A stretch of DNA of 64,000 nt. It comes from Onishia taeanensis. Lineage in GTDB: Bacteria; Pseudomonadota; Gammaproteobacteria; Pseudomonadales; Halomonadaceae. Every line of letters begins with the position of its first letter. The first letter of the stretch is position 1. This document shows positions 1 through 64,000 of the stretch, piece after piece. The notes under the pieces were generated by a model. That model was not told the DNA's origin. It was given only the letters and a program-made list of their open reading frames with translations, and ran no database searches. Both the position numbers and the translations under genes were made by a program. The stretch is from assembly GCF_003268885.1 (NCBI RefSeq), contig NZ_QLSX01000006.1:1-64000 (forward strand), written 5' to 3'.

Positions 1-261
1 CCGGCAATACGTGCCAAGCTCGGTCTCTGATAGAGAAGCCGTTTCAATCACCACAGCCAGCTTGGCGTCAGCTGACCAATCATCTCCGGTCTTACGGTTC
101 CCTGGCACAGGCACTCCTTGTCGGCGGCATGTTTTCAGCCAACCATACAGGGTCGCATCCGATATGCCTTCCTCGGCGGCCACCGACGCCACACTGCGGT
201 TGTCAGGCGGTAGCAGCTTCTTTAGCACCGCGGCCTTACGTTCCTCGGAATAACGTGGCAT
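1..261 (-). CDS. IS3-family transposase OrfA, partial (N-terminal 87 residues)
   Basis: This is the N-terminal part of an IS3/IS911-type OrfA. It supplies the DNA-binding half of the transposase and is normally joined to OrfB by programmed frameshifting. The minus-strand frame starts MPRYSEERKAAVLKKLLPP and carries a helix-turn-helix around residues 23-48 (VASVAAEEGISDATLYGWLK), typical of HTH_Tnp_1. The frame stays open to the window edge, so the C-terminus and OrfB cannot be seen. It sits beside a truncated helicase, which suggests that the insertion broke that gene. Confidence 0.8.
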   Translation of the reverse strand, partial: MPRYSEERKAAVLKKLLPPDNRSVASVAAEEGISDATLYGWLKTCRRQGVPVPGNRKTGDDWSADAKLAVVIETASLSETELGTYCR

Positions 262-297
262 GAACAATCCTATGCCGCCCACTCTGATGTGGATTCA
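1..297 (-). mobile_element. end of an IS3-family insertion sequence (partial)
   Basis: The element runs off the left edge of the window. Its orfA lies on the minus strand. Reading upstream of the orfA start, the sequence beginning TGAATCCACATC at about 297 has the TG start usual for IS3-family ends, and directly beyond it the truncated helicase frame resumes. The exact end is inferred because the other inverted repeat is outside the window. Confidence 0.5.
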
Positions 298-531
298 GGC
301 AAAATCGCCAACTGGACAACTAGGCTGACAGAGGGGGCATGTAAGGGTATGACATTTGAGAGGGTGTTGATAATTCCAACAAATCCTATAAAAGAGCTTG
401 TCTGCAAAGGTGTTCCACTAAAGCCCACATCAGCGGCAAGCTTCTATGTTGCTGTTACTAGAGCAAAACAAAGCGTTGCATTAGTGATGAACTACACTGG
501 AAGTGAGGAAATAGAGGCTTGGGAACCCTAA
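298..531 (+). pseudogene. C-terminal remnant of a UvrD-like superfamily 1 helicase
   Basis: Only about 78 residues of a helicase remain. Two hallmarks are visible: a motif V-like stretch CKGMTFERVLIIPTN and the motif VI core YVAVTRAK. Both occur near the C-terminus of UvrD/PcrA-type helicases. No complete gene start exists and the frame abuts the IS end, so it is very probably non-functional. Its base composition is more AT-rich than the chromosome to the right, which fits acquired DNA. UvrD-like helicases with short C-termini occur in defence loci such as Gabija, but this fragment is too short to assign. Confidence 0.7.
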
Positions 532-664
532 CTGTGGGAATGATGGGGTGGTTTCCACATTGTGTCTACGGGAGGATGCTGCACCCTGCGCGATTGAGCG
601 GAGATGGCGTTCTAACGCATTGATTTTGCATGGTGTGAGCTGAAGCAGCTTTTACAGATAGAGT

Positions 665-709
665 TTTGTAATCAGTAGATTCCGGGTTCGACTCCTGGTG
701 CCGGCACCA
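665..709 (+). other. 3' fragment of tRNA-Thr(UGU); probable attachment site of an integrated element
   Basis: The segment matches the 3' half of a tRNA-Thr from the anticodon loop onward. It has loop TTTGTAA with anticodon TGT at 667-669, a T arm with stem 682-686/694-698 around TTCGACT, the 3' acceptor strand TGCCGGC at 699-705, discriminator A and CCA at 707-709. The bases before 665 do not form a 5' anticodon stem, D arm or 5' acceptor, so this is not a complete tRNA. A tRNA 3' half starting at the anticodon loop is the classic footprint of a tyrosine integrase. The orientation implies that the intact tRNA-Thr and the integrase lie to the left, outside the window. Confidence 0.8.
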
Positions 710-744
710 TTAAGAGCAGCACACAAGTAGTTAGATATGAAGAG

Positions 745-768
745 GTCGCCCATCGAGGCGGCTTTTTT
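745..768 (+). terminator. intrinsic terminator, originally of tRNA-Thr
   Basis: The stem GTCGCC/GGCGGC with loop CATCGA is followed by six T residues. It lies 36 bases after the tRNA fragment and probably terminated the original tRNA transcript. Confidence 0.65.
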
Positions 769-1114
769 GTGAGCGTGGTAAAAACTCCCCCTAGAGCCTC
801 ATCTATCCACATCCGCCTAGCGTCAAACCTCCTTGTGGACGATTTGCCCCGTAGCGCCTTATGTCGCCCTGTGAGTGCCGTCTATAGCCAGGCTTGGGCG
901 GGTGGTCTCCACCTAACGCCACGCTTTGGTGATGCAACGACCCTTGAAATACTCGCACCCGTTCGCACATCTAAGCTGGCTGCCCCATGGCATCGCCGGG
1001 GCGGCGAACAATCACGGATCCACATCACAAGAAGAACCGACCCAAGGCCAAGTGCCGGGCTGGATCTGAACCTATTTCACAGACGCTTTTTTCAGAAGTG
1101 ATGGAGGTGATTTA

Positions 1115-2059
1115 GTGTCAGTACAGACCGCAACCCGCCAAGGTACACAAGCCACTAACGCGCCGCGTGATCCCTATCCCACGCGCTTAGCGAAGCCGTT
1201 GGACATGCCCTGGCTGAAGCGTCAGGAGCCGGTGGTGAAGGGCCGCGCCGAGGATGGCCCATTGGACCCGGGTCAGCTCGAGCGCTTCGAGCGCGAAGGC
1301 TTTCTGTTCGAACCAAACTTTCTTTCTGGGCGCGAACTCGATGAGCTGCGCGACGAGTTGAAGGCGCTGCTGGAAAACGAAGACTACGCCGGGCGTGATT
1401 TCAGTATCACTGAGCCGGGCAGCCAGGTGATCCGCTCGCTGTTTGCGGTGCACTTTCTCTCCGAGCGCTTCTCAAGGCTCGCCGAAGACGAGCGACTGAT
1501 GGGCCGCGCCCGCCAGATTCTCGGCGGCGAGCCCTACGTGCATCAATCACGCATCAACTATAAGCCGGGCTTCCAGGGCAAGGGCTTCAACTGGCACTCG
1601 GATTTCGAAACCTGGCACGCCGAGGACGGCATGCCGGCGATGAACGCTGTCAGTGCCTCGATCGTGCTCACCGACAACCACACCTTCAACGGCCCGCTGA
1701 TGCTGATTCCCGGCTCGCATCGGGTCTTCGTGCCTTGCCTTGGCGAGACGCCGGACGATCACCACAAGCAGTCGCTGAAAACACAGGAATTCGGCGTGCC
1801 GAGCCGCGAGGCGCTGACCCGGCTGATCGAGCGCCACGGCATCGAGGCGCCGACCGGTGCTGCGGGCGGGCTGTTGCTGTTTGACTGCAACACCCTGCAC
1901 GGCTCCAACGCCAACATGTCGCCTGACCCGCGCAGCAACGCTTTCTTCGTCTACAACCGCCGCGACAACGCCTGTGGCGAGCCCTATGCGGCGAAGCGCA
2001 AGCGCCCGGGTTTCCTGGCGCATCGCCCGGGAGAAAGCTGGAGCGCTCAGCAGCACTGA
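1115..2059 (+). CDS. ectD: ectoine hydroxylase EctD
   Basis: EctD is a non-haem iron(II), 2-oxoglutarate-dependent dioxygenase that converts ectoine to 5-hydroxyectoine in the cytoplasm, for osmotic and thermal protection. The 314-residue protein is near the family length. It carries the EctD signature around residues 159-202, FNWHSDFETWHAEDGMP followed by FNGPLMLIPGSH. Iron ligands are H161, D163 and H262, and R273 in SPDPRSN is placed to bind 2-oxoglutarate. The start is GTG at 1115, preceded by GGAGGTGA. The ectABC genes are not in the window, so the gene stands apart from the biosynthetic operon, as in many Halomonadaceae. Confidence 0.95.
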   Translation: MSVQTATRQGTQATNAPRDPYPTRLAKPLDMPWLKRQEPVVKGRAEDGPLDPGQLERFEREGFLFEPNFLSGRELDELRDELKALLENEDYAGRDFSITEPGSQVIRSLFAVHFLSERFSRLAEDERLMGRARQILGGEPYVHQSRINYKPGFQGKGFNWHSDFETWHAEDGMPAMNAVSASIVLTDNHTFNGPLMLIPGSHRVFVPCLGETPDDHHKQSLKTQEFGVPSREALTRLIERHGIEAPTGAAGGLLLFDCNTLHGSNANMSPDPRSNAFFVYNRRDNACGEPYAAKRKRPGFLAHRPGESWSAQQH

Positions 2060-2262
2060 GGCTGGGCTCATACCTAGAACGATGGCATAGCGCCTAGTTC
2101 TTTGGTGGCGGGCCACCTAACCAGGGCATGGGTGACGTAGACTGACGACACTCAGTCACTGCGAGGGGTGCGCATTGCTGGCATCGCTCGCTGCTTTCTC
2201 ATCGTCATCGACGCGTCATTACTACGCGCCATGCGCTGGCCCTGGTAAGGAGAATCGTCCCC

Positions 2263-2928
2263 ATGCATTTCGTGCCCCGTTTCAGCGACGGTCAGGACTT
2301 TCCCCATGCACTCGGCAAGATCGTCTGCGTGGGGCGCAACTACGCCGAGCATGCCAAGGAACTGGATAACCCGGTGCCGAGTTCGCCGCTGTTGTTTATC
2401 AAGCCGGCCACGGCGGCGGTGCCCTTGAAGGAGCCGATCGATATCGCCCTGTCGCGCGGCGAGGTGCATTTCGAGACCGAGCTTGCGCTGCTGATCGGCG
2501 AGTCACTCACCGAGGCGAGCCCCCAGCAAGCCGAGCAGGCGGTGGCCGGCATCGGCCTGGCGCTGGACCTGACCCTGCGCGACGTGCAGAGCCGACTCAA
2601 GGAAAAGGGCCACCCCTGGGAGATCGCCAAAGCCTTCGACGGGGCCTGCCCGCTGTCGCCTTTCCTGCGCCTTAACGGCCCGCTGGACTGGTCGAGCCTT
2701 CATTTCTCGCTGGATATCAACGACGAGCGCCGCCAGACCGGCGACACCGCGGACCTGCTGTTTCCGATCCCCGAGTTGCTGGCCGAGATGAGCCGCCACT
2801 TCACACTTTCGCCCGGCGATGTGGTGCTGACCGGCACCCCGGCAGGCGTCGGTCGGCTGCCCCGCGATGCCGATCTGCATTTCGATCTCAACGGCTGGCT
2901 CGAGCTCGATACTCGCGTCGCGCCCTGA
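2263..2928 (+). CDS. fumarylacetoacetate hydrolase family protein (YcgM-like)
   Basis: The 221-residue protein belongs to the single-domain FAH family of E. coli YcgM, whose members cleave or decarboxylate acylpyruvate-type substrates in the cytosol. The start FVPRFSDGQ and the early CVGRNYAEHAKEL block are characteristic. The divalent-metal ligands expected for the family are visible as E71 and E73 (HFETELA) and D102 (LALDLTLRDVQ). The start ATG follows AAGGAG at good spacing. The true substrate cannot be read from the sequence; it could be an acylpyruvase or oxaloacetate decarboxylase. Confidence 0.88.
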   Translation: MHFVPRFSDGQDFPHALGKIVCVGRNYAEHAKELDNPVPSSPLLFIKPATAAVPLKEPIDIALSRGEVHFETELALLIGESLTEASPQQAEQAVAGIGLALDLTLRDVQSRLKEKGHPWEIAKAFDGACPLSPFLRLNGPLDWSSLHFSLDINDERRQTGDTADLLFPIPELLAEMSRHFTLSPGDVVLTGTPAGVGRLPRDADLHFDLNGWLELDTRVAP

Positions 2929-2989
2929 GGCTCGCCCGTGCCGATGGCGCCGAAGTCGTGCTGACCGTGCCCGGCACAGGATAATGACA

Positions 2990-3015
2990 GCGCCCCGCCG
3001 CAGCCGGCGGGGCGC
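2990..3015 (+). terminator. hairpin terminator after the FAH-family gene
   Basis: A perfect 11-bp stem, GCGCCCCGCCG/CGGCGGGGCGC, closes on loop CAGC. There is no T tract, so termination is probable but may be inefficient. Confidence 0.5.
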
Positions 3016-3112
3016 GTCGCTGAAAGGAGGCCTGGCCGCGTCGGCGCTGCGTGACATGTGCCGCCAAGGGGCTGTGCTAGGTTGTCGAGACCGTCACGCA
3101 GGAGGCTAACCG

Positions 3113-5086
3113 ATGCCCCACCAGACCCACCCCTTGCTCTCCAACCGTCCCTTTACTGAGAAGGGCAAGGTCGTCTCCGCCCAGGAGGCGGTGAACCTGA
3201 TTCGCGATGGCGATGCCGTGGCCACTGGTGGCTTCGTCGGCATCGGCTTTGCCGAGCATCTGGCGGTGGCGCTGGAGGAGCGCTTCGTGACGACCGGCCA
3301 GCCGCGGGACCTCACCCTGATGTATGCCGCCGGCCAGGGCGACGGCAAGAACCGCGGGCTCAACCATCTGGGGCACGAGGGACTGGTGGCCAGGGTGATC
3401 GGTGGCCACTGGGGGCTGGTGCCCAAGCTGCAGAAGCTGGCCATCGAGGGCCGCATTCAGGCCTGGAATCTGCCTCAGGGGGTCATCTCTCATCTGTTTC
3501 GCGACATCGCCGCCGGCAAGCCGGGCACGCTGAGCCGGGTGGGTCTCGGCACCTTCGTCGACCCGCGCCTGGGCGGTGGGCGTATCAACGACGTGACCAC
3601 CGAGGAGCGGGTGTCGCTGCTGCCCATCGATGGCGAGGAATACCTGTTCTACAAGGCCCTGCCGCTGCAGGTGGCCCTGCTGCGCGGCACCACCGCCGAC
3701 ACCCTTGGCAACATCAGCATGGAGCGCGAGGCGCTGATCATGGAGTCGCTGGCTATCGCCACGGCGGTGCACAACTCCGGTGGCCTGGTGATCGTGCAGG
3801 TCGAGCGGCTGGCCAAGCGTGGCTCCCTGCCGGCGCAGAGCGTGCGTATCCCCGGCATCCTGGTTGACTGCGTGGTGGTCTGCGACGACCCGGAGCACCA
3901 CTGGCAAACGTTCGGCACCCGCTACAACCCGGCCTATTCGGGCGAGATCAAGGCGCCGATGGCCGCCCCCGAGCCGATTCCGCTGTCGGCTCGCAAGATC
4001 ATCGCCCGCCGCGCGGCCTTCGAGCTCAAGCCTAATAGCGTGGTCAACCTGGGCATCGGTATGCCCGAGGGCGTCGGCCCGGTGGCCAGCGAAGAGCGGG
4101 TGCTTGAGCTGATGACCCTGACCGCCGAGCCCGGTGTGATCGGCGGACTGCCCGCCAGCGGGCTCAACTTCGGCGCGGCGCTGAACGTTCAGGCAATCAT
4201 CGACCAGCCGGCTCAGTTCGACTTCTACGACGGCGGCGGCCTGGATATCGCCTTTCTGGGCATGGCGCAGGTCGATGGCCAGGGCAACGTCAACGTCTCG
4301 AAGTTCGGGCCCCGGCTGGCCGGCGCCGGCGGCTTCATCAACATCAGCCAGAACGCCCGCCGGGTGGTGTTCATGGGCACCTTCGTGGCGGCGGTCGAGG
4401 AGCTTGCCATCGTCGATGGCGAGGTGAGGGTCGGCGAGGGTGGGGTGAAGAAGTTCGTGGCAAGCGTCGAGCAGCGCACCTTCAGCGGCGCGCTGGCCGC
4501 CGCCGAGTCCAAGCCGGTGCTCTACGTGACCGAGCGCTGCGTGTTCCGCCTGACCGCCGAGGGCCTGGTGCTCGATGAAATCGCCCCCGGGGTGGATCTC
4601 GAGCGGGACGTGCTGGCGTTGATGGACTTCAAGCCGCTGATGCCGGTGCCGCCGCGGCTGATGGATGCGCGCATCTTTCGTGACGAGGCAATGGGCCTGC
4701 GCGAGTACCTTCTGGATCAGCCGCTGGCCCAGCGCTTCACCTTCGATGCGGCAGAAGAGGTGTTCTTCATCAACTTCGAGAACCTGAAGATCAGCGCTCA
4801 AGCGGACATCGACGCCATCCGCGAGACCGTCGAAGCCTGGCTGACACCGCTTCAGCGCAAGGTCTATGCCATCGTCAATTACGACCACTTCCGCATCGAC
4901 GAGGACCTGCTGGGCGCCTACACGGAGATGGTCAGCGACCTGGAGGCGCGCTTCTATTCGAAGGTTACCCGCTACACCACCAGCGTATTCCTGCGCATGA
5001 AACTCGGCGATGCCTTCGAGGCGCGCTCGGTCGCCGCGCATATCTACGAAAGCGCCGAGGAGGCCCGGGCGCACCTGAAGCCCTAG
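3113..5086 (+). CDS. acyl-CoA:acetate/3-ketoacid CoA-transferase, fused alpha-beta
   Basis: This cytosolic enzyme moves CoA between acyl-CoA and a carboxylic acid through a glutamyl-CoA thioester. The alpha and beta halves of family I CoA-transferases are fused, as in E. coli YdiF. The alpha half shows GGFVGIGFAEHL (39-50). The beta half begins near residue 295 with NLGIGMPEGV (312-321). E339 in TAEPGVIGG is the likely catalytic glutamate. At 657 residues it is longer than YdiF (about 530) because of a C-terminal extension of roughly 120 residues with no domain I recognise. The substrate is unknown; short-chain or branched acyl-CoA is plausible. Confidence 0.88.
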   Translation: MPHQTHPLLSNRPFTEKGKVVSAQEAVNLIRDGDAVATGGFVGIGFAEHLAVALEERFVTTGQPRDLTLMYAAGQGDGKNRGLNHLGHEGLVARVIGGHWGLVPKLQKLAIEGRIQAWNLPQGVISHLFRDIAAGKPGTLSRVGLGTFVDPRLGGGRINDVTTEERVSLLPIDGEEYLFYKALPLQVALLRGTTADTLGNISMEREALIMESLAIATAVHNSGGLVIVQVERLAKRGSLPAQSVRIPGILVDCVVVCDDPEHHWQTFGTRYNPAYSGEIKAPMAAPEPIPLSARKIIARRAAFELKPNSVVNLGIGMPEGVGPVASEERVLELMTLTAEPGVIGGLPASGLNFGAALNVQAIIDQPAQFDFYDGGGLDIAFLGMAQVDGQGNVNVSKFGPRLAGAGGFINISQNARRVVFMGTFVAAVEELAIVDGEVRVGEGGVKKFVASVEQRTFSGALAAAESKPVLYVTERCVFRLTAEGLVLDEIAPGVDLERDVLALMDFKPLMPVPPRLMDARIFRDEAMGLREYLLDQPLAQRFTFDAAEEVFFINFENLKISAQADIDAIRETVEAWLTPLQRKVYAIVNYDHFRIDEDLLGAYTEMVSDLEARFYSKVTRYTTSVFLRMKLGDAFEARSVAAHIYESAEEARAHLKP

Positions 5087-5133
5087 CTGAGAGGCGGCCA
5101 GAGGGGACCAGAGGAGAGTAGGGCCCGGCCAAC

Positions 5134-5179
5134 ACGACACCGCCCCGCCAGTGAGCTGCCACTGGCGGGGCGGTGTCGT
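5134..5179. terminator. bidirectional terminator between CoA-transferase and speA
   Basis: A perfect 20-bp inverted repeat (5134-5153 and 5160-5179) closes on loop AGCTGC. It sits between two convergent genes and probably serves both, although neither side has a long T tract. Confidence 0.75.
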
Positions 5180-5229
5180 TTGCGATGGTCTGATATGGGC
5201 AAGTCGCTCAAGCGGGGGCTGAACGGCGA

Positions 5230-7131
5230 TCAGCCCAGATAGGTATAGCTCTTGAGCCCGGCATGCAGGTCGTCGAGGAAGGCGCGGCGCTGCGCTTCAG
5301 GTAGGTCGCTGGCCTCGAGCTGGCGGCTCAGATGGCGGCGCAGCACCTCGGCATCGAAGTTGACGTAGCCGAGCACCTTGGCCACGTCGTCACCCTGGAT
5401 CGGCTCGGAGAGCACCCAGTCTCCGTTGGCGTCCAGTGCGGCATCCACCGAGTCGGTGTCGCCGAACAGGTTGTGCAGGTCGCCGAGGATTTCCTGATAG
5501 GCGCCGACCAGGAAGAAGCCGAGCAGTTTCTCGTCGTCGTGCTGCCAGTCCGGCAGCGGCAGGGTGGCCTCGACGCCCTGGCCGTCGACGTAGCTGTCGA
5601 TGCGCCCGTCGCTGTCGCAGGTGATGTCCTGCACCACGGCGCGGCGGGTTGGTTCCCGGTCGAGCCCCGAGAGTGGCAGCACCGGGAAGATCTGCTGAAT
5701 GCCCCACACGTCGGGTACCGACTGGAACAGCGAGAAATTGACGAACAGCTTGTCGGCGAGCTTCTCTGCCAGCTCGTCGAGGATCTCCCGGTGGGCGCGG
5801 TTGCGGGCATCGAGCTGGCCACGCAGCCGGCCACAGGCGGCGAAGTAGACGGCCTCGCCCTCGGCGCGGGCGGTGATGTCAGCAAGGCCCAGCACGAAGC
5901 GGTCCTGCAGCTCGGCCATCGCCTGCACCAGGTCGTGGTAGGCCTCGACCAGACCACGAGGCTCCTGGCTGGCCGCCAGTTGGTCGTGCACTCGCCACAG
6001 CTCCTGCACTTCGCCGTCCTGAGACGTGCGCGACGCCGGGGGCGCTTCACCGATGCGCTCTTCGCCGATCACGTTGGTGATCAGCACCGCGTGGTGGGCG
6101 GTCAGGGCGCGGCCTGATTCGCTGATCAGGTGCGGGTGGGGCAGGCCCTCGGCATCGCAGGCCTGGCGGAAGGCGGCGACCACGTTGCCGGCGTATTCGC
6201 GCATCGAGTAGTTGATCGAGCATTCGCTGCGTGAGCGGGTGCCCTCGTAGTCGATGCCGAGCCCGCCGCCGACATCGACGGTATCCACCGGCGCGCCAAG
6301 CTCACGCAGGCTCTGGTAGAAGCGGGCGCACTCGCGCAGGCCGCGCTGGATGTCGCGGATGTTGGCGATCTGCGAGCCCAGGTGGAAGTGCACCAGCTGC
6401 AGGCTCTCGAGAGAGTCGGCCTCGCGCAAGCGCTCGACCACCTCGAGGATCTGGCTGGCGGTGAGTCCGAACTTGGACTTCTCGCCGCCGGTGTTCTGCC
6501 ACTTGCCCTTGCCCACCGAGGCGAGCCGGGCACGCAGGCCGATGCGCGGCGTGATCTCGAGGCGGCGAGCCTCTTCAAGAATCAGCTCCAGCTCTGAGAA
6601 CTTCTCGACCACCAGGTAGACCTTGTGGCCAAGCTTTTCGCCCATCAGTGCCAGGCGCACGTACTCGCGATCCTTGTAGCCGTTGCAGACGATCAGCGAG
6701 GGGCCGTCGCCGGAGAGGGCGAGCACCGCGAGCAGCTCTGGCTTGCTGCCGGCTTCCAGACCGACGCGGCCGCGCCCGCGCTCCTGGGTGGCGAGAATCT
6801 CCTCGACCACCCGGCGCTGCTGGTTGACCTTGATCGGGTAGACGGCGGTGTAGCCGCCGCCGTAGGTCTCGTCCTGCATCACGGAGTCGAAGGCCGCGCA
6901 GAGCTGTTCGACCCGGTCGTGAAGGATATCGGTGAAGCGCACCAGCACCGGCAGGCGCAGGCCTGCCGCGCGCAGCTCGTCGACCAGGCCGTCCAGCGGC
7001 AGGCTGGGGCCTTCCACCTCGCTGCCCAGCGGGCGCACCAGGGCATGGCCCTGGTCATCGACGTCGAAATAGCCGCTGCCCCACTGGTCGATGTTGTAGG
7101 TGCGTCGTGCCTTGGCGGCGGGTGAGGTCAT
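5230..7131 (-). CDS. speA: biosynthetic arginine decarboxylase SpeA
   Basis: SpeA is a PLP enzyme of fold III that decarboxylates L-arginine to agmatine, the entry to putrescine synthesis. The protein starts MTSPAAKARRTYNIDQWG and is about 633 residues, close to the 630-660 usual in gammaproteobacteria. The PLP lysine is K101 in AVYPIKVNQQ. Other family blocks are SKFGL, LVHFHLGSQ, VDVGGGLGIDYEG, and DITCDSDG with the active-site cysteine. The frame is open further upstream through a hexamer repeat, but AGGAG lies just before the ATG at 7131, so the shorter start is chosen. It lies 76 bases after the glycosyltransferase gene on the same strand. Confidence 0.95.
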   Translation of the reverse strand: MTSPAAKARRTYNIDQWGSGYFDVDDQGHALVRPLGSEVEGPSLPLDGLVDELRAAGLRLPVLVRFTDILHDRVEQLCAAFDSVMQDETYGGGYTAVYPIKVNQQRRVVEEILATQERGRGRVGLEAGSKPELLAVLALSGDGPSLIVCNGYKDREYVRLALMGEKLGHKVYLVVEKFSELELILEEARRLEITPRIGLRARLASVGKGKWQNTGGEKSKFGLTASQILEVVERLREADSLESLQLVHFHLGSQIANIRDIQRGLRECARFYQSLRELGAPVDTVDVGGGLGIDYEGTRSRSECSINYSMREYAGNVVAAFRQACDAEGLPHPHLISESGRALTAHHAVLITNVIGEERIGEAPPASRTSQDGEVQELWRVHDQLAASQEPRGLVEAYHDLVQAMAELQDRFVLGLADITARAEGEAVYFAACGRLRGQLDARNRAHREILDELAEKLADKLFVNFSLFQSVPDVWGIQQIFPVLPLSGLDREPTRRAVVQDITCDSDGRIDSYVDGQGVEATLPLPDWQHDDEKLLGFFLVGAYQEILGDLHNLFGDTDSVDAALDANGDWVLSEPIQGDDVAKVLGYVNFDAEVLRRHLSRQLEASDLPEAQRRAFLDDLHAGLKSYTYLG

Positions 7132-7207
7132 GTCGCTCTCCTGAGCTGGCCTGAGCCGGCGCGATGACGGAAACGGAGCCGCATTATGACGCGGGGCAGC
7201 GCGACTG

Positions 7208-8929
<1,722 letters not shown>

Positions 8930-9121
8930 TAGGGCTCCTTGGCGCTAGGCCTCTCTGTTCGCGATGCAATGCGATATGTAACGCACTCGACATGGGCCGC
9001 ATGGGTGACGGCGTGGCGTCCTGGATAAGCGGCGAAACACCTTATCGGCCATGACTTAACGCAACCTTAGCGTTTTCCGGACAGCATGCCGAGCGGTGAG
9101 GGGGTGACGCCGCAAACGACG

Positions 9122-9148
9122 ATGCCCGCCAAATCCGTCGGCGGGCGT
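9122..9148 (-). terminator. hairpin downstream of thrB
   Basis: The stem ATGCCCGCC/GGCGGGCGT, with one G-T pair, closes on a 9-base loop 40 bases beyond the thrB stop. There is no good T tract. Confidence 0.4.
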
Positions 9149-9187
9149 CATGGGGCTGACTCGAGTTCGTGCGTCGCCGGTGTGCGA

Positions 9188-10135
9188 TCAGGCCGGCAGC
9201 GGCAGGGCACCCTCGAGGCGCTGGCCGAGGATGGTGCGGAAGCGCTCGGGGTCGTGGGGCGTGAGGTCGTGAGCCGGCGGGTCCACGTAGACCACCAGCA
9301 GCCGCGAGAGCCAATAGCGCAGTGCGGTCATGCGCAGCATCATCGGCCAGGCATCCCGCTCGTTGCTGGTCAGCGTTCGGCGGGCCTGATAAGCCGAGAG
9401 GATGGCGTCGTGGCGCTCCTTGTTCAGGCGCCCGTCGTCGTCGGTGGCCCAGTCGTTGATGACGATCGCCAGATCGAAGAGCAGGTCGCCGGTGCAGCCG
9501 TTGTAGAAGTCGATGAGGCCACCCAGCCGCTCGCCGTCGAACAGGGTGTTGTCGCGGAACAGGTCGCCGTGGATGGCGCCCTGGGGCAGGTCGGGCGCAT
9601 CGCCGAAGAAGACCTGGTAGGCGTCGATCTCATCGCTCATCAGCGTCTGGTCTTCAGGAGAGAGGTAGGCCAATACCCGGTGGTGCATGGGGACCAGCCA
9701 GTGCAGGTCGCGGGGGTTGGGGCGCTGTCCCTCAAAGTGGCGCGACACGGCGTGCATGTGGCCGAGGGCATCGCCGAGTGCACTGCACTGCGCGGTGCTC
9801 GGCGCGCTGGGGTGCTTGCCGGGCAAACGCGGAAACAGCAGCGCGGGCTTGCCGGCGAGGCTCTGCAAGGCGACCCCATCGCGGTCGTGAAGCGGGCCGG
9901 GCACCGGCAGGCGGTGCTCGTCCAGGTAGTCGAGCAGGTCGACGAAGAACGGCAGTTCCTCGTGCTCGCCCTGCTCGAACAGCGTCAGTACCAGCTCACG
10001 GGAGTCGGTGGTCACGAAATAGGTGGTGTTCTCGGTACCGCTGGCCACGCCCTTCAGCCCCGTCAGGGAGCCTGCCTCGAAGCGTGTCAGGAAGTCCGCG
10101 ACCTGCGCGTCGTCAAGCGGGGTGAATACGGCCAT
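9188..10135 (-). CDS. thrB: homoserine kinase ThrB (Pseudomonas type)
   Basis: The enzyme phosphorylates homoserine in threonine synthesis. This 315-residue form has the aminoglycoside-phosphotransferase fold used in Pseudomonas and relatives, not the GHMP fold of E. coli ThrB. The start AVFTPLDDAQVADFL and the block GVASGTENTTYFVTT are typical. The catalytic loop is HGDLFRDNTLFDG with the catalytic Asp, followed by the metal-binding region GLIDFYNGCTGDLLFDLAI. GAGAGA precedes the ATG. The thrB-DUF2782-polA neighbourhood is recurrent in related gammaproteobacteria. Confidence 0.93.
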   Translation of the reverse strand: MAVFTPLDDAQVADFLTRFEAGSLTGLKGVASGTENTTYFVTTDSRELVLTLFEQGEHEELPFFVDLLDYLDEHRLPVPGPLHDRDGVALQSLAGKPALLFPRLPGKHPSAPSTAQCSALGDALGHMHAVSRHFEGQRPNPRDLHWLVPMHHRVLAYLSPEDQTLMSDEIDAYQVFFGDAPDLPQGAIHGDLFRDNTLFDGERLGGLIDFYNGCTGDLLFDLAIVINDWATDDDGRLNKERHDAILSAYQARRTLTSNERDAWPMMLRMTALRYWLSRLLVVYVDPPAHDLTPHDPERFRTILGQRLEGALPLPA

Positions 10136-10279
10136 GTCTCTCTCGCCCGGAATGCCAAACGGAACATTGTACCGGCTTGCCGGCGCGATGCACGGCCCAC
10201 GTCATCAGTCCTTCGGCTGGGGCAAGTCCTGTGATTGAAACAGGCTCTTAAGCCAACAGGTTCTGTGCCGAGCGCCGAC

Positions 10280-10633
10280 CTACCACTCGACCAGCACCCA
10301 GCTGGGGATCGCGACCTGATCGCCGGATTGGCGGGCGAAGTTGCCATCACCGTCTTCATCGATCAGGAAATAGGACGGCCCCACCTTGGGCGTGATTTTG
10401 ATCGCATAGAGCTGGCCATTGACCCGGTATTCCTCGATGGTGCGATCTTCCTGCTGGCGGATGGTGACGTCCGGTTCGACATCGGTGGACTGGGCGAGTG
10501 CCGGGGCCGCAGCGGCTAGGCTTAAACACAAGCACAGGCTCAACATCAGCGGCAGTCCAGCGCCGGAGACGATCTTGTGGCCGTGTTTGAGAGCAAGGTT
10601 AAAAAGGTTCGAACGACGTGACATGGCGGGCAT
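10280..10633 (-). CDS. DUF2782 family secreted protein
   Basis: The 117-residue protein has an N-terminal hydrophobic segment ending near ALAQ, consistent with a signal peptide. The mature part matches the DUF2782 pattern: VEPDVTIRQQEDRTIEEYRVNG, then YAIKITPKVGPSYFLIDEDGDG, ending SWVLVEW. The function of the family is unknown. It lies between thrB and polA, its usual neighbours. AGGAG lies about 7 bases before the ATG at 10633; a second ATG three codons later is possible. Confidence 0.85.
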   Translation of the reverse strand: MPAMSRRSNLFNLALKHGHKIVSGAGLPLMLSLCLCLSLAAAAPALAQSTDVEPDVTIRQQEDRTIEEYRVNGQLYAIKITPKVGPSYFLIDEDGDGNFARQSGDQVAIPSWVLVEW

Positions 10634-10814
10634 GGAGGGCTCCTCGCGTAAGTCAGTACACGTAGCAGTACGCGCACTGGCAGACTATTAGCGAAACAGT
10701 GTTCACGTTTCTATCGCTAGTGTAGGTCAGCTCGCTAGCGCCAGGCGAGCCTGACGTGATGCAGGGAGCTGCGTATCATGGGTGGCAGTGATCTTGCTCA
10801 AGGAATCGGTATTT

Positions 10815-13604
10815 ATGGCCACCCCGCCCATCGTCCTCGTCGACGGCTCCTCGTACCTGTACCGCGCCTTCCATGCCCTGCCGCCGCTGACCACCTCCAA
10901 GGGCCAGCCGACCGGGGCCGTGAAGGGCGTGCTCAACATGCTCAAGAGCCTGATCAAGCAGTACCCGGACAGCCCGATGGCGGTGGTCTTCGATGCCAAG
11001 GGCAAGACCTTCCGCGACGAGATGTTCGAGCAGTACAAGGCGCACCGGCCGCCGATGCCGGATGACCTGCGCAGCCAGGTGCAGCCGCTGCACGACTGCG
11101 TGAAGGCGCTGGGTCTGCCGCTATTATGCATCGAGGGCGTCGAGGCCGATGACGTGATCGGCACCCTGGCGCGCCATGCCACCGAAGCCGGGCGCGACGC
11201 GGTGATCTCCACCGGCGACAAGGACATGGCTCAGCTGGTGAATGCTCACATCACCCTGGTCAACACCATGAAGGGCGAGACCCTCGACGTGGACGGGGTC
11301 AACGAGAAGTTCGGCCTGCCGCCGGAGCTGATCATCGACTTCCTGGCGCTGATGGGTGACAAGGTCGACAACATTCCCGGTGTGCCGGGGGTGGGAGAGA
11401 AGACGGCGCTTGGTCTTCTGCAGGGCATGCAGGGCGGCCTCGACACCATCTACGGTGATCTGGAGCGCATCAAGACGCTGAGCTTCCGCGGCGCCAAGAC
11501 GCTCGGTAAAAAGCTCGACGCGCACCGCGACGAGGCCTACCTGTCGCATAAGCTCGCCACCATCAAGACCGACTGCGAGCTGCCGGTGGGGCTTGATGAT
11601 CTCGACATCGCCCACCCGGATCGCGAGGCGCTGACTGAGCTGTACCGGGAGATGGAATTCAAGGCCTGGCTCTCCGACCTGCTAGAAGGCAAGGACGAGG
11701 TTGGCGAAGGCAAATCGGCCACCGCCGGTTCGGGCGCGTCTGACGAAAACCAGGGGGATGACCAAGACGAAGCCGAGTCCGACACTCCCTCGTCGCAGCG
11801 CGTGGATCAGGTGATTCTCGAACAGGCCGACTTCGATGCCTGGCTTGAGCGTCTCGAGGCCAGCGAGGCGTTCTGCTTCGATCTCGAGACCACCAGCCTC
11901 AACTACATGGAGGCCGAGATCGTCGGCGTCGGCCTGGCGCTGGAAGCCGGCGAGGCCGCCTATATTCCGCTGGCGCACGACTACCTCGATGCTCCCGCCC
12001 AGCTCGATCGCAAGGCCGTGCTCAAGGCGCTGACGCCGCTGCTGGAGGATGCCAGCAAGGCCAAGATCGGGCAGAACCTCAAGTACGACATCTCGGTGCT
12101 GGCCAGCTACCACATCAAGGTGGCCGGGCCGCTGCACGACACCATGCTCGAATCCTACGTGCTCAACTCCACCGCCACCCGCCATGACATGGACTCCCTG
12201 GCGCTGAAATACCTGGGCGAGAAGACGGTGAGCTTCGAAGAGATCGCCGGTAAGGGCGTCAAGCAGCTGACCTTCAACCAGATCGCTCTCGAACAGGCCG
12301 CCCCCTACGCCTGCGAGGACGTCGATATTACCCTGCGTCTGCACCACGAGCTGCGCCCGCGCCTCGAGCAGGAAGGGCGCGTCGCCGAGGTGCTGGACGC
12401 CCTCGAACGCCCGCTGATTCCTGTGCTCTCGCACATCGAGCGTACCGGCGTGGCGCTGGACGCCGAGCGCCTGCACACCCAGAGTCGCGAGCTCGAGACG
12501 CGCATCCGCGAGCTTGAGGCCCGCGCCCACGAGCTCGCCGGCCGCGAGTTCAACCTGGGCTCGCCCAAGCAGCTTGCCGAGATCCTCTTCGAGGAGCAGA
12601 AGCTGCCGGTCAAGAAGAAGACCCCCAAGGGCGCGCCTTCCACCGCCGAGGCGGTGCTCGAGGAGCTGGCGCTGGACTTCCCGCTGCCCAAGGTGATCAT
12701 TGAGCATCGCGGGCTTTCCAAGCTCAAGTCGACCTACACCGACAAGCTGCCGCTGCTGGTCAACAAGGCCACCGGCCGGGTGCACACCAGCTACCACCAG
12801 GCAGTCACCGCCACAGGTCGGCTGTCATCGAGCGATCCCAACCTGCAGAACATTCCGATCCGCACCGAGGAAGGGCGCAAGATCCGCCAGGCCTTCATTG
12901 CCCGGCCAGGCTACAAGATCGTCGCCGCCGACTATTCCCAGATCGAGCTGCGCATCATGGCGCACCTCTCCGAGGATGCAGGCCTGCTCGAGGCCTTCGC
13001 CGAGGATCGTGACATTCACGCCGCTACTGCCGCCGAGGTGTTCGGCGTCGAGCTCGACAAGGTCTCCACCGAGCAGCGGCGCAGCGCCAAGGCGATCAAC
13101 TTCGGGCTGATCTACGGCATGAGCGCCTGGGGGCTTGGTAAGCAGCTCAACATCGAGCGCAACCAGGCGCAGACTTACATCGACCGCTACTTCGACCGTT
13201 ATCCCGGCGTTGCCCGCTACATGGAGGGCATTCGCGCCCAGGCTGCAGAAGACGGCTTCGTCGAGACCGTGGCTGGCCGCCGGCTCTACCTGCCCGAGAT
13301 CAAGGCGCAGAACCAAGGCCGCCGCCAGGCTGCCGAGCGCACCGCCATCAACGCACCCATGCAGGGCACCGCCGCCGATATCATCAAGCGCGCCATGATC
13401 GACGTGCACGCCTGGCTGATGGAGGGCGAAATGGATGCCTGGATGGTCATGCAGGTGCACGACGAACTGGTCTTCGAGGTGAAGGACGAGCAGGTCGATG
13501 ACTTCATCGATGCCGTGAAGGCGCGCATGCGTGACGCCGCCGATTTGAGGGTGCCGCTAATCGTCGAGGCCGAAAGCGGCATCAACTGGGATGAAGCCCA
13601 CTGA
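10815..13604 (+). CDS. polA: DNA polymerase I
   Basis: This 929-residue family A polymerase serves Okazaki fragment processing and repair. The start MATPPIVLVDGSSYLYRAFHAL is canonical and follows AAGGA, so I choose it over an ATG 11 codons upstream. The 5' nuclease domain covers roughly residues 1-290. The 3'-5' exonuclease (about 330-520) keeps FDLETTSL and YACEDVD, so proofreading appears intact. The polymerase domain shows motif A (AADYSQIELRIMAHLS), motif B (RRSAKAINFGLIYG) and motif C (QVHDELVFEV). An acidic linker lies near residues 300-325. Confidence 0.98.
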   Translation: MATPPIVLVDGSSYLYRAFHALPPLTTSKGQPTGAVKGVLNMLKSLIKQYPDSPMAVVFDAKGKTFRDEMFEQYKAHRPPMPDDLRSQVQPLHDCVKALGLPLLCIEGVEADDVIGTLARHATEAGRDAVISTGDKDMAQLVNAHITLVNTMKGETLDVDGVNEKFGLPPELIIDFLALMGDKVDNIPGVPGVGEKTALGLLQGMQGGLDTIYGDLERIKTLSFRGAKTLGKKLDAHRDEAYLSHKLATIKTDCELPVGLDDLDIAHPDREALTELYREMEFKAWLSDLLEGKDEVGEGKSATAGSGASDENQGDDQDEAESDTPSSQRVDQVILEQADFDAWLERLEASEAFCFDLETTSLNYMEAEIVGVGLALEAGEAAYIPLAHDYLDAPAQLDRKAVLKALTPLLEDASKAKIGQNLKYDISVLASYHIKVAGPLHDTMLESYVLNSTATRHDMDSLALKYLGEKTVSFEEIAGKGVKQLTFNQIALEQAAPYACEDVDITLRLHHELRPRLEQEGRVAEVLDALERPLIPVLSHIERTGVALDAERLHTQSRELETRIRELEARAHELAGREFNLGSPKQLAEILFEEQKLPVKKKTPKGAPSTAEAVLEELALDFPLPKVIIEHRGLSKLKSTYTDKLPLLVNKATGRVHTSYHQAVTATGRLSSSDPNLQNIPIRTEEGRKIRQAFIARPGYKIVAADYSQIELRIMAHLSEDAGLLEAFAEDRDIHAATAAEVFGVELDKVSTEQRRSAKAINFGLIYGMSAWGLGKQLNIERNQAQTYIDRYFDRYPGVARYMEGIRAQAAEDGFVETVAGRRLYLPEIKAQNQGRRQAAERTAINAPMQGTAADIIKRAMIDVHAWLMEGEMDAWMVMQVHDELVFEVKDEQVDDFIDAVKARMRDAADLRVPLIVEAESGINWDEAH

Positions 13605-13631
13605 GTCGATAGCAAGTATCAGCCCACAAGC

Positions 13632-13660
13632 ATCAGCCCGGCCAAGGCCGGGCTGATTTG
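13632..13660 (+). terminator. intrinsic terminator of polA
   Basis: A 12-bp stem, ATCAGCCCGGCC/GGCCGGGCTGAT, lies 27 bases after the stop codon and is followed by TTTG. Confidence 0.75.
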
Positions 13661-13703
13661 GGCAAGAGGGAAGCTTTGGCTGGATAAGCCGTTCTTGAAT
13701 TCG

Positions 13704-13997
13704 CTACATGCTCGCCGCGCGTTCGGTAAGGCACTCATCCGACGCCACTTCAAATTCCCGGCAAATCAGCGGCCGGTTCTCGTAGATTGAGCACATCAAG
13801 GTGTCGCGATCGAGTGCCGAGCACCAGCCATCCTCCAGGCGGTGCATGGTCTCTCCGCCCCACTCGTCCACCTCGATGTAGCGTTCCGGCACGCCGGTAT
13901 CGGTCAAGATGACCACCTCTAGCCGGCAGCAGCAGGCCTGACAGTTCGAGCAGGCGACCTCGGAGACCGGCAGATTTTTCGCTTCGATGGGCGTCAT
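13704..13997 (-). CDS. YkgJ family cysteine cluster protein
   Basis: This is a 97-residue member of the YkgJ (CxxCxxCC) family, which is thought to bind an iron-sulfur cluster or zinc; its biochemical role is not established. The cluster CSNCQACCC is near residues 16-24, and later cysteines occur in WCSALD, LMCSIYENRPLICREF and SDEC, in family-like positions. It is convergent with polA and separated from it by a terminator. No obvious partner gene is adjacent. Confidence 0.85.
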   Translation of the reverse strand: MTPIEAKNLPVSEVACSNCQACCCRLEVVILTDTGVPERYIEVDEWGGETMHRLEDGWCSALDRDTLMCSIYENRPLICREFEVASDECLTERAASM

Positions 13998-14458
13998 GGA
14001 GATCCGATGTGGGGGGGGGATCTTCAGCCATTATACGCTATATTTTCGACTTTTTTATTGCGTGTTCGATGCAGCAAGGGACTAAGGCGTTAACGCCATC
14101 TTGCAGGATGCCAGTGCAGTAGCAGCTCTCGGCTAGAAGTGACATTCGGGAGCCGCGAAGCGGTGGAAGGGCAGTATGCCACCAGTGTTTTTTTAGGTAT
14201 TTGCCAGATGGAAAAAAACAACGATATTTTTTTATTGGTGTTAACGATGACGTGATCAAGTTATTTCCCCGTATAAATTCAGGTTATCATTTTCGCTCCA
14301 GTCAGAAACTATAATGCTGGTTTTTATATAGGTGTTCATGAAGATAACATGTGTTTTTTAATGTTAATTTTTCTGAAAAGAACTGGCGCCTAACATTTGG
14401 TATAGCCGGAAGATGATTTCCAGGAGTCGGGGAGCTGTGGGCGTGGCTCCGGGACCCT
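13998..14458. other. AT-rich intergenic region without a supported gene
   Basis: Composition drops sharply from about 14.03 kb (long T and A runs at 14210-14380). A perfect 12-bp palindrome, GGCGTTAACGCC, lies at 14086-14097. Short open frames exist, but none shows a domain, a good ribosome-binding site or codon use like the neighbours. It may be the edge of an acquired segment. Confidence 0.4.
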
Positions 14459-14989
14459 TTAATCGGCAATGTCAGGTTTCGCGACGTCAAATGAAGAGAA
14501 GGGGATGTCCATGGCTTCGCTCTTTCCGTCGCCGAATCCGAGATTCTTCGAGTTTTCAGCATCCTCGGAATTTAACTCGTAGATCAGCCTTATAATTTTC
14601 GCCTCTTCCTCTGGTGACAAGCTGATTCCCCGGTCCAAGAAATTTCTCCGGGTCTTGGCAATCACAGCTTCCATCCGCTCGACGTCCAGTGAGGGCTTGA
14701 CGGATACGGACTCTGGTTGTTTTTCAGGCAGCTCTTGGCCAGTAGCCAACCATTCCAGGCTGACGCCCGTCTCGACGGCTAGAATGAGCGCTTTGTCCAG
14801 GCCGGGTAGCGAACCGGTGAGGTATTTTCTGATCAGGCTGTCACTCATCCCGCAGGACTTGGCGATGGAATGAATGGAGCGGTTGCCAATCGCTTGCTTG
14901 AGGCGCTTCGAAAACCCTCTCTCAAGTTCCAATATCATGCCTGAGTGTGAGCCCTCGGGTGCCGATTTTTCTCTAATGTCTTTTTTCAT
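14459..14989 (-). CDS. XRE/phage repressor-type helix-turn-helix regulator
   Basis: The 176-residue protein has an N-terminal helix-turn-helix at about residues 28-65 (RLKQAIGNRSIHSIAKSCGMSD, then LIRKYLTGS). It is followed by GVSLEWLATGQELPE, a block common in CI/C-type phage repressors and related XRE regulators. The C-terminal half is hydrophilic and has no S24 peptidase motif, so it is not a LexA-like autocleaving repressor. No strong ribosome-binding site precedes the ATG. It faces away from the kaiC-like gene across a 280-base region and could control it, but that is only inference. Confidence 0.7.
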   Translation of the reverse strand: MKKDIREKSAPEGSHSGMILELERGFSKRLKQAIGNRSIHSIAKSCGMSDSLIRKYLTGSLPGLDKALILAVETGVSLEWLATGQELPEKQPESVSVKPSLDVERMEAVIAKTRRNFLDRGISLSPEEEAKIIRLIYELNSEDAENSKNLGFGDGKSEAMDIPFSSFDVAKPDIAD

Positions 14990-15269
14990 ACTGAACGTTC
15001 TGCAATGGGGTAGCCCTTCAAGAGCAGGTTTCTTCAGGATCGCCTAATCATTGGTGGATGACGCCGCGATGTTGAAGGCCTTTCTCTCAGGTGTTATTTT
15101 TATCACCACAGAGGTGGTTTTTAACTCTATAGTTTCTAGGCTGGTCGAAAGTATAAATCATACCATGAAATGCTAGGGGGCCGTGCGAAAGACCTGTATC
15201 AGGGGGCTTAACTTATGTAGTGCAATTTGATGGTAGCAATTAGAGTGACTTTCAACGCGGGAGAAAGAC
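14990..15269. other. divergent intergenic region between the XRE regulator and the KaiC-like gene
   Basis: This AT-rich region must hold both promoters. A small hairpin, ACCAC-AGAG-GTGGT followed by TTTT, is near 15104. No operator could be assigned with confidence. Confidence 0.35.
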
Positions 15270-16721
15270 ATGCCCCCCTTAACTGATGGCCGCATTCGCA
15301 CTGGCGTTCGAGGTTTCGATGAAATTCTCCGGGGAGGGGTGATCCCCCAGCGCACCTACCTGATCCGAGGTGGTCCTGGCTCGGGCAAAACCACTCTCGG
15401 CCTCCACTTCCTGATCAATGACTCCCAGTCGGGCAGCCTGTTCGTCAGTCTTGGCGAATCTGAGCAGCAGCTGCGCGAAAACGCGAAGCGCAGTGGTTTG
15501 TCGATGGACGGCGTGGATGTGCTGGACCTTTCGCCAGGACAAGAGGAGTCCGGCGACACGTATACCCTGCTGGAGAGCTGGGACGTGGAAGGCAATAGTA
15601 TCCACGACAGCATTTTAAGCTACGTTCAGGAGCACCAGCCAAAACGCATTCTGATCGACTCTCTAAGTCAGATGCGCTATCTCTCGGCCGATACTTTCCT
15701 GTTTCGCAAGCAGGTTATGTCACTGTTGCGAAAGCTTACGGCTGAGGGGGCGACGATAATGTTCACCTCGGAACAAGAGCCAGGCGACAATGATGACACT
15801 CTTGCTTTTCTTAGCGACGGTGTCATTACTCTGGAACAAACCGAAAGCGAGCGTCAGTGCCGGGTTACCAAGTTGCGTGGCTCTTCGTTTGCCAATGGCG
15901 CGCACTATTTTAGCCTGGGTGACGGGGGCATAACGCTGTATCCGCGCCTGGAGCCCAGCCATCATGGCCGGCAGGTAGAACATACTCCTCTTGGATCTGG
16001 GCTGCCGGAATTTGATGCCCTCACCCACGGCGGGATTGAGCGGGGAACAGTAACTCTGTTGTCAGGGCCTACCGGGGTGGGCAAGACCACTCTCGGTGCC
16101 CAGTTGATGAGTGAAGCCGCCAAGCGCCACGAGCGCTCGGTGATCTACTCCTTTGACGAAGGCGCTTCGACATTTTTTGCTCGATGCCGGCAAGTTGGTC
16201 TGCCTGTGCAAGAAATGATCGCCGCTGGCCACCTGAACTTTGAAACAGTCGAACCACTGCATTACAACCCGGACGAATTTGCCGCCCGTGCACGTGTCGA
16301 GATTGAAGAGTTCGGCACGACCATGGTGATGATCGACAGCCTTTCCGGCTATCAACAGTCGGTGCGGGGTGACGAACTGCAGCAGCGTGTCCATGCCCTA
16401 TGTCGCTACCTCGTCAACATGGGGGTGACCGTACTTCTGATCAACGAGGTCTTTGCGATTACCGGCCAGCAGGCTCGGGTGACGGAGTACGGACTCAGCT
16501 ATCTCGCAGACAATATCATCATGCTCCGTTACATCGAGCTTGATAGCGAACTACGCAAATCGATTGGTGTATTGAAGAAACGCGCTGGCGGTTTCGAAAG
16601 AACTCTGCGCGAATTCGAAATTGCCCCTGAAGGACTGAGAGTCGGCCAGCCGTTTCATGGGCTGCGGGGCATTCTGGGCGGCGTGCCGGAAGTGATGACC
16701 AACACCCAGGATGCCACGTGA
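15270..16721 (+). CDS. KaiC-like two-domain RecA-superfamily ATPase
   Basis: This 483-residue protein has the duplicated architecture of the circadian ATPase KaiC. Walker A motifs are GGPGSGKTT (34-42) and GPTGVGKTT (266-274). The cyanobacterial glutamate pair is replaced by GE in domain 1 (SLGESEQQL) and DE in domain 2 (SFDEGASTF). Aligned by eye with the cyanobacterial phosphosite region, TEYGLSYLADNIIML gives S410-Y411 where KaiC has S431-T432. No kaiA or kaiB is present. It overlaps the next gene as GTGA, so the two are translationally coupled. Its role is probably as a signalling ATPase and not a proven clock. Confidence 0.88.
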   Translation: MPPLTDGRIRTGVRGFDEILRGGVIPQRTYLIRGGPGSGKTTLGLHFLINDSQSGSLFVSLGESEQQLRENAKRSGLSMDGVDVLDLSPGQEESGDTYTLLESWDVEGNSIHDSILSYVQEHQPKRILIDSLSQMRYLSADTFLFRKQVMSLLRKLTAEGATIMFTSEQEPGDNDDTLAFLSDGVITLEQTESERQCRVTKLRGSSFANGAHYFSLGDGGITLYPRLEPSHHGRQVEHTPLGSGLPEFDALTHGGIERGTVTLLSGPTGVGKTTLGAQLMSEAAKRHERSVIYSFDEGASTFFARCRQVGLPVQEMIAAGHLNFETVEPLHYNPDEFAARARVEIEEFGTTMVMIDSLSGYQQSVRGDELQQRVHALCRYLVNMGVTVLLINEVFAITGQQARVTEYGLSYLADNIIMLRYIELDSELRKSIGVLKKRAGGFERTLREFEIAPEGLRVGQPFHGLRGILGGVPEVMTNTQDAT

Positions 16722-19049
16722 CTGCACCTAATAGCTCTCATCAAGAGTCCCCGCGAATCGCCGTAGCCCTGGCAAATCCGTCAAATGGAGAATTGCTCGA
16801 ACGGCTGCTGGGCCAGGCATTCCATCTGAAACACGGCTTCTTCGGAGGCCATGAATCTCTTGCTCAAGAGGTAGATCTAGTGGTGATTGATGTCGCATGC
16901 TTGCGGCAACATTACAAGCTGATCCGTGACCTTCGCCGTCGTGCCAATCCTATGGTGCTGCCGGTATTGCTGGTGGTCGAGAGCCGGGGAGCCCCCCACC
17001 CTCAAGTTGCCGACGAACTGGGCAAGAGTGTCGATGACATTTTGCGTATTCCTACTAGCCAAGTGGAGTTGCAAGCCCGAATCAACAACCTGCTGCGCCT
17101 GAGGACTCTGGCGAGAGAACAGGACGACGCTAGACGACAATTAGTCGGTGTGGTCAGCGCCCTGCGGACCCTGAGTGCCTGCGACAGTATCGTGGTGCGC
17201 TCAGAATCCGAAAGTGAGCTAATCAGGTCCCTATGCCAAACCATTGTTGATGAGGATGGTTACAACCTGGCGTGGATTGGTTTCAATGGCGAGCAGAGCG
17301 ATTCTGCATTTGAAATCTGTGCCTGGGCCGGCCCTTCTCGAGCTTTCGTCCCAGACTTAAGGCAGAACCTGAGCAAGCCATCACCATGCGCTGACACTAT
17401 CTCTTGGTGCATTCGCACCAACACAACTCATGTTGTCAATGATATTGCCGATACGCTCCCCTTTTCCCCCCCTGAGCGAACGCGCAATAACGCACCAGCT
17501 TGCTGCAGCCATCATGCTGCCGTTGAAGACTGAATCTGGCCCGTCGGGTTGCCTCACCATCTACTCCAATCGAACGGACCACTTTGACCACAAAGAATGC
17601 CAGTTGCTGGAGCGTCTCGCCGCCAATCTCGTGTTCGGATTGGATTCATTGCGCACTCATAGTGTCCGCGAACAGCAGGCTGCCGAAATCCACTATCTTG
17701 CCTATACCGATGCGTTAACCGGACTCCCCAACCGTCGCCATCTGATCCATTATCTGGATGACATTTTATCGACTCCTGAAACACGAGCGACCGAATACGC
17801 CATTCTGTTCATCGATCTTGATGGCTTCAAGCCAATCAATGACGCCTTGGGTCACGAGGTGGGCGACGAGGTCCTGCGACAACTTGCCCAGCGCTTACAA
17901 GCTTCGGTGCGCGATTCCGACCTGGTGGTCCGCCAAGGTGGTGACGAGTTCCTTGTGGTAATTAGCGGTGCGGTACGCAATGGCCCCCAACAGGATTTCG
18001 TGAAGATTGTCGATATCGCTCATCGTCTAGCCAACAGGATTATCGCCCACTTGGGCGAACCGCTGACGGTGGGTGGCTACACTCATCATCTGAACGCTAG
18101 CGTGGGCATCACCCTGATTCCGGAGCATGGCCGTGATCCCACCCTTCTGATCGAGAATGCTGACAAGGCAATGTATGAAGCGAAGCGCCAGGGAGGTGGG
18201 CAAAGCTATTTGTTTTCAAAGGATATCGCGGACAGTCATCAGCAACGCTTCTCTTTGGAAACAAGGCTGCGCCAGGCAATGGAGCAGCAGCAATTCGAGC
18301 TCTATTACCAGCCGATATTCGAGCTCAGCTCCTGCCGAATTGTTGCGGCCGAAGCACTGATCCGCTGGCCCCAGGACGATGGTGAGGTCCTGTCGCCAGG
18401 CACGTTCATGCCACTGGTAGAAAAAATAGGGTTGATCAACCCCATCGGCGACTGGGTACTGGAAACGGCTGCCCGCCAGCTGCGCGCTTGGCATAATCAG
18501 GGGTTAGAACTGAGCATGGCGGTCAATCTCAGCATCAATCAGCTCTACCCGAACGGAGATGCCGAACACTTCGCCGGCTTGGTTAAACCTTATGTCGACC
18601 CATCCTGGATACACTTGGAGGTCACAGAGAATGCCCTGATGGAAGATCCGGCAAAGACCGAAGCATTGCTAAAAGCGCTGAACGACCAAGGGTTTCAGCT
18701 TGCCATTGACGACTTTGGTACCGGCTATTCTTCACTGAGTCGGTTACAGCACCTCTCTCTCCAGTCTCTGAAGATTGATCGCAGTTTCGTCAACGAGCTG
18801 GATCGGCCGGATAGCAAGGGCGAAGCCTTGGTCGCCATCATTCACCAGATGGCGAGTAGCCTTAATCTTCACACCATCGCTGAGGGCATCGAAACTGAAC
18901 ACCAGCGTCAGCTGTTGCTCGACATGTCCACGGGAAAGGCTTGGGGGCAGGGGTACTGGTTCAGTCCTCCCATTCCAGCGCACGAATTCGAGCGATTGGC
19001 AAAGGCCAGGGCTCGATTGTCGTCCAGGGATGAGATGGTCCCCTTTTGA
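16718..19049 (+). pseudogene. receiver-like/GAF/GGDEF/EAL cyclic-di-GMP protein, interrupted by a frameshift
   Basis: One gene is split into two frames: 16718-17533, then from about 17470 to 19049 in the +1 frame. Removing one C from the C7 run at 17466-17472 restores a continuous protein of about 776 residues. It has a degenerate receiver-like N-terminus (VVIDVACL keeps the phospho-Asp position but lacks the acidic pair), a GAF domain starting LRTLSACDSIVVRSESE, a GGDEF domain with intact RQGGDEF and I-site RDSD, and an EAL domain with EALIRW, EVTENALMEDP and DDFGTGYSSLSRLQ. Both catalytic domains look intact. A remnant C-terminal protein could start at 17430. It could be a sequencing error, a recent lesion or phase variation. 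Confidence 0.85.
17466..17472 (+). other. C7 homopolymer at the frameshift site
   Basis: Seven C residues follow TTTT. In the upstream frame the codons read SPPERTRNN and soon stop; with six C residues they read SPLSERAITHQLAAAIMLP, a normal GAF continuation. The tract is therefore the likely site of a one-base insertion. Confidence 0.85.
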
Positions 19050-19524
19050 TATTCGGCTGACCGCCTGATCAATGGTTATTCACTGCCTTGGTTATTGTGC
19101 AATTTATATCCGCGTTGCCATGCCCAGAAAGTTTTAATACTCCGGTAAGGTTTTCGTTTAATGCAGCGTGTCATCCGTACCCCCAATCTGCTGGTTTTGG
19201 GGGCGGATGTATATCTTGGCAGGATGGCACCAATCATTGTGCATGCATAACGTGGATGAAGGAGCATGCAGCATTTTCCAAGACGATATTTCCGGGCCTA
19301 AACAAGCTTGTTGTCATATGCTCCAACTCTAATTCTGTATCTGAACTGTGCCTAATCACGTGGGCGGAGAAACAGAGCTTTCCTTTTTCCTCTTTAGACT
19401 GGTAGATAGAGCTAGTGACGATACCTAGGCCGACGTCGAGCCCCGGCTGGACGGCTAGGCCACTGTGGGTGATAACGGGGCGAGGGATATCAATCAACGA
19501 CGAGGATCATGAAAGGGGGCAGTG
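19050..19524. other. intergenic region, nothing recognised
   Basis: This stretch of about 475 bases is more AT-rich than the core chromosome and lies between the c-di-GMP gene and the HAD gene. Short frames on both strands lack domains and ribosome-binding sites. No clear terminator was found. Confidence 0.35.
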
Positions 19525-20229
19525 ATGGAAGCAGGACAAGATACTGAGGTGCTGGCCTTCGATGTGTTCGGCACGGTGGTCGACTGGCATGGCTCCATCG
19601 CCCGCGAGGTCGATGCGCTGGGGCTGGGTGTCGATGGCGGCGAGTTTGCGCTGGCCTGGCGGGCAGGCTACAAGCCGGCGATGCAGCGGGTGCAGTCTGG
19701 CGAGCTTGGTTGGACGCGTCTGGATGACCTGCATCGTGGCATTCTCGATGAGCTGCTTGAGCGCTTCGCCATCACCTCACTTTCCGAAGCTGACAAGCGC
19801 CACCTCAACCGGGTATGGCACCGGCTCGATCCCTGGCCCGATGCGGTGGAAGGGCTTACGCGCCTCAAACGTCGCTTTACGCTCTGTACGCTCTCCAACG
19901 GCAACCTGGGCCTGCTCACCAACATGGCCAAGCGTGCCGGGCTTCCCTGGGACTGCATCTTATCTGCCGAGGTGTTCCGCCAGTACAAGCCGCATCCCGC
20001 TACCTATCTTGGCGTTGGCGAGGTGTTCGATGTGCCGCCTGCGGCGGTGATGATGGTGGCAGCCCATCAAGAGGATCTCGACAGTGCACGTCGCCAGGGG
20101 CTGCGGGCGGCCTACGTGGAGCGCCCACATGAGTTCGGGGTGGCAACCTCCAAGGATGCATCTGGTGCGCTCGATAACGACCTGCATACCACGTCGTTGA
20201 TCGACCTGGCGGAGCGGCTCGGCTGCTGA
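19525..20229 (+). CDS. HAD superfamily type II protein (haloacid dehalogenase-like)
   Basis: The 234-residue protein has the HAD fold of the L-2-haloacid dehalogenase group. Motif I is AFDVFGTVVDW with the nucleophilic Asp, motif II is TLSNGN, and the lysine of motif III is in FRQYKPHP. The last motif reads MMVAAHQEDLDSARRQGLRAAYVERP. True L-2-haloacid dehalogenases have Ser and Asn where this protein has Ala and His, so dehalogenase activity is doubtful and another small phosphatase or hydrolase role is possible. The ATG at 19525 follows AAAGGGGG; a GTG one codon earlier is an alternative. Confidence 0.82.
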   Translation: MEAGQDTEVLAFDVFGTVVDWHGSIAREVDALGLGVDGGEFALAWRAGYKPAMQRVQSGELGWTRLDDLHRGILDELLERFAITSLSEADKRHLNRVWHRLDPWPDAVEGLTRLKRRFTLCTLSNGNLGLLTNMAKRAGLPWDCILSAEVFRQYKPHPATYLGVGEVFDVPPAAVMMVAAHQEDLDSARRQGLRAAYVERPHEFGVATSKDASGALDNDLHTTSLIDLAERLGC

Positions 20230-20613
20230 ACCTGCGAGATAGTCGACTAATTTATTAGCAATGGCAGGATTATCGAGAAAAAACTTGTCGTCTTTTCGGC
20301 TATAGCTACTATGGGAACAGTGCTATAAATCAGCTGTTTTCTTTACCGCCAGTTCATTTTGGTGGTCTGGCATTGAAAATGAAGGATGCGAGGTCTGTCC
20401 TGCGCTCTAAGCAGGCGAGATCGTCGTGATCATGGTGTCGTGTGATTGGGGGTAATCACAGTAGTTATGATGGTTACAGCCTGCCCTAGTGGTCTTTTTA
20501 GGGGGTAGGGTATGCTGCAGTAGGGATTTTTAATGCTTTCACTGCCCGCCCCGGAGAATTCACGCGCGTGGTGCTGAATCCATGTAGATAAGGTCAGATA
20601 AGACGAGGGACGC
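20230..20613. other. intergenic region, nothing recognised
   Basis: This stretch of about 384 bases has mixed composition. A run near 20445-20510 contains TGATTGGGGGTAATCACAG, a near-palindrome. No gene, terminator or promoter was assigned. Confidence 0.3.
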
Positions 20614-20940
20614 ATGGAGCGTGTTTTGCTAGGGGCGGGGCCTCATGAAAGTTATATCATCATGTGCTCATGTGGTGCGATCGAGGTAACACGGGAGCCG
20701 CGTGAGTGGCGTCGGTTCACGCCTTACCACCATTCGGTGCGCTGTTATTGTGAAGAGTGCGGCGAAATCAATAGCATGGAGATTCTTGAGGAGAATTTCG
20801 ATGGATCAGGTGCCCAGGCAGTGCTTCAGGCTATGGATGCTGCATCCGGCTCGACAATGCCCCCTGCTGCGCTCGTCACTCGCGACAATGTGATCGTGGC
20901 ATTCCCTGGTGCTGGTCGCGATGCGGATATGCCCAAGTGA
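20614..20940 (+). CDS. small Cys-rich protein, possible zinc ribbon
   Basis: I do not recognise this 108-residue protein. It has two cysteine groups, C18-x-C20 and C44-x-C46-xx-C49, arranged like a small zinc-binding knuckle, in MCSCGAIEV and VRCYCEECGEI. The rest is hydrophilic, without signal peptide or membrane segment. GAGGGA precedes the ATG by a normal distance and the frame is clean, so it is probably expressed. It stands alone between a HAD gene and a long hairpin. Confidence 0.55.
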   Translation: MERVLLGAGPHESYIIMCSCGAIEVTREPREWRRFTPYHHSVRCYCEECGEINSMEILEENFDGSGAQAVLQAMDAASGSTMPPAALVTRDNVIVAFPGAGRDADMPK

Positions 20941-21018
20941 ATCATTTAGTCGAGACGAAGCTCGTCGCAGGTTGCGGGAAAGCTCGATTCTGACCTAGGT
21001 CACCTGGCGAAAACGAGA

Positions 21019-21065
21019 CAGACACAAGAAGGCCCGTGGCACTGCCACGGGCCTTCTTGTGTCTG
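21019..21065. terminator. long perfect hairpin, probable bidirectional terminator
   Basis: The 22-bp perfect arms 21019-21040 and 21044-21065 surround a 3-base loop, ACT. It lies 78 bases after the Cys-rich gene. No long T tract follows on either side. Confidence 0.65.
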
Positions 21066-21413
21066 TGACCTGTCGATATCGTCACCTTTGCGCCACGCCG
21101 AGCAGGCATTCGACTTGGTGTGGTGGGTTATCTTGTTAGCCTGAAAACTATATACTCGCTATTTTTAGCGTTGGGCGTACGTCCCCGCTCGCCCCACACG
21201 GGGAATGCGGTTCCACCCGGCCCCTTCGGTGTTTTTCTATCTCTGCGGCCTGCGCGATGCCGGCCGTTTTTCATCTGCTAACACCGCTAAAACCGCGTCA
21301 TGCGAGGCGCCGGGAAGTGCTTCCAGGGGTGCTAGAGCGCCCAGGTTGGGCCTGCCTAACGATGACAGCAGGCAGCTCGATCGCCATGAAGACGGCGATC
21401 ACGGCATTCGGCG

Positions 21414-21468
21414 CGTCATTTATCACGTCATTACTCACGTTATTGATTACTCATGTCATTGATTACCC
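21414..21468. repeat. degenerate direct repeats upstream of the MFS efflux gene
   Basis: Four related units occur in a row: CGTCATTTATCA, CGTCATTACTCA, CGTTATTGATTACTCA and TGTCATTGATTACCCA. They end about 70 bases before the MFS start and could be regulator sites or slippage products. Confidence 0.5.
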
Positions 21469-21540
21469 ACAGGGGGAGCGTCGCTTGTTCGAACAAGACA
21501 CTGACATTCGCGCGCCGTGGCGGTGCCATGGCGGGGCACC

Positions 21541-23094
21541 ATGAGCCAGGTAGACCTGCTGTTCGAGCGCTATGGTCCCCGCTACAAGCTGTGGGTGACC
21601 CTCACCGTGATGCTCGGTCTGGTGGCGCTGGGGATGTCGATTACCATCGTCAACGTGGCGATTCCCTACATCAAGGGCGCCTTCGGCATGAGCAACTCCC
21701 AGGTGCAGTGGCTCTCCACCGGTTTTCTGGCCTCGACCACGGTGTCGCTGTTGATCGCGCCCTGGTTGGTATCCGCGGTTGGTCAGCGCGCCACCTTCAT
21801 CGGTCTGCTGGTGGTGTTCATGGTTGCCTCGATACTGGGTGGCTTGGGGCAGGGCATGATGGCGCTGATCGGCGCCCGGGTCGTGCAGGGCGCGATGACA
21901 GGACTGATCCGGCCGGTGGCCATGCAGGCGCTGTTCGCCGCCTACCCGCCCCAGGAGCGGGGCATGGCCGTGGCGATGTACGGCATGTGCCTTGGGCTAC
22001 CGCTGACCCTGGCCACCGTCATCGGCGGCTGGCTGGTCGAGAGCTTCACCTGGCGCTATGTGTTTTTCATTACCCTGCCGATCTGTCTTGCGGCGGCGGT
22101 GATGGGGTATTTTTTCCTGCCGGCCCGCGAGCAAAAAGGCCCGCGCCCGCCCTTTGACTGGGCCGGCGTGGTGCTGCTATTCGCTGCGGTGTTCGCGCTG
22201 CTGACGGCGTTGTCCAATGGCCAGCGCTGGGGGTGGTACGACCCACGTATTCCCGCACTGGTGCTGCTCTCGCTGACCTGTGCCGGTGTCTTCGTGGTCT
22301 GGCAGAAGCGTACCGCTCACCCGCTGCTGGATCTGTCGATATTTGGCTATCGCATCTTCCTGGTCGGCACCCTGGCGATGTTTCTGTTCGGCGGGACCTT
22401 CTACGGCATCATGTACTTGCTGCCCCAGTTCGTGCAGTCGGTGCTGCACTACAGCCCGGTGAGCGCCGGTCAGATCTTCCTGCCCTCCACCGCGGTGCTG
22501 GGCATCCTGGTGCCGATGGTGGGCTGGCTCAGCGATCGCTACCCGCCGCACTGGATCACCTTGCCGGGGCTGGCCTGCACGGTATTTTCGGCCTGGCAGA
22601 TGGCGCAGATGGACTGGAACACCTCCTTCGCGTATCTGGCCACGGCGATGGCAGTGCTGTCGGTGGGCATGGCGTCCTTTCCGCCGCCGACCCTGTCGAA
22701 GGCGATCTCCGGCCTGCCACGACATCTCACCGGCTATGGCTCAGGGGCGATCAACTTTGCCATGCAGCTGGGCGGCGCCATGGGGACCGCGGGCCTGGTG
22801 ATTCTGCTCGACCGACGCTCCGCGCTGCATGGCCAGCAACTCAACGCTGGCGTTACCGCGGGCAACGACATGGCCCAGCAGCAGATGAGTCAGCTCGTTG
22901 AACTGGTGGGTCGCCTGGGCGTGCCCGCCAACCACCAGCAGGCCATGGCCGGCTATTTGACGGGCCGGGTCGAGGCGATCTGGGCCTCAATCCTCGCCTA
23001 TCAGGACGGCTTCTGGCTGCTGGTCGCCAGTCTGCTGGTGGTCGCGATTCCCTCGATCCTGCTGAGCCGCTGGCAGCGCGCGCCCTACACTTGA
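21541..23094 (+). CDS. DHA2-family MFS multidrug efflux permease (EmrB-like)
   Basis: The 517-residue integral membrane protein belongs to the 14-helix DHA2 group of proton-coupled drug exporters. Early blocks TIVNVAIPYIKGAFG and QWLSTGFLASTTVSLL, and the motif C-like region GMCLGLPLTLATVIGGWLVESFTWRYVFFI, are typical. The start MSQVDLL at 21541 is chosen; an in-frame ATG eight codons upstream has no better signal. It is followed 112 bases later by a HlyD/EmrA-type adaptor on the same strand. Together they probably form an EmrAB-like pump that uses an outer-membrane channel encoded elsewhere. Confidence 0.9.
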   Translation: MSQVDLLFERYGPRYKLWVTLTVMLGLVALGMSITIVNVAIPYIKGAFGMSNSQVQWLSTGFLASTTVSLLIAPWLVSAVGQRATFIGLLVVFMVASILGGLGQGMMALIGARVVQGAMTGLIRPVAMQALFAAYPPQERGMAVAMYGMCLGLPLTLATVIGGWLVESFTWRYVFFITLPICLAAAVMGYFFLPAREQKGPRPPFDWAGVVLLFAAVFALLTALSNGQRWGWYDPRIPALVLLSLTCAGVFVVWQKRTAHPLLDLSIFGYRIFLVGTLAMFLFGGTFYGIMYLLPQFVQSVLHYSPVSAGQIFLPSTAVLGILVPMVGWLSDRYPPHWITLPGLACTVFSAWQMAQMDWNTSFAYLATAMAVLSVGMASFPPPTLSKAISGLPRHLTGYGSGAINFAMQLGGAMGTAGLVILLDRRSALHGQQLNAGVTAGNDMAQQQMSQLVELVGRLGVPANHQQAMAGYLTGRVEAIWASILAYQDGFWLLVASLLVVAIPSILLSRWQRAPYT

Positions 23095-23206
23095 GCCTTT
23101 TGACCTGGCCGCTTGAAGGACTGTTGAAGTGCTGACTCAAGGACTCATTCAAGGACTCAGCCAAGTCCTCATCCAATGATTTTTTCAATTACCTTTTCAA
23201 GGACTT

Positions 23207-24370
23207 ATGCCCATGACGTCGTCGACTTCCACGCCTCGCCGCCTCACCGGCAGGGCCACGTTCAAGCTGGCCGCGCTGGCAGTCGTGGTCGCGCTCTGCC
23301 TGGCCTGGGGTGGCATGGCGATCCTGCATCGCCTCAGCCATGTCAGCGTTCAGGATGCTCGGGTGATGGCCAATCAGGTCACCGTCAGCAGCCGACTGTC
23401 GGGCTGGGTGACCGATTTCAGCATTATTGAAGGTGACCGCCTCGAGCGGGGCGATGCGGTGGCCAAGCTCTACAGCGAACCCGATGAACAGAAGCTTGCC
23501 ACCCTGCAGGCCAGCGTCGACGCCATGCAGGCACGACTGGATCACCAGGAAGCGCGGCTGGCGCTGGCCAACCGGCAGTTTCAGGGCGGCCTGAACATCG
23601 CCAACCAGCAGCTCGAGGCCAGCAAGGCGGCCGAGCAAGCCGCTCAGGCGCGACTGGAGCAGGCCCGAAGCGACTACACGCGCTCGGACGAACTGCTCAA
23701 GCAGCATTCGGTGTCGCAGCAGCAGCGTGATCGCGACTACTACACCCTTGAGGCTGCCCAGGCGGAAGCCCACCAGGCCAGCCAGGAAGTCGCGGTCAAT
23801 CAGGCCCAGGCCGACAATGCCCACCTTGGCTTTCTCAATGGCGTGCAGGCGCCGCTGCCCAACCCCGAAGTGCTGCGTTTCCAGCGCCAGGTGGCACGAA
23901 AGGAGCTGGCGCAGGCCAAGGCCAAGCTGAACCAGGAAACGCTGCGGATCGCCGATCTGCAGGTGCCCAGCCCGATCGCCGGTGTGGTCAACAAGACGCT
24001 CATCGATCAGGGCGAGTATGTCGGCGCCGGCCAGCCGATCCTGATGATGCATGATCCGGATAAGCTGTGGGTGGAAGCCCGAATCAAGGAGACCGACATC
24101 AGCGAGCTGCGCATCGACCAGCCGGTCGCGATTGCGGTAGATGCCTTCCCGGACGAGACGTTCTCGGGCCATATCACCAACATCGGGCGCGCGGCCACCA
24201 GCCAGTTCGCCCTGCTGCCGGACCCCAACCCCTCGGGCAATTTCACCAAGATCACTCAGCGCTTGCCGGTGCGTATTGCCTTCGACGAGGGGCCCACCGA
24301 CCTGATCGGGCCAGGCATGATGGTGAACGTAGATATCGACGTGAGCGGCGCCGGCCCGCGTCACGGCTGA
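23207..24370 (+). CDS. HlyD/EmrA-type membrane fusion protein
   Basis: The 387-residue periplasmic adaptor has one N-terminal membrane helix (about residues 20-40). It continues with a biotinyl-lipoyl half (QVTVSSRLSGWVTDFSIIEGDRLERGDAVAKL), a long coiled-coil hairpin (about 85-230) rich in Gln, Ala and Glu, the second lipoyl half (VPSPIAGVVNKTLIDQGEYVGAGQPIL) and a beta-barrel domain. This is the EmrA order. It partners the DHA2 permease immediately upstream. AAGGA precedes the start; a second ATG two codons in is equally possible. Confidence 0.9.
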   Translation: MPMTSSTSTPRRLTGRATFKLAALAVVVALCLAWGGMAILHRLSHVSVQDARVMANQVTVSSRLSGWVTDFSIIEGDRLERGDAVAKLYSEPDEQKLATLQASVDAMQARLDHQEARLALANRQFQGGLNIANQQLEASKAAEQAAQARLEQARSDYTRSDELLKQHSVSQQQRDRDYYTLEAAQAEAHQASQEVAVNQAQADNAHLGFLNGVQAPLPNPEVLRFQRQVARKELAQAKAKLNQETLRIADLQVPSPIAGVVNKTLIDQGEYVGAGQPILMMHDPDKLWVEARIKETDISELRIDQPVAIAVDAFPDETFSGHITNIGRAATSQFALLPDPNPSGNFTKITQRLPVRIAFDEGPTDLIGPGMMVNVDIDVSGAGPRHG

Positions 24371-24404
24371 GCGGGGCCTTCAGCGGCCCGGGTTTGATGG
24401 GTGA

Positions 24405-24550
24405 GAGTGAGTCATGAGTCTGAGTCATGAGTGTGAGACGCGAGCTTGAGACGAGCGCTTGATACGGGCGCCATGCGAGTGCCGTAGAGAGATGGCTTCA
24501 TCGAAACGCTTCACCTAGACGCTTTACCACCTGGACGCTTCACCAACACA
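24405..24550. repeat. short degenerate direct repeats after the hlyD-like gene
   Basis: Copies of GAGTCATGAGT occur near 24409-24431. Further on there are three variants of GACGCTTCACC spaced about 16 bases apart (about 24508-24548). They lie between the adaptor stop and a terminator and encode nothing recognisable. Confidence 0.45.
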
Positions 24551-24552
24551 CA

Positions 24553-24579
24553 AAGGCCCGCAGCCATGCTGCGGGCCTT
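24553..24579. terminator. terminator between convergent hlyD-like and iron SBP genes
   Basis: A 12-bp stem, AAGGCCCGCAGC/GCTGCGGGCCTT, closes on a tight loop and is followed by CTTGC. It lies between genes that end towards each other and may serve both. Confidence 0.65.
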
Positions 24580-24661
24580 CTTGCGACTATGGTCTGTCCG
24601 CATTGGTATCGATAGCGGTACCTGTCAGCCGAATGATGGCGTCAGGTCAACCGGCCGGGGC

Positions 24662-25690
24662 TTAGCGCCAGCCGACGCGGTCGAAGATCCGCACCGCCTT
24701 GGGGTTGTTCTCGCCCAGCACGCTGACGTTCAGGTCATCCCGCTTGAAGTCGCCCCAGGAGGCCAGTACCTCGTCGATCTCGACGCCGTCGACCACCGGG
24801 AACTCGTGGTTACCCTTGGAGAACATCTCCTGGGCTTGGTCGGAGGCCAGGAATTCCAGGAATCGCTGGGCATTTTCCGGGTGCGGAGCGCCCTTGATCA
24901 TGCCGGCACCGCCGACGTTGATATGCGCGCCGCGGCCTTCCTGATTGGGGAACAGAATGTTGATCGACTCGGCGGCCTCGCGCTCGGCGTCGTTGTCGGA
25001 CTCGAGCATGCGCACGTAGTAATAGTGGTTGGCCACGGCCACGTCACACTCGCCGCTGGCTACGCCCAGCAGCTGGTCGGTGTCGCCGCCTTCCGGGTCG
25101 CGGGCCATGTTGTCGACCACGCCCTGTGCCCATTCCTCGGCGCCGTCCTCACCGTGGTGAGCGATCATCGAGGCCAGCAGCGACTGGTTGTAGATGTTGT
25201 TCGAGGAGCGCATGCACACTCGCCCCTCGAGTTTCGGGTCGGCGAGGTCTTCATAGGTCGAGATGTCGCTTGGGTCGATGGCGTCCGGGTTGTAGAAGAT
25301 GGCGCGCACGCGCTGGCTGAAGCCGAACCACTTGCCTTCGGGGTGGTGCATGGAGGCGGGCAGGCGCTCGTCGAGCACCTCGGAGTCGACCGGGGCGAAG
25401 ATGTCTTCCTTTTCGGCGCGCCACAGGCGGCCGGCGTCTACGGTCATCATGATGTCGGCGGGGCCGGCCTCGCTCTCCAGCAGGATGCGCTGAATCAGCT
25501 GGTCGGAGTTGCCCTCGAGCACGTTGACGTCGATGCCGGTCTTCTCGGTGAAGGCGTCATAGAGCGCCTGATCCGAGTCATAATGACGCGCCGAATAGAT
25601 GTTCACGGACTCTGCCAGGGCCTGGCTGGCGAAGGCGGAACCGGCCACCAGGGCGGCAAGGGGCAGAACGTGACGGCGTTGCAGGGGCAT
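24662..25690 (-). CDS. ferric iron ABC transporter substrate-binding protein (FbpA/FutA-like)
   Basis: This 342-residue periplasmic protein captures Fe(III). A signal peptide ends at about residue 26 (QALA|ESVNIYSARHY). NIYSARHYDSDQALYDAF and the tyrosine cluster VANHYYYVRM are typical of FutA/FbpA binding proteins, where tyrosines coordinate the ferric ion. Its ATPase lies divergent just upstream and a permease lies beyond that. A Fur-like site overlaps the probable promoter. GAGGT precedes the ATG. The family and iron role are clear; selectivity is inferred. Confidence 0.9.
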   Translation of the reverse strand: MPLQRRHVLPLAALVAGSAFASQALAESVNIYSARHYDSDQALYDAFTEKTGIDVNVLEGNSDQLIQRILLESEAGPADIMMTVDAGRLWRAEKEDIFAPVDSEVLDERLPASMHHPEGKWFGFSQRVRAIFYNPDAIDPSDISTYEDLADPKLEGRVCMRSSNNIYNQSLLASMIAHHGEDGAEEWAQGVVDNMARDPEGGDTDQLLGVASGECDVAVANHYYYVRMLESDNDAEREAAESINILFPNQEGRGAHINVGGAGMIKGAPHPENAQRFLEFLASDQAQEMFSKGNHEFPVVDGVEIDEVLASWGDFKRDDLNVSVLGENNPKAVRIFDRVGWR

Positions 25691-25724
25691 CGGACACCTC
25701 GTGGATAGCGAGAACCTGAAATAG

Positions 25725-25743
25725 AATGATAATGCGTTGCATT
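25725..25743. promoter_or_regulatory. candidate Fur box between the divergent iron genes
   Basis: AATGATAATGCGTTGCATT resembles the Fur consensus GATAATGATAATCATTATC and contains the inverted repeat AATGC-GTT-GCATT. It lies 35 bases upstream of the binding-protein start in a promoter position, and 234 bases from the ATPase start. Confidence 0.55.
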
Positions 25744-25976
25744 AACCTGCTGCCATTGAAGCGCTTGGGGGAAGCTTCGTCAACTGACATTGCAGCCGTC
25801 TTGCGCCGTCCTTGATCGCGATCCGGGAAAACACGACGCGCGACTGACCCAGATCATGGGGCGATGGCGTGCGTAGGGGCCCACAAACCGAGTAAACTGG
25901 AATGCACTTAGGACGCATTCCCGCTTTCACGCTGCGGCGCAGGCCGTAGACGTACGAGATGAGACGACGAGCTTCC

Positions 25977-27119
25977 ATGACCTCCCAAGCGATCCCGACT
26001 GACGTTGACCGCCAGGTTTCCCACGAGGCCCCCGTCCTCGCCATGCACCACATCCGCCATGCCTACGGCAAGCACCAGGCGGTTGAGGATGTCAGCCTCT
26101 ACGTCGAGCAGGGCGAAGTCGTCTGCCTGCTGGGCCCCTCGGGCTGTGGTAAGACCACGCTGCTGCGCATTGTCGCCGGCCTCGAGACCGTGCAGGAAGG
26201 GGGCGTCGATCTGGGCGGCCGCCCCATTGGCCGGCCCGGCAAGGCCCATGTGCCCCCTGAGAAGCGCAATGTGGGGCTGGCCTTCCAGGACTCGGCGCTG
26301 TTCCCGCACCTCTCCGTGCTCGACAACGTCGCCTTTGGCCTCGAGTCGCTGCCCGGCAAGCAGCGCCGGGCGCGGGCCATGGAGCTTCTCGAGCAATTAG
26401 GCATGGAAGGCTATGCCAAGAGCTACCCGCACACCCTGTCCGGTGGCCAGCAGCAGCGTGTGGCCCTGGCCCGTGCACTGGCGCCGGCGCCGTCACTGAT
26501 GCTGCTCGATGAACCCTTCTCGAGTCTGGATGCGCGGCTTCGTGATCGCATCCGCGACGATACCCTGCACGTGCTGAAGCGGGTCGGCGCAGGCGCCCTG
26601 CTGGTCACCCACGACCCGGAAGAGGCGATGTTCATGGCCGATCGCATCGCGCTGATGCGCGATGGGCGCATCGTGCAGATGGGCACGCCGCTGGAGCTCT
26701 ACTGCGCGCCGCGGGACCCCTTCGTGGTGACCTTCTTCGGTGAGGTCAACGAGATGGCCGGTGAGGTGCAAAGTGGCCGGGTGACGACCCCGGTCGGCGA
26801 AGTGCCGGTGGACGATATGGCCGACGGCAGTCAGGTGCGGGTGCTGATCCGCCCAGAAGCGCTCAAGATCGTGACCCTCGACGAGCCGCCGGCGACCTCC
26901 CACAGCCATGAGGGCCACAGCCATGTAGTGATGGCCAAGCTACTGGGGCGCTCAAGCCTTCTACATATCTGCGCCCACGGCGCGGATGGTTGGGAAGCCC
27001 ACCTCCACGCCCGGGTGCCGGGCGTGTTCCTGCCCGAAGAGGGTCAGCCGGTGCTCATCCAGCTCGACCCGTCACAGGTCTTTGTCTTTCCCGCCGATGG
27101 CACCGCTGCCGGGGCGTGA
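25977..27119 (+). CDS. ferric iron ABC transporter ATP-binding protein (FbpC-like)
   Basis: This 380-residue cytoplasmic ATPase powers iron import. Visible motifs are Walker A GPSGCGKTT, the Q-loop around LAFQDSALFPH, signature LSGGQQQRVALARAL, Walker B LMLLDEPFSSLD and the switch His in LLVTHDPEEA. The C-terminal domain is TOBE-like and contains a His-rich patch (SHSHEGHSHVV). The last 48 bases overlap, tail to tail, the 3' end of the permease gene on the other strand. The start at 25977 is chosen by similarity; no strong ribosome-binding site is seen. Confidence 0.9.
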   Translation: MTSQAIPTDVDRQVSHEAPVLAMHHIRHAYGKHQAVEDVSLYVEQGEVVCLLGPSGCGKTTLLRIVAGLETVQEGGVDLGGRPIGRPGKAHVPPEKRNVGLAFQDSALFPHLSVLDNVAFGLESLPGKQRRARAMELLEQLGMEGYAKSYPHTLSGGQQQRVALARALAPAPSLMLLDEPFSSLDARLRDRIRDDTLHVLKRVGAGALLVTHDPEEAMFMADRIALMRDGRIVQMGTPLELYCAPRDPFVVTFFGEVNEMAGEVQSGRVTTPVGEVPVDDMADGSQVRVLIRPEALKIVTLDEPPATSHSHEGHSHVVMAKLLGRSSLLHICAHGADGWEAHLHARVPGVFLPEEGQPVLIQLDPSQVFVFPADGTAAGA

Positions 27120-28781
27120 GCCCCGGATCGCCAGGCTCAACAGAATCACCGGGATGATCCCCACCGCCACGATGGTCAGCGAGGCGGTGGAGGCCTCGGC
27201 GAGGCGCTCGTCCGCCGCCAGGTTGTGCGCTCTCACCGCCAGGGTGTCGAAGTTGAAGGGCCTCAGGATGATGGTCGCCGGCAGTTCCTTCATTACATCC
27301 ACGAACACCAGGATCGCGGCGGCCAACAGGCTGCCGCGGATGATCGGCGTGTGTACCTTGCGCAGGGTGCCGCCGGCGGTCTGACCCAGAGTACGGGCCG
27401 CGGCGTCCATGCTCGGCGTCACCTTGCCAAGGCTCGCCTCGATGGCGTTGAAGGATACCGCCAGGAAGCGCACCACATAGGCATAGATCAGGATGAAGGC
27501 GGAGCCGCTAAACAAGAGCCCGACCATCATGCCGAACTGCTCGTCCATGAAGCCGTTGATGCGTTGATCGAGCCACGAGAAGGGAATCAGGATGCCGACC
27601 GCTACCACCGAGCCGGGCACCGCATAGCCGATGGCGCCGATGCGGGTGGCCAGACGAGTGACCGGGCGCGGATTGAGTCGCGCGCCATAGCTCAGCACCA
27701 GCGCCAGGCCCACCGCGACCAGGGCGGCGATGGTCGCCAGCACCAGGCTGTTGCCGGCGAATTCCAGAAACTGGGCCCCGAACAGGTCATCCCCGCCCTG
27801 CACCGAGAGATAGGTCAGCAGACCGCTGGGAATCAGGAAGCCCACCATGATCGGCGCCAGGCAGGCGAGGCAGGCCGCCACGCCCCGCCAGCCGCGCAGG
27901 TGAAATTCGGGCAGCTGCTGATAGCGGCCCGAGGTGTGAAAGTAGCGCCTCTTGCCTCGCGACCAGCGCTCCAGCAGCACGAAGATGATCACGAAGGCCA
28001 GCAGGCAGGCCGCTAGCTGGGCGGCGGCAACCTGCTCGCCCATGCCGAACCAGGTGCGGTAGATGCCGGTGGTGAAGGTATCGACGCCGAAGTACTGCAC
28101 CGCGCCGAATTCATTGAGGGTCTCCATCAGCGCCAGCGATACGCCGCCGACGATCGCCGGCCGGGCCAGCGGAATCGCCACGCTGGTGAACAGCCGCCAG
28201 GGCCCGCGCCCCAGGGTGCGGCCCACGTCCAGCACGCACACCGACTGCTCGAGGAAGGCCGCCCGGGTCAGCATGTAGACGTAGGGGTAGAGCACCAGGG
28301 TGATCAGCGTCGCGGCGCCGCCCAGCGAGCGGATATCGGGGAAGAAGTAGTCGCCGCGGCCCCAGTCAAAGACCTCGCGAAGCCAGGTCTGCACCGGGCC
28401 TGCGTACTGCAGGAAGTCCGTGTAGGCGTAGGCGATCACATAGGTCGGCACCGCCAGCGGCAGCAGCAGCGCCCATTCGAACAGCCGTCGTCCGGGGAAG
28501 CGGCACATCACCACCAGCCAGGCCGTGCCGGTGCCGATCACGAAGGTGCCAAGCCCCACCGTCACGACCAGGAACAGGGTGTTGCCGAGATAGCGACCCA
28601 GCACGGTGCTGGCCAGGTGCTGCCAGATGCCGTCAGTGGGCACCAGAATATGCGCGAGCACCACGATCACCGGCAGCGCCACGATCAGCGCGATGCCGAT
28701 GGTCAGCACGCTCCAGGCGCTGAAGTGCAGCGATAGGCGACGAGCCAGGCTGGCCGGTCGAGAACTGGTGGAACGGAACAA
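27072..28781 (-). CDS. ferric iron ABC transporter permease (FbpB-like)
   Basis: This 569-residue inner-membrane protein fuses two permease units, each with about six membrane helices and an EAA-type loop (DVGRTLGRGPWRLFTSVAIPLARPAIVGG in the first; EASLGKVTPSMDAAARTLGQ in the second). That is the FbpB/SfuB architecture. The start is TTG at 28781, with AAGGAG at correct spacing. It is transcribed towards the ATPase gene and the two stop regions overlap by 48 bases. The binding protein, ATPase and permease genes alternate in orientation, which is unusual for one transporter. Confidence 0.9.
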   Translation of the reverse strand: MFRSTSSRPASLARRLSLHFSAWSVLTIGIALIVALPVIVVLAHILVPTDGIWQHLASTVLGRYLGNTLFLVVTVGLGTFVIGTGTAWLVVMCRFPGRRLFEWALLLPLAVPTYVIAYAYTDFLQYAGPVQTWLREVFDWGRGDYFFPDIRSLGGAATLITLVLYPYVYMLTRAAFLEQSVCVLDVGRTLGRGPWRLFTSVAIPLARPAIVGGVSLALMETLNEFGAVQYFGVDTFTTGIYRTWFGMGEQVAAAQLAACLLAFVIIFVLLERWSRGKRRYFHTSGRYQQLPEFHLRGWRGVAACLACLAPIMVGFLIPSGLLTYLSVQGGDDLFGAQFLEFAGNSLVLATIAALVAVGLALVLSYGARLNPRPVTRLATRIGAIGYAVPGSVVAVGILIPFSWLDQRINGFMDEQFGMMVGLLFSGSAFILIYAYVVRFLAVSFNAIEASLGKVTPSMDAAARTLGQTAGGTLRKVHTPIIRGSLLAAAILVFVDVMKELPATIILRPFNFDTLAVRAHNLAADERLAEASTASLTIVAVGIIPVILLSLAIRGSRPGSGAIGGKDKDL

Positions 28782-28982
28782 GCGGTGGACTCCTTGCGGT
28801 GCTTGGGCCGGCAGTCAGGGCCTGCGGGAAGAAGCCCTGTCACCTGCCCAATGCGATGGGGTCACGAGTGAGACCAGCAACGGGCGAGAATGGTAACGGG
28901 CGAGAATACTATCAGTTGGGGTCTGTCACTGCAGCCTGCCGCGAACGCATCGTCACGCTGGGCAGGCCGCAAGCCGGTCGCC

Positions 28983-30731
28983 TCAGACCTGTGCGGGGCG
29001 GCGCTCCTCAAGCCAGCGCAGGGCCACGGTCCTGGCGCGGGCCAGGCTCGCGCAGTGCGTAAGCTCGCCGGCGGCGGTGCGAATCCCAACGCGGCGCAGC
29101 TTGACGATCTGACGGGGCGACAGGCCGATCAGAATCAGTGCGACATTCTGGCGGCGCATCTCCTCGACCATGCGGCGCAAGGCGACGAGCGCAGTGCCGT
29201 CGATGCTCGGCACGCCGTGCATGTCCACCATCACGATGCGGATGTCGGGGTCGACCATCTGCAGCGACGACAGGGCCTTCTCGGCGACGCCGAAGAACAT
29301 GGGCCCGTTGATGTCGTAGAGCGCCACTTGAGGCGGCAGGTCCTGCACCTCTGGGTGGCGGTCGAGCGGACGAGCCTTGGTCTGAGTTACCTGCGTCATG
29401 CGGCGGATGAACAGGGCAGCGGCCAGGCCCATGCCCACCGATACCGCCAGCACCATGTCGAACAGCACCGTCAGCGCGAAGCAGATCGCGAGGATAGCCA
29501 CATCGCCCGAGGGAGATGAGCGCAGGGTGTGTACGAACATCCGTGCCTCACTCATGTTCCAGGCGATGATGAACAGCAGCGCGGCCAGCGAGGTCATCGG
29601 TACCAGCCCCAGCAGCCCGGCCAGCGCGATCACCGCCAGCAAAACTACCAGTGCATGCACTACGGCTGCGATCGGCGAGCGCGCGCCGCTGCGGATGTTG
29701 GTGGCGGTGCGCGCCAGGGCGCCGGTGGCGGTGATGCCGCCGAAGAAGGGTACGGCAATGTTGCCAAGCCCAAGGCCAATCAGTTCGGCATTGGGGTCAT
29801 GTCGGGTGCGGGTCATGCCGTCGGCGACCACCGCACAGAGTAGCGACTCGATGGCCGCCAGCATGGCAATGGCGAAGGCCGGGCCGAGCAGCGAGCGGAT
29901 CAGGTCGAAGCTCACCGCCAGCGGTTCGCCTTCGGCGTTGGGCATATGCCAGGGCAGGGCGAAGCTCGGGGCGATTGGCGGAATGCCGACGCCGCTCTCA
30001 CCCTCGGCGTTCCATTGAAAGCGCGAGGCGATGGTGGCGATGTCGCCCCCCAGCCAGTGATTGGCGACGTAGGCGGCCAGTGCCCCGGCTACCAGTCCGA
30101 CCAGCGGCGCGGGCACCGGCGAGCGCAACCGCGGCCACAGCAGCAGCACCGCCAGGGTGATCACGCCGATAGCAAGCTCGGCAGGGCGAGTCTCGGGCAG
30201 CGCGGCCAGGATATTCGTCAGGCTTTCTGTGAAGTGCTCGCCCCGTGCCACCTCCAGGCCGAGGAAGTCCGGCACCTGCAGGGTGGCGATGACCACCGCG
30301 ATGCCGGCGGTAAACCCAAGCACCACCGGGTAGGGCACGAACTGGATCAGCGCGCCCAGGCGGGCGAGTCCCAGGCCGACCAGGATCATTCCCGCCATCA
30401 GCGTGGCAATCAACAGCCCGCCAAGCCCATAGTGCTGGACGATTGGCAGCAGGATCACCACGAAGGCAGCGGTGGGGCCCGACACGCTGAAGCGCGAACC
30501 GCCGGTGAGCGCGATCACGATGCCGGCGACGATGGCGGTATAGAGCCCGTGCTGGGGCGCCACCCCGGTGGCGATCGCCAGCGCCATCGATAGCGGCACT
30601 GCCACGATGCCGATGGTCAGGCCGGCCAGGATGTCATGGCGCAGGTCCCCGAACCCATAGCCCGCCTTCCAGGCGGCGAGCAGACCGGTGCCGAGGCGAG
30701 GGCGATGCGCAGGCGAAGAGGGGAGCGCCAT
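28983..30731 (-). CDS. SulP family anion transporter with STAS domain
   Basis: The 582-residue protein is an inner-membrane anion transporter of the SLC26/SulP family; members move sulfate, bicarbonate or dicarboxylates. The membrane domain shows DILAGLTIGIVAVPLSMALAIATGV and GPTAAFVVILLPI, which are family hallmarks. The C-terminal STAS domain includes IRIVMVDMHGVPSIDGTALVAL. The ATG at 30731 follows AAGGA, so an upstream in-frame ATG is rejected. The substrate cannot be inferred: no carbonic anhydrase or sulfur gene is adjacent. Confidence 0.92.
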   Translation of the reverse strand: MALPSSPAHRPRLGTGLLAAWKAGYGFGDLRHDILAGLTIGIVAVPLSMALAIATGVAPQHGLYTAIVAGIVIALTGGSRFSVSGPTAAFVVILLPIVQHYGLGGLLIATLMAGMILVGLGLARLGALIQFVPYPVVLGFTAGIAVVIATLQVPDFLGLEVARGEHFTESLTNILAALPETRPAELAIGVITLAVLLLWPRLRSPVPAPLVGLVAGALAAYVANHWLGGDIATIASRFQWNAEGESGVGIPPIAPSFALPWHMPNAEGEPLAVSFDLIRSLLGPAFAIAMLAAIESLLCAVVADGMTRTRHDPNAELIGLGLGNIAVPFFGGITATGALARTATNIRSGARSPIAAVVHALVVLLAVIALAGLLGLVPMTSLAALLFIIAWNMSEARMFVHTLRSSPSGDVAILAICFALTVLFDMVLAVSVGMGLAAALFIRRMTQVTQTKARPLDRHPEVQDLPPQVALYDINGPMFFGVAEKALSSLQMVDPDIRIVMVDMHGVPSIDGTALVALRRMVEEMRRQNVALILIGLSPRQIVKLRRVGIRTAAGELTHCASLARARTVALRWLEERRPAQV

Positions 30732-31119
30732 AATAAATCCTTCAAGCAGATGAGTGAGGGTCGCCAAGTGCGCGCAGGGCAAGCTCCTGGCCAGGCTGGC
30801 GTGCCTGGCCACCAGATAGCCGGGCCGCCAGCTAGATTGTGCGCCTGCCGAGCGTGCGATGAGACGATTTCCTTATATATGATCCCGGAAATCGGCGGTG
30901 AAGGAAAAGAGGCCTTTTGCCGCATTTCTGTCTCAGTTGTATCAGTTGTCGCAGGAGGCGCCTAAGCCGATCTCCATAAGCTGGCCGTCATAAGCAAGAC
31001 TCGCACAAGTCGTCGGCTGGCGGCGCGACGGTGCGCGGCTTCTACGCCCAAGGTCCTCTTGTTGCGGTATCCCCCAGCGTTAATGCTGGGGGAATATTCT
31101 TCGCAAGGGAACGACGTCC
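30732..31119. other. divergent intergenic region between sulP and the sigma-54 regulator
   Basis: The region must contain two promoters. The only clear structure is the hairpin at 31070-31093, listed separately. Confidence 0.4.
31070..31093 (+). promoter_or_regulatory. palindromic hairpin in the leader of the sigma-54 activator gene
   Basis: A perfect 9-bp inverted repeat, TCCCCCAGC/GCTGGGGGA, with loop GTTAAT ends 26 bases before the ATG at 31120. It could be an operator for autoregulation or an mRNA hairpin. It does not match the CGTCCG palindrome found downstream. Confidence 0.5.
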
Positions 31120-32514
<1,395 letters not shown>

Positions 32515-32516
32515 GG

Positions 32517-32534
32517 CGTCCGGTTTTTCGGACG
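32517..32534. promoter_or_regulatory. upstream activating sequence 1 (CGTCCG-N6-CGGACG)
   Basis: Perfect inverted repeat with a 6-base spacer, starting two bases after the activator gene stop. It is the first of three equivalent sites upstream of the sigma-54 promoter. Confidence 0.7.
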
Positions 32535-32535
32535 T

Positions 32536-32553
32536 CGTCCGGTTTTGCGGACA
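32536..32553. promoter_or_regulatory. upstream activating sequence 2 (CGTCCG-N6-CGGACA)
   Basis: This has the same geometry as site 1 and is offset from it by 19 bases, with one mismatch in the last position. Adjacent sites suggest cooperative binding by activator oligomers. Confidence 0.7.
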
Positions 32554-32583
32554 CCCATTAGCTGCCCTTTACGTGAGGTGAAA

Positions 32584-32617
32584 CCTGAGAGCGTCCGAAA
32601 TGCCGGACGCTCTCAGG
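32584..32617. promoter_or_regulatory. upstream activating sequence 3 inside a 14-bp-arm palindrome
   Basis: The core CGTCCG-N6-CGGACG at 32592-32609 is extended to 14-bp perfect arms. It ends about 90 bases before the -24 element. The longer palindrome could also act as the terminator of the activator gene, but no T tract follows. Confidence 0.7.
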
Positions 32618-32707
32618 CCGTGATGTGACGTCTTTCGGCCGCTCCTGGTCAAGAAAAGCGTTCGGTGTTGTATTTAAATTTATGAAAATAAAAGGTTTTG
32701 TCTTCCA

Positions 32708-32722
32708 TGGCGCCAATCTTGC
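32708..32722 (+). promoter_or_regulatory. sigma-54 (-24/-12) promoter of the TRAP operon
   Basis: TGGCGCCAATCTTGC has GG (32709-32710) and GC (32721-32722) separated by exactly ten bases, as RpoN promoters require. The expected transcription start is about 32733, some 70 bases before the dctP-like start. Confidence 0.85.
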
Positions 32723-32801
32723 GCCTGGTTCCGACGCCAAGGGTTCCATGCGACACCGCTGGAATAACCGCCTGTAATAAGAACAACGCAAGGAGTCATT
32801 C

Positions 32802-33887
32802 ATGCCAAGCCCGAACTTCCCACGTACGCTGCTCGCTGCCGGCATCGCCGCAGCCATGACCGCTGGGGTCGCCCTGCCGGCCATGGCTGACGGGCCCGAG
32901 CGCCTCGATGTCGCCAGTACGTTCTCGACGAAGAACTTCCTGGGGGCCGGTGCCGAGCACCTGTCCGAGGAGCTGCAAACCGCTACCGGTGGCGCCGTCA
33001 GCCTACGCGTTCACGAGCCGGGCGACCTGGTGCCGGCCTTCGAAGTCTTCAACTCCGTGTCTTCGGGCGCCATCCAGGCCGGCTGGGACTGGATGGGCTA
33101 CTGGGCCGGCACCGTGCCGATCACCAACCTCTACGGTGCGCTGCCGTTTGGTCCGTCTCCGGAAGCCTTCATGTCCTGGATGTGGTCCGGCGAAGGCACC
33201 GAACTGCTGCAGACCGAGTACGACAAGTACGGCGTCAAGGTCCTGCCCTGCTTCATCTCGCCCCAGGAAACCGGCGGCTGGTACAACAAGGAGATCAACA
33301 GCCCCTCTGATTTCGATGGCCTGTCGATGCGCATCTCCGGCCTCGGCGCCAAGGTGCTCAACCGGCTCGGCGCATCCACCCAGCTAGTGCCGGGCGGCGA
33401 GATCTATCTGGCGCTGGAACGTGGCCGTGTCGATGCCACCGAGTTCTCGGTGCCGCAGGTCGATGCCGCCATGGGCTTCGACGAAGTCGCCAAGTACTAC
33501 TACTTCCCGGGTTGGCACCAGAGCGCCAGCTGGTTCTCACTGCTAATCAACCAGGCGGTCTGGGATGAGTACAGCGATGAGCGCAAGGCACAGTTCGAAA
33601 CCGCCTGTCGCTCCACCCTGCAGTGGGCCATGGCCGAAGCGCCGCCTGAGCAGGTGCGTACCATCCATGCGCTGGAAGAGAAGGGCGTGGAAGTGCGTCG
33701 CTTCCCGGACGAGGTGCTCGATGCCCTGCAGCAGTCGTGGGTCGAGGTGCGCAAGGAAGAGATGGAAAACAACCCGGCCTTCGCCAAGGCGTATCGCTCG
33801 CTGATGAAGCACGCCGGCCTGATCGACGAATGGTATGAGCTGCAGGCCATGCCGGCGATCATCCCGCTCGACGAAGGGGATAGCTGA
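32802..33887 (+). CDS. TRAP transporter substrate-binding protein (DctP family)
   Basis: This 361-residue periplasmic protein delivers an organic acid to a TRAP permease. The signal peptide ends near residue 29 (PAMA|DGPERLDVAST). The DctP-fold landmarks are GLSMRISGLGAKVLNRLGAS, with the Arg that usually binds the substrate carboxylate, and ATEFSVPQVDAAMGFDEVAKYYYFPGWHQ. The last block resembles the alpha-keto acid and related COG4663-type binding proteins more than the C4-dicarboxylate DctP. AAGGAG precedes the ATG. It is the first gene of a three-gene operon behind the sigma-54 promoter. Confidence 0.92.
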   Translation: MPSPNFPRTLLAAGIAAAMTAGVALPAMADGPERLDVASTFSTKNFLGAGAEHLSEELQTATGGAVSLRVHEPGDLVPAFEVFNSVSSGAIQAGWDWMGYWAGTVPITNLYGALPFGPSPEAFMSWMWSGEGTELLQTEYDKYGVKVLPCFISPQETGGWYNKEINSPSDFDGLSMRISGLGAKVLNRLGASTQLVPGGEIYLALERGRVDATEFSVPQVDAAMGFDEVAKYYYFPGWHQSASWFSLLINQAVWDEYSDERKAQFETACRSTLQWAMAEAPPEQVRTIHALEEKGVEVRRFPDEVLDALQQSWVEVRKEEMENNPAFAKAYRSLMKHAGLIDEWYELQAMPAIIPLDEGDS

Positions 33888-34525
33888 TGACACGCGCCAC
33901 TCTCGCGCCCTGGCGTGAGCGTGGCGCGGCCGTGTGCGCCGCCCTGGGCCGACCGCTGGTCGGCCTGGGGCTGGTGGTGGGCCGACTCTCCAGCTGGCTG
34001 GTCATGCTGGTGATGTTGGCCGTGCTCACGACCGTGCTGCTCAACGCCCTGGGCGTCAATGAAATCGGCCACTGGGACACCAAGATCCTGCTGTTCGGCG
34101 ATGCCCTGACCATCAACAGCATCACCGAGCTGCAATGGCACCTCTTCGGCATCCTGACGCTGTTCGGTGGCACCTACGCCCTGCACCACGATACCCATGT
34201 GCGGGTCGACCTGGTCTATCAACGACTGTCTCTTCAGGGCCGCGCGATCATCGATGTGATCGGGCATCTGCTGATGCTGATTCCCTTCTGTCTGCTGATT
34301 GCCTGGCTCTCCAAGCATTTTGTGACCATGTCCTATATCTCTAACGAACAATCCAACTATGGCGGTCTCACCGACCGTTATCTGATCAAGGCCATGCTGC
34401 CGATCGGGCTCGTCTTTCTGGCGGTGGGCGCACTGGGTCAGGTCTTCGCCAAGCTTGCTGTGATCCTCGACCCGCGCAGCGCCGCCTCGGATTCCATCGC
34501 CGACGAAGGGGCGACCCATGGCTGA
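33887..34525 (+). CDS. TRAP transporter small permease (DctQ family)
   Basis: The 212-residue membrane protein has about four hydrophobic helices and the DctQ-like segment LFGGTYALHHDTHVRVDLVYQRLS. It forms the small integral subunit that pairs with DctM. Its ATG shares one base with the dctP stop (TGATG) and its end overlaps the next gene by eight bases, so all three proteins are made together. The N-terminus is somewhat longer than in typical DctQ proteins. Confidence 0.9.
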   Translation: MTRATLAPWRERGAAVCAALGRPLVGLGLVVGRLSSWLVMLVMLAVLTTVLLNALGVNEIGHWDTKILLFGDALTINSITELQWHLFGILTLFGGTYALHHDTHVRVDLVYQRLSLQGRAIIDVIGHLLMLIPFCLLIAWLSKHFVTMSYISNEQSNYGGLTDRYLIKAMLPIGLVFLAVGALGQVFAKLAVILDPRSAASDSIADEGATHG

Positions 34526-35870
34526 ATTCCTGAGTGAATACGCCCTCGCCCTGCTGATGGTCGTGACCCTGCTGGCGGGGATCTTTAGCGGCTATCCGGT
34601 TGCCTTCCTGCTCGGCGGCCTGGGCATCGTCTTCGCCTTCATCGGTGACATACCCGTGCCGTTTCTGGGCACCGTCGGCTCGCGGATCTTCGGCGGGGTG
34701 ATCGAAAACTGGCTGATGATCGCCATTCCGCTGTTCGTGTTCATGGGCCTGATGCTCGAGCGATCCGGGGTGGCCAAGCGCCTGCTGCTGACCCTGCAGC
34801 GACTCTTCGGGCGCACCCACGGCGGGCTTGCCGTGTCGGTGGCGATCCTTGGCGTGATCATGGCGGCCAGTACCGGCATCATCGGCGCCTCGGTGGTGAT
34901 GCTGGGTCTGCTCGCGCTGCCGGTGATGATGAAGCAGGGCTACCGGGCCGAGATGGCCTGTGGGGTCATCGCCGCCTCGGGCACCCTGGGCATTCTGATT
35001 CCACCCTCGATCATGCTGGTGCTGATGGGCTCGATCCTGCAGATCTCGGTGGGCGCGCTGTTCAAGGCCGCCCTGCTGCCGGGGCTGCTGCTCGGCGGGC
35101 TGTACATCGCCTATCTGCTGATCACCGCACGTATCCGCCCCGACTGGGCGCCGCTTGCCGACATGAACGACGTCGACCCGACGCCGCTGCCGATCGCGCT
35201 GCTGCGCGACCTGCTGGGCCCCTTCGTGCTGATCTTTGTGGTGCTGGGCTCGATCATGGCCGGCATCGCCACGCCCACCGAGGCCGCAGCCATCGGGGCG
35301 CTGGGCAGCCTTCTGCTGGCGCTGGCCATGCGCAGCCTGGACTTCGCCACCCTGCGCGAGGCGGTGCGCGATACCTCGCGTACCTCGGCGATGATCCTGT
35401 TTGTGGTCATTGGTGCCACCTGCTTTTCGGTGGTCTTCAAGCGCCTGGGCGGTGACTACATGATCGAAGAACTGATCACCGGCACTGGCCTTGGCCCCTA
35501 TGGGTTGATGCTGCTGATCATGGGCCTGATCTTCGTGCTCGGCTTCTTCCTCGAGTGGATCGAGATCAGCTTCGTGGTGCTGCCGCTGGTGGCCCCGGTG
35601 GTCGAGGTGCTGGACTTCGGTTACGGGCTCTCCGGTCAGGGGCTGCTGGTGTGGTTCGCGATCCTGGTCGCCATCAATTTGCAGACCAGTTTCCTGACGC
35701 CCCCCTTCGGCTATGCGCTCTTCTATCTCAAGGGCATCACCGAGGGCCAGGTGAGCATCCTGACCATCTATCGCTCGATCATTCCCTTCGTGCTGTTGCA
35801 GGTGACCGGACTGGTGCTGTGCATGGTCTTCCCGGCGCTGGTGCTGTGGCTGCCGGGGCTGATGCCCTGA
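34518..35870 (+). CDS. TRAP transporter large permease (DctM family)
   Basis: The 450-residue protein has about twelve membrane helices and is the sodium-coupled transport subunit of the TRAP system. Characteristic blocks are SGYPVAFLLGGLGIVFA, MAASTGIIGASVVMLGLLALPVMMKQGY and ASGTLGILIPPSIMLVLMG, plus a C-terminal FLTPPFGYALFYLKGI. It overlaps dctQ by eight bases. Sodium coupling fits a marine or halophilic host, though this is general family knowledge. Confidence 0.93.
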   Translation: MAEFLSEYALALLMVVTLLAGIFSGYPVAFLLGGLGIVFAFIGDIPVPFLGTVGSRIFGGVIENWLMIAIPLFVFMGLMLERSGVAKRLLLTLQRLFGRTHGGLAVSVAILGVIMAASTGIIGASVVMLGLLALPVMMKQGYRAEMACGVIAASGTLGILIPPSIMLVLMGSILQISVGALFKAALLPGLLLGGLYIAYLLITARIRPDWAPLADMNDVDPTPLPIALLRDLLGPFVLIFVVLGSIMAGIATPTEAAAIGALGSLLLALAMRSLDFATLREAVRDTSRTSAMILFVVIGATCFSVVFKRLGGDYMIEELITGTGLGPYGLMLLIMGLIFVLGFFLEWIEISFVVLPLVAPVVEVLDFGYGLSGQGLLVWFAILVAINLQTSFLTPPFGYALFYLKGITEGQVSILTIYRSIIPFVLLQVTGLVLCMVFPALVLWLPGLMP

Positions 35871-35938
35871 GCCTGAGCCCACAGGTGAGCGTGGGGCGGG
35901 TGTGAGGGCGACGTGAGGGCGGTTTTGAGGAACACTGC

Positions 35939-36517
35939 ATGCGCAAGCGGGTACTGATCGCCGGCGCCGACGAGATGCTCGAGGCCCTGGCGAGGGTCTT
36001 CCTCGAGGAAGGCGCCACTGTGGCACTGCTGACGCCGGATGCGGCGAGCCTCGAGTCGGTGCTGGACGGCCTGGGTGGCGAGCAGGCCGACCGCTTCGGC
36101 CTGGTGGCCGGGGAGGGCGCCCTCGATGAGCTGCTGGGGCGGCTGGGGCGACTCGATGTGCTGGTCTGTGCCCCGCGCACACTGCCTCCCGGCGAGCCGC
36201 TGGCCCGCAAGCTCGACGAGCAGGTGGTCGGCCCCTCGGGACTTTTGCAGGTCGCCAGGGCCTGGATGCAGAGCCGTGGGGGCGGTCGGCTGGTCGCCGT
36301 AGCACCGGATGGCGACAGCCAGGCGGCCAGCATGGTGCGTGAGGCCCTGGGGGCGCTGGTGCGCCGCCTCGCCGATGGCGGAGGGCCGGCGATTCGCGTC
36401 AACCTGCTATGCCCGAGGGGCGCCTCGAGCGCCTCCGTTGCCGACTGCACCCGCTTTCTGGCGGGTGGCGCCGGGCGAGCCATTACTGGCCAGGTGCTGC
36501 GCCTGTCGGATACCTGA
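35939..36517 (+). CDS. degenerate short-chain dehydrogenase/reductase-like protein
   Basis: The 192-residue protein has a Rossmann-like pattern of an SDR (RKRVLIAGADEMLEALARVFLEEGATVALL, then GRLDVLVCAPRT, then GGGRLVAVAPDG). However, the cofactor glycine motif TGxxxGxG is replaced by AGADEMLEA. The catalytic YxxxK is not seen where expected before EALGALVRRLADGGGPAIRVNLLCP. It is shorter than the usual 250 residues. Catalysis is therefore doubtful. It lies 68 bases after dctM with GAGGAA before the ATG and may be the fourth gene of the operon. Confidence 0.65.
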   Translation: MRKRVLIAGADEMLEALARVFLEEGATVALLTPDAASLESVLDGLGGEQADRFGLVAGEGALDELLGRLGRLDVLVCAPRTLPPGEPLARKLDEQVVGPSGLLQVARAWMQSRGGGRLVAVAPDGDSQAASMVREALGALVRRLADGGGPAIRVNLLCPRGASSASVADCTRFLAGGAGRAITGQVLRLSDT

Positions 36518-36580
36518 GTGCCGCCCCGGCCACTGTTCAACCTCTTCCCAATTGCTTTCCACAACCTCCCCTATGAACAG

Positions 36581-36616
36581 ACGGCCGGACCTGGCATGCC
36601 AGGTCCGGCCGTTGCT
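36581..36616 (+). terminator. terminator after the TRAP/SDR unit
   Basis: A fully self-complementary 32-base stretch (16-bp arms ACGGCCGGACCTGGCA and its complement, 36581-36612) is followed by TGCTTTC. Confidence 0.65.
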
Positions 36617-36755
36617 TTCTCGAACTGCTTTCTTGAACTGATGTCTCGAGTTGCCGTTGCTTGAGTGCTGGCTGTTGGTAGTGCCGGCGTTCGGCGGCGG
36701 TGACCGAACAGCGGCCGCTATCGTCTAGCCTTAATCACCGCTCAGCGATGACGCA

Positions 36756-36884
36756 CTACCAGCCCCAGAACAGCAGCCACCAGGCCCAGCCGATCACACC
36801 GATGGCCAGCGCCACGCCGGTGGTGGCCAGTGCCCGGCGCAACAGCGGTGCGCCGCTCGCCGAGGCGCTGTTCGCGTTGATCAT
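36756..36884 (-). CDS. possible small membrane protein (42 residues)
   Basis: A short minus-strand frame starts MINANSASASGAPLLRRAL and ends with one strongly hydrophobic, Trp-rich helix (VALAIGVIGWAWWLLFWGW). The helix is convincing as a membrane segment, but no ribosome-binding site precedes the ATG and I recognise no family. It faces away from tmcA. Confidence 0.35.
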   Translation of the reverse strand: MINANSASASGAPLLRRALATTGVALAIGVIGWAWWLLFWGW

Positions 36885-36961
36885 GACGGCCAGGGCCAGA
36901 CAGTGGCATGGCGCACATCCAGGGCTGGCCCCGCGATGGCGCTTGTCGCATGCTGTGCGCC

Positions 36962-39322
36962 ATGACCATCCCGCTCGACACCACTGAACCCATGACGCTT
37001 ATCGACCCGCCAAGCCGTGAGACGCTCTTGACCCTGCTTGGCCACCTCGCGGCTCGGCGCCACCGTGGCCTCCTGTGGATAGCCGCGCCTCAGGCCCTTG
37101 CCGTCTCCCGCGCCATCTCGCTTTGGCAGTCCCTCGGCTGGGCCGAGCCCTTGTGGCTGGGAGCGCCCCAGGCGAGCCTCGAGGCGGCAGGCATCGACCC
37201 ACTGCCTGCCGCCAAGGCGCGCACTCGGCTGGGCGGCGAGCACGACCTGGCGGTGATCGATGCCGTCTCTGCCCAGGCCGGCTTCGACCCCGAGGCCTTC
37301 GGCGCGGTCTCCGGCACCCTGCGTGCAGGCGGCTTATTGGTGCTGCTGACACCGCCTGACTGGGGCGCCCGGCCGGATGGCGACTATGCCCGCCTCGCCG
37401 AGCATCCCTATCAGGCCGAGGAGCTGAGTTCGCGCTACCTGGCGCGCCTTGCCCGGCTACTGTCGGCCTCGCAGGAGATTGCGATCTGGCCGCCTGATGG
37501 CCGCCTGCAGCTTGCTGAGCCGCTGGCTCAGGCGATGGAAACGGCGATAGCAACGGAGAAAGGGACGGATGCGTCGACCGGTGATGCCAGCGAGGCGGCG
37601 CCAGAGGATGCCGACTGCGCCACCGCGGATCAGGCGAGAGCGGTTGAGCGTCTCATGCGGCTGAAGCGCCGGCGCCCACTGGTGCTCACCGCCGACCGGG
37701 GCCGGGGCAAGAGTGCGGCGCTGGGCATCGCCTGTGCCCGGCTGCTCGCCGGTGGTGAAACACAGGTTCTGATCACCGCGCCGCGCCCGGCGGCGGTGGA
37801 GGCGCTCTTCGAGCGCCTGGCGGTGCTCTGCCCCAGTGGGCGGCGGCAGGCCAACGTCTTTGCACTTGAGGCGGCACACGAGGCAGCGGACTCGCCCTGC
37901 GTGCGCTTTATCGCCCCGGACGCCCTGGTGGAATTGGCCCTGGCCGGCGAGCAGGGCGGGGCCGGCGCGCTGCTGCTGGTCGACGAGGCGGCGGCGATTC
38001 CCGCGCCGCTGCTTTCGCGGATGCTGGCCGCCTTCCCGCGCATCGCCTTCGCCACCACCGTCCACGGCTACGAGGGCTCGGGCCGCGGTTTCGCGCTGCG
38101 TTTTCGTGAGCATCTGGATCGCCAGACCCCTGGCTGGCAGGGCCTGCATCTGGCGACACCGATCCGTTGGGCCGCGGATGATCCCCTGGAGCGGCTCACC
38201 GACAGGCTGCTGATGCTCAACGCCGAGCCTGACGAGGCAGATGACAAGGCCGAGCCTGACGCCAGCTCGAGAGCAACAGGTGAATCGTCGATCATCGAGT
38301 GCTCCCGGGACGCTCTGGCGGCTGACGAGTCGCGACTCAGAGCGCTATTCGGCCTGCTGGTCCAGGCCCATTACCGCACCCAGCCAAGTGACCTGCGCCG
38401 GCTGCTCGACGGCCCCGGCGGCCGGGTGGTGTGCCTGGGTGAGCCGCACACTAGGGCCGTGGCCCTGACCGTGGACGAAGGCGGCTTTGCGCCTGATCTG
38501 GCCGAGCAGGTGGCCCGCGGCGAACGGCGTCCTCGCGGTCACCTGCTGGCGCAATCCCTGGCGGCTCACGCCGGCAGCCGAGGCGCGCTGACCTCACGGG
38601 TTCGGCGCGTGATGCGCATCGCCGTGGACCCCCGCGCTCGGCGTCTCGGCCATGGCCGGGCGCTGCTGGCTGCTGAGCTTGCCAAGGCAAGCGAGGAGGA
38701 TATCGATCTGTTCGGTGCCAGCTTCGGCGCCGAGGCGGGGCTGATGGCCTTCTGGCAGCAAAGCGGCTTTCGTGCGGTGCGCCTGGGCCTGACTCGCGAG
38801 GCGTCCAGCGGCGAGCACGCGCTGATGGTCGCTCGGGCCACCAGCGCCCGTGGCGATGAGCTGCTCTCTGGTCTCGCCGCGAGTTTCCAGGCGCTGCTGC
38901 CGAGCCTGTTGGCCTTCGAGCTCAAGGATTTCGACCCGGCCCTGGCGGCAGACTTGCTGGCCGAAGGGCCGGTGGCCGAGCTGGATGTTGCCATGCTCAG
39001 GGACATCGACGACGTGGCGCTGGGGCACCGGGCGCCGGCGCTGGCACGCCCGGCCCTTCAGGCCCTGGTGCGTCGCGGGCTCGCGCTGCGACGTCAGGAC
39101 GGCGATGCGGTCGCGCGCCCCTCAGCGGATCTGCTCGATGAGAAAGGCGTTGCGGAAGCTGCTGACGAGGATGCCTGGATGCTGGTCGCCGTACTCTTTC
39201 AGGGCCGAGACTCAGCTTGGCTGGCTCGACGCCTCGGCTTGCCCGGTCGGCGCCAGGTCGAATCCCGCCTGCGCCAGACGCTGGGTCGCTGGCGCCTGCT
39301 GTTTGCGCCGCCCAAGGGATAA
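36962..39322 (+). CDS. tmcA: tRNA(Met) cytidine acetyltransferase TmcA
   Basis: TmcA makes N4-acetylcytidine at the wobble position of elongator tRNA-Met using acetyl-CoA and ATP. The N-terminal domain is followed by a RecD-like helicase module with Walker A TADRGRGKSAALG and Walker B LLLVDEAAAIPAPLL. A GNAT domain has RIAVDPRARRLGHGRALL, and a C-terminal tRNA-binding part follows. The length of about 786 residues is slightly above the usual 670-720, owing to charged insertions near 195-220 and 420-445. Several in-frame ATGs exist at the start (36908, 36962, 36992) without a clear ribosome-binding site. Confidence 0.92.
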   Translation: MTIPLDTTEPMTLIDPPSRETLLTLLGHLAARRHRGLLWIAAPQALAVSRAISLWQSLGWAEPLWLGAPQASLEAAGIDPLPAAKARTRLGGEHDLAVIDAVSAQAGFDPEAFGAVSGTLRAGGLLVLLTPPDWGARPDGDYARLAEHPYQAEELSSRYLARLARLLSASQEIAIWPPDGRLQLAEPLAQAMETAIATEKGTDASTGDASEAAPEDADCATADQARAVERLMRLKRRRPLVLTADRGRGKSAALGIACARLLAGGETQVLITAPRPAAVEALFERLAVLCPSGRRQANVFALEAAHEAADSPCVRFIAPDALVELALAGEQGGAGALLLVDEAAAIPAPLLSRMLAAFPRIAFATTVHGYEGSGRGFALRFREHLDRQTPGWQGLHLATPIRWAADDPLERLTDRLLMLNAEPDEADDKAEPDASSRATGESSIIECSRDALAADESRLRALFGLLVQAHYRTQPSDLRRLLDGPGGRVVCLGEPHTRAVALTVDEGGFAPDLAEQVARGERRPRGHLLAQSLAAHAGSRGALTSRVRRVMRIAVDPRARRLGHGRALLAAELAKASEEDIDLFGASFGAEAGLMAFWQQSGFRAVRLGLTREASSGEHALMVARATSARGDELLSGLAASFQALLPSLLAFELKDFDPALAADLLAEGPVAELDVAMLRDIDDVALGHRAPALARPALQALVRRGLALRRQDGDAVARPSADLLDEKGVAEAADEDAWMLVAVLFQGRDSAWLARRLGLPGRRQVESRLRQTLGRWRLLFAPPKG

Positions 39323-39410
39323 TAGGGTCTGTGCGACACGCCGGGGAACGATGATCAGGCGGCGGCACGTGTGGCGCCTTGTTTTGAGACCGAAACCGAG
39401 AGCGACACCG

Positions 39411-39440
39411 AGACAGGGCCGGCCATGGCCAGCCCTGTCT
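39411..39440. terminator. terminator between tmcA and the His-rich gene
   Basis: A nested hairpin has outer arms AGACAGGGC/GCCCTGTCT and inner GGCC-AT-GGCC. It lies between convergent genes and probably serves both. Confidence 0.6.
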
Positions 39441-39521
39441 GGTAGACGTCGCGCAGAGCGACGAGATGGATGTGCTGGTCGAGAGTGGGTGTGCCAGCAG
39501 CGTGGAGGGGTCGCCTGGGGC

Positions 39522-39839
39522 TCAGTGACCGCCCAGAGTGACCAGCGGGTAGCCGTCGACCGTGACCAGTGGTACACCGCCCGAGTGGTGACGCTCCTCG
39601 CGAACGATCACCCGTCGCTCGATCACGCGGGTACGGTCGTGATGCCGGCGCGCCTGATAGTGTTTGTCATGGTGATGCCGTTGCCGTTGCCGATGGTGAT
39701 GCCTATCGCCATGTCCGCCGTGGCCACGGTGGTCATGGCCCTGGTGGTGATGACCGCGGTGCTCGCGATCGGCCATGGCTGGAGTGACAAGGCTCAAGCC
39801 AAGCATAAGGGTCAGTGTCAGTAAGAGAGGATGGCGCAT
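39522..39839 (-). CDS. secreted histidine-rich protein, probable metal binder
   Basis: The 105-residue protein has a clear signal peptide (MRHPLLLTLTLMLGLSL, cleavage near AMA|DREH). The mature part is dominated by His, Arg, Gly and Asp, in runs such as HRGHHHQGHDHRGHGGHGD and RHHHRQRQRHHH, and it ends in a hydrophobic tail GGVPLVTVDGYPLVTLGGH. The composition suggests periplasmic binding of nickel, zinc or copper, but no metal transporter is adjacent. I know no named family for it. Gene reality is supported by the signal peptide and the terminator in front. Confidence 0.7.
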   Translation of the reverse strand: MRHPLLLTLTLMLGLSLVTPAMADREHRGHHHQGHDHRGHGGHGDRHHHRQRQRHHHDKHYQARRHHDRTRVIERRVIVREERHHSGGVPLVTVDGYPLVTLGGH

Positions 39840-40071
39840 GGTGTCGACTCCTGGGTGGGGGAACTGCGCTCCCCTTAAGTTATCTGCAGGGTTCCCTGAG
39901 TCGCAGTATATCGGCGCCCGCCGACGAGTCGAACAGCGTTTCCTAATCTATGGCCGGCTTCCTTGCTCTCTTCACAATTCCTACCTTCTACGAGCCAGTG
40001 GGGCCACCTTCCCCGCCGACCATGCTTTGTACCTACAATTTTCACCTACACAAAGCTGTGCACATACAAAA

Positions 40072-40094
40072 ACGCCGCCCGATAGGGGCGGCGT
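40072..40094 (-). terminator. intrinsic terminator of dps
   Basis: The stem ACGCCGCCC/GGGCGGCGT with loop GATAG is followed, on the minus strand, by a T5 run just beyond 40072. It lies 39 bases after the dps stop. Confidence 0.85.
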
Positions 40095-40132
40095 GTGTTT
40101 AGCCTTGCGATGTGACTCTCTGGCGGCAGGGA

Positions 40133-40606
40133 TCAGCCAAGGTAGGCGTTGAGCATCCAGACGGTCTTTTCCTGCTCGCGGATGTAGTCACCCACTTGGG
40201 CGGCGGTGCCTTCATCATCGGCATCGGAGGCCAACGAGAGAATCTCTCGCTGCAGGCCGATCAGCGACTGATAGCCCTGCAGAATGCCGCGCACGCAGGA
40301 CGTGCCATCGTGGATGTCCTTGTCTTCGGCGATGTCCGACATCTTCACGTAGTCGCTGTAGGCGTGCACCGGCGTGTGGCCCAGGGTCAGTATGCGCTCG
40401 GCGACTTCATCAACTTTGAGCAGCAGGTCGGTGTAGTACTCCTCGAACTTGGTGTGCAGTTCGAAGAACTGGTTACCCTTTACGTTCCAGTGATAGCCAC
40501 GAACGTTCATGTAGAAGATCTGATAGTTGGCCAGCAGGGCGTTGAGGCGCTCGGCAAGCTGGCTGGCGCTGCTCTCGTGTAGCCCGATGGCATTGGTATC
40601 GGTCAT
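40133..40606 (-). CDS. dps: Dps family DNA-binding ferritin-like protein
   Basis: Dps assembles into a 12-mer that oxidises and stores iron and protects DNA in stress. The 157-residue sequence has the Dps four-helix layout. The intersubunit ferroxidase ligands keep exact family spacing: H39, H51, D66 and E70 in GYHWNVKGNQFFELHTKFEEYYTDLLLKVDEVAERI. The basic N-terminal tail of E. coli Dps is absent, so direct DNA binding is uncertain. AGGAGG precedes the ATG. Confidence 0.93.
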   Translation of the reverse strand: MTDTNAIGLHESSASQLAERLNALLANYQIFYMNVRGYHWNVKGNQFFELHTKFEEYYTDLLLKVDEVAERILTLGHTPVHAYSDYVKMSDIAEDKDIHDGTSCVRGILQGYQSLIGLQREILSLASDADDEGTAAQVGDYIREQEKTVWMLNAYLG

Positions 40607-40806
40607 GGATACCTCCTTGATCTCAAATGAGTTTGTCTGGCTTCATCGTATGATGTCGCGCTGTATCGCGATAACGAAATCTCGCCATCATCACCATAGT
40701 GCTGCCCTATGAGATGCCGGCGACGGCGGCCTTTTTCAAGGTCTTGCTGATGTACTCGCCGGTGAGTCCTCTCATGCACTCTCAAAGCACGGTCTAAAGA
40801 GCGCCC

Positions 40807-41961
40807 TTATTTATTGCCGGCCCGAGGCGTTGGCCAGGCCGCCAACAGGCACGCCAGGCTGCCGGCGCGGTCGGCGAGCAGCGTCGGCGTGCGTGCCAGG
40901 GCTTCATCGAGGGTCATCGGGCCGTCGGCCAGGGCGAAGGCGGCGCTGATGCCCTCTTCATGAGCGGCTTGCCAGCCGTCGCCAAGCCGTCCTACCAACG
41001 CGACCACCGGCACGCCCTTGGCGCGGGCGGCACGTGCGATGCCGACCGGGGTCTTGCCGGCCAGGCTCTGGCCGTCGAGCTGGCCTTCACCGGTGATCAC
41101 CAGGTCGGCGTTGTCGAGCAGGGCGTTGAAGCCCACCTGTTCCATCACCAGGGTGATGCCGGGGCGCAGTTCGGCGCCGAGGAAGGCGCGGGCAGCGAAG
41201 CCCATGCCGCCGGCGGCGCCGGCGCCTGACAGCTCACGATGATCGTCACCGAGCTGGCGGGCGGTGAGGTCGGCGAAGTGGCCAAGCGCCGCATCCAGTG
41301 TTTGTACGTCGACGTCGCTGGCGCCTTTTTGGGGGCCGAACACGGCGCTGGCGCCGCGCGGACCGAGCAGCGGGTTGTCGACGTCCACCGCGGTCTCGAC
41401 CGCAAGCCCGGCCAGTCGAGGGTCCAGGCCGTCCAGATCCAGGGTGGCGAGTTCAGCGAGTGCTGCCCCGCCAGGGGGAAGGGGCTGGTCCTGCGCGTCC
41501 AGCAGGCGCGCGCCGAGGGCGGCCAGCATGCCCGCGCCGGCGTCGTTGGTGGCGCTGCCGCCGATGGTCAGAAGCAGCCGCTCGGCGCCAGCATCGAGTG
41601 CCGCGAGGATCAGCTCGCCAACGCCAAAGGTGGTGCTGTGCAGGGCGCTGCGCTCCTGGCGTTCCAGGTGCTGTAGGCCACTGGCTTCGGCCAGCTCGAT
41701 GAAGGCGGTGCAGTGCTCGGCCTGATAGCCCCAGGCCGCTTCACGCGGCCGCCCAAGGGCATCCTGTACCCGGGTCAGGTGGCGCTCGGCGCCGGTGGCG
41801 GCGAGCAGGGCATCCAGAGTGCCTTCGCCGCCGTCGCCCATCGGGCAACAGTGGGTCTCGGCATCGGGCAGGGCCTTGAGAATGCCCCGGGCCATGGCCT
41901 CGGCGGCGTCGCGGGCGGGCAGGGCATCCTTGTAGCTGTCGGGCGCGATCAGGATCTTCAT
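40807..41961 (-). CDS. glycerate kinase (GarK/GlxK family)
   Basis: The 384-residue enzyme phosphorylates D-glycerate, linking glyoxylate or tartronate metabolism to glycolysis. The N-terminus MKILIAPDSYKDALPARDAAEAMARGI and the block CPMGDGGEGTLDALL are diagnostic, and GGSATNDAGAGMLAALGA and DLVITGEGQLDGQSLAGKTPVGIA are also conserved. Length matches the family. No glyoxylate-pathway gene is adjacent, so its substrate supply is unknown. The name garK or glxK cannot be decided. Confidence 0.93.
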   Translation of the reverse strand: MKILIAPDSYKDALPARDAAEAMARGILKALPDAETHCCPMGDGGEGTLDALLAATGAERHLTRVQDALGRPREAAWGYQAEHCTAFIELAEASGLQHLERQERSALHSTTFGVGELILAALDAGAERLLLTIGGSATNDAGAGMLAALGARLLDAQDQPLPPGGAALAELATLDLDGLDPRLAGLAVETAVDVDNPLLGPRGASAVFGPQKGASDVDVQTLDAALGHFADLTARQLGDDHRELSGAGAAGGMGFAARAFLGAELRPGITLVMEQVGFNALLDNADLVITGEGQLDGQSLAGKTPVGIARAARAKGVPVVALVGRLGDGWQAAHEEGISAAFALADGPMTLDEALARTPTLLADRAGSLACLLAAWPTPRAGNK

Positions 41962-42132
41962 CGAGGCTCTCGCAGTGGCGGAACGATCCTCTGATCATCC
42001 TCGACGCTTGCGTAAAAGGCCACCCTCCAGCCGTTGACGGGCAGTCGCCGGCGCTGTCTACGCAATCCATCTGGCGACATACACTGTAAGGAGCAAGACG
42101 GCGAAGCGGACAAGGCGAAGCAGGTGCGGAGC

Positions 42133-42756
42133 ATGGAGCGACAAGGTGTGGGGAAACGTTGGCTAGGTGTATTGAAAAGCATAGGAACGGTCGGGATGGC
42201 AGCAATGCTGCTTGCCGGCTGTGCGAGCGGCCCGCCCCGGCTGCCCGATCACGCGAACTTGCCCGCCGCGGCCTGCCAGTGGACGGCCCCCGAGGCGGGG
42301 TCGTTCGACTACCTGCGACGGGTGATTGCCGCCCTCGAGGCGGATGATTTCGTGATCGTCGAATCCGAGGCCCGGCTTGGGCTGGTCACCGCCCAGCGCA
42401 GTCGAATACTGGCCGGTTATGGAATGCCCGGGTACCAGCCGCTGCCGTTCGGGCTATCGGGCTTCTTCGGGCTGGGAGGAGGGCATCATAGCGCCGGCAT
42501 GGCGATCAATCTGAATCGCAGCTTCGGTGACGACCCCACCCAGGTCGAGCGCGTCTCCGTGCTCGCCCGCGACGCCCAGGTCAAGACCACACGGGATATT
42601 CAGGTCGTCGAGGCCGACGGGCGTTTGCGCAGTGGCCGGGTGGTCGCCAGCGACGAGTTCTGCCGCGCGCTGCATGAGGCCATCGACCGCCTGTCAGATC
42701 TTCAGCCTTCAGGTTTCCAGCCGCCAGACTTCAGACCAGAGGAGCGCACGCCATGA
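42133..42756 (+). CDS. lipoprotein of unknown function
   Basis: The 207-residue protein has an N-terminal hydrophobic segment with lipobox LLAGCAS, so it is probably acylated and anchored in the membrane. The mature part includes a Gly-rich stretch (LSGFFGLGGGHHSAGM). I recognise no domain. Its ATG at 42133 follows a weak purine-rich stretch, and longer in-frame starts exist. It overlaps the next lipoprotein gene by ATGA, and both share the theme of a predicted small alpha/beta domain. Function is unknown. Confidence 0.7.
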   Translation: MERQGVGKRWLGVLKSIGTVGMAAMLLAGCASGPPRLPDHANLPAAACQWTAPEAGSFDYLRRVIAALEADDFVIVESEARLGLVTAQRSRILAGYGMPGYQPLPFGLSGFFGLGGGHHSAGMAINLNRSFGDDPTQVERVSVLARDAQVKTTRDIQVVEADGRLRSGRVVASDEFCRALHEAIDRLSDLQPSGFQPPDFRPEERTP

Positions 42757-43298
42757 GCCTTGACCAAGGGGTGAAAGGCCATGGATCAAGGCGTTATGTG
42801 GCGCCCTGGTGGCGGCTGATCGCCATTCTGGTGATGGCGGCGTTTGCCGGCTGTGCCAGCTATCCCGAGCCACCCGAGGCCCGCGACGTGGTGGTGGCCG
42901 CTTCGCCCCGGCAGGTGCTAGCCGAGGGGCTGGCAGTGCTGATCGAGCGCGGTTTCGTGATTCGCCATGCCGATCTGGACCTTGGCCGCCTGGATGCGAT
43001 GCTGGCGACCTGGCCGGGCTATCGGCTGCGTCTGGATGCCTTGGCTAATGGTGAGGGCGCGACCCGGCTGTCGGTCAGTGGCTACCGCGGCCGCCAGCCG
43101 CTGGCGCCCGAGAGTCTCGATGCCTTGCTGGCCGAGCTGTTGGCTAAGTTGCAGGCGCGGCGGCCTGCGGATATTCAGTTCCTGTTACCGTTGGCCATGC
43201 CGCTGACCAGCGGCCTTGACCCCAGCGGCACGGACACGAGAGGCGTACCATTGCTTGACGGCCCGAGGCCTGAAACCGCTTCGTCCTTCGGCGGCTGA
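42753..43298 (+). CDS. second lipoprotein, coupled to the first
   Basis: The 181-residue protein has a signal sequence with lipobox FAGCASY near residue 33. The mature part contains PRQVLAEGLAVLIERGFVIRHADLDLGRLDAML, which is similar in layout to RRVIAALEADDFVIVESEARLGLVTAQ in the upstream lipoprotein. The two may therefore be distant paralogues. Start and upstream stop overlap as ATGA, implying translational coupling. Function is unknown. It ends 15 bases from the convergent HIT gene. Confidence 0.7.
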   Translation: MSLDQGVKGHGSRRYVAPWWRLIAILVMAAFAGCASYPEPPEARDVVVAASPRQVLAEGLAVLIERGFVIRHADLDLGRLDAMLATWPGYRLRLDALANGEGATRLSVSGYRGRQPLAPESLDALLAELLAKLQARRPADIQFLLPLAMPLTSGLDPSGTDTRGVPLLDGPRPETASSFGG

Positions 43299-43313
43299 AC
43301 CCGATGTCGCGGC

Positions 43314-43736
43314 TCAGCTCAGTCCGCTTTCCTTCAGACAATTCTCGAGGCACGCTCGCATCGCCGCTTCCTGCGTGGGGTCATAGGCAAGGGCGCTGCC
43401 TTGTCCCCACACCGGCCCCGGCCAGGCATCATCGCCTTGGTGGCGCACGATCAAGTGCAGATGCAGCTGAGGCACCATGTTGCCGAGTGTGGCCAGGTTC
43501 AGTTTGTCCCCTTTCCGGGCGGCCATCAGCGCCTTGCCCAGCGCGGTCGCTTCCTTCCATAGCTGGGCCTGATCATCCGCCGACAGCTCGTAGACCTCGC
43601 GGATATCGCCGCGGCGTGGCACCAGCACCAGCCAGGCGTAGCGGGCGTCATTCATCAGTCGCACCTGGCACAGCGGCAGGTCGGTGATGGGCAGAGTGTC
43701 GGCGGCAAGCCGCGGGTGCAGGGTGAAGTCGCTCAT
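43314..43736 (-). CDS. HIT domain protein
   Basis: The 140-residue protein belongs to the histidine-triad nucleotide hydrolases, in the branch often annotated as HIT or diadenosine-tetraphosphate hydrolase-like. The triad reads QLHLHLIVRH with the catalytic His. The N-terminal part MNDARYAWLVLVPRRGDIREVYELS is typical of the proteobacterial single-domain group. The substrate is unknown. Confidence 0.85.
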   Translation of the reverse strand: MSDFTLHPRLAADTLPITDLPLCQVRLMNDARYAWLVLVPRRGDIREVYELSADDQAQLWKEATALGKALMAARKGDKLNLATLGNMVPQLHLHLIVRHQGDDAWPGPVWGQGSALAYDPTQEAAMRACLENCLKESGLS

Positions 43737-44239
43737 CGCTCTCTCGATTCAGTGGAGGTGGCGGAATTCGTCATCCGCGATCAACGGCGGGGAATGCCGC
43801 CTTGGACGGGCTCACGCGCAAGCGGCCGGAGATTGTCATGTATCTCGATGTCGATCAAGTGATCCAGGTGCTGCCCTGGCGGCCCTGAATGGCGACGTCA
43901 CCCGATGCCTGCATGCGCCTTTATATCACCGCCTGACGCTGGCCGAGCGCCAGGGGCTCTCAAGCAGCCCGCGGCCTGTCATGGCGCCGGTGAAACCCTG
44001 GTCATGGAGCTGGCTATCTACCGGATGAGCGGCTTACCGCGGCGATGAGTGGAATAGACTTGACTGGCGTTCTCCCGGGATAAGGCCGTAACCTGATAAG
44101 AGCAGGTCACAACTCTGTGGCGTAAACGGCGTGCGCAACCTGAGTCGGGACGCCTAAGCTAGTTAACGGTCTTTTGAAAAACGAAAACAACCGAGCTGTC
44201 GTGTCGACGTTGCGCAGCGGCTGATATGGGAGAACGACG
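43737..44239. other. divergent intergenic region upstream of putA
   Basis: This 500-base gap must contain the putA promoter. Fragments around 43760-43890 translate to short stretches with GNAT-like flavour (for example VAEFVIRDQRRG), but the frame is broken, so at most it is a decayed gene. Oppositely oriented copies of TGCGCAAC occur near 44132 and 44206 and could be operator half-sites. Neither is certain. Confidence 0.3.
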
Positions 44240-47200
44240 ATGAATGAAGTGACAACGCCCCAGGACGGTAACGTGAGCGAGTTGCGCTCGCGCATCCGTG
44301 CCCACTATGCGGCCGACGAGGCTGCCGTGCTGGGCGGGCTGGTCGAACGTATCAAGTTGTCGGAGGATGATCGCCGCAAGGTGGCTGCCGTCGGTGCCAC
44401 CTATGTGGAACGGGTGCGCAAGGAAACGTCGCCCTCGATGATGGAGGCGTTCCTCGCCGAATACGGCCTTTCGACAGAAGAAGGCGTCGGCCTGATGTGC
44501 CTGGCCGAGGCGCTGCTGCGTGTGCCCGACGCGGAGACGATCGACGATCTGATCCACGACAAGATCGAGCCGTCCGACTGGGGCGCTCACCTGGGCAAGT
44601 CCTCTTCATCGATGGTCAATGCCTCCACCTGGGCGCTGATGCTGACCGGCAAGGTGCTGGAAAATGATCCCAAGGGGCCGGTGCGGGCCCTGCGCGGTCT
44701 GGTCCGCCGGATGGGCGAGCCGGTGGTGCGCACGGCGGTCGGTCAGTCGATGAAGATTCTTGGCCGTCAGTTCGTGCTGGGCCAGACCATCGAGGAGGGC
44801 ATGAAGAATGCCCGCGAGCTCGAGAAGCAGGGCTATACCTACTCCTACGACATGCTGGGCGAGGCGGCGCGTACCGACGAGGATGCGGTGCGCTACCACA
44901 AGGCCTACGCCAACGCGATCGCCGCCATTGCCAAGCGGGCCAAGGGCGATGTGCGCGGAAGCCCGGGCATCTCGGTGAAGCTCTCGGCGTTGCATCCGCG
45001 CTATGAATACACCCACCGTGAAACGGTGATGGCCGAGCTCCTGCCCCGCGCCCAGGAACTGGTGAGGCAAGCGGCCAAGGCCAATATCGGCTTCAACATC
45101 GACGCCGAGGAACAGGACCGCCTGGACCTGTCGCTGGATGTGATCGAGGAGCTGTTGGCCGACCCGAGCCTCAAGGATTGGAACGGCTTCGGGGTCGTGG
45201 TGCAGGCCTACGGGCGTCGTGCCGCGCCGGTGATCGAAGCACTCTACGAGATGGCTGAGCGCTACGACCGCAAGATCATGGTGCGACTGGTGAAGGGCGC
45301 CTACTGGGATACCGAGATCAAGCTGGCGCAGGAGATGGGCGTCGACACCTTCCCGGTCTTCACCCGCAAGGTCAACACCGATGTCAGCTACATGGCCTGT
45401 GCTCAGTTGCTGCTCGATCGTCGTGACCGCATCTATCCGCAGTTTGCCACCCACAACGCGCATACCTGTGCCGCCATCGTCGCCATGGCGGGTGACGACA
45501 AGGATAGCTACGAATTCCAGCGCCTGCATGGCATGGGCGAGTCGCTGCACCACATCGTCAAGCAGTCGGAAGGCACGCATTGCCGCCTCTATGCGCCGGT
45601 CGGCGCCCACCGTGATCTCCTGGCCTACCTGGTGCGCCGCCTGCTTGAGAACGGGGCCAACTCCTCGTTCGTCAACCAGGTGGTGGATGACTCGATTCCC
45701 GCCAGCGAGGTGTCAAATGACCCCGTTGCCGAAATGCAGGGCCTGGGCGAGACCATCGCCAGCCCGTCGATTCGCCAACCCGGTGAACTCTTTGCGCCCG
45801 AGCGCAAGAATTCACGCGGCTTCCGCATCAACGAGCCTGCCTCGATTCAGTCGCTGATTGCGGGCCGTGAGGCGTTCGCCGATACCACCTGGACCGCCGC
45901 GCCGATGCTTGCCGGCAGTCCAGCGCCGCAGGGGCCTGGCCGCGATGCGCTGTCCCCCGCCGACGCGTCGCGTGTGGTCGGCCAGGTGCATGAAGCGACC
46001 CCGGACGAGGTGGCGTCTGCTCTCGACGCCGCTGAGGACGGCTTCCGCGACTGGTCAGAGCGGCCGGCCTCCGAGCGCGCCGCCGTGCTGCGCCGTACCG
46101 CCGATCTCTACGAGGAACACTTCGCCGAGCTGACCGTCATCACGACCCGCGAAGCCGGCAAGATGATCTTCGATGGCATCGCCGAGGTACGCGAGGCGGT
46201 GGATTTCCTGCGCTACTATGCCAATGACTGCGAACGGCTGGAGGCGGAAGAGCCCGGCAAGGCACGTGGCATTTTCGTCTGCATCAGCCCGTGGAACTTT
46301 CCGCTGGCCATCTTCACCGGCCAGATCGCCGCAGCGCTGGCGGCTGGCAACGCGGTGCTGGCCAAGCCCGCCGAGCAGACGCCCCTGATTGCCGCCCGTG
46401 CCGTCGAACTGATGCGCGAGGCCGGCCTGCCGGAGGCGGCGCTACAGCTGCTGCCGGGCGATGGGCCGACGGTCGGCGGGCCGCTGACCAGTGACTCGCG
46501 GATCGCTGGCGTTTGCTTCACCGGTTCGACCGAAGTGGCACAGATTATCCACAAGGCGCTGGTGCAGAACGCGGGCCCGGATGCGGTGCTGATCGCCGAG
46601 ACCGGCGGCCTGAATGCGATGATCGTCGACTCGACGGCGCTGACCGAGCAGGCGGTGCGCGACATCCTGATTTCATCCTTCCAGTCGGCCGGCCAGCGGT
46701 GTTCGGCGCTCAGGATGCTCTATGTTCAGGAAGAGGCGCGAGAGCGGCTCTTGTCGATGCTCGATGGTGCCATGGATGCGCTGGTTATCGGCGACCCGTG
46801 GAACACCGACACCGACGTCTCGCCGGTGATCGACGCCGACGCCAAGGCCGAGATCGGCGGTTATCTGGACGCGCAGGAAAAGGCCGGCAAGGTACTCAAG
46901 AAGCTGCCGGTGCCGAACGATGGCACCTTCGTCAGCCCGGCGGTCGTCGAAGTCGGTGGCATCGAGGATCTCGAACGCGAAATCTTCGGCCCGATCCTGC
47001 ACGTGGCCACGTTCAAGGCGCGGGATATCGACAAGGTGGTCGACGCGATCAACGACCGGGGATACGGGCTGACCTTTGGTCTGCATACCCGCATCGACGA
47101 CCGCGTGCAGCAGATCGTCGGGCGCATCCGGGTCGGTAACGTCTACGTCAACCGCAACCAGATCGGCGCCATCGTCGGCTCCCAGCCCTTCGGGGGCGAA

Positions 47201-47905
47201 GGCCTCTCGGGTACTGGGCCCAAGGCCGGCGGCCCGCTCTATGTCAACCGCTTCCGCCGCACGGCCGCCGCCGAGCGCCTTGAGGCACCCAAGGGCGAGG
47301 CCGTATCTCTCGGGGCGCTGCAGTCGGCCCTCGACGGCCTGGATGCGCGTAACTGGGCGGCGCGACCCGACCGGGTCGAAGTGCTGCGCAAGGTGCTCTC
47401 CGGCAAGGGGGGCGTGATCCGCAAGGCGCTCTCCGAGACCGCTTCCCTGGACATGACCCCGCAGACGCTGCCGGGGCCGACAGGCGAGAGCAACCGGCTG
47501 GCGATGTATGCGAAGGGCCCGGTGCTGTGTCTCGGGCCGACCCTCGATATCGCCATCGCTCAGGCGGTTCAGGCGCTCGGCGTGGGCTGTCCGGCGGTGA
47601 TCGTGGTACCCGGCGCGACGCAGGCCGTGCAGGCGCTTAAAGAGGCCGGCGTGCCCGTCGCTGCGCTCGACGGCAGCATCGCGGCCGAGACGCTGAGCAA
47701 GGTCAAGGGCATCGCGGCCGTGGCCGCCACCGGTGCCAGCGACTGGAACCGCGAGCTGCGCCTTGCGCTTGCCCAGCGTGAAGGCCCCATCGTAACGCTC
47801 GAGACGCAGACCATCGCGCCGGAACGCTACGTGGTGGAGCGCCACCTGTGCATCGACACCACCGCTGCGGGCGGTAACGCCAGCCTGCTGGCGACGGCCG
47901 AATAG
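44240..47905 (+). CDS. putA: bifunctional proline dehydrogenase / P5C dehydrogenase PutA
   Basis: PutA oxidises proline to glutamate in two steps at the inner membrane. The 1221-residue protein has a proline dehydrogenase barrel (about 150-510; VRLVKGAYWDTEIK, FATHNAHT and RLYAPVGAHRDLLAYLVRRLLENGANSSFV). The aldehyde dehydrogenase domain follows (about 560-1040; SPWNFPLAIFTGQIAAAL, AETGGLNAMIVD and catalytic C821 in GQRCSA), then a C-terminal domain of about 170 residues. The N-terminal ribbon-helix-helix repressor domain of E. coli PutA is absent, so regulation must come from another protein. GGGAGAA precedes the ATG. Confidence 0.97.
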   Translation: MNEVTTPQDGNVSELRSRIRAHYAADEAAVLGGLVERIKLSEDDRRKVAAVGATYVERVRKETSPSMMEAFLAEYGLSTEEGVGLMCLAEALLRVPDAETIDDLIHDKIEPSDWGAHLGKSSSSMVNASTWALMLTGKVLENDPKGPVRALRGLVRRMGEPVVRTAVGQSMKILGRQFVLGQTIEEGMKNARELEKQGYTYSYDMLGEAARTDEDAVRYHKAYANAIAAIAKRAKGDVRGSPGISVKLSALHPRYEYTHRETVMAELLPRAQELVRQAAKANIGFNIDAEEQDRLDLSLDVIEELLADPSLKDWNGFGVVVQAYGRRAAPVIEALYEMAERYDRKIMVRLVKGAYWDTEIKLAQEMGVDTFPVFTRKVNTDVSYMACAQLLLDRRDRIYPQFATHNAHTCAAIVAMAGDDKDSYEFQRLHGMGESLHHIVKQSEGTHCRLYAPVGAHRDLLAYLVRRLLENGANSSFVNQVVDDSIPASEVSNDPVAEMQGLGETIASPSIRQPGELFAPERKNSRGFRINEPASIQSLIAGREAFADTTWTAAPMLAGSPAPQGPGRDALSPADASRVVGQVHEATPDEVASALDAAEDGFRDWSERPASERAAVLRRTADLYEEHFAELTVITTREAGKMIFDGIAEVREAVDFLRYYANDCERLEAEEPGKARGIFVCISPWNFPLAIFTGQIAAALAAGNAVLAKPAEQTPLIAARAVELMREAGLPEAALQLLPGDGPTVGGPLTSDSRIAGVCFTGSTEVAQIIHKALVQNAGPDAVLIAETGGLNAMIVDSTALTEQAVRDILISSFQSAGQRCSALRMLYVQEEARERLLSMLDGAMDALVIGDPWNTDTDVSPVIDADAKAEIGGYLDAQEKAGKVLKKLPVPNDGTFVSPAVVEVGGIEDLEREIFGPILHVATFKARDIDKVVDAINDRGYGLTFGLHTRIDDRVQQIVGRIRVGNVYVNRNQIGAIVGSQPFGGEGLSGTGPKAGGPLYVNRFRRTAAAERLEAPKGEAVSLGALQSALDGLDARNWAARPDRVEVLRKVLSGKGGVIRKALSETASLDMTPQTLPGPTGESNRLAMYAKGPVLCLGPTLDIAIAQAVQALGVGCPAVIVVPGATQAVQALKEAGVPVAALDGSIAAETLSKVKGIAAVAATGASDWNRELRLALAQREGPIVTLETQTIAPERYVVERHLCIDTTAAGGNASLLATAE

Positions 47906-47966
47906 CCACCTAGCAGGGGCGGCCCGCTGGGGTCGCCCCATTTCCCCCAACGCATTTCTCCCTTCC

Positions 47967-48007
47967 AAAAGCTCCCGTATGACGCCAAGGCGCATACGGG
48001 AGCTTTT
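47967..48007 (+). terminator. intrinsic terminator of putA
   Basis: Arms of 15 bp, AAAAGCTCCCGTATG and its complement, enclose a smaller CGCC/GGCG stem; the right arm ends in TTTT. Confidence 0.85.
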
Positions 48008-48240
48008 GCGCGCCTTGCTGGCTCCGGCACTCTTGCCACGCACGCGTTTCAGCACGCCGGTCAGACCACCGCTGCCGGTTTGTCTGGTGGTGCCGGCATC
48101 GTCTGAGTGCGATACGCTCCTTTGTCGATTCGTGTCATCATTTGCCCAGATTTCGGGACGATAATTCCTAACGGCCTTTCCTCAAGACATGTCATCAGGA
48201 CAGCCCCTAACGACACTGCGATCGTCACAGCGGAGGTGAC

Positions 48241-48999
48241 ATGACGGCATTCCCAAGCCTTTACGATGCCCTGGCCCTGATTGCCCTTGGCGGTTTGGCC
48301 GGTTTCATCAACGTGCTCTCGGCGGGCGGCTCGATGCTGACGCTGCCGCTGCTGATGTTCCTGGGGCTGCCGCCGCAGGTCGCCAATGGCACCAATCGGG
48401 TGTCGATCGTCTTCCAGAGTCTTTCGGCGGTGGGCAACTTTCGCCGCGCCGGGGCCAGTCAGGTAGGGCTCAGCCTGCGCCTGGCGGTACCTGCGGTGGT
48501 AGGCTCGCTGCTCGGCGTCTGGCTGGCGCTGCAGGTCAGCGATGCGCTCTTCGAGGCGGTGCTGATCACGGTGATGGCGGCCAGTGCCCTGATGATGCTG
48601 CTGCCCCAGCCGCAGCTCGAGACCCGGCCACTGACCCGCGAACGTCTGACGCCGCTGGTCTACCTGGCGATGTTCGCGATCGGCGTATACGGCGGCTTCA
48701 TCCAGGTCGGGGTGGGGGTGCTGTTCATCGTCGTGCTCTACCGGCTGCTGAAGATCGACCTGACCCAGGTCAACGTCTTCAAAGTCTTCATTATCTTGAT
48801 TTACACCCTGCCGGCGCTGGCGCTGTTCCTGTATCACGACCAGGTGCGCTGGAGCTATGGCCTGCTGTTGGCGGTGGGTAGCATGAGTGGTGCCTGGCTT
48901 GCGGTGCGGGTCAACATGGGCCCTCGCGGGGCGCTATGGGTCCGCTGGCTGACGCTTGCGATGATCGGGGCCATCATTGTGCGCCTGGTGATTGGTTAG
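48241..48999 (+). CDS. TSUP family membrane transporter (TauE/SafE type)
   Basis: The 252-residue inner-membrane protein has about eight hydrophobic helices in two repeats. The block GGLAGFINVLSAGGSMLTLPLLMFLGLPPQVANGTNRV is the TSUP signature and recurs as FAIGVYGGFIQVGVGVLFIVVLYRLLKIDLTQVNVFK. Family members export sulfite, sulfoacetate or other organosulfur anions, and the substrate here cannot be told. GGAGGTGAC precedes the ATG. Confidence 0.9.
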   Translation: MTAFPSLYDALALIALGGLAGFINVLSAGGSMLTLPLLMFLGLPPQVANGTNRVSIVFQSLSAVGNFRRAGASQVGLSLRLAVPAVVGSLLGVWLALQVSDALFEAVLITVMAASALMMLLPQPQLETRPLTRERLTPLVYLAMFAIGVYGGFIQVGVGVLFIVVLYRLLKIDLTQVNVFKVFIILIYTLPALALFLYHDQVRWSYGLLLAVGSMSGAWLAVRVNMGPRGALWVRWLTLAMIGAIIVRLVIG

Positions 49000-49104
49000 C
49001 GCTGTTGGGGCTAGCACGGTCGTATGGGGCGTGCGCTGCAAAGAGTGCTAATGTAGTAGCGATAGCTTGCGAATTTACCCATGCCACTCGATGAGGACAT
49101 CACG

Positions 49105-49239
49105 ATGACACGATTGATTGCCCTGACGTTCCTGACCCTGTTTTCCGTGTCGCTGCTGGCCGGCTGTAACACCATGCGCGGTGCCGGCGAGGACATCCAG
49201 CAGGGTGGCCAGGCGATCGAGGACGCGGCCGAAAGCTAG
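49105..49239 (+). CDS. entericidin-like small lipoprotein
   Basis: The frame encodes 44 residues: a signal peptide with lipobox LLAGCNT, then MRGAGEDIQQGGQAIEDAAES. This matches the entericidin A/B family of small outer-membrane or inner-membrane lipoproteins (GAGEDIQxGGxAIExAA). GAGGA lies 8 bases before the ATG. In E. coli, entericidin B promotes lysis in stationary phase under RpoS; a similar role here is only inference. It is a single gene bounded by a strong terminator. Confidence 0.9.
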   Translation: MTRLIALTFLTLFSVSLLAGCNTMRGAGEDIQQGGQAIEDAAES

Positions 49240-49299
49240 GCCACGCATCGATAGCGATAGCCATGACGCTGACGGCGAGCGAGATCGTCATGGTGAGCG

Positions 49300-49342
49300 A
49301 CAACCAAGCGGGGCAGGCCATGGACCTGCCCCGCTTGGTTGT
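49300..49342. terminator. bidirectional terminator between ecn-like and thioesterase genes
   Basis: An 18-bp perfect stem (49300-49317 and 49325-49342) closes on loop CCATGGA, which is itself palindromic. It lies between convergent genes. Confidence 0.8.
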
Positions 49343-49359
49343 GTGGATCGGAAACCTGG

Positions 49360-49902
49360 TTACGTAGCGGACGTACGAGAAGCATTCAGGGCCGCCTGAC
49401 GCTCGGCGTAATAGCTTTCCTGGGTTTGGCGTGCCTCTTCCTCGGCCTGCTTGCGCAGCTTCTTGCGCAGTGCGGCCTTCTCGAAGCGCAGCTGCTGGAT
49501 CGGGGTTTCCAGCGGTAGCGGCGGTACCTCGGCCGGCTTGCCGTCGCCATCGACGGCCACCATGGTCAGGTAGCAGCTATTGGTATGGCGGATCAGGCGT
49601 TCCTGAATCGATTCTGCGACCACCTTGATGCCGACTTCCATCGAGGAGCGGCCGACGTGGTTGACCGACGCCAGGAAGGTGACCAGCTCGCCGACGTGGA
49701 TCGGCTGGGAAAACTTCACCTGATCCACCGACAGGGTCACCACATAGTGGCCGGAATAGCGGCTGGCACAGGCGTAGGCGACCTCGTCGAGCTTCTTGAG
49801 GATGGCGCCGCCATGCACCTTGCCGCTGAAGTTGGCCATGTCGGGGGTCATCAGCACGGTCATCGAGAGTTCGTGCTGGCGGGGTAGGTCGTTGTGACTC
49901 AC
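49360..49902 (-). CDS. acyl-CoA thioesterase (hotdog fold, YciA-like)
   Basis: The 180-residue cytosolic enzyme hydrolyses acyl-CoA. The block LMTPDMANFSGKVHGGAILKKLDEVAYACASRYSG carries the Asn and HGG residues typical of the BFIT/YciA hotdog group. Then come VTLSVDQVKFSQPIHVGELVTFLASVNHVGRSSMEVGIKV and a charged C-terminal helix (about 140-170). I choose the GTG at 49902, which has GGAG six bases upstream, over more distal starts. The AtoE-type transporter gene that follows on the same strand may link both to fatty acid use. Confidence 0.9.
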   Translation of the reverse strand: MSHNDLPRQHELSMTVLMTPDMANFSGKVHGGAILKKLDEVAYACASRYSGHYVVTLSVDQVKFSQPIHVGELVTFLASVNHVGRSSMEVGIKVVAESIQERLIRHTNSCYLTMVAVDGDGKPAEVPPLPLETPIQQLRFEKAALRKKLRKQAEEEARQTQESYYAERQAALNASRTSAT

Positions 49903-50067
49903 TGTGGGCTCCAGGGGATGGGAGGCAGAATGCTTATTCTGCCTCCCATCATAGCGTGTTGCCCCCGTGCACAGGTAGGTCACCCTTGGCACGCCTAGCG
50001 ACCGAGCCTGGCCCTTGGCCTTGGCAAGGGTGGGCGGGCCCTAGCGAGTGGCGATCCTATGTGGCTC

Positions 50068-51378
50068 CTACAGGTAGGTGAGGCCCAGCGCGATGATGGC
50101 GCCGCTGATGAACAGCTGGATCAGGCAGTAGCCCATGATGTCCTTGGCCTTGAGGCCGGCGATGGCCAGCACCGGCAGCGCCCAGAAGGGCTGCAGCAGG
50201 TTGGTCCAGGCGTCGCCCCAGGCCACTGCCATGGCGATGCGCGGCACATCAGCACCAAGCGCCGCCGCTGCCGGCAGCATTACCGGTGCCTGAACCGCCC
50301 ACTGGCCGCCGCCGGAAGGCACGAACAGGTTGACCACGCCGGCGCTGATGAACGACCAGAAGGGCAGCGTCTCGGCACTGGCGAAGGAGACGAAGGCTTC
50401 CGACAGGGTCTGGGCCAGGCCTGACTGCACCATGATCGCCATGATGCCCGCATAGAAGGGGAACTGGATGACGATGCCAGCGCCGCCCTTGATGGCTTCC
50501 TGAAGGCTGGCGAGCAGCCGGCGCGGCGTGCGATGCAGCACGATGGCCAGGAACAGGAACAGGAAGTTGACCACGTTGAGGTTGAGGCCGCCGCCGCGCA
50601 GCACGAAGTGGTCAAGCAGGAACAGCAGCCCGGGAATGCCGACCAGCCAGGCCAGGGCGCGGCTGTTCTCGAGGCGCTCGGCCGGGCGAGTGATGCGCAC
50701 GCGGGTTTCCTGCTCTTCCTCCAGCAGCGCCGGGTCGACGTAAACGCTCTCGTCTTCGCTTGGCAGCATCAGGCGGTTGACCAGCGGCACGCTGACCAGC
50801 AGCACGGCGACGATCGCCAGATTGAACCAGGAGAAGATAGTCTCGGAGGTGGGGATGACGCCGATCTGCTCGACGCTGAAGTGGCCTTCGGTGGCGATGG
50901 TCAGCGGGATCGAGCCGGCAAGCCCTGCGTGCCAGATCAGAAAGCCCGAATAGGCACTGGCCACCAGCAGGCGGTAGTCGACGCGGACCTGGCGAGCCAG
51001 CTCCTTGGCGAACAGCGCCCCCACCACCAGGCCGAAGCCCCAGTTGATCCAGCTGGCCAGCAGCGAGACCACGGTCACCAGCACGATGGCGCTGCCGGCG
51101 TTCTTGGCCTTGCCGGCGAGCCCTGACAGTACGCGCTTGACCGGCGGCGTGTTGGCGAGCATGAAGCCGGTGATCAGTACCAGCAGCATCTGCATCGAGA
51201 AGGTCAGCAGGTTCCAGAAGCCGTCGCCCCAGAAGCGCAGCACGTCCAAAGGTGTCTGACGTTCGACCGCGATGGCCGCTACGGCGGCAACCAGCGTCAG
51301 CAGCAGCACGAAGATATACGGATCCGGCAGGTAGCGCTCGACCAGCTTGACGGCCGGCCGCGAGAGAAACTTGAGCAT
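50068..51378 (-). CDS. short-chain fatty acid transporter AtoE
   Basis: The 436-residue membrane protein matches the AtoE (TIGR00366-type) family, which is thought to import short-chain fatty acids such as acetoacetate or butyrate. Typical blocks are LVERYLPDPYIFVLLLTLV, GFWNLLTFSMQMLLVLITGFMLA, SWINWGFGLVVGALFAKELAR and NLFVPSGGGQWAVQAPVM. Around ten membrane helices are visible. The atoDAB genes are not adjacent, but a fused CoA-transferase lies elsewhere in the window. Three tandem 17-bp repeats lie directly upstream. Confidence 0.92.
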   Translation of the reverse strand: MLKFLSRPAVKLVERYLPDPYIFVLLLTLVAAVAAIAVERQTPLDVLRFWGDGFWNLLTFSMQMLLVLITGFMLANTPPVKRVLSGLAGKAKNAGSAIVLVTVVSLLASWINWGFGLVVGALFAKELARQVRVDYRLLVASAYSGFLIWHAGLAGSIPLTIATEGHFSVEQIGVIPTSETIFSWFNLAIVAVLLVSVPLVNRLMLPSEDESVYVDPALLEEEQETRVRITRPAERLENSRALAWLVGIPGLLFLLDHFVLRGGGLNLNVVNFLFLFLAIVLHRTPRRLLASLQEAIKGGAGIVIQFPFYAGIMAIMVQSGLAQTLSEAFVSFASAETLPFWSFISAGVVNLFVPSGGGQWAVQAPVMLPAAAALGADVPRIAMAVAWGDAWTNLLQPFWALPVLAIAGLKAKDIMGYCLIQLFISGAIIALGLTYL

Positions 51379-51393
51379 GATCGTGGTCTTCTT

Positions 51394-51444
51394 GTTAGTG
51401 GGTGTAGTCAGTTAGTGGGTGAAGTCAGTTAGTGGGTGTAGTCA
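51394..51444. repeat. three contiguous 17-bp direct repeats upstream of atoE
   Basis: The units GTTAGTGGGTGTAGTCA (51394-51410), the same with one change (51411-51427), and an exact copy (51428-51444) are followed by a partial copy. They start 16 bases before the atoE start codon. Their position allows either regulator binding or a repetitive leader. Confidence 0.9.
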
Positions 51445-51495
51445 GTGAGTTAGCGAATTAGGTGCACCACGGTAGCGGATTAGGCGGCGAAGGGA

Positions 51496-52830
51496 CTATC
51501 GACTATGGTCGCCCCCGGCGATCCAGACATAGCGACGGTAATGCAGGTAATAGGCGCCCAGAGTGGCCGAGCGCACCAGCATGAAGGTACTGAAGGCAAG
51601 CCATAGCCCGTGATTGCCCATCGGCTGGGTGAGCCACCATAGCGGCAGGTAGACGGCGAGGCCGACGAAGATGCTGTTGCGCATCTCTCGGGTGGCGGTG
51701 GCGCCGATGAAAACGCCATCCAGCAGATAGCTCCATACTGCGAGCAGCGGCATCAGCACCATCCAGGGAAGGTAAGTGGCCGCCGTGGCCCGCACCTCGG
51801 GCAGGTCGGTGAGGAGCGCGATTAGTGCCTCGCCGCCCAGCGCGAACGCCAGCATGGCAGCGGCGGCGATGGCCAGCGAAAAGCGCCCGGCGCTGCGTAC
51901 CGCGGCGGCGAACTCGTCCCAGCGCGCCCTTCCTACGGCACGCCCGGTAAGCGCCTCGGCGGCATGGGCGAAGCCATCCAGGCCGTAGGAGGTGAGCATG
52001 ATGAACTGCAAAAGGACCGCATTGGCCGCCAGCACCGTATCCCCTTGGCTGGCGCCCTGGGCGGTAAAGAAGGCCATCGCGAACAAAAGGCCCAGCGTGC
52101 GCAGAAACAGCTGGGCATTGACCGCGAACAGCGCTTGATAGGCGCTGAGGGCGACCAGCCGCGCACGATCGAGCTGCCCGCCCAGGGCGCCGAGCTGGCC
52201 CCTCACCAGCCACAGGCCCGCGATCAGCGCCGTGTAGTCGGCGATCACCGTGGCCCAGGCCACGCCGTCGCTGGTCATGCCTAGCCCCACCACGAACCAC
52301 AGGTCGAGCGCGATATTTACACTGTTGGTCAGCACCATCAGGATCAGGGTGACCCGCGAATTCTGCTGGCCGAGAAACCAGCCAAGGATCGCGTAGTTGG
52401 CCAGCACCGCAGGCGCGGAGAGGATGCGAATGCCCGCGTACTCGTGGGCGAGTGCGGTGGCCTGGGCGCTGCCGTCGAGCAGCATCAGGCCCAGCTTGAT
52501 CAGTGGTGTCGAGAACAGGATCAGCCCCGCGCCGATCACCGCGGCCATCACCAGTGACTGGCCGAGCAGGGTGCGCACCTCGGTATCGTCTTCCCGGCCA
52601 ACCGCCTGGGAGGTCATGCCGGTGGTGCCCATGCGCAGGAAGCCAAAGCCCCAGTAAAGGAAGCTGAACAGGGCGGCGCCCAGCGTCACCGCCGCCAGAT
52701 AGCGGGAGTCCGGCAGGTGACCGACCACTGCGGTATCGACCAGCCCCAGCAGCGGGACGGTGATGTTGGAGAGGATGATCGGCCAGGCCAGGGGCCAGAT
52801 GCGCGGCGCAGCGGTGCGTTGAGTGGACAA
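51496..52830 (-). CDS. MATE family efflux transporter (DinF-like)
   Basis: The protein (about 444 residues from this start) has twelve membrane helices and belongs to the DinF branch of MATE exporters. Evidence includes LAWPIILSNITVPLLGLVDTAVVGHLPDSRYLAAVTLGA, GFGFLRMGTTGMTSQAVG and GWFLGQQNSRVTLILMVLTNSVNIALDLWFVVGLG. These antiporters use sodium or proton gradients to expel drugs or oxidants. I choose the TTG at 52830 because AGGAA is at ideal spacing; in-frame ATGs at 52866 and 52902 would give a longer N-terminus with no homology to the family. Confidence 0.88.
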   Translation of the reverse strand: MSTQRTAAPRIWPLAWPIILSNITVPLLGLVDTAVVGHLPDSRYLAAVTLGAALFSFLYWGFGFLRMGTTGMTSQAVGREDDTEVRTLLGQSLVMAAVIGAGLILFSTPLIKLGLMLLDGSAQATALAHEYAGIRILSAPAVLANYAILGWFLGQQNSRVTLILMVLTNSVNIALDLWFVVGLGMTSDGVAWATVIADYTALIAGLWLVRGQLGALGGQLDRARLVALSAYQALFAVNAQLFLRTLGLLFAMAFFTAQGASQGDTVLAANAVLLQFIMLTSYGLDGFAHAAEALTGRAVGRARWDEFAAAVRSAGRFSLAIAAAAMLAFALGGEALIALLTDLPEVRATAATYLPWMVLMPLLAVWSYLLDGVFIGATATREMRNSIFVGLAVYLPLWWLTQPMGNHGLWLAFSTFMLVRSATLGAYYLHYRRYVWIAGGDHSR

Positions 52831-53011
52831 ACCGTTTCCTCGATCGAACCAGTGGGTCGGCAGCATACCCCAGGTGCTGGCATGCCTCAGTCCTGACAGC
52901 ATACCTTGGTGGTTAGCAGGCCATCTCGACCGCTAGTCAGGCGGGCAACCGTACTACACTGCGGGTGGTTCTATCATTCGCAACGCTGGCTGATACGAGG
53001 AGCGACTCAGC

Positions 53012-53350
53012 ATGCACAAGATCAGGACGATACCCGGTGTGATGCCCGCAGTGATGGCCCTGGCACTCCTGCTGGGCCCTATCCTTGGGAGCGAGGCGGC
53101 GCAGGCGGTAGAGCCTCGCCTGGAGCAACAGCCAAGTGGCGGGGCGATGGTCGCGGATGCGCTGGTGGCCCGGCCGCTGCTGGCGGTGGCCACCGTGGGC
53201 GGAGCCGCGGTGTTTCTGGTGTCGCTGCCGTTTTCGGCGCTGGGCGGCAACGTGGATGAAGCGGCCAAGACGCTGATACTGACGCCCGCCGAGGCGACCT
53301 TCCGGCGCTGTCTGGGGTGTCGTATCAGCAAGCGGCGCGACGAATTCTAG
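53012..53350 (+). CDS. small exported membrane protein of unknown function
   Basis: The 112-residue protein has an N-terminal signal or membrane segment (VMPAVMALALLLGPILG) and a second hydrophobic helix (LLAVATVGGAAVFLVSLPFSALGG). A C-terminal block follows, NVDEAAKTLILTPAEATFRRCLGCRI. The block AATVGGAAVFLVSLPFSALGGN...PAEATFRRCLG is conserved in pseudomonads and relatives as far as I recall, but with no known function. GGAGCGA precedes the ATG. Confidence 0.7.
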   Translation: MHKIRTIPGVMPAVMALALLLGPILGSEAAQAVEPRLEQQPSGGAMVADALVARPLLAVATVGGAAVFLVSLPFSALGGNVDEAAKTLILTPAEATFRRCLGCRISKRRDEF

Positions 53351-53418
53351 CCAGTGACGAAGCCTGGCATCGCCCCTGGCATCGCCCCGGGCATTGCCCT
53401 TGGCACATTGCCACAACG

Positions 53419-53454
53419 CAAACGCCCCGCAGGGCGGGGCCTGCAGGGCGTTTG
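53419..53454. terminator. terminator between the small protein and ferredoxin genes
   Basis: The stem CAAACGCCC/GGGCGTTTG is continued by GCAGG/CCTGC after one mismatch. It lies between convergent genes. Confidence 0.7.
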
Positions 53455-53480
53455 GGAAAGTCAGATAAATTCGGGCAAGC

Positions 53481-53759
<279 letters not shown>

Positions 53760-53796
53760 TCAGGAGCGTGGGCCGGCTAATATCCGAGTAAAACGC

Positions 53797-56231
<2,435 letters not shown>

Positions 56232-56447
56232 GCCGCTTACCTCATTGTGCTGATGGCGCCTGGGCGCTCATGTTTCCTTCATTTACGGTTGATAATATCA
56301 CCGCGGCCGCTACCCCGTCATGCGGGCCTTGGCTACGCAGGCGGTGGTTTTCATCTTCTTGTCATGAACGGATGTTTGAATCTGCGCCTGGTCGACCGGC
56401 CCTGCTAGAATACCGGGTTCCTTCGTTCACCCGGCTACCGGACGCCC

Positions 56448-57134
56448 ATGCACGCCAATTCCCGAGCCATCGTTACCAATCAGCCTGGCCCCCATCAGGA
56501 ACTCGCCCGCCGCGTTTCCCGTGCTCTTGCCCATCCGCTCAAGAAGCCGATTGCCGAGCACACGCGCAGCGCCTTCGCCGAGGCCGACGCATGGCTGTCA
56601 GCACGGCCTCGGCCGCTGATTCTCGATGCGGGCTGTGGCGTGGGACTCTCGACTCGTCAACTGGCCGAACAGTTCCCCGATCATGTGGTGATCGGTGTCG
56701 ATCGCAGTTCCGATCGCCTGTCGCGGGATCATGGCGAGCTAGCGGACAACGCTCTGCTGGTACGGGCCGATCTGGTGGACTTCTGGCGGTTGGCGCTGGC
56801 GTCGGGCTGGCAGCCAGCGCGCCACTACTTGCTCTACCCGAACCCCTACCCCAAAGCCGCCCATCTCAAGATGCGCTGGCACGGCCACCCGGTGTTTCCG
56901 GCCATTCTGGCACTTGGCGGACGACTCGAGCTGCGCTCCAACTGGCGCCTGTATGTCGAGGAGTTCGCGCTGGCCATCGAGCAGGCCACCGGCGAGGTCG
57001 TGCAGGCTGAGGTTCATCAGCCGGACGGTGACTTCCTGACGCCTTTCGAGCGCAAGTATCACGCCAGTGGCCAGTCGCTCTGGCGGCTTCAGGTCGAGCT
57101 TCCGCTGGCTCTCGAGCTGCTGCCCACACCCTGA
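56448..57134 (+). CDS. TrmB-like SAM-dependent methyltransferase
   Basis: The 228-residue protein resembles tRNA (guanine-46-N7) methyltransferase. SAM binding is at ILDAGCGVGLSTRQLAEQFPDHVVIGVDRS. The substrate block YLLYPNPYPKAAHLKMRWHGHPVFPAILALGGRLELRSNW matches TrmB's PDPWPKxRHxKRR...LK.GG...T only loosely, with Asn in place of Asp and no RR pair. I therefore read it as a TrmB paralogue whose substrate is unknown. It is divergent from fabY. Confidence 0.75.
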   Translation: MHANSRAIVTNQPGPHQELARRVSRALAHPLKKPIAEHTRSAFAEADAWLSARPRPLILDAGCGVGLSTRQLAEQFPDHVVIGVDRSSDRLSRDHGELADNALLVRADLVDFWRLALASGWQPARHYLLYPNPYPKAAHLKMRWHGHPVFPAILALGGRLELRSNWRLYVEEFALAIEQATGEVVQAEVHQPDGDFLTPFERKYHASGQSLWRLQVELPLALELLPTP

Positions 57135-57147
57135 AACCGCCGCTGAC

Positions 57148-58041
57148 TCAGCGGTCCTCGCGCCCGCGAAACCCCTGCCCCAGCGATTGACGAAGCCAGC
57201 GCGCGACTGGGCCCTGGGCGCTGTCGCGGCGGGCGATCATCTCCACCTCGATGCGCGGCGCTACCCCAAGCGCCTCACCGGTCAATGTGGTCAGGTGATC
57301 GCGAAAAGGCGGGTAGCTGGCGATATGCTGCGGTACCAGTGCCCAACCGAGCCCGCGGGTGGCGAGCTCCGCCATCGAGTAAAAGCTGTTCAGACGCCAG
57401 AACCTCGCGCTGGTGGCTTGCCCCCCTGCGCTACCGGTGCGCGAGGCAATCACCAGCTGGCGATGGCTTGCCAGGTCAGTGAGGTCGGGCGCCGGCAGCC
57501 TGGCCAGCGGATGATCCCGGGCCACCACCAGTAACTGCTTCAGGTGAGCGATGCGCTGTCCTTCCAATAGCGGGCCTCGGGCCTGCTGGCTGAGCAGAAT
57601 ACCGATGTCGGCGGTGCGATCCTCGACCCAACCGGCGATGTCGCCCTGGGCGCCGTAGAGTAGCGTCAGCTGCAGTGCCGGATAGCGATGGGCCAGCGCC
57701 TCGAGGGTGGTATCCACCGGCGGCATTTCGACCAGCGCTTCGTCGATGGCCATGACCAGGCTTGCCTCCTCGCCCTCGGCGATGGCCCGGGCCCTGGCAT
57801 CCAGTCGCTGGCATTGATTCAGCACCGCTCGGGCCTCGTGCAGCATTGCCTCGCCGGCCGCCGTCAGTTGCGGCAGTCGTCCCTGGCGGTCGAAGAGCAT
57901 GAAGCCCAGATCGTCCTCCAGGTGGCTGATGGCGGTGCTGATCGCCGATTGGGCACGCTTCAGCCGGCGCGCCGCGGCAGAAAACGAGCCCTGCTCGGCG
58001 GCGGCAATCAGGCATTCCAACTGATCCAGGGTCCAACGCAT
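57148..58041 (-). CDS. LysR family transcriptional regulator
   Basis: The 297-residue regulator has an N-terminal winged helix-turn-helix (LDQLECLIAAAEQGSFSAAARRLKRAQSAISTAISHLEDDLGFMLFDRQGR) and a periplasmic-binding-protein-like sensor domain. AGGAGG precedes the ATG. It is divergent from the PACE-SMR efflux pair across 190 bases. In Acinetobacter the PACE gene aceI is controlled by a divergent LysR protein, AceR, so control of the neighbours is likely by analogy. Confidence 0.9.
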   Translation of the reverse strand: MRWTLDQLECLIAAAEQGSFSAAARRLKRAQSAISTAISHLEDDLGFMLFDRQGRLPQLTAAGEAMLHEARAVLNQCQRLDARARAIAEGEEASLVMAIDEALVEMPPVDTTLEALAHRYPALQLTLLYGAQGDIAGWVEDRTADIGILLSQQARGPLLEGQRIAHLKQLLVVARDHPLARLPAPDLTDLASHRQLVIASRTGSAGGQATSARFWRLNSFYSMAELATRGLGWALVPQHIASYPPFRDHLTTLTGEALGVAPRIEVEMIARRDSAQGPVARWLRQSLGQGFRGREDR

Positions 58042-58232
58042 TCAGGCCTCCTGTGAAACGGGGGGATGGCGGCGGATTGATTGGCCGAGCTATCAGAATA
58101 TCAGATGGAATCTAACTGGATGCTATCTCTGCTGCGGTTAGAATGGCCGCCGTTGTCGGGGCATTCGTTACGCCCATGCAGCATTTCCATCGGTATGTAC
58201 ATGAACGGGTAGAAACATTTGGGGAGGAGGGC
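58042..58232. promoter_or_regulatory. divergent promoter region, LysR/PACE
   Basis: The 191 bases between two divergent starts are AT-richer (about 58090-58145: ATATCAGATGGAATCTAAC) and should hold the LysR operator. No unique T-N11-A site could be chosen by eye. Confidence 0.4.
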
Positions 58233-58652
58233 ATGCGCTCGGTAAAGGAAAGGCTCTTGCACAGCGCCCTGTTCGAGGCCGGTGGCCTGGTCCTGGTCAC
58301 GCCGCTCGCCAACCTGGTTAGCGGCCATGGCCTGGGCAAGCTGGGGACGCTGGGGGTGGCCCTGGCTACCGTGGCCATGGGCTGGAACCTGATCTGGAAC
58401 CGACTCTTCGATCACTGGGTGCCGAGTCGGCGGCGCAGCGTCTTTGAGCGACTCGCCCAGGCGCTGGGCTTCGAGGCGGGCCTGGTGGTGCTGACCCTGC
58501 CCGGCGTGGCCTGGTGGCTTGAGATCGGGCTCGCCGAGGCGCTGTGGCTCGATATCGGTTTCGTGGTGTTTTTCCTGGCCTATGGCCTGATCTTCAATAC
58601 CCTTTTTGATCGAGCGATGCGCCGTCACCTGGCGCGGGGAGGTAGCTCATGA
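58233..58652 (+). CDS. PACE family antimicrobial efflux transporter (AceI-like)
   Basis: The 139-residue protein has the two tandem membrane-pair repeats of the proteobacterial antimicrobial compound efflux family. Repeat one is LFEAGGLVLVTPLANLV...GWNLIWNRLFD and repeat two LGFEAGLVVLTLPGVAWWL...YGLIFNTLFDRAM. E15 matches the essential glutamate of AceI in number and context. Known substrates of the family include chlorhexidine and short-chain diamines. GGAGGAGG sets the start at 58233. It overlaps the next gene by ATGA. Confidence 0.93.
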   Translation: MRSVKERLLHSALFEAGGLVLVTPLANLVSGHGLGKLGTLGVALATVAMGWNLIWNRLFDHWVPSRRRSVFERLAQALGFEAGLVVLTLPGVAWWLEIGLAEALWLDIGFVVFFLAYGLIFNTLFDRAMRRHLARGGSS

Positions 58653-58978
58653 CCTATGTATTCCTGGCGTTGGCCATCATTGCCGAAGTCGTTGGCACCA
58701 CCGCTCTCAAAGCGTCCGAGGAGTTCTCGCGGTTTTGGCCGAGCGTGCTGGTGGTCGTCTGTTATGGGCTCGCTTTCTATTTGCTGTCGCTGGCGCTGCG
58801 CACCCTGCCGGTGGGGATCGCCTATGCCTTCTGGGCAGGTCTTGGCATCGTGCTGGTGACCCTGATCGGCATCGTGGTTTATGGCGAGCGCCCCGACCTG
58901 CCGGCGGTACTGGGGCTCGGAATGATCATTGGCGGCGTGGTGGTGATTCAGGTATTTTCCAGCGTGTCGTCTCACTGA
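58649..58978 (+). CDS. SMR family multidrug/cation efflux protein (EmrE-like)
   Basis: The 109-residue protein has four membrane helices. The essential glutamate of the first helix is E13 in ALAIIAEVVGTTALK, and the GxG region is AFWAGLGIVLVTLIGIVVYGE. Family members exchange protons for quaternary ammonium, guanidinium or polyamines. Its start overlaps the PACE gene by four bases, so two drug exporters of different families are translationally coupled. Whether it is an EmrE, SugE or spermidine type cannot be decided by eye. Confidence 0.92.
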   Translation: MTYVFLALAIIAEVVGTTALKASEEFSRFWPSVLVVVCYGLAFYLLSLALRTLPVGIAYAFWAGLGIVLVTLIGIVVYGERPDLPAVLGLGMIIGGVVVIQVFSSVSSH

Positions 58979-58999
58979 GGCCAGGTGCCGCCTCGTTAT

Positions 59000-59071
59000 C
59001 GAGGCCCGAAGCCGGCTCTTTATCGAGGCCCGAAGCCGCCTCTTAATCGAGGCCCGAAGCCGCCTCGCACG
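59000..59071. repeat. three contiguous 24-bp direct repeats after the SMR gene
   Basis: The unit CGAGGCCCGAAGCCGSCTCTTWAT is repeated at 59000, 59024 and 59048, with a half unit before it. The region is intergenic and precedes dacB by about 85 bases. Confidence 0.9.
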
Positions 59072-59154
59072 AAGAGGCCCAACGCTATCTCGTCACATAA
59101 GGCGAGCCATGAAACCAGAGGCCTGCATGGCCTCGTCTGCTGTCGGATTGCTCA

Positions 59155-60603
59155 ATGCCCTCTTTGTCGCTGCGTTTATTGCTGGTTGTGCTGCTGTGCT
59201 GTGTTCTGGGGGCGCCGATGGCATCGGCGGCGGGTTTCGAACGCCTTTCCGCCCTGGAGGATCAGGGCTTTCTGATCGGTGCCGAGGCGCGTCTGCTGGA
59301 CAGCGGCGAGGTGCTCGGCGAGATCACGCCCGACCTTGAGCTGTCGCCGGCGTCGGTCTCCAAGCTCTACATGGCCGCCGCGGCCCTTGACCGCTGGGGA
59401 CCCCAGCACCGCTTCACCACTCGACTGGTGACACCAGGCACGCTGTCTGGCGATGGCGTGGTGACAGGCGACCTGGTCTTCGAGGGCGGTGGCGATCCGG
59501 CATTGGTCTCAGAAGATCTCTGGCGGCTGGTGCAGCAGCTTCGTCAGCAGGGCGTGACCCGAGTAGACGGGGCGCTCGAGATCAATCAGTGGCGCTATGG
59601 CCCGGTGCAGTGCATTACCACCGACCGCTGCGAGGCCCGTCGCCGTGGCACCAACGCCTATAGCGCGCTCTTGTCGGCGGCGGGGGTGGATTATGGCAGC
59701 TGGTGTCTAGTGGTCCGCCCCGGGCCTGCTCTTGGTGAGCCTGCGCGGGTTGCCAGCTGCTCAAGCGGCGCGCTGCTGACGCGTCTCGATAACCAGATTC
59801 AAACCGCCCGCGCCGATGGCCGGACCCGCCTGGATGCCGAACGCCTGACCGACGGCCAAGGCGATCGCATGCTGCTCACGGGCACCATCGCCATGGGTGA
59901 CGGGCCGCGCTACGTTTACCGCGCCAGCTCCGACCCCGCCGAGCAGACCGCTAGCACCCTGGCATCGCTGCTTGATCAGGCCGGCATCGCCGTGACCGGT
60001 GGCGCTCGGGTGGTCAGCTCGGCGCCGCCGTCGGCGGTCACCGAGCTCGCTTCCGTGCAGGGCAAGCCGCTGCAGGAACTCTTGCAGCGCACCCTCAACT
60101 ACTCGAACAACTTCATGGCCGATGTGCTGGCCCTCGATTTGGTCGGTTCGCCACGAGCGACTCTCCCTCAGGCCGGCGATGCGGTGGAGGCTTTTGCCCT
60201 GACGATTCCCGGCCATGGCCCGCTGACCCTGGAGAGTGGCAGCGGCCTGACCACCGGCAATCGCACCACGGCGCGCGGCGTTACGGCGTTGCTCGAACAC
60301 ATGTACCAGCGCCCGGCGCTGTTCCCGAGCTTCATCGCCGGCCTGCAGTCGCCCACCAACGGCGCCATGCGCTTCCTGCGCCGCGGCAGCGACACCTTTC
60401 AGGAAAACGTGATGCTCAAGACGGGTACCCTCAATCAGCCATTCTCGGTGCGCTCCACCGGCGGCTACTTCCGCACCCAGAGCGGTCGCTGGGGCGTGTT
60501 CTCGGTGCTGGTCAATGGCACGGCCAGCACGCCCTACCTGGCCTGGCGGCAGGTGCTTGAACCGCTCGCCGATGATCTTGAGTCGATGATCCTGAGTCAC
60601 TGA
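59155..60603 (+). CDS. dacB: D-alanyl-D-alanine carboxypeptidase/endopeptidase PBP4
   Basis: The 482-residue periplasmic serine peptidase (family S13) trims or cleaves peptidoglycan cross-links. A signal peptide ends near residue 25 (GAPMASA|AGF). The penicillin-binding motifs are SVSK with nucleophile S67 and K70, SNN in NYSNNFMAD, and KTG in MLKTGTLNQ. The domain insertions between the SxxK and SxN motifs fit PBP4. Several in-frame starts exist upstream; ATG at 59155 gives a clean signal peptide. Confidence 0.92.
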   Translation: MPSLSLRLLLVVLLCCVLGAPMASAAGFERLSALEDQGFLIGAEARLLDSGEVLGEITPDLELSPASVSKLYMAAAALDRWGPQHRFTTRLVTPGTLSGDGVVTGDLVFEGGGDPALVSEDLWRLVQQLRQQGVTRVDGALEINQWRYGPVQCITTDRCEARRRGTNAYSALLSAAGVDYGSWCLVVRPGPALGEPARVASCSSGALLTRLDNQIQTARADGRTRLDAERLTDGQGDRMLLTGTIAMGDGPRYVYRASSDPAEQTASTLASLLDQAGIAVTGGARVVSSAPPSAVTELASVQGKPLQELLQRTLNYSNNFMADVLALDLVGSPRATLPQAGDAVEAFALTIPGHGPLTLESGSGLTTGNRTTARGVTALLEHMYQRPALFPSFIAGLQSPTNGAMRFLRRGSDTFQENVMLKTGTLNQPFSVRSTGGYFRTQSGRWGVFSVLVNGTASTPYLAWRQVLEPLADDLESMILSH

Positions 60604-60871
60604 GACAGTCACTGAGACAGTCACTGGCAGGGCATCGGGCTGATTGATTGGACTGGTTTATAGGCTGGTTTATGGAGCGCCAGTCAGTGGCGATGAATTC
60701 ACACCGGGGTAAGTGAGACCTCCAGGCACGGCGAGGGGGCGCGCTCAGCGGCGCAAGAAGTCCTTCTCATGCATGAATGTCATGTGCAGCCAGGGTTGAA
60801 AATGGCGCCTGAATCATCACAGATTCAGGTAGTAGATAGCATCCTTAGCATCGCCATGGAGACAGCCCAAG
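60604..60871. other. intergenic region between dacB and the DUF4396 gene
   Basis: It begins with two copies of the 12-mer TGAGACAGTCAC directly after the dacB stop. No terminator with a T tract and no further gene were recognised. Confidence 0.4.
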
Positions 60872-61555
60872 ATGTCATTAGATCAGCTGCAGACATTTAT
60901 CGATTCCTGGGTCGGGCTTGGCGTGTGGCTCGCCCTGGTGGCCGCCAGCGTAGCCTGGGTGGCCTATGACTTGCGCACCAAGAACAGCCACATGGCCTCG
61001 ATCATGCAATGGGTCTGGATCTTGACGGTGTTGTATTCCGGTCCCATTGGCGTATTGATTTACCGTTACTCCGGACGTCGCCAGATTCCAGCGGATAACC
61101 TAAAGCGCAAAGGGTTCCGGTCAGTGGCCCACTGCTATTCTGGCTGCGGCATCGGTGAGATCCTCGGCGTCATAATCGCGGTGGGTATTTTTGCCGTTGG
61201 CAACGCCTGGACAGCGGCCATCACGTTTATCTTGGCCTATGTTTTCGGGTTCGCGCTTAACCTCGGGCCGATGATGCAGTCGGGAGTGCCCTTCATGCAG
61301 GCACTCAAGGGTGCGTTTCTGGCAGAAACCATCAGCATTGCGGTGATGGAGTTCGTGGCGATCACCGTGGATATTAATCTGGGGGGGCAGTCCACTATGA
61401 GCGATGCGCTTTTCTGGGCGTCTCTTTACATTTCCCTGAGCCTTGGCCTTTTTGCGGCCTGGCCGGCCAACCTGTTGTTGATCAAATTTGGCCTCAAGGG
61501 AGGCATGGCCGATCCCCGGGATACGGAAGCGGCGGCCAGCGGCCATTGTCACTAA
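60872..61555 (+). CDS. DUF4396 domain membrane protein
   Basis: The 227-residue protein has about six membrane helices. The segment SVAHCYSGCGIGEILGVIIAV, followed by AFLAETISIAVMEFVAITVDINLG, matches the DUF4396 family, whose function is unknown. A conserved His-Cys group (AHCYSGCG) could bind metal. The C-terminus ends GHCH. It stands alone, between dacB and dgkA. Confidence 0.78.
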   Translation: MSLDQLQTFIDSWVGLGVWLALVAASVAWVAYDLRTKNSHMASIMQWVWILTVLYSGPIGVLIYRYSGRRQIPADNLKRKGFRSVAHCYSGCGIGEILGVIIAVGIFAVGNAWTAAITFILAYVFGFALNLGPMMQSGVPFMQALKGAFLAETISIAVMEFVAITVDINLGGQSTMSDALFWASLYISLSLGLFAAWPANLLLIKFGLKGGMADPRDTEAAASGHCH

Positions 61556-61707
61556 TGGTGTCAGCGGCCGGGCGTTTTCGCGAGGAGCCTGGCCCATCCC
61601 GAGTTCCAAAATATGCCCGGTGTGGGTGACATGCCACGACTCGCTTTCATATTCGGCTGCTAGAATCGGCGACCGTCACCCATCCTCCGACATGCAGGAA
61701 CGACTCG

Positions 61708-62079
61708 ATGAAGCCTGGGCACACCGGCTGGCGCCACCTGATCCATTCCACCCGCTATTCCATCAAGGGGCTGAATGCCGCCTTTCGCAACGAAGCCGCC
61801 TTTCGTCAGGAGCTGGGCCTGTGCCTGGTGCTGGTACCGCTGGCGATCTGGCTCGGGCACTCACCCGTCGAATGGATTCTTCTGATCGGCAGCTGCCTGC
61901 TGGTGCTGATCGTCGAACTGCTGAATACCGCCGTGGAGGCGGTGGTCGACCGCATTGGTCCCGAACGCCATGAGCTTTCCGGGCGGGCCAAGGACATTGG
62001 CTCGGCGGCCGTGATGCTGGCGCTGATGATCGCCGGGATGACCTGGGGCCTGTTGGCCTGGCAGCGCTTCTTTGGCTAG
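61708..62079 (+). CDS. dgkA: diacylglycerol kinase DgkA
   Basis: The 123-residue three-helix membrane kinase recycles diacylglycerol to phosphatidic acid during membrane-derived oligosaccharide and lipopolysaccharide turnover. The catalytic block is ELLNTAVEAVVDRI with E70 and E77, followed by HELSGRAKDIGSAAVMLALM. The N-terminal RYSIKGLNAAFRNEAAFRQEL is also typical. AGGAA precedes the ATG. It is 90 bases upstream of glnE. Confidence 0.97.
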   Translation: MKPGHTGWRHLIHSTRYSIKGLNAAFRNEAAFRQELGLCLVLVPLAIWLGHSPVEWILLIGSCLLVLIVELLNTAVEAVVDRIGPERHELSGRAKDIGSAAVMLALMIAGMTWGLLAWQRFFG

Positions 62080-62169
62080 GCCTTCCCGTGTGACTGGGCT
62101 GAGTTATCCGCAGGGCGCAGACAGTAGGGCGGCGGCTTCGCTATGCTTGGGGAAATGACAAGGAGACGC

Positions 62170-64000
62170 CCATGGCGCTGCCCGACGGCTTCCTGCCGCT
62201 GATCGAGATTCCCCATTGCCTGCACGCCTCGCTTGGCGAGACCGCACGGCGTCTGGATGAGGCGCTGGAGCGCGCCGATGCCCGTGCGCGCCAACAGCAA
62301 AGCGACCCGCTGAGCGAGACCTGGCGAGCGCTCGGCGAATCGCGTCGCGAGCAGCTGGCGAAGGTGCTTGCGGTCTCGGCGTTCGCCGCCGATACGCTGG
62401 TCCACTATCCGGACTGGCTGACAAGCCTGGACGCCAACGGCGAGCTTGAGAGTGCGCCTTCACCTCGCTTGCTCGATCAGTGGCTGAGTGAGGTCCTTGG
62501 CGAGGCCACCGATGAGGCGACCATGCAGTCGGCGATTCGGCGTTTTCGCCGCGAGCGCATGCTGGGCATTGTTTGGCGGGACCTGACCCGCCCCACCGGC
62601 ACATCCATGTGGGAAACCGCCGGCGCCGTCTCACGTCTCGCCGAGGCCTGCCTGGAAGGTGCGCTTGGCTGGCTCGAGGCGCATTTCGAGGCCCGCTGGG
62701 GCCGGCCGGCGCCGCGCGCCGACGGCAGTCCCCAGCGCCTGGTGGTGCTGGGCATGGGCAAGCTGGGGGCTGGCGAGCTCAACCTCTCGTCGGATATCGA
62801 CCTGATCTTCGCCTTTCCCGAGAAGGGCGTGACCCAGGGCGGCAAGCGTGAATTCGAGCATCAGGAATACTTCACCAAGCTTGGCCAGAAGCTGATAGGG
62901 GCACTGGACGCGATCACCGCCGACGGTTTCGCGTTTCGCGTCGACATGCGTCTGCGCCCACTGGGCGACGGCGGTCCGCTGGTTGGCAACTTCGCCATGT
63001 TGGCAAGCTATTACCAGGATCAGGGCCGCGAGTGGGAGCGCTACGCAATGCTCAAGGCCCGGCCTGTCGCCGGCGATATCGATGCCGGCTGTGAGCTGCT
63101 GGCGGGTCTCAGCCCCTTCGTCTATCGCAAGTATCTCGATTTCGGCGCCATCGAATCGCTGCGCGAGATGAAGTCGATGATCAACCGCGAGGTCAAGCGC
63201 CGCGGCATGGACGACAACATCAAGCTCGGCCGCGGGGGAATCCGTGAGGTCGAGTTTGTCGTTCAGGCCTTCCAGTTGATTCGCGGTGGCCGCGATACCG
63301 AGCTGCAGGTCACCTCGCTAAAGACGGCCCTCGAACGCCTGCCCGAGCTTGGTCTGCTGCCTCAGCAGGTGGTCGATGAGCTGACGCCGGATTACGTCTT
63401 TCTGCGCGACCTGGAGCATGCCATTCAGGCCCTCGAGGATCGCCAGACCCAGGCGCTGCCCCATGATGATGCTCAGCGCGAACGCATCGCCCTGGCGATG
63501 GACATGGAAGACTGGCCGGCCCTCATGGCGCGCCTCTCTGAGCTGCGCGGCCGGGTGCGCGGGCATTTCGATGCGGTGATCGCCGATCCCGAAGAAGAGG
63601 CCGATGGCGTCGATGATGATGACAGCTCTGCCTACGCCGAGCTGCGTGCTCTGTGGCGCGGCGAGCTGTCCGAACAGGAAGCCAAGGCGCTGCTTGAAAA
63701 TGCCGGCTTCGCGGATCCCGCCCGGGGTGACCGGCGGCTCAAGGCCCTGCGTCAGTCCCGGGCGGTGCAGGGCATGCAGCGCATCGGCTTCGAACGTCTC
63801 GACGCGCTGATGCCGTTGCTGCTCGAAGCGGTGATCGACAGCGAGTCGCCGGACACGGTTCTCGAGCGGGTGCTGCCCTTGATCGAGTCGGTATTGCGGC
63901 GCACCGCCTATCTGGCGCTGCTGCGCGAGAATCGTGATGCGCTCGGCCACCTGATGCGACTGTGCGGGGCGAGTCCCTGGATCGCCGACCAGATCGCCCG
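62170..64000 (+). CDS. glnE: glutamine synthetase adenylyltransferase/deadenylase GlnE, 5' part
   Basis: GlnE adds or removes AMP on glutamine synthetase according to nitrogen state, signalled by PII. The frame is open from the ATG at 62170 to the window edge, giving the first 610 residues of a protein usually near 950. The first nucleotidyltransferase domain has GMGKLGAGELNLSSDIDLIFAFP at about residue 195, with the acidic pair needed for the deadenylylation reaction. Next come MRLRPLGDGGPLVGNF and IKLGRGGIREVEF. The second, adenylylating domain is outside. AAGGAG precedes the start. Confidence 0.95.

Follow-up and report, generated by a model that had tools for sequence, protein, structure and literature searches.

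One-component activators that drive sigma-54 promoters from upstream sites are regulators of a known kind (compare the Desulfovibrio regulome; PMC4641369). In Onishia taeanensis, three copies of one palindrome are crowded between the gene of such an activator and a -24/-12 promoter that precedes a TRAP transporter operon, which raises the question of whether these copies are the operator of the neighbouring activator and, if so, which acid the resulting switch would sense and import. We have addressed this in the window, that is, the whole stretch of 64,000 nucleotides under analysis, in the remainder of the genome and in a set of related loci. The locus is, in our judgement, likely to be a self-contained one-component sigma-54 switch, resembling HbcR, for the uptake of (R)-3-hydroxybutyrate or a close hydroxy or keto acid; its features are collected in Table 1.

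Table 1. Features of the activator and TRAP transporter locus, with positions counted from the first base of the window.
Feature	Position	Strand	Basis and remarks
PAS-AAA+-Fis sigma-54 activator, HbcR-like, 464 aa, GAFTGA intact, recognition helix AKSS	31120..32514	+	Pfam, loop and helix reading
Distal palindrome 1 (doublet), putative enhancer site	32517..32534	.	Exact match, CGTCCGGTTTTTCGGACG; centre 183 bp upstream of -24 GG
Distal palindrome 2 (doublet, 19 bp from site 1), putative enhancer site	32536..32553	.	Exact match, CGTCCGGTTTTGCGGACA; centre 164 bp upstream of -24 GG
Longer inverted repeat, 14-bp arms, around site 3	32584..32617	.	Sequence, arm length, fold
Proximal palindrome 3, putative enhancer site	32592..32609	.	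Exact match, CGTCCGAAATGCCGGACG; centre 108 bp upstream of -24 GG
-24/-12 sigma-54 promoter	32708..32722	+	Sequence, TGGCGCCAATCTTGC; top-scoring in the intergenic region
dctP, TRAP solute-binding protein, TakP-like	32802..33887	+	Pfam DctP (PF03480) over cut-off
dctQ, TRAP small permease	33887..34525	+	Pfam DctQ (PF04290) over cut-off
dctM, TRAP large permease	34518..35870	+	Pfam DctM (PF06808) over cut-off
SDR-fold protein, 192 aa, apparent 3-hydroxybutyrate dehydrogenase derivative without YxxxK and GxxxGxG	35939..36517	+	Alignment; dN/dS

The activator is matched in Pfam by PAS_4, Sigma54_activat (PF00158, 4.1e-70), AAA_lid_14 and HTH_8 (PF02954, 39.6 bits against a cut-off of 22), and both features by which a bEBP is recognised, a sigma-54 AAA+ domain with a GAFTGA loop and a Fis-type DNA-binding domain, are present. 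The first-pass annotation of this DNA had described the protein as lacking a receiver; the Pfam search indeed returned no receiver match, with PAS_4 instead, and the protein is not of the receiver-bearing response regulator type of DctD and NtrC. The DctB/DctD carboxylate transporters are likewise under sigma-54 control by an AAA+ activator with tandem upstream sites, whereas DctD itself belongs to the response regulators, with a receiver, and is paired with a sensor kinase. NCBIfam gave 30 models matching the activator, and all 25 of those listed fell short of their cut-offs; the PrdR model (NF041552) gave 383.1 bits where 795 is the cut-off.

The promoter has the exact GG-N10-GC spacing that had been read from it, and its score, computed with weights that we set from the known consensus, was reached by 6 of 1000 Markov shuffles. 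The genome contains one match to rpoN. Positions 31,092 to 34,109 hold no match to the IHF consensus with up to one mismatch, and positions 30,000 to 37,000 no match to an Rfam family. Promoter, sites and rpoN are all there, and transcription by the activator with sigma-54 from upstream sites is predicted; the proposal of a sigma-54 TRAP regulon stands at the level of sequence on the GAFTGA loop, rpoN, the exact promoter spacing, the sites at enhancer distance and the conservation described below.

A pattern search of the window finds CGTCCG-N6-CGGACR three times in 93 bases, between the activator gene and the promoter, just as first reported. The description of the three palindromes as identical has to be narrowed to the arms of two of them: sites 1 and 3 have their arms in common, but site 2 ends in A and the spacers differ. 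Measured from the -24 GG, the site centres (Table 1) lie within the enhancer range of about 100 to 190 bases that had been estimated. Over 300 resamples of the 64-kb window by a dinucleotide Markov model, the exact pattern on the plus strand occurred 0.027 times on average and once at most, as against the three occurrences observed, and the genome-wide motif search that had been suggested as a check places the exact motif at these three positions only in 3,736,068 bases; a reversed control pattern has 4 (forward) and 5 (reverse) occurrences elsewhere in the same genome. This uniqueness, and the retention of the pairing across relatives, bear out the suggestion that operator and regulator form a self-contained pair. 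Allowing up to two mismatches gave no enrichment, with 17 matches on both strands of the window against 23.9 expected and 232 in the genome against 865 for the control, and the relaxed site combined with TGG-N10-GC was found in the genome at 8 and 8 places compared with 17 and 18 for the controls. The relaxed searches do not exceed the reversed control and so provide no grounds for a wider regulon; specificity therefore resides in the exact, clustered sites. In a second genome of the same species (locus L004 of G167), site 1 carries one core mismatch and sites 2 and 3 none.

Relatives were gathered by a family-wide search of 275 genomes and by a scan of named genomes (34 loci) covering Onishia, Modicisalibacter, Halomonas, Cobetia, Marinospirillum, Amphritea, Marinomonas, Terasakiispira and a Halomonadaceae bacterium. 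The resulting set of 46 loci consists of the window, L004, L008, L036 to L069, L085 to L092 (eight same-family loci whose activators are about 43% identical, chosen from a longer list) and the paralogue L098, 66% identical. L099 was left out as a duplicate of L063, and L093 to L097 and L100, whose activators are more distant and which showed neither a dctP match nor such a site downstream of the activator gene, were not counted, though L100 has one site with one mismatch upstream of it.

These relatives extend the observation beyond the first reading, to a doublet spaced at 19 bp and a proximal site that is nearly fixed within each clade. Two TCCG-N6-CGGA sites spaced at 19 bp, each with one mismatch at most, form a doublet in 24 of the 46 loci, where shuffled sequences average 0.0001 each, and 38 of the 46 have a proximal site 60 to 125 bp from the best GG-N10-G element. 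The distance of this site to the -24 element clusters by clade at 106-117, 94-97, 81-82 or 73-74 bp: it is 107-108 bp in Onishia (4/4 loci), 106-117 bp in Modicisalibacter and kin (8/9), 106 bp in Cobetia (2/2), 107 bp in Terasakiispira (1/1), 95-97 bp in Marinospirillum (3/5), 94-95 bp in Amphritea (3/3), 95 bp in the paralogue L098 (1/1), 81-82 bp in Marinomonas (8/8) and 73-74 bp in L085 to L092 (8/8). In both Cobetia loci the doublet lies 257-284 bp from the promoter, some 90-100 bp farther upstream, and the proximal site is still at 106. Searched without mismatches, the doublet pattern turns up in 15 of the 275 genomes of the family, 12 of which have it at the activator gene or no more than 3 kb from it; its reversed control has no match. 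Away from the activator locus the pattern was seen in G067, G090 and G098, with nearly the same sequence in all three, which is perhaps coding.

The letters of the half-sites were compared with the recognition helix of the activator by scoring the letter before TCCG in mismatch-free sites, of which 12 half-sites came from loci whose helix the search pattern missed. With an AKSS helix, G precedes TCCG in 66 of 76 half-sites, whereas T does so with GKTT (16 of 18) and SKTS (5 of 6), and the PRSV helix goes with TG (14 of 16). GKST is less clear (T in 4 of 6), and SKST is mixed, G being found 9 times and T 5 times among 18 half-sites. The half-site letters thus tend to follow the recognition helix, as direct recognition would predict, in a comparison that is confounded with kinship. 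L098 (G145), a second activator-TRAP copy with the helix SKSS, has a shifted operator, GTCCA-N6-TGGAC, as read by eye.

The inverted repeat around site 3 makes an RNA hairpin also conceivable, and the palindromes in general might be hairpins that end or insulate the activator transcript rather than sites for a protein. The fold of the stretch is better than those of its shuffles (z -3.87, equalled by 0 of 200), the arms of site 3 reach 14 bp in L004 as in the window, and at L049 (the L023 locus) the pairing extends 20 bp past the TCCG core and is accompanied by runs of A and T; in L046 and L047, too, a leftover site sits within longer arms. Yet the window sites have no T tract and no terminator-like match, and in just 6 of the 104 listed sites does pairing continue past the TCCG core by more than 4 bases. 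Were a hairpin under selection, moreover, pairing would be preserved rather than letters and distance, whereas what we find is a nearly clade-fixed promoter spacing, a recurrent 19-bp doublet and letters that tend to follow the recognition helix. We therefore consider hairpins in place of protein-binding sites very unlikely, and a terminator as the main role of the palindromes was set aside on the terminator search, fold and arm-length data. The proximal palindrome of L022 and L023 lies inside a long inverted repeat, which in L023 is flanked by runs of A and T and resembles a terminator acting in both directions.

The loop of the activator differs from GAFTGA in five of the 46 loci, the GAYTG of L085 to L092 being grouped with intact loops: it reads GAFAGA in L008, GTFAGA in L045, GAFSGA in L046 and L047, and GAFTSA, with a frameshift, in L063, and these changes need two separate losses on a tree of 45 rows. 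A -24/-12 element, called as a GG-N10-G element scoring at least 18 (a cut-off chosen after seeing the scores), is found in 40 of the 41 loci with an intact loop and in none of the five with a changed one, where the best GG-N10-G score is 16.9; nor does any of these five have a proximal site at 60-125 bp. The association gives p 4e-6 in a Fisher test, which ignores kinship where the losses that are independent number only two. The exception, L053, has an intact loop, no promoter and no linked dctP. Some of the promoter calls are weak, those of L048, L049, L051 and L066 being matched by 145 to 223 of 1000 shuffles and that of L098 by 60 of 1000, though in all five of these loci a proximal site lies 95 or 106-107 bp from the promoter. 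A change of threonine to serine in the loop need not abolish activity, and some changed-loop loci may therefore be weakened rather than dead. The two independent groups in which the loop is changed and the promoter missing amount to natural experiments on the abandonment of sigma-54 control.

In L008, where loop and promoter are gone, two exact palindromes and one degenerate copy are nevertheless retained. Another TRAP operon stands in place at this locus (L008/L102, G165, of the same genus; dctP 41% identical), and its flanks are as in the window, with a sulP relative on one side and, by eye, a tmcA relative on the other. The Halomonas clade of L045 to L047 and L063 has one leftover palindrome in each locus, and no sigma-54 promoter was found there.

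The retention of sites in L008 despite the changed loop is what might be expected if a different regulator, for instance a repressor, bound the palindromes; palindromes with CCG/CGG arms are common types of operator, and binding by the activator is itself putative. Set against this, the sites adjoin the activator gene in nearly all of the loci compared and tend to vary with its recognition helix, a single site is left in the changed-loop Halomonas clade, and the genome has no further copy of the exact motif, so that we regard a different regulator, too, as very unlikely. For the activator itself, the occupancy of the sites, activation by looping and the transcription of dctPQM with import of its substrate are, taken jointly, highly probable.

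What the acid would be is a separate matter. The operon encodes all three subunits, DctP, DctQ and DctM, of a DctP-type TRAP transporter, and the nearest solved relatives of its DctP include keto-acid binding proteins. The well-studied solute-binding protein of the same type is that of TakPQM, the alpha-keto-acid TRAP transporter of Rhodobacter sphaeroides. Tyr100, Glu156, Arg177, Glu214, Phe215, His239 and Gln240 (TakP numbering by alignment) are found in 47 of 47 aligned DctP rows, which represent 45 distinct loci, with the window entered twice and the duplicate L099 included. The arginine at aligned position 177 is one that we take to have a role in TakP as well. Among the TakP residues named in the published account, Tyr100, Gln156, Glu214, Trp215 and Glu240 (PMC1839085), Tyr100 and Glu214 of the pyruvate/sodium site are kept in the window-type DctP, whereas Gln156 is replaced by Glu, Glu240 by Gln and Trp215 by Phe throughout the alignment.

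Similar solute-binding proteins occur in 14 plasmid records, two of which were inspected: L143 has the same binding-site residues beside a D-lactate dehydrogenase, and L142, from a Sagittula plasmid, has them in a TRAP operon with a degradative HMG-CoA reductase, possibly a mevalonate transporter. The L142 protein is 56% identical, and a gene for a GntR-type regulator adjoins its operon. Because the residues recur beside both enzymes, the DctP binding site alone does not single out the acid. Nor does the identity of the activator settle it. Among 12 records of plasmid-borne activators with 41-45% identity, the two inspected lie upstream of TRAP genes whose solute-binding proteins are without the residue pattern (Salipiger) and upstream of an alcohol dehydrogenase operon (Metabacillus), so that an identity of 40-45% does not by itself fix a function.

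Among the relatives there is a ketone-body context. Twenty SDR genes following dctM were compared, and seven, from Marinospirillum, Amphritea, Marinomonas and Terasakiispira, have both SDR motifs; four of four tested exceed the cut-off of the 3-hydroxybutyrate dehydrogenase model TIGR01963 (331-346 bits against 307). An acetoacetate-CoA ligase, over its cut-off, is the next gene after the TRAP operon in L130; in L128 a partial one, below cut-off and cut by the end of the locus, follows the dehydrogenase; and both subunits of a 3-oxoacid CoA-transferase, with a thiolase, are found at a distance of one gene from the activator in L057 of Marinomonas.

A further locus, L135 (in a 6.2-Mb genome), combines an activator with an OprD porin, a membrane ORF and a 3-hydroxybutyrate dehydrogenase (352 bits), and presumably resembles the hbcR locus of Pseudomonas. 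Its activator is 42% identical to that of the window over residues 13-461, with like domains, and the locus shares with ours a -24/-12 element and palindromes spaced by N6. The palindromes are two GTCTC-N6-GAGAC sites, of which the one nearer the promoter stands 73 bp from the -24 GG, a spacing shared with L085 to L092. The locus differs in its half-site, GTCTC where the window has TCCG, and in having the membrane ORF (463 aa, unmatched in Pfam and NCBIfam at the limits applied) where the window has a TRAP transporter. HbcR (PA2005; PFLU2630), the activator of (R)-3-hydroxybutyrate catabolism in Pseudomonas, is likewise a one-component protein with PAS, AAA+ and Fis domains, PA2005 being likened here by description and the identity just given being that to the L135 activator. 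The linkage to an intact dehydrogenase in the seven relatives is a further likeness, set against a copy without catalytic motifs in the clade of the window.

HbcR is reported to be activated by (R)-3-hydroxybutyrate (PMC10482368). Another paper places the PAS domain of PA2005 at residues 17-123 and assigns it to the autoinducer-binding type by two residues (PMC8694187), an assignment that does not fit a simple 3-hydroxybutyrate sensor. The HbcR-like kinship and the ketone-body context are new relative to the first reading, and no description of a TRAP regulon of the window type was found in the literature searched, of which coverage was partial, the available parts of PMC12316311, PMC13390443, PMC12632250 and PMC9038784 containing nothing on one.

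That the substrate is some short hydroxy or keto monocarboxylate we hold with considerable confidence, and we lean slightly towards 3-hydroxybutyrate, or acetoacetate, in particular. The same switch might instead serve lactate, pyruvate, another keto acid or mevalonate, a rather less probable but serious alternative, to which the keto-acid binders among the closest solved proteins, the recurrence of residues 100, 156, 177, 214, 215, 239 and 240 in lactate and HMG-CoA contexts and the want of catalytic motifs, and so of an active dehydrogenase, in the window operon all point. It has to contend with the ketone-body genes that accompany TRAP operons linked to the activator in Marinomonas, Marinospirillum, Amphritea and Terasakiispira and in two genomes further removed, and with the alignment of the window SDR gene to the same 3-hydroxybutyrate dehydrogenase. 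The earlier suggestion that the transported acid is what the PAS domain senses is plausible, with (R)-3-hydroxybutyrate or acetoacetate as candidate ligand.

The SDR gene is the odd member of the locus. YxxxK and GxxxGxG are absent from 13 of 13 such genes, three of them read in part, in Onishia (including the window), Modicisalibacter, Cobetia and kin, although the gene aligns with intact 3-hydroxybutyrate dehydrogenases, and in the SDR rows after dctM the clade of the window has no intact dehydrogenase in the operon. In seven of eight pairs its dN/dS is 0.01-0.18, close to what dctM, dctP and the activator gene show, whereas the pair with Cobetia gives 0.52 for the SDR gene and 0.17-0.27 for those three. 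The low dN/dS argues that this relative is retained by selection despite the missing catalytic motifs, and it is thus a candidate for a conserved pseudo-enzyme. The best 3-hydroxybutyrate dehydrogenase gene elsewhere in the genome (C7:72064) has one site with one mismatch and no such operator in the 3744 surrounding bases, which also hold no -24/-12 element scoring at least 21 on the strand of the gene and one on the other strand. It is conceivable, though we think it improbable, that the motif-less protein has become a regulatory or ligand-holding partner of the switch, and that sensor, palindrome code, GAFTGA loop, promoter and TRAP operon evolve and are dismantled as one module; if true, this dehydrogenase relative would be a pseudo-enzyme partner of a 3-hydroxybutyrate switch.

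On the reading that we favour, the switch would work as HbcR does in Pseudomonas, but with a TRAP transporter. The ligand of the PAS domain would be a small hydroxy or keto acid, with (R)-3-hydroxybutyrate or acetoacetate the likeliest, and dimers of the Fis-type helix-turn-helix would occupy the 19-bp doublet and the proximal palindrome, as conservation and co-variation suggest. The AAA+ ring would contact RNA polymerase-sigma-54 at the -24/-12 element through looping of the DNA and remodel it by way of the GAFTGA loop, a mode of action that is established for this class of protein and that is supported for this locus by the coupled change of loop and promoter; the dctPQM operon would be transcribed and the acid imported.

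As far as sequence comparison can take it, the locus appears to be a well-supported addition to the known class of one-component sigma-54 systems, with a clear evolutionary record and, as its odd feature, a conserved enzyme relative that has lost its motifs. For an uptake system of halophilic bacteria, relatives of the Halomonas strains employed in making PHB bioplastic, it offers a promoter, a DNA code and a testable inducer, 3-hydroxybutyrate. Should the proposed substrate be correct, a function would be assigned to a subgroup of TRAP transporters that family models name only for its DctP-type components.
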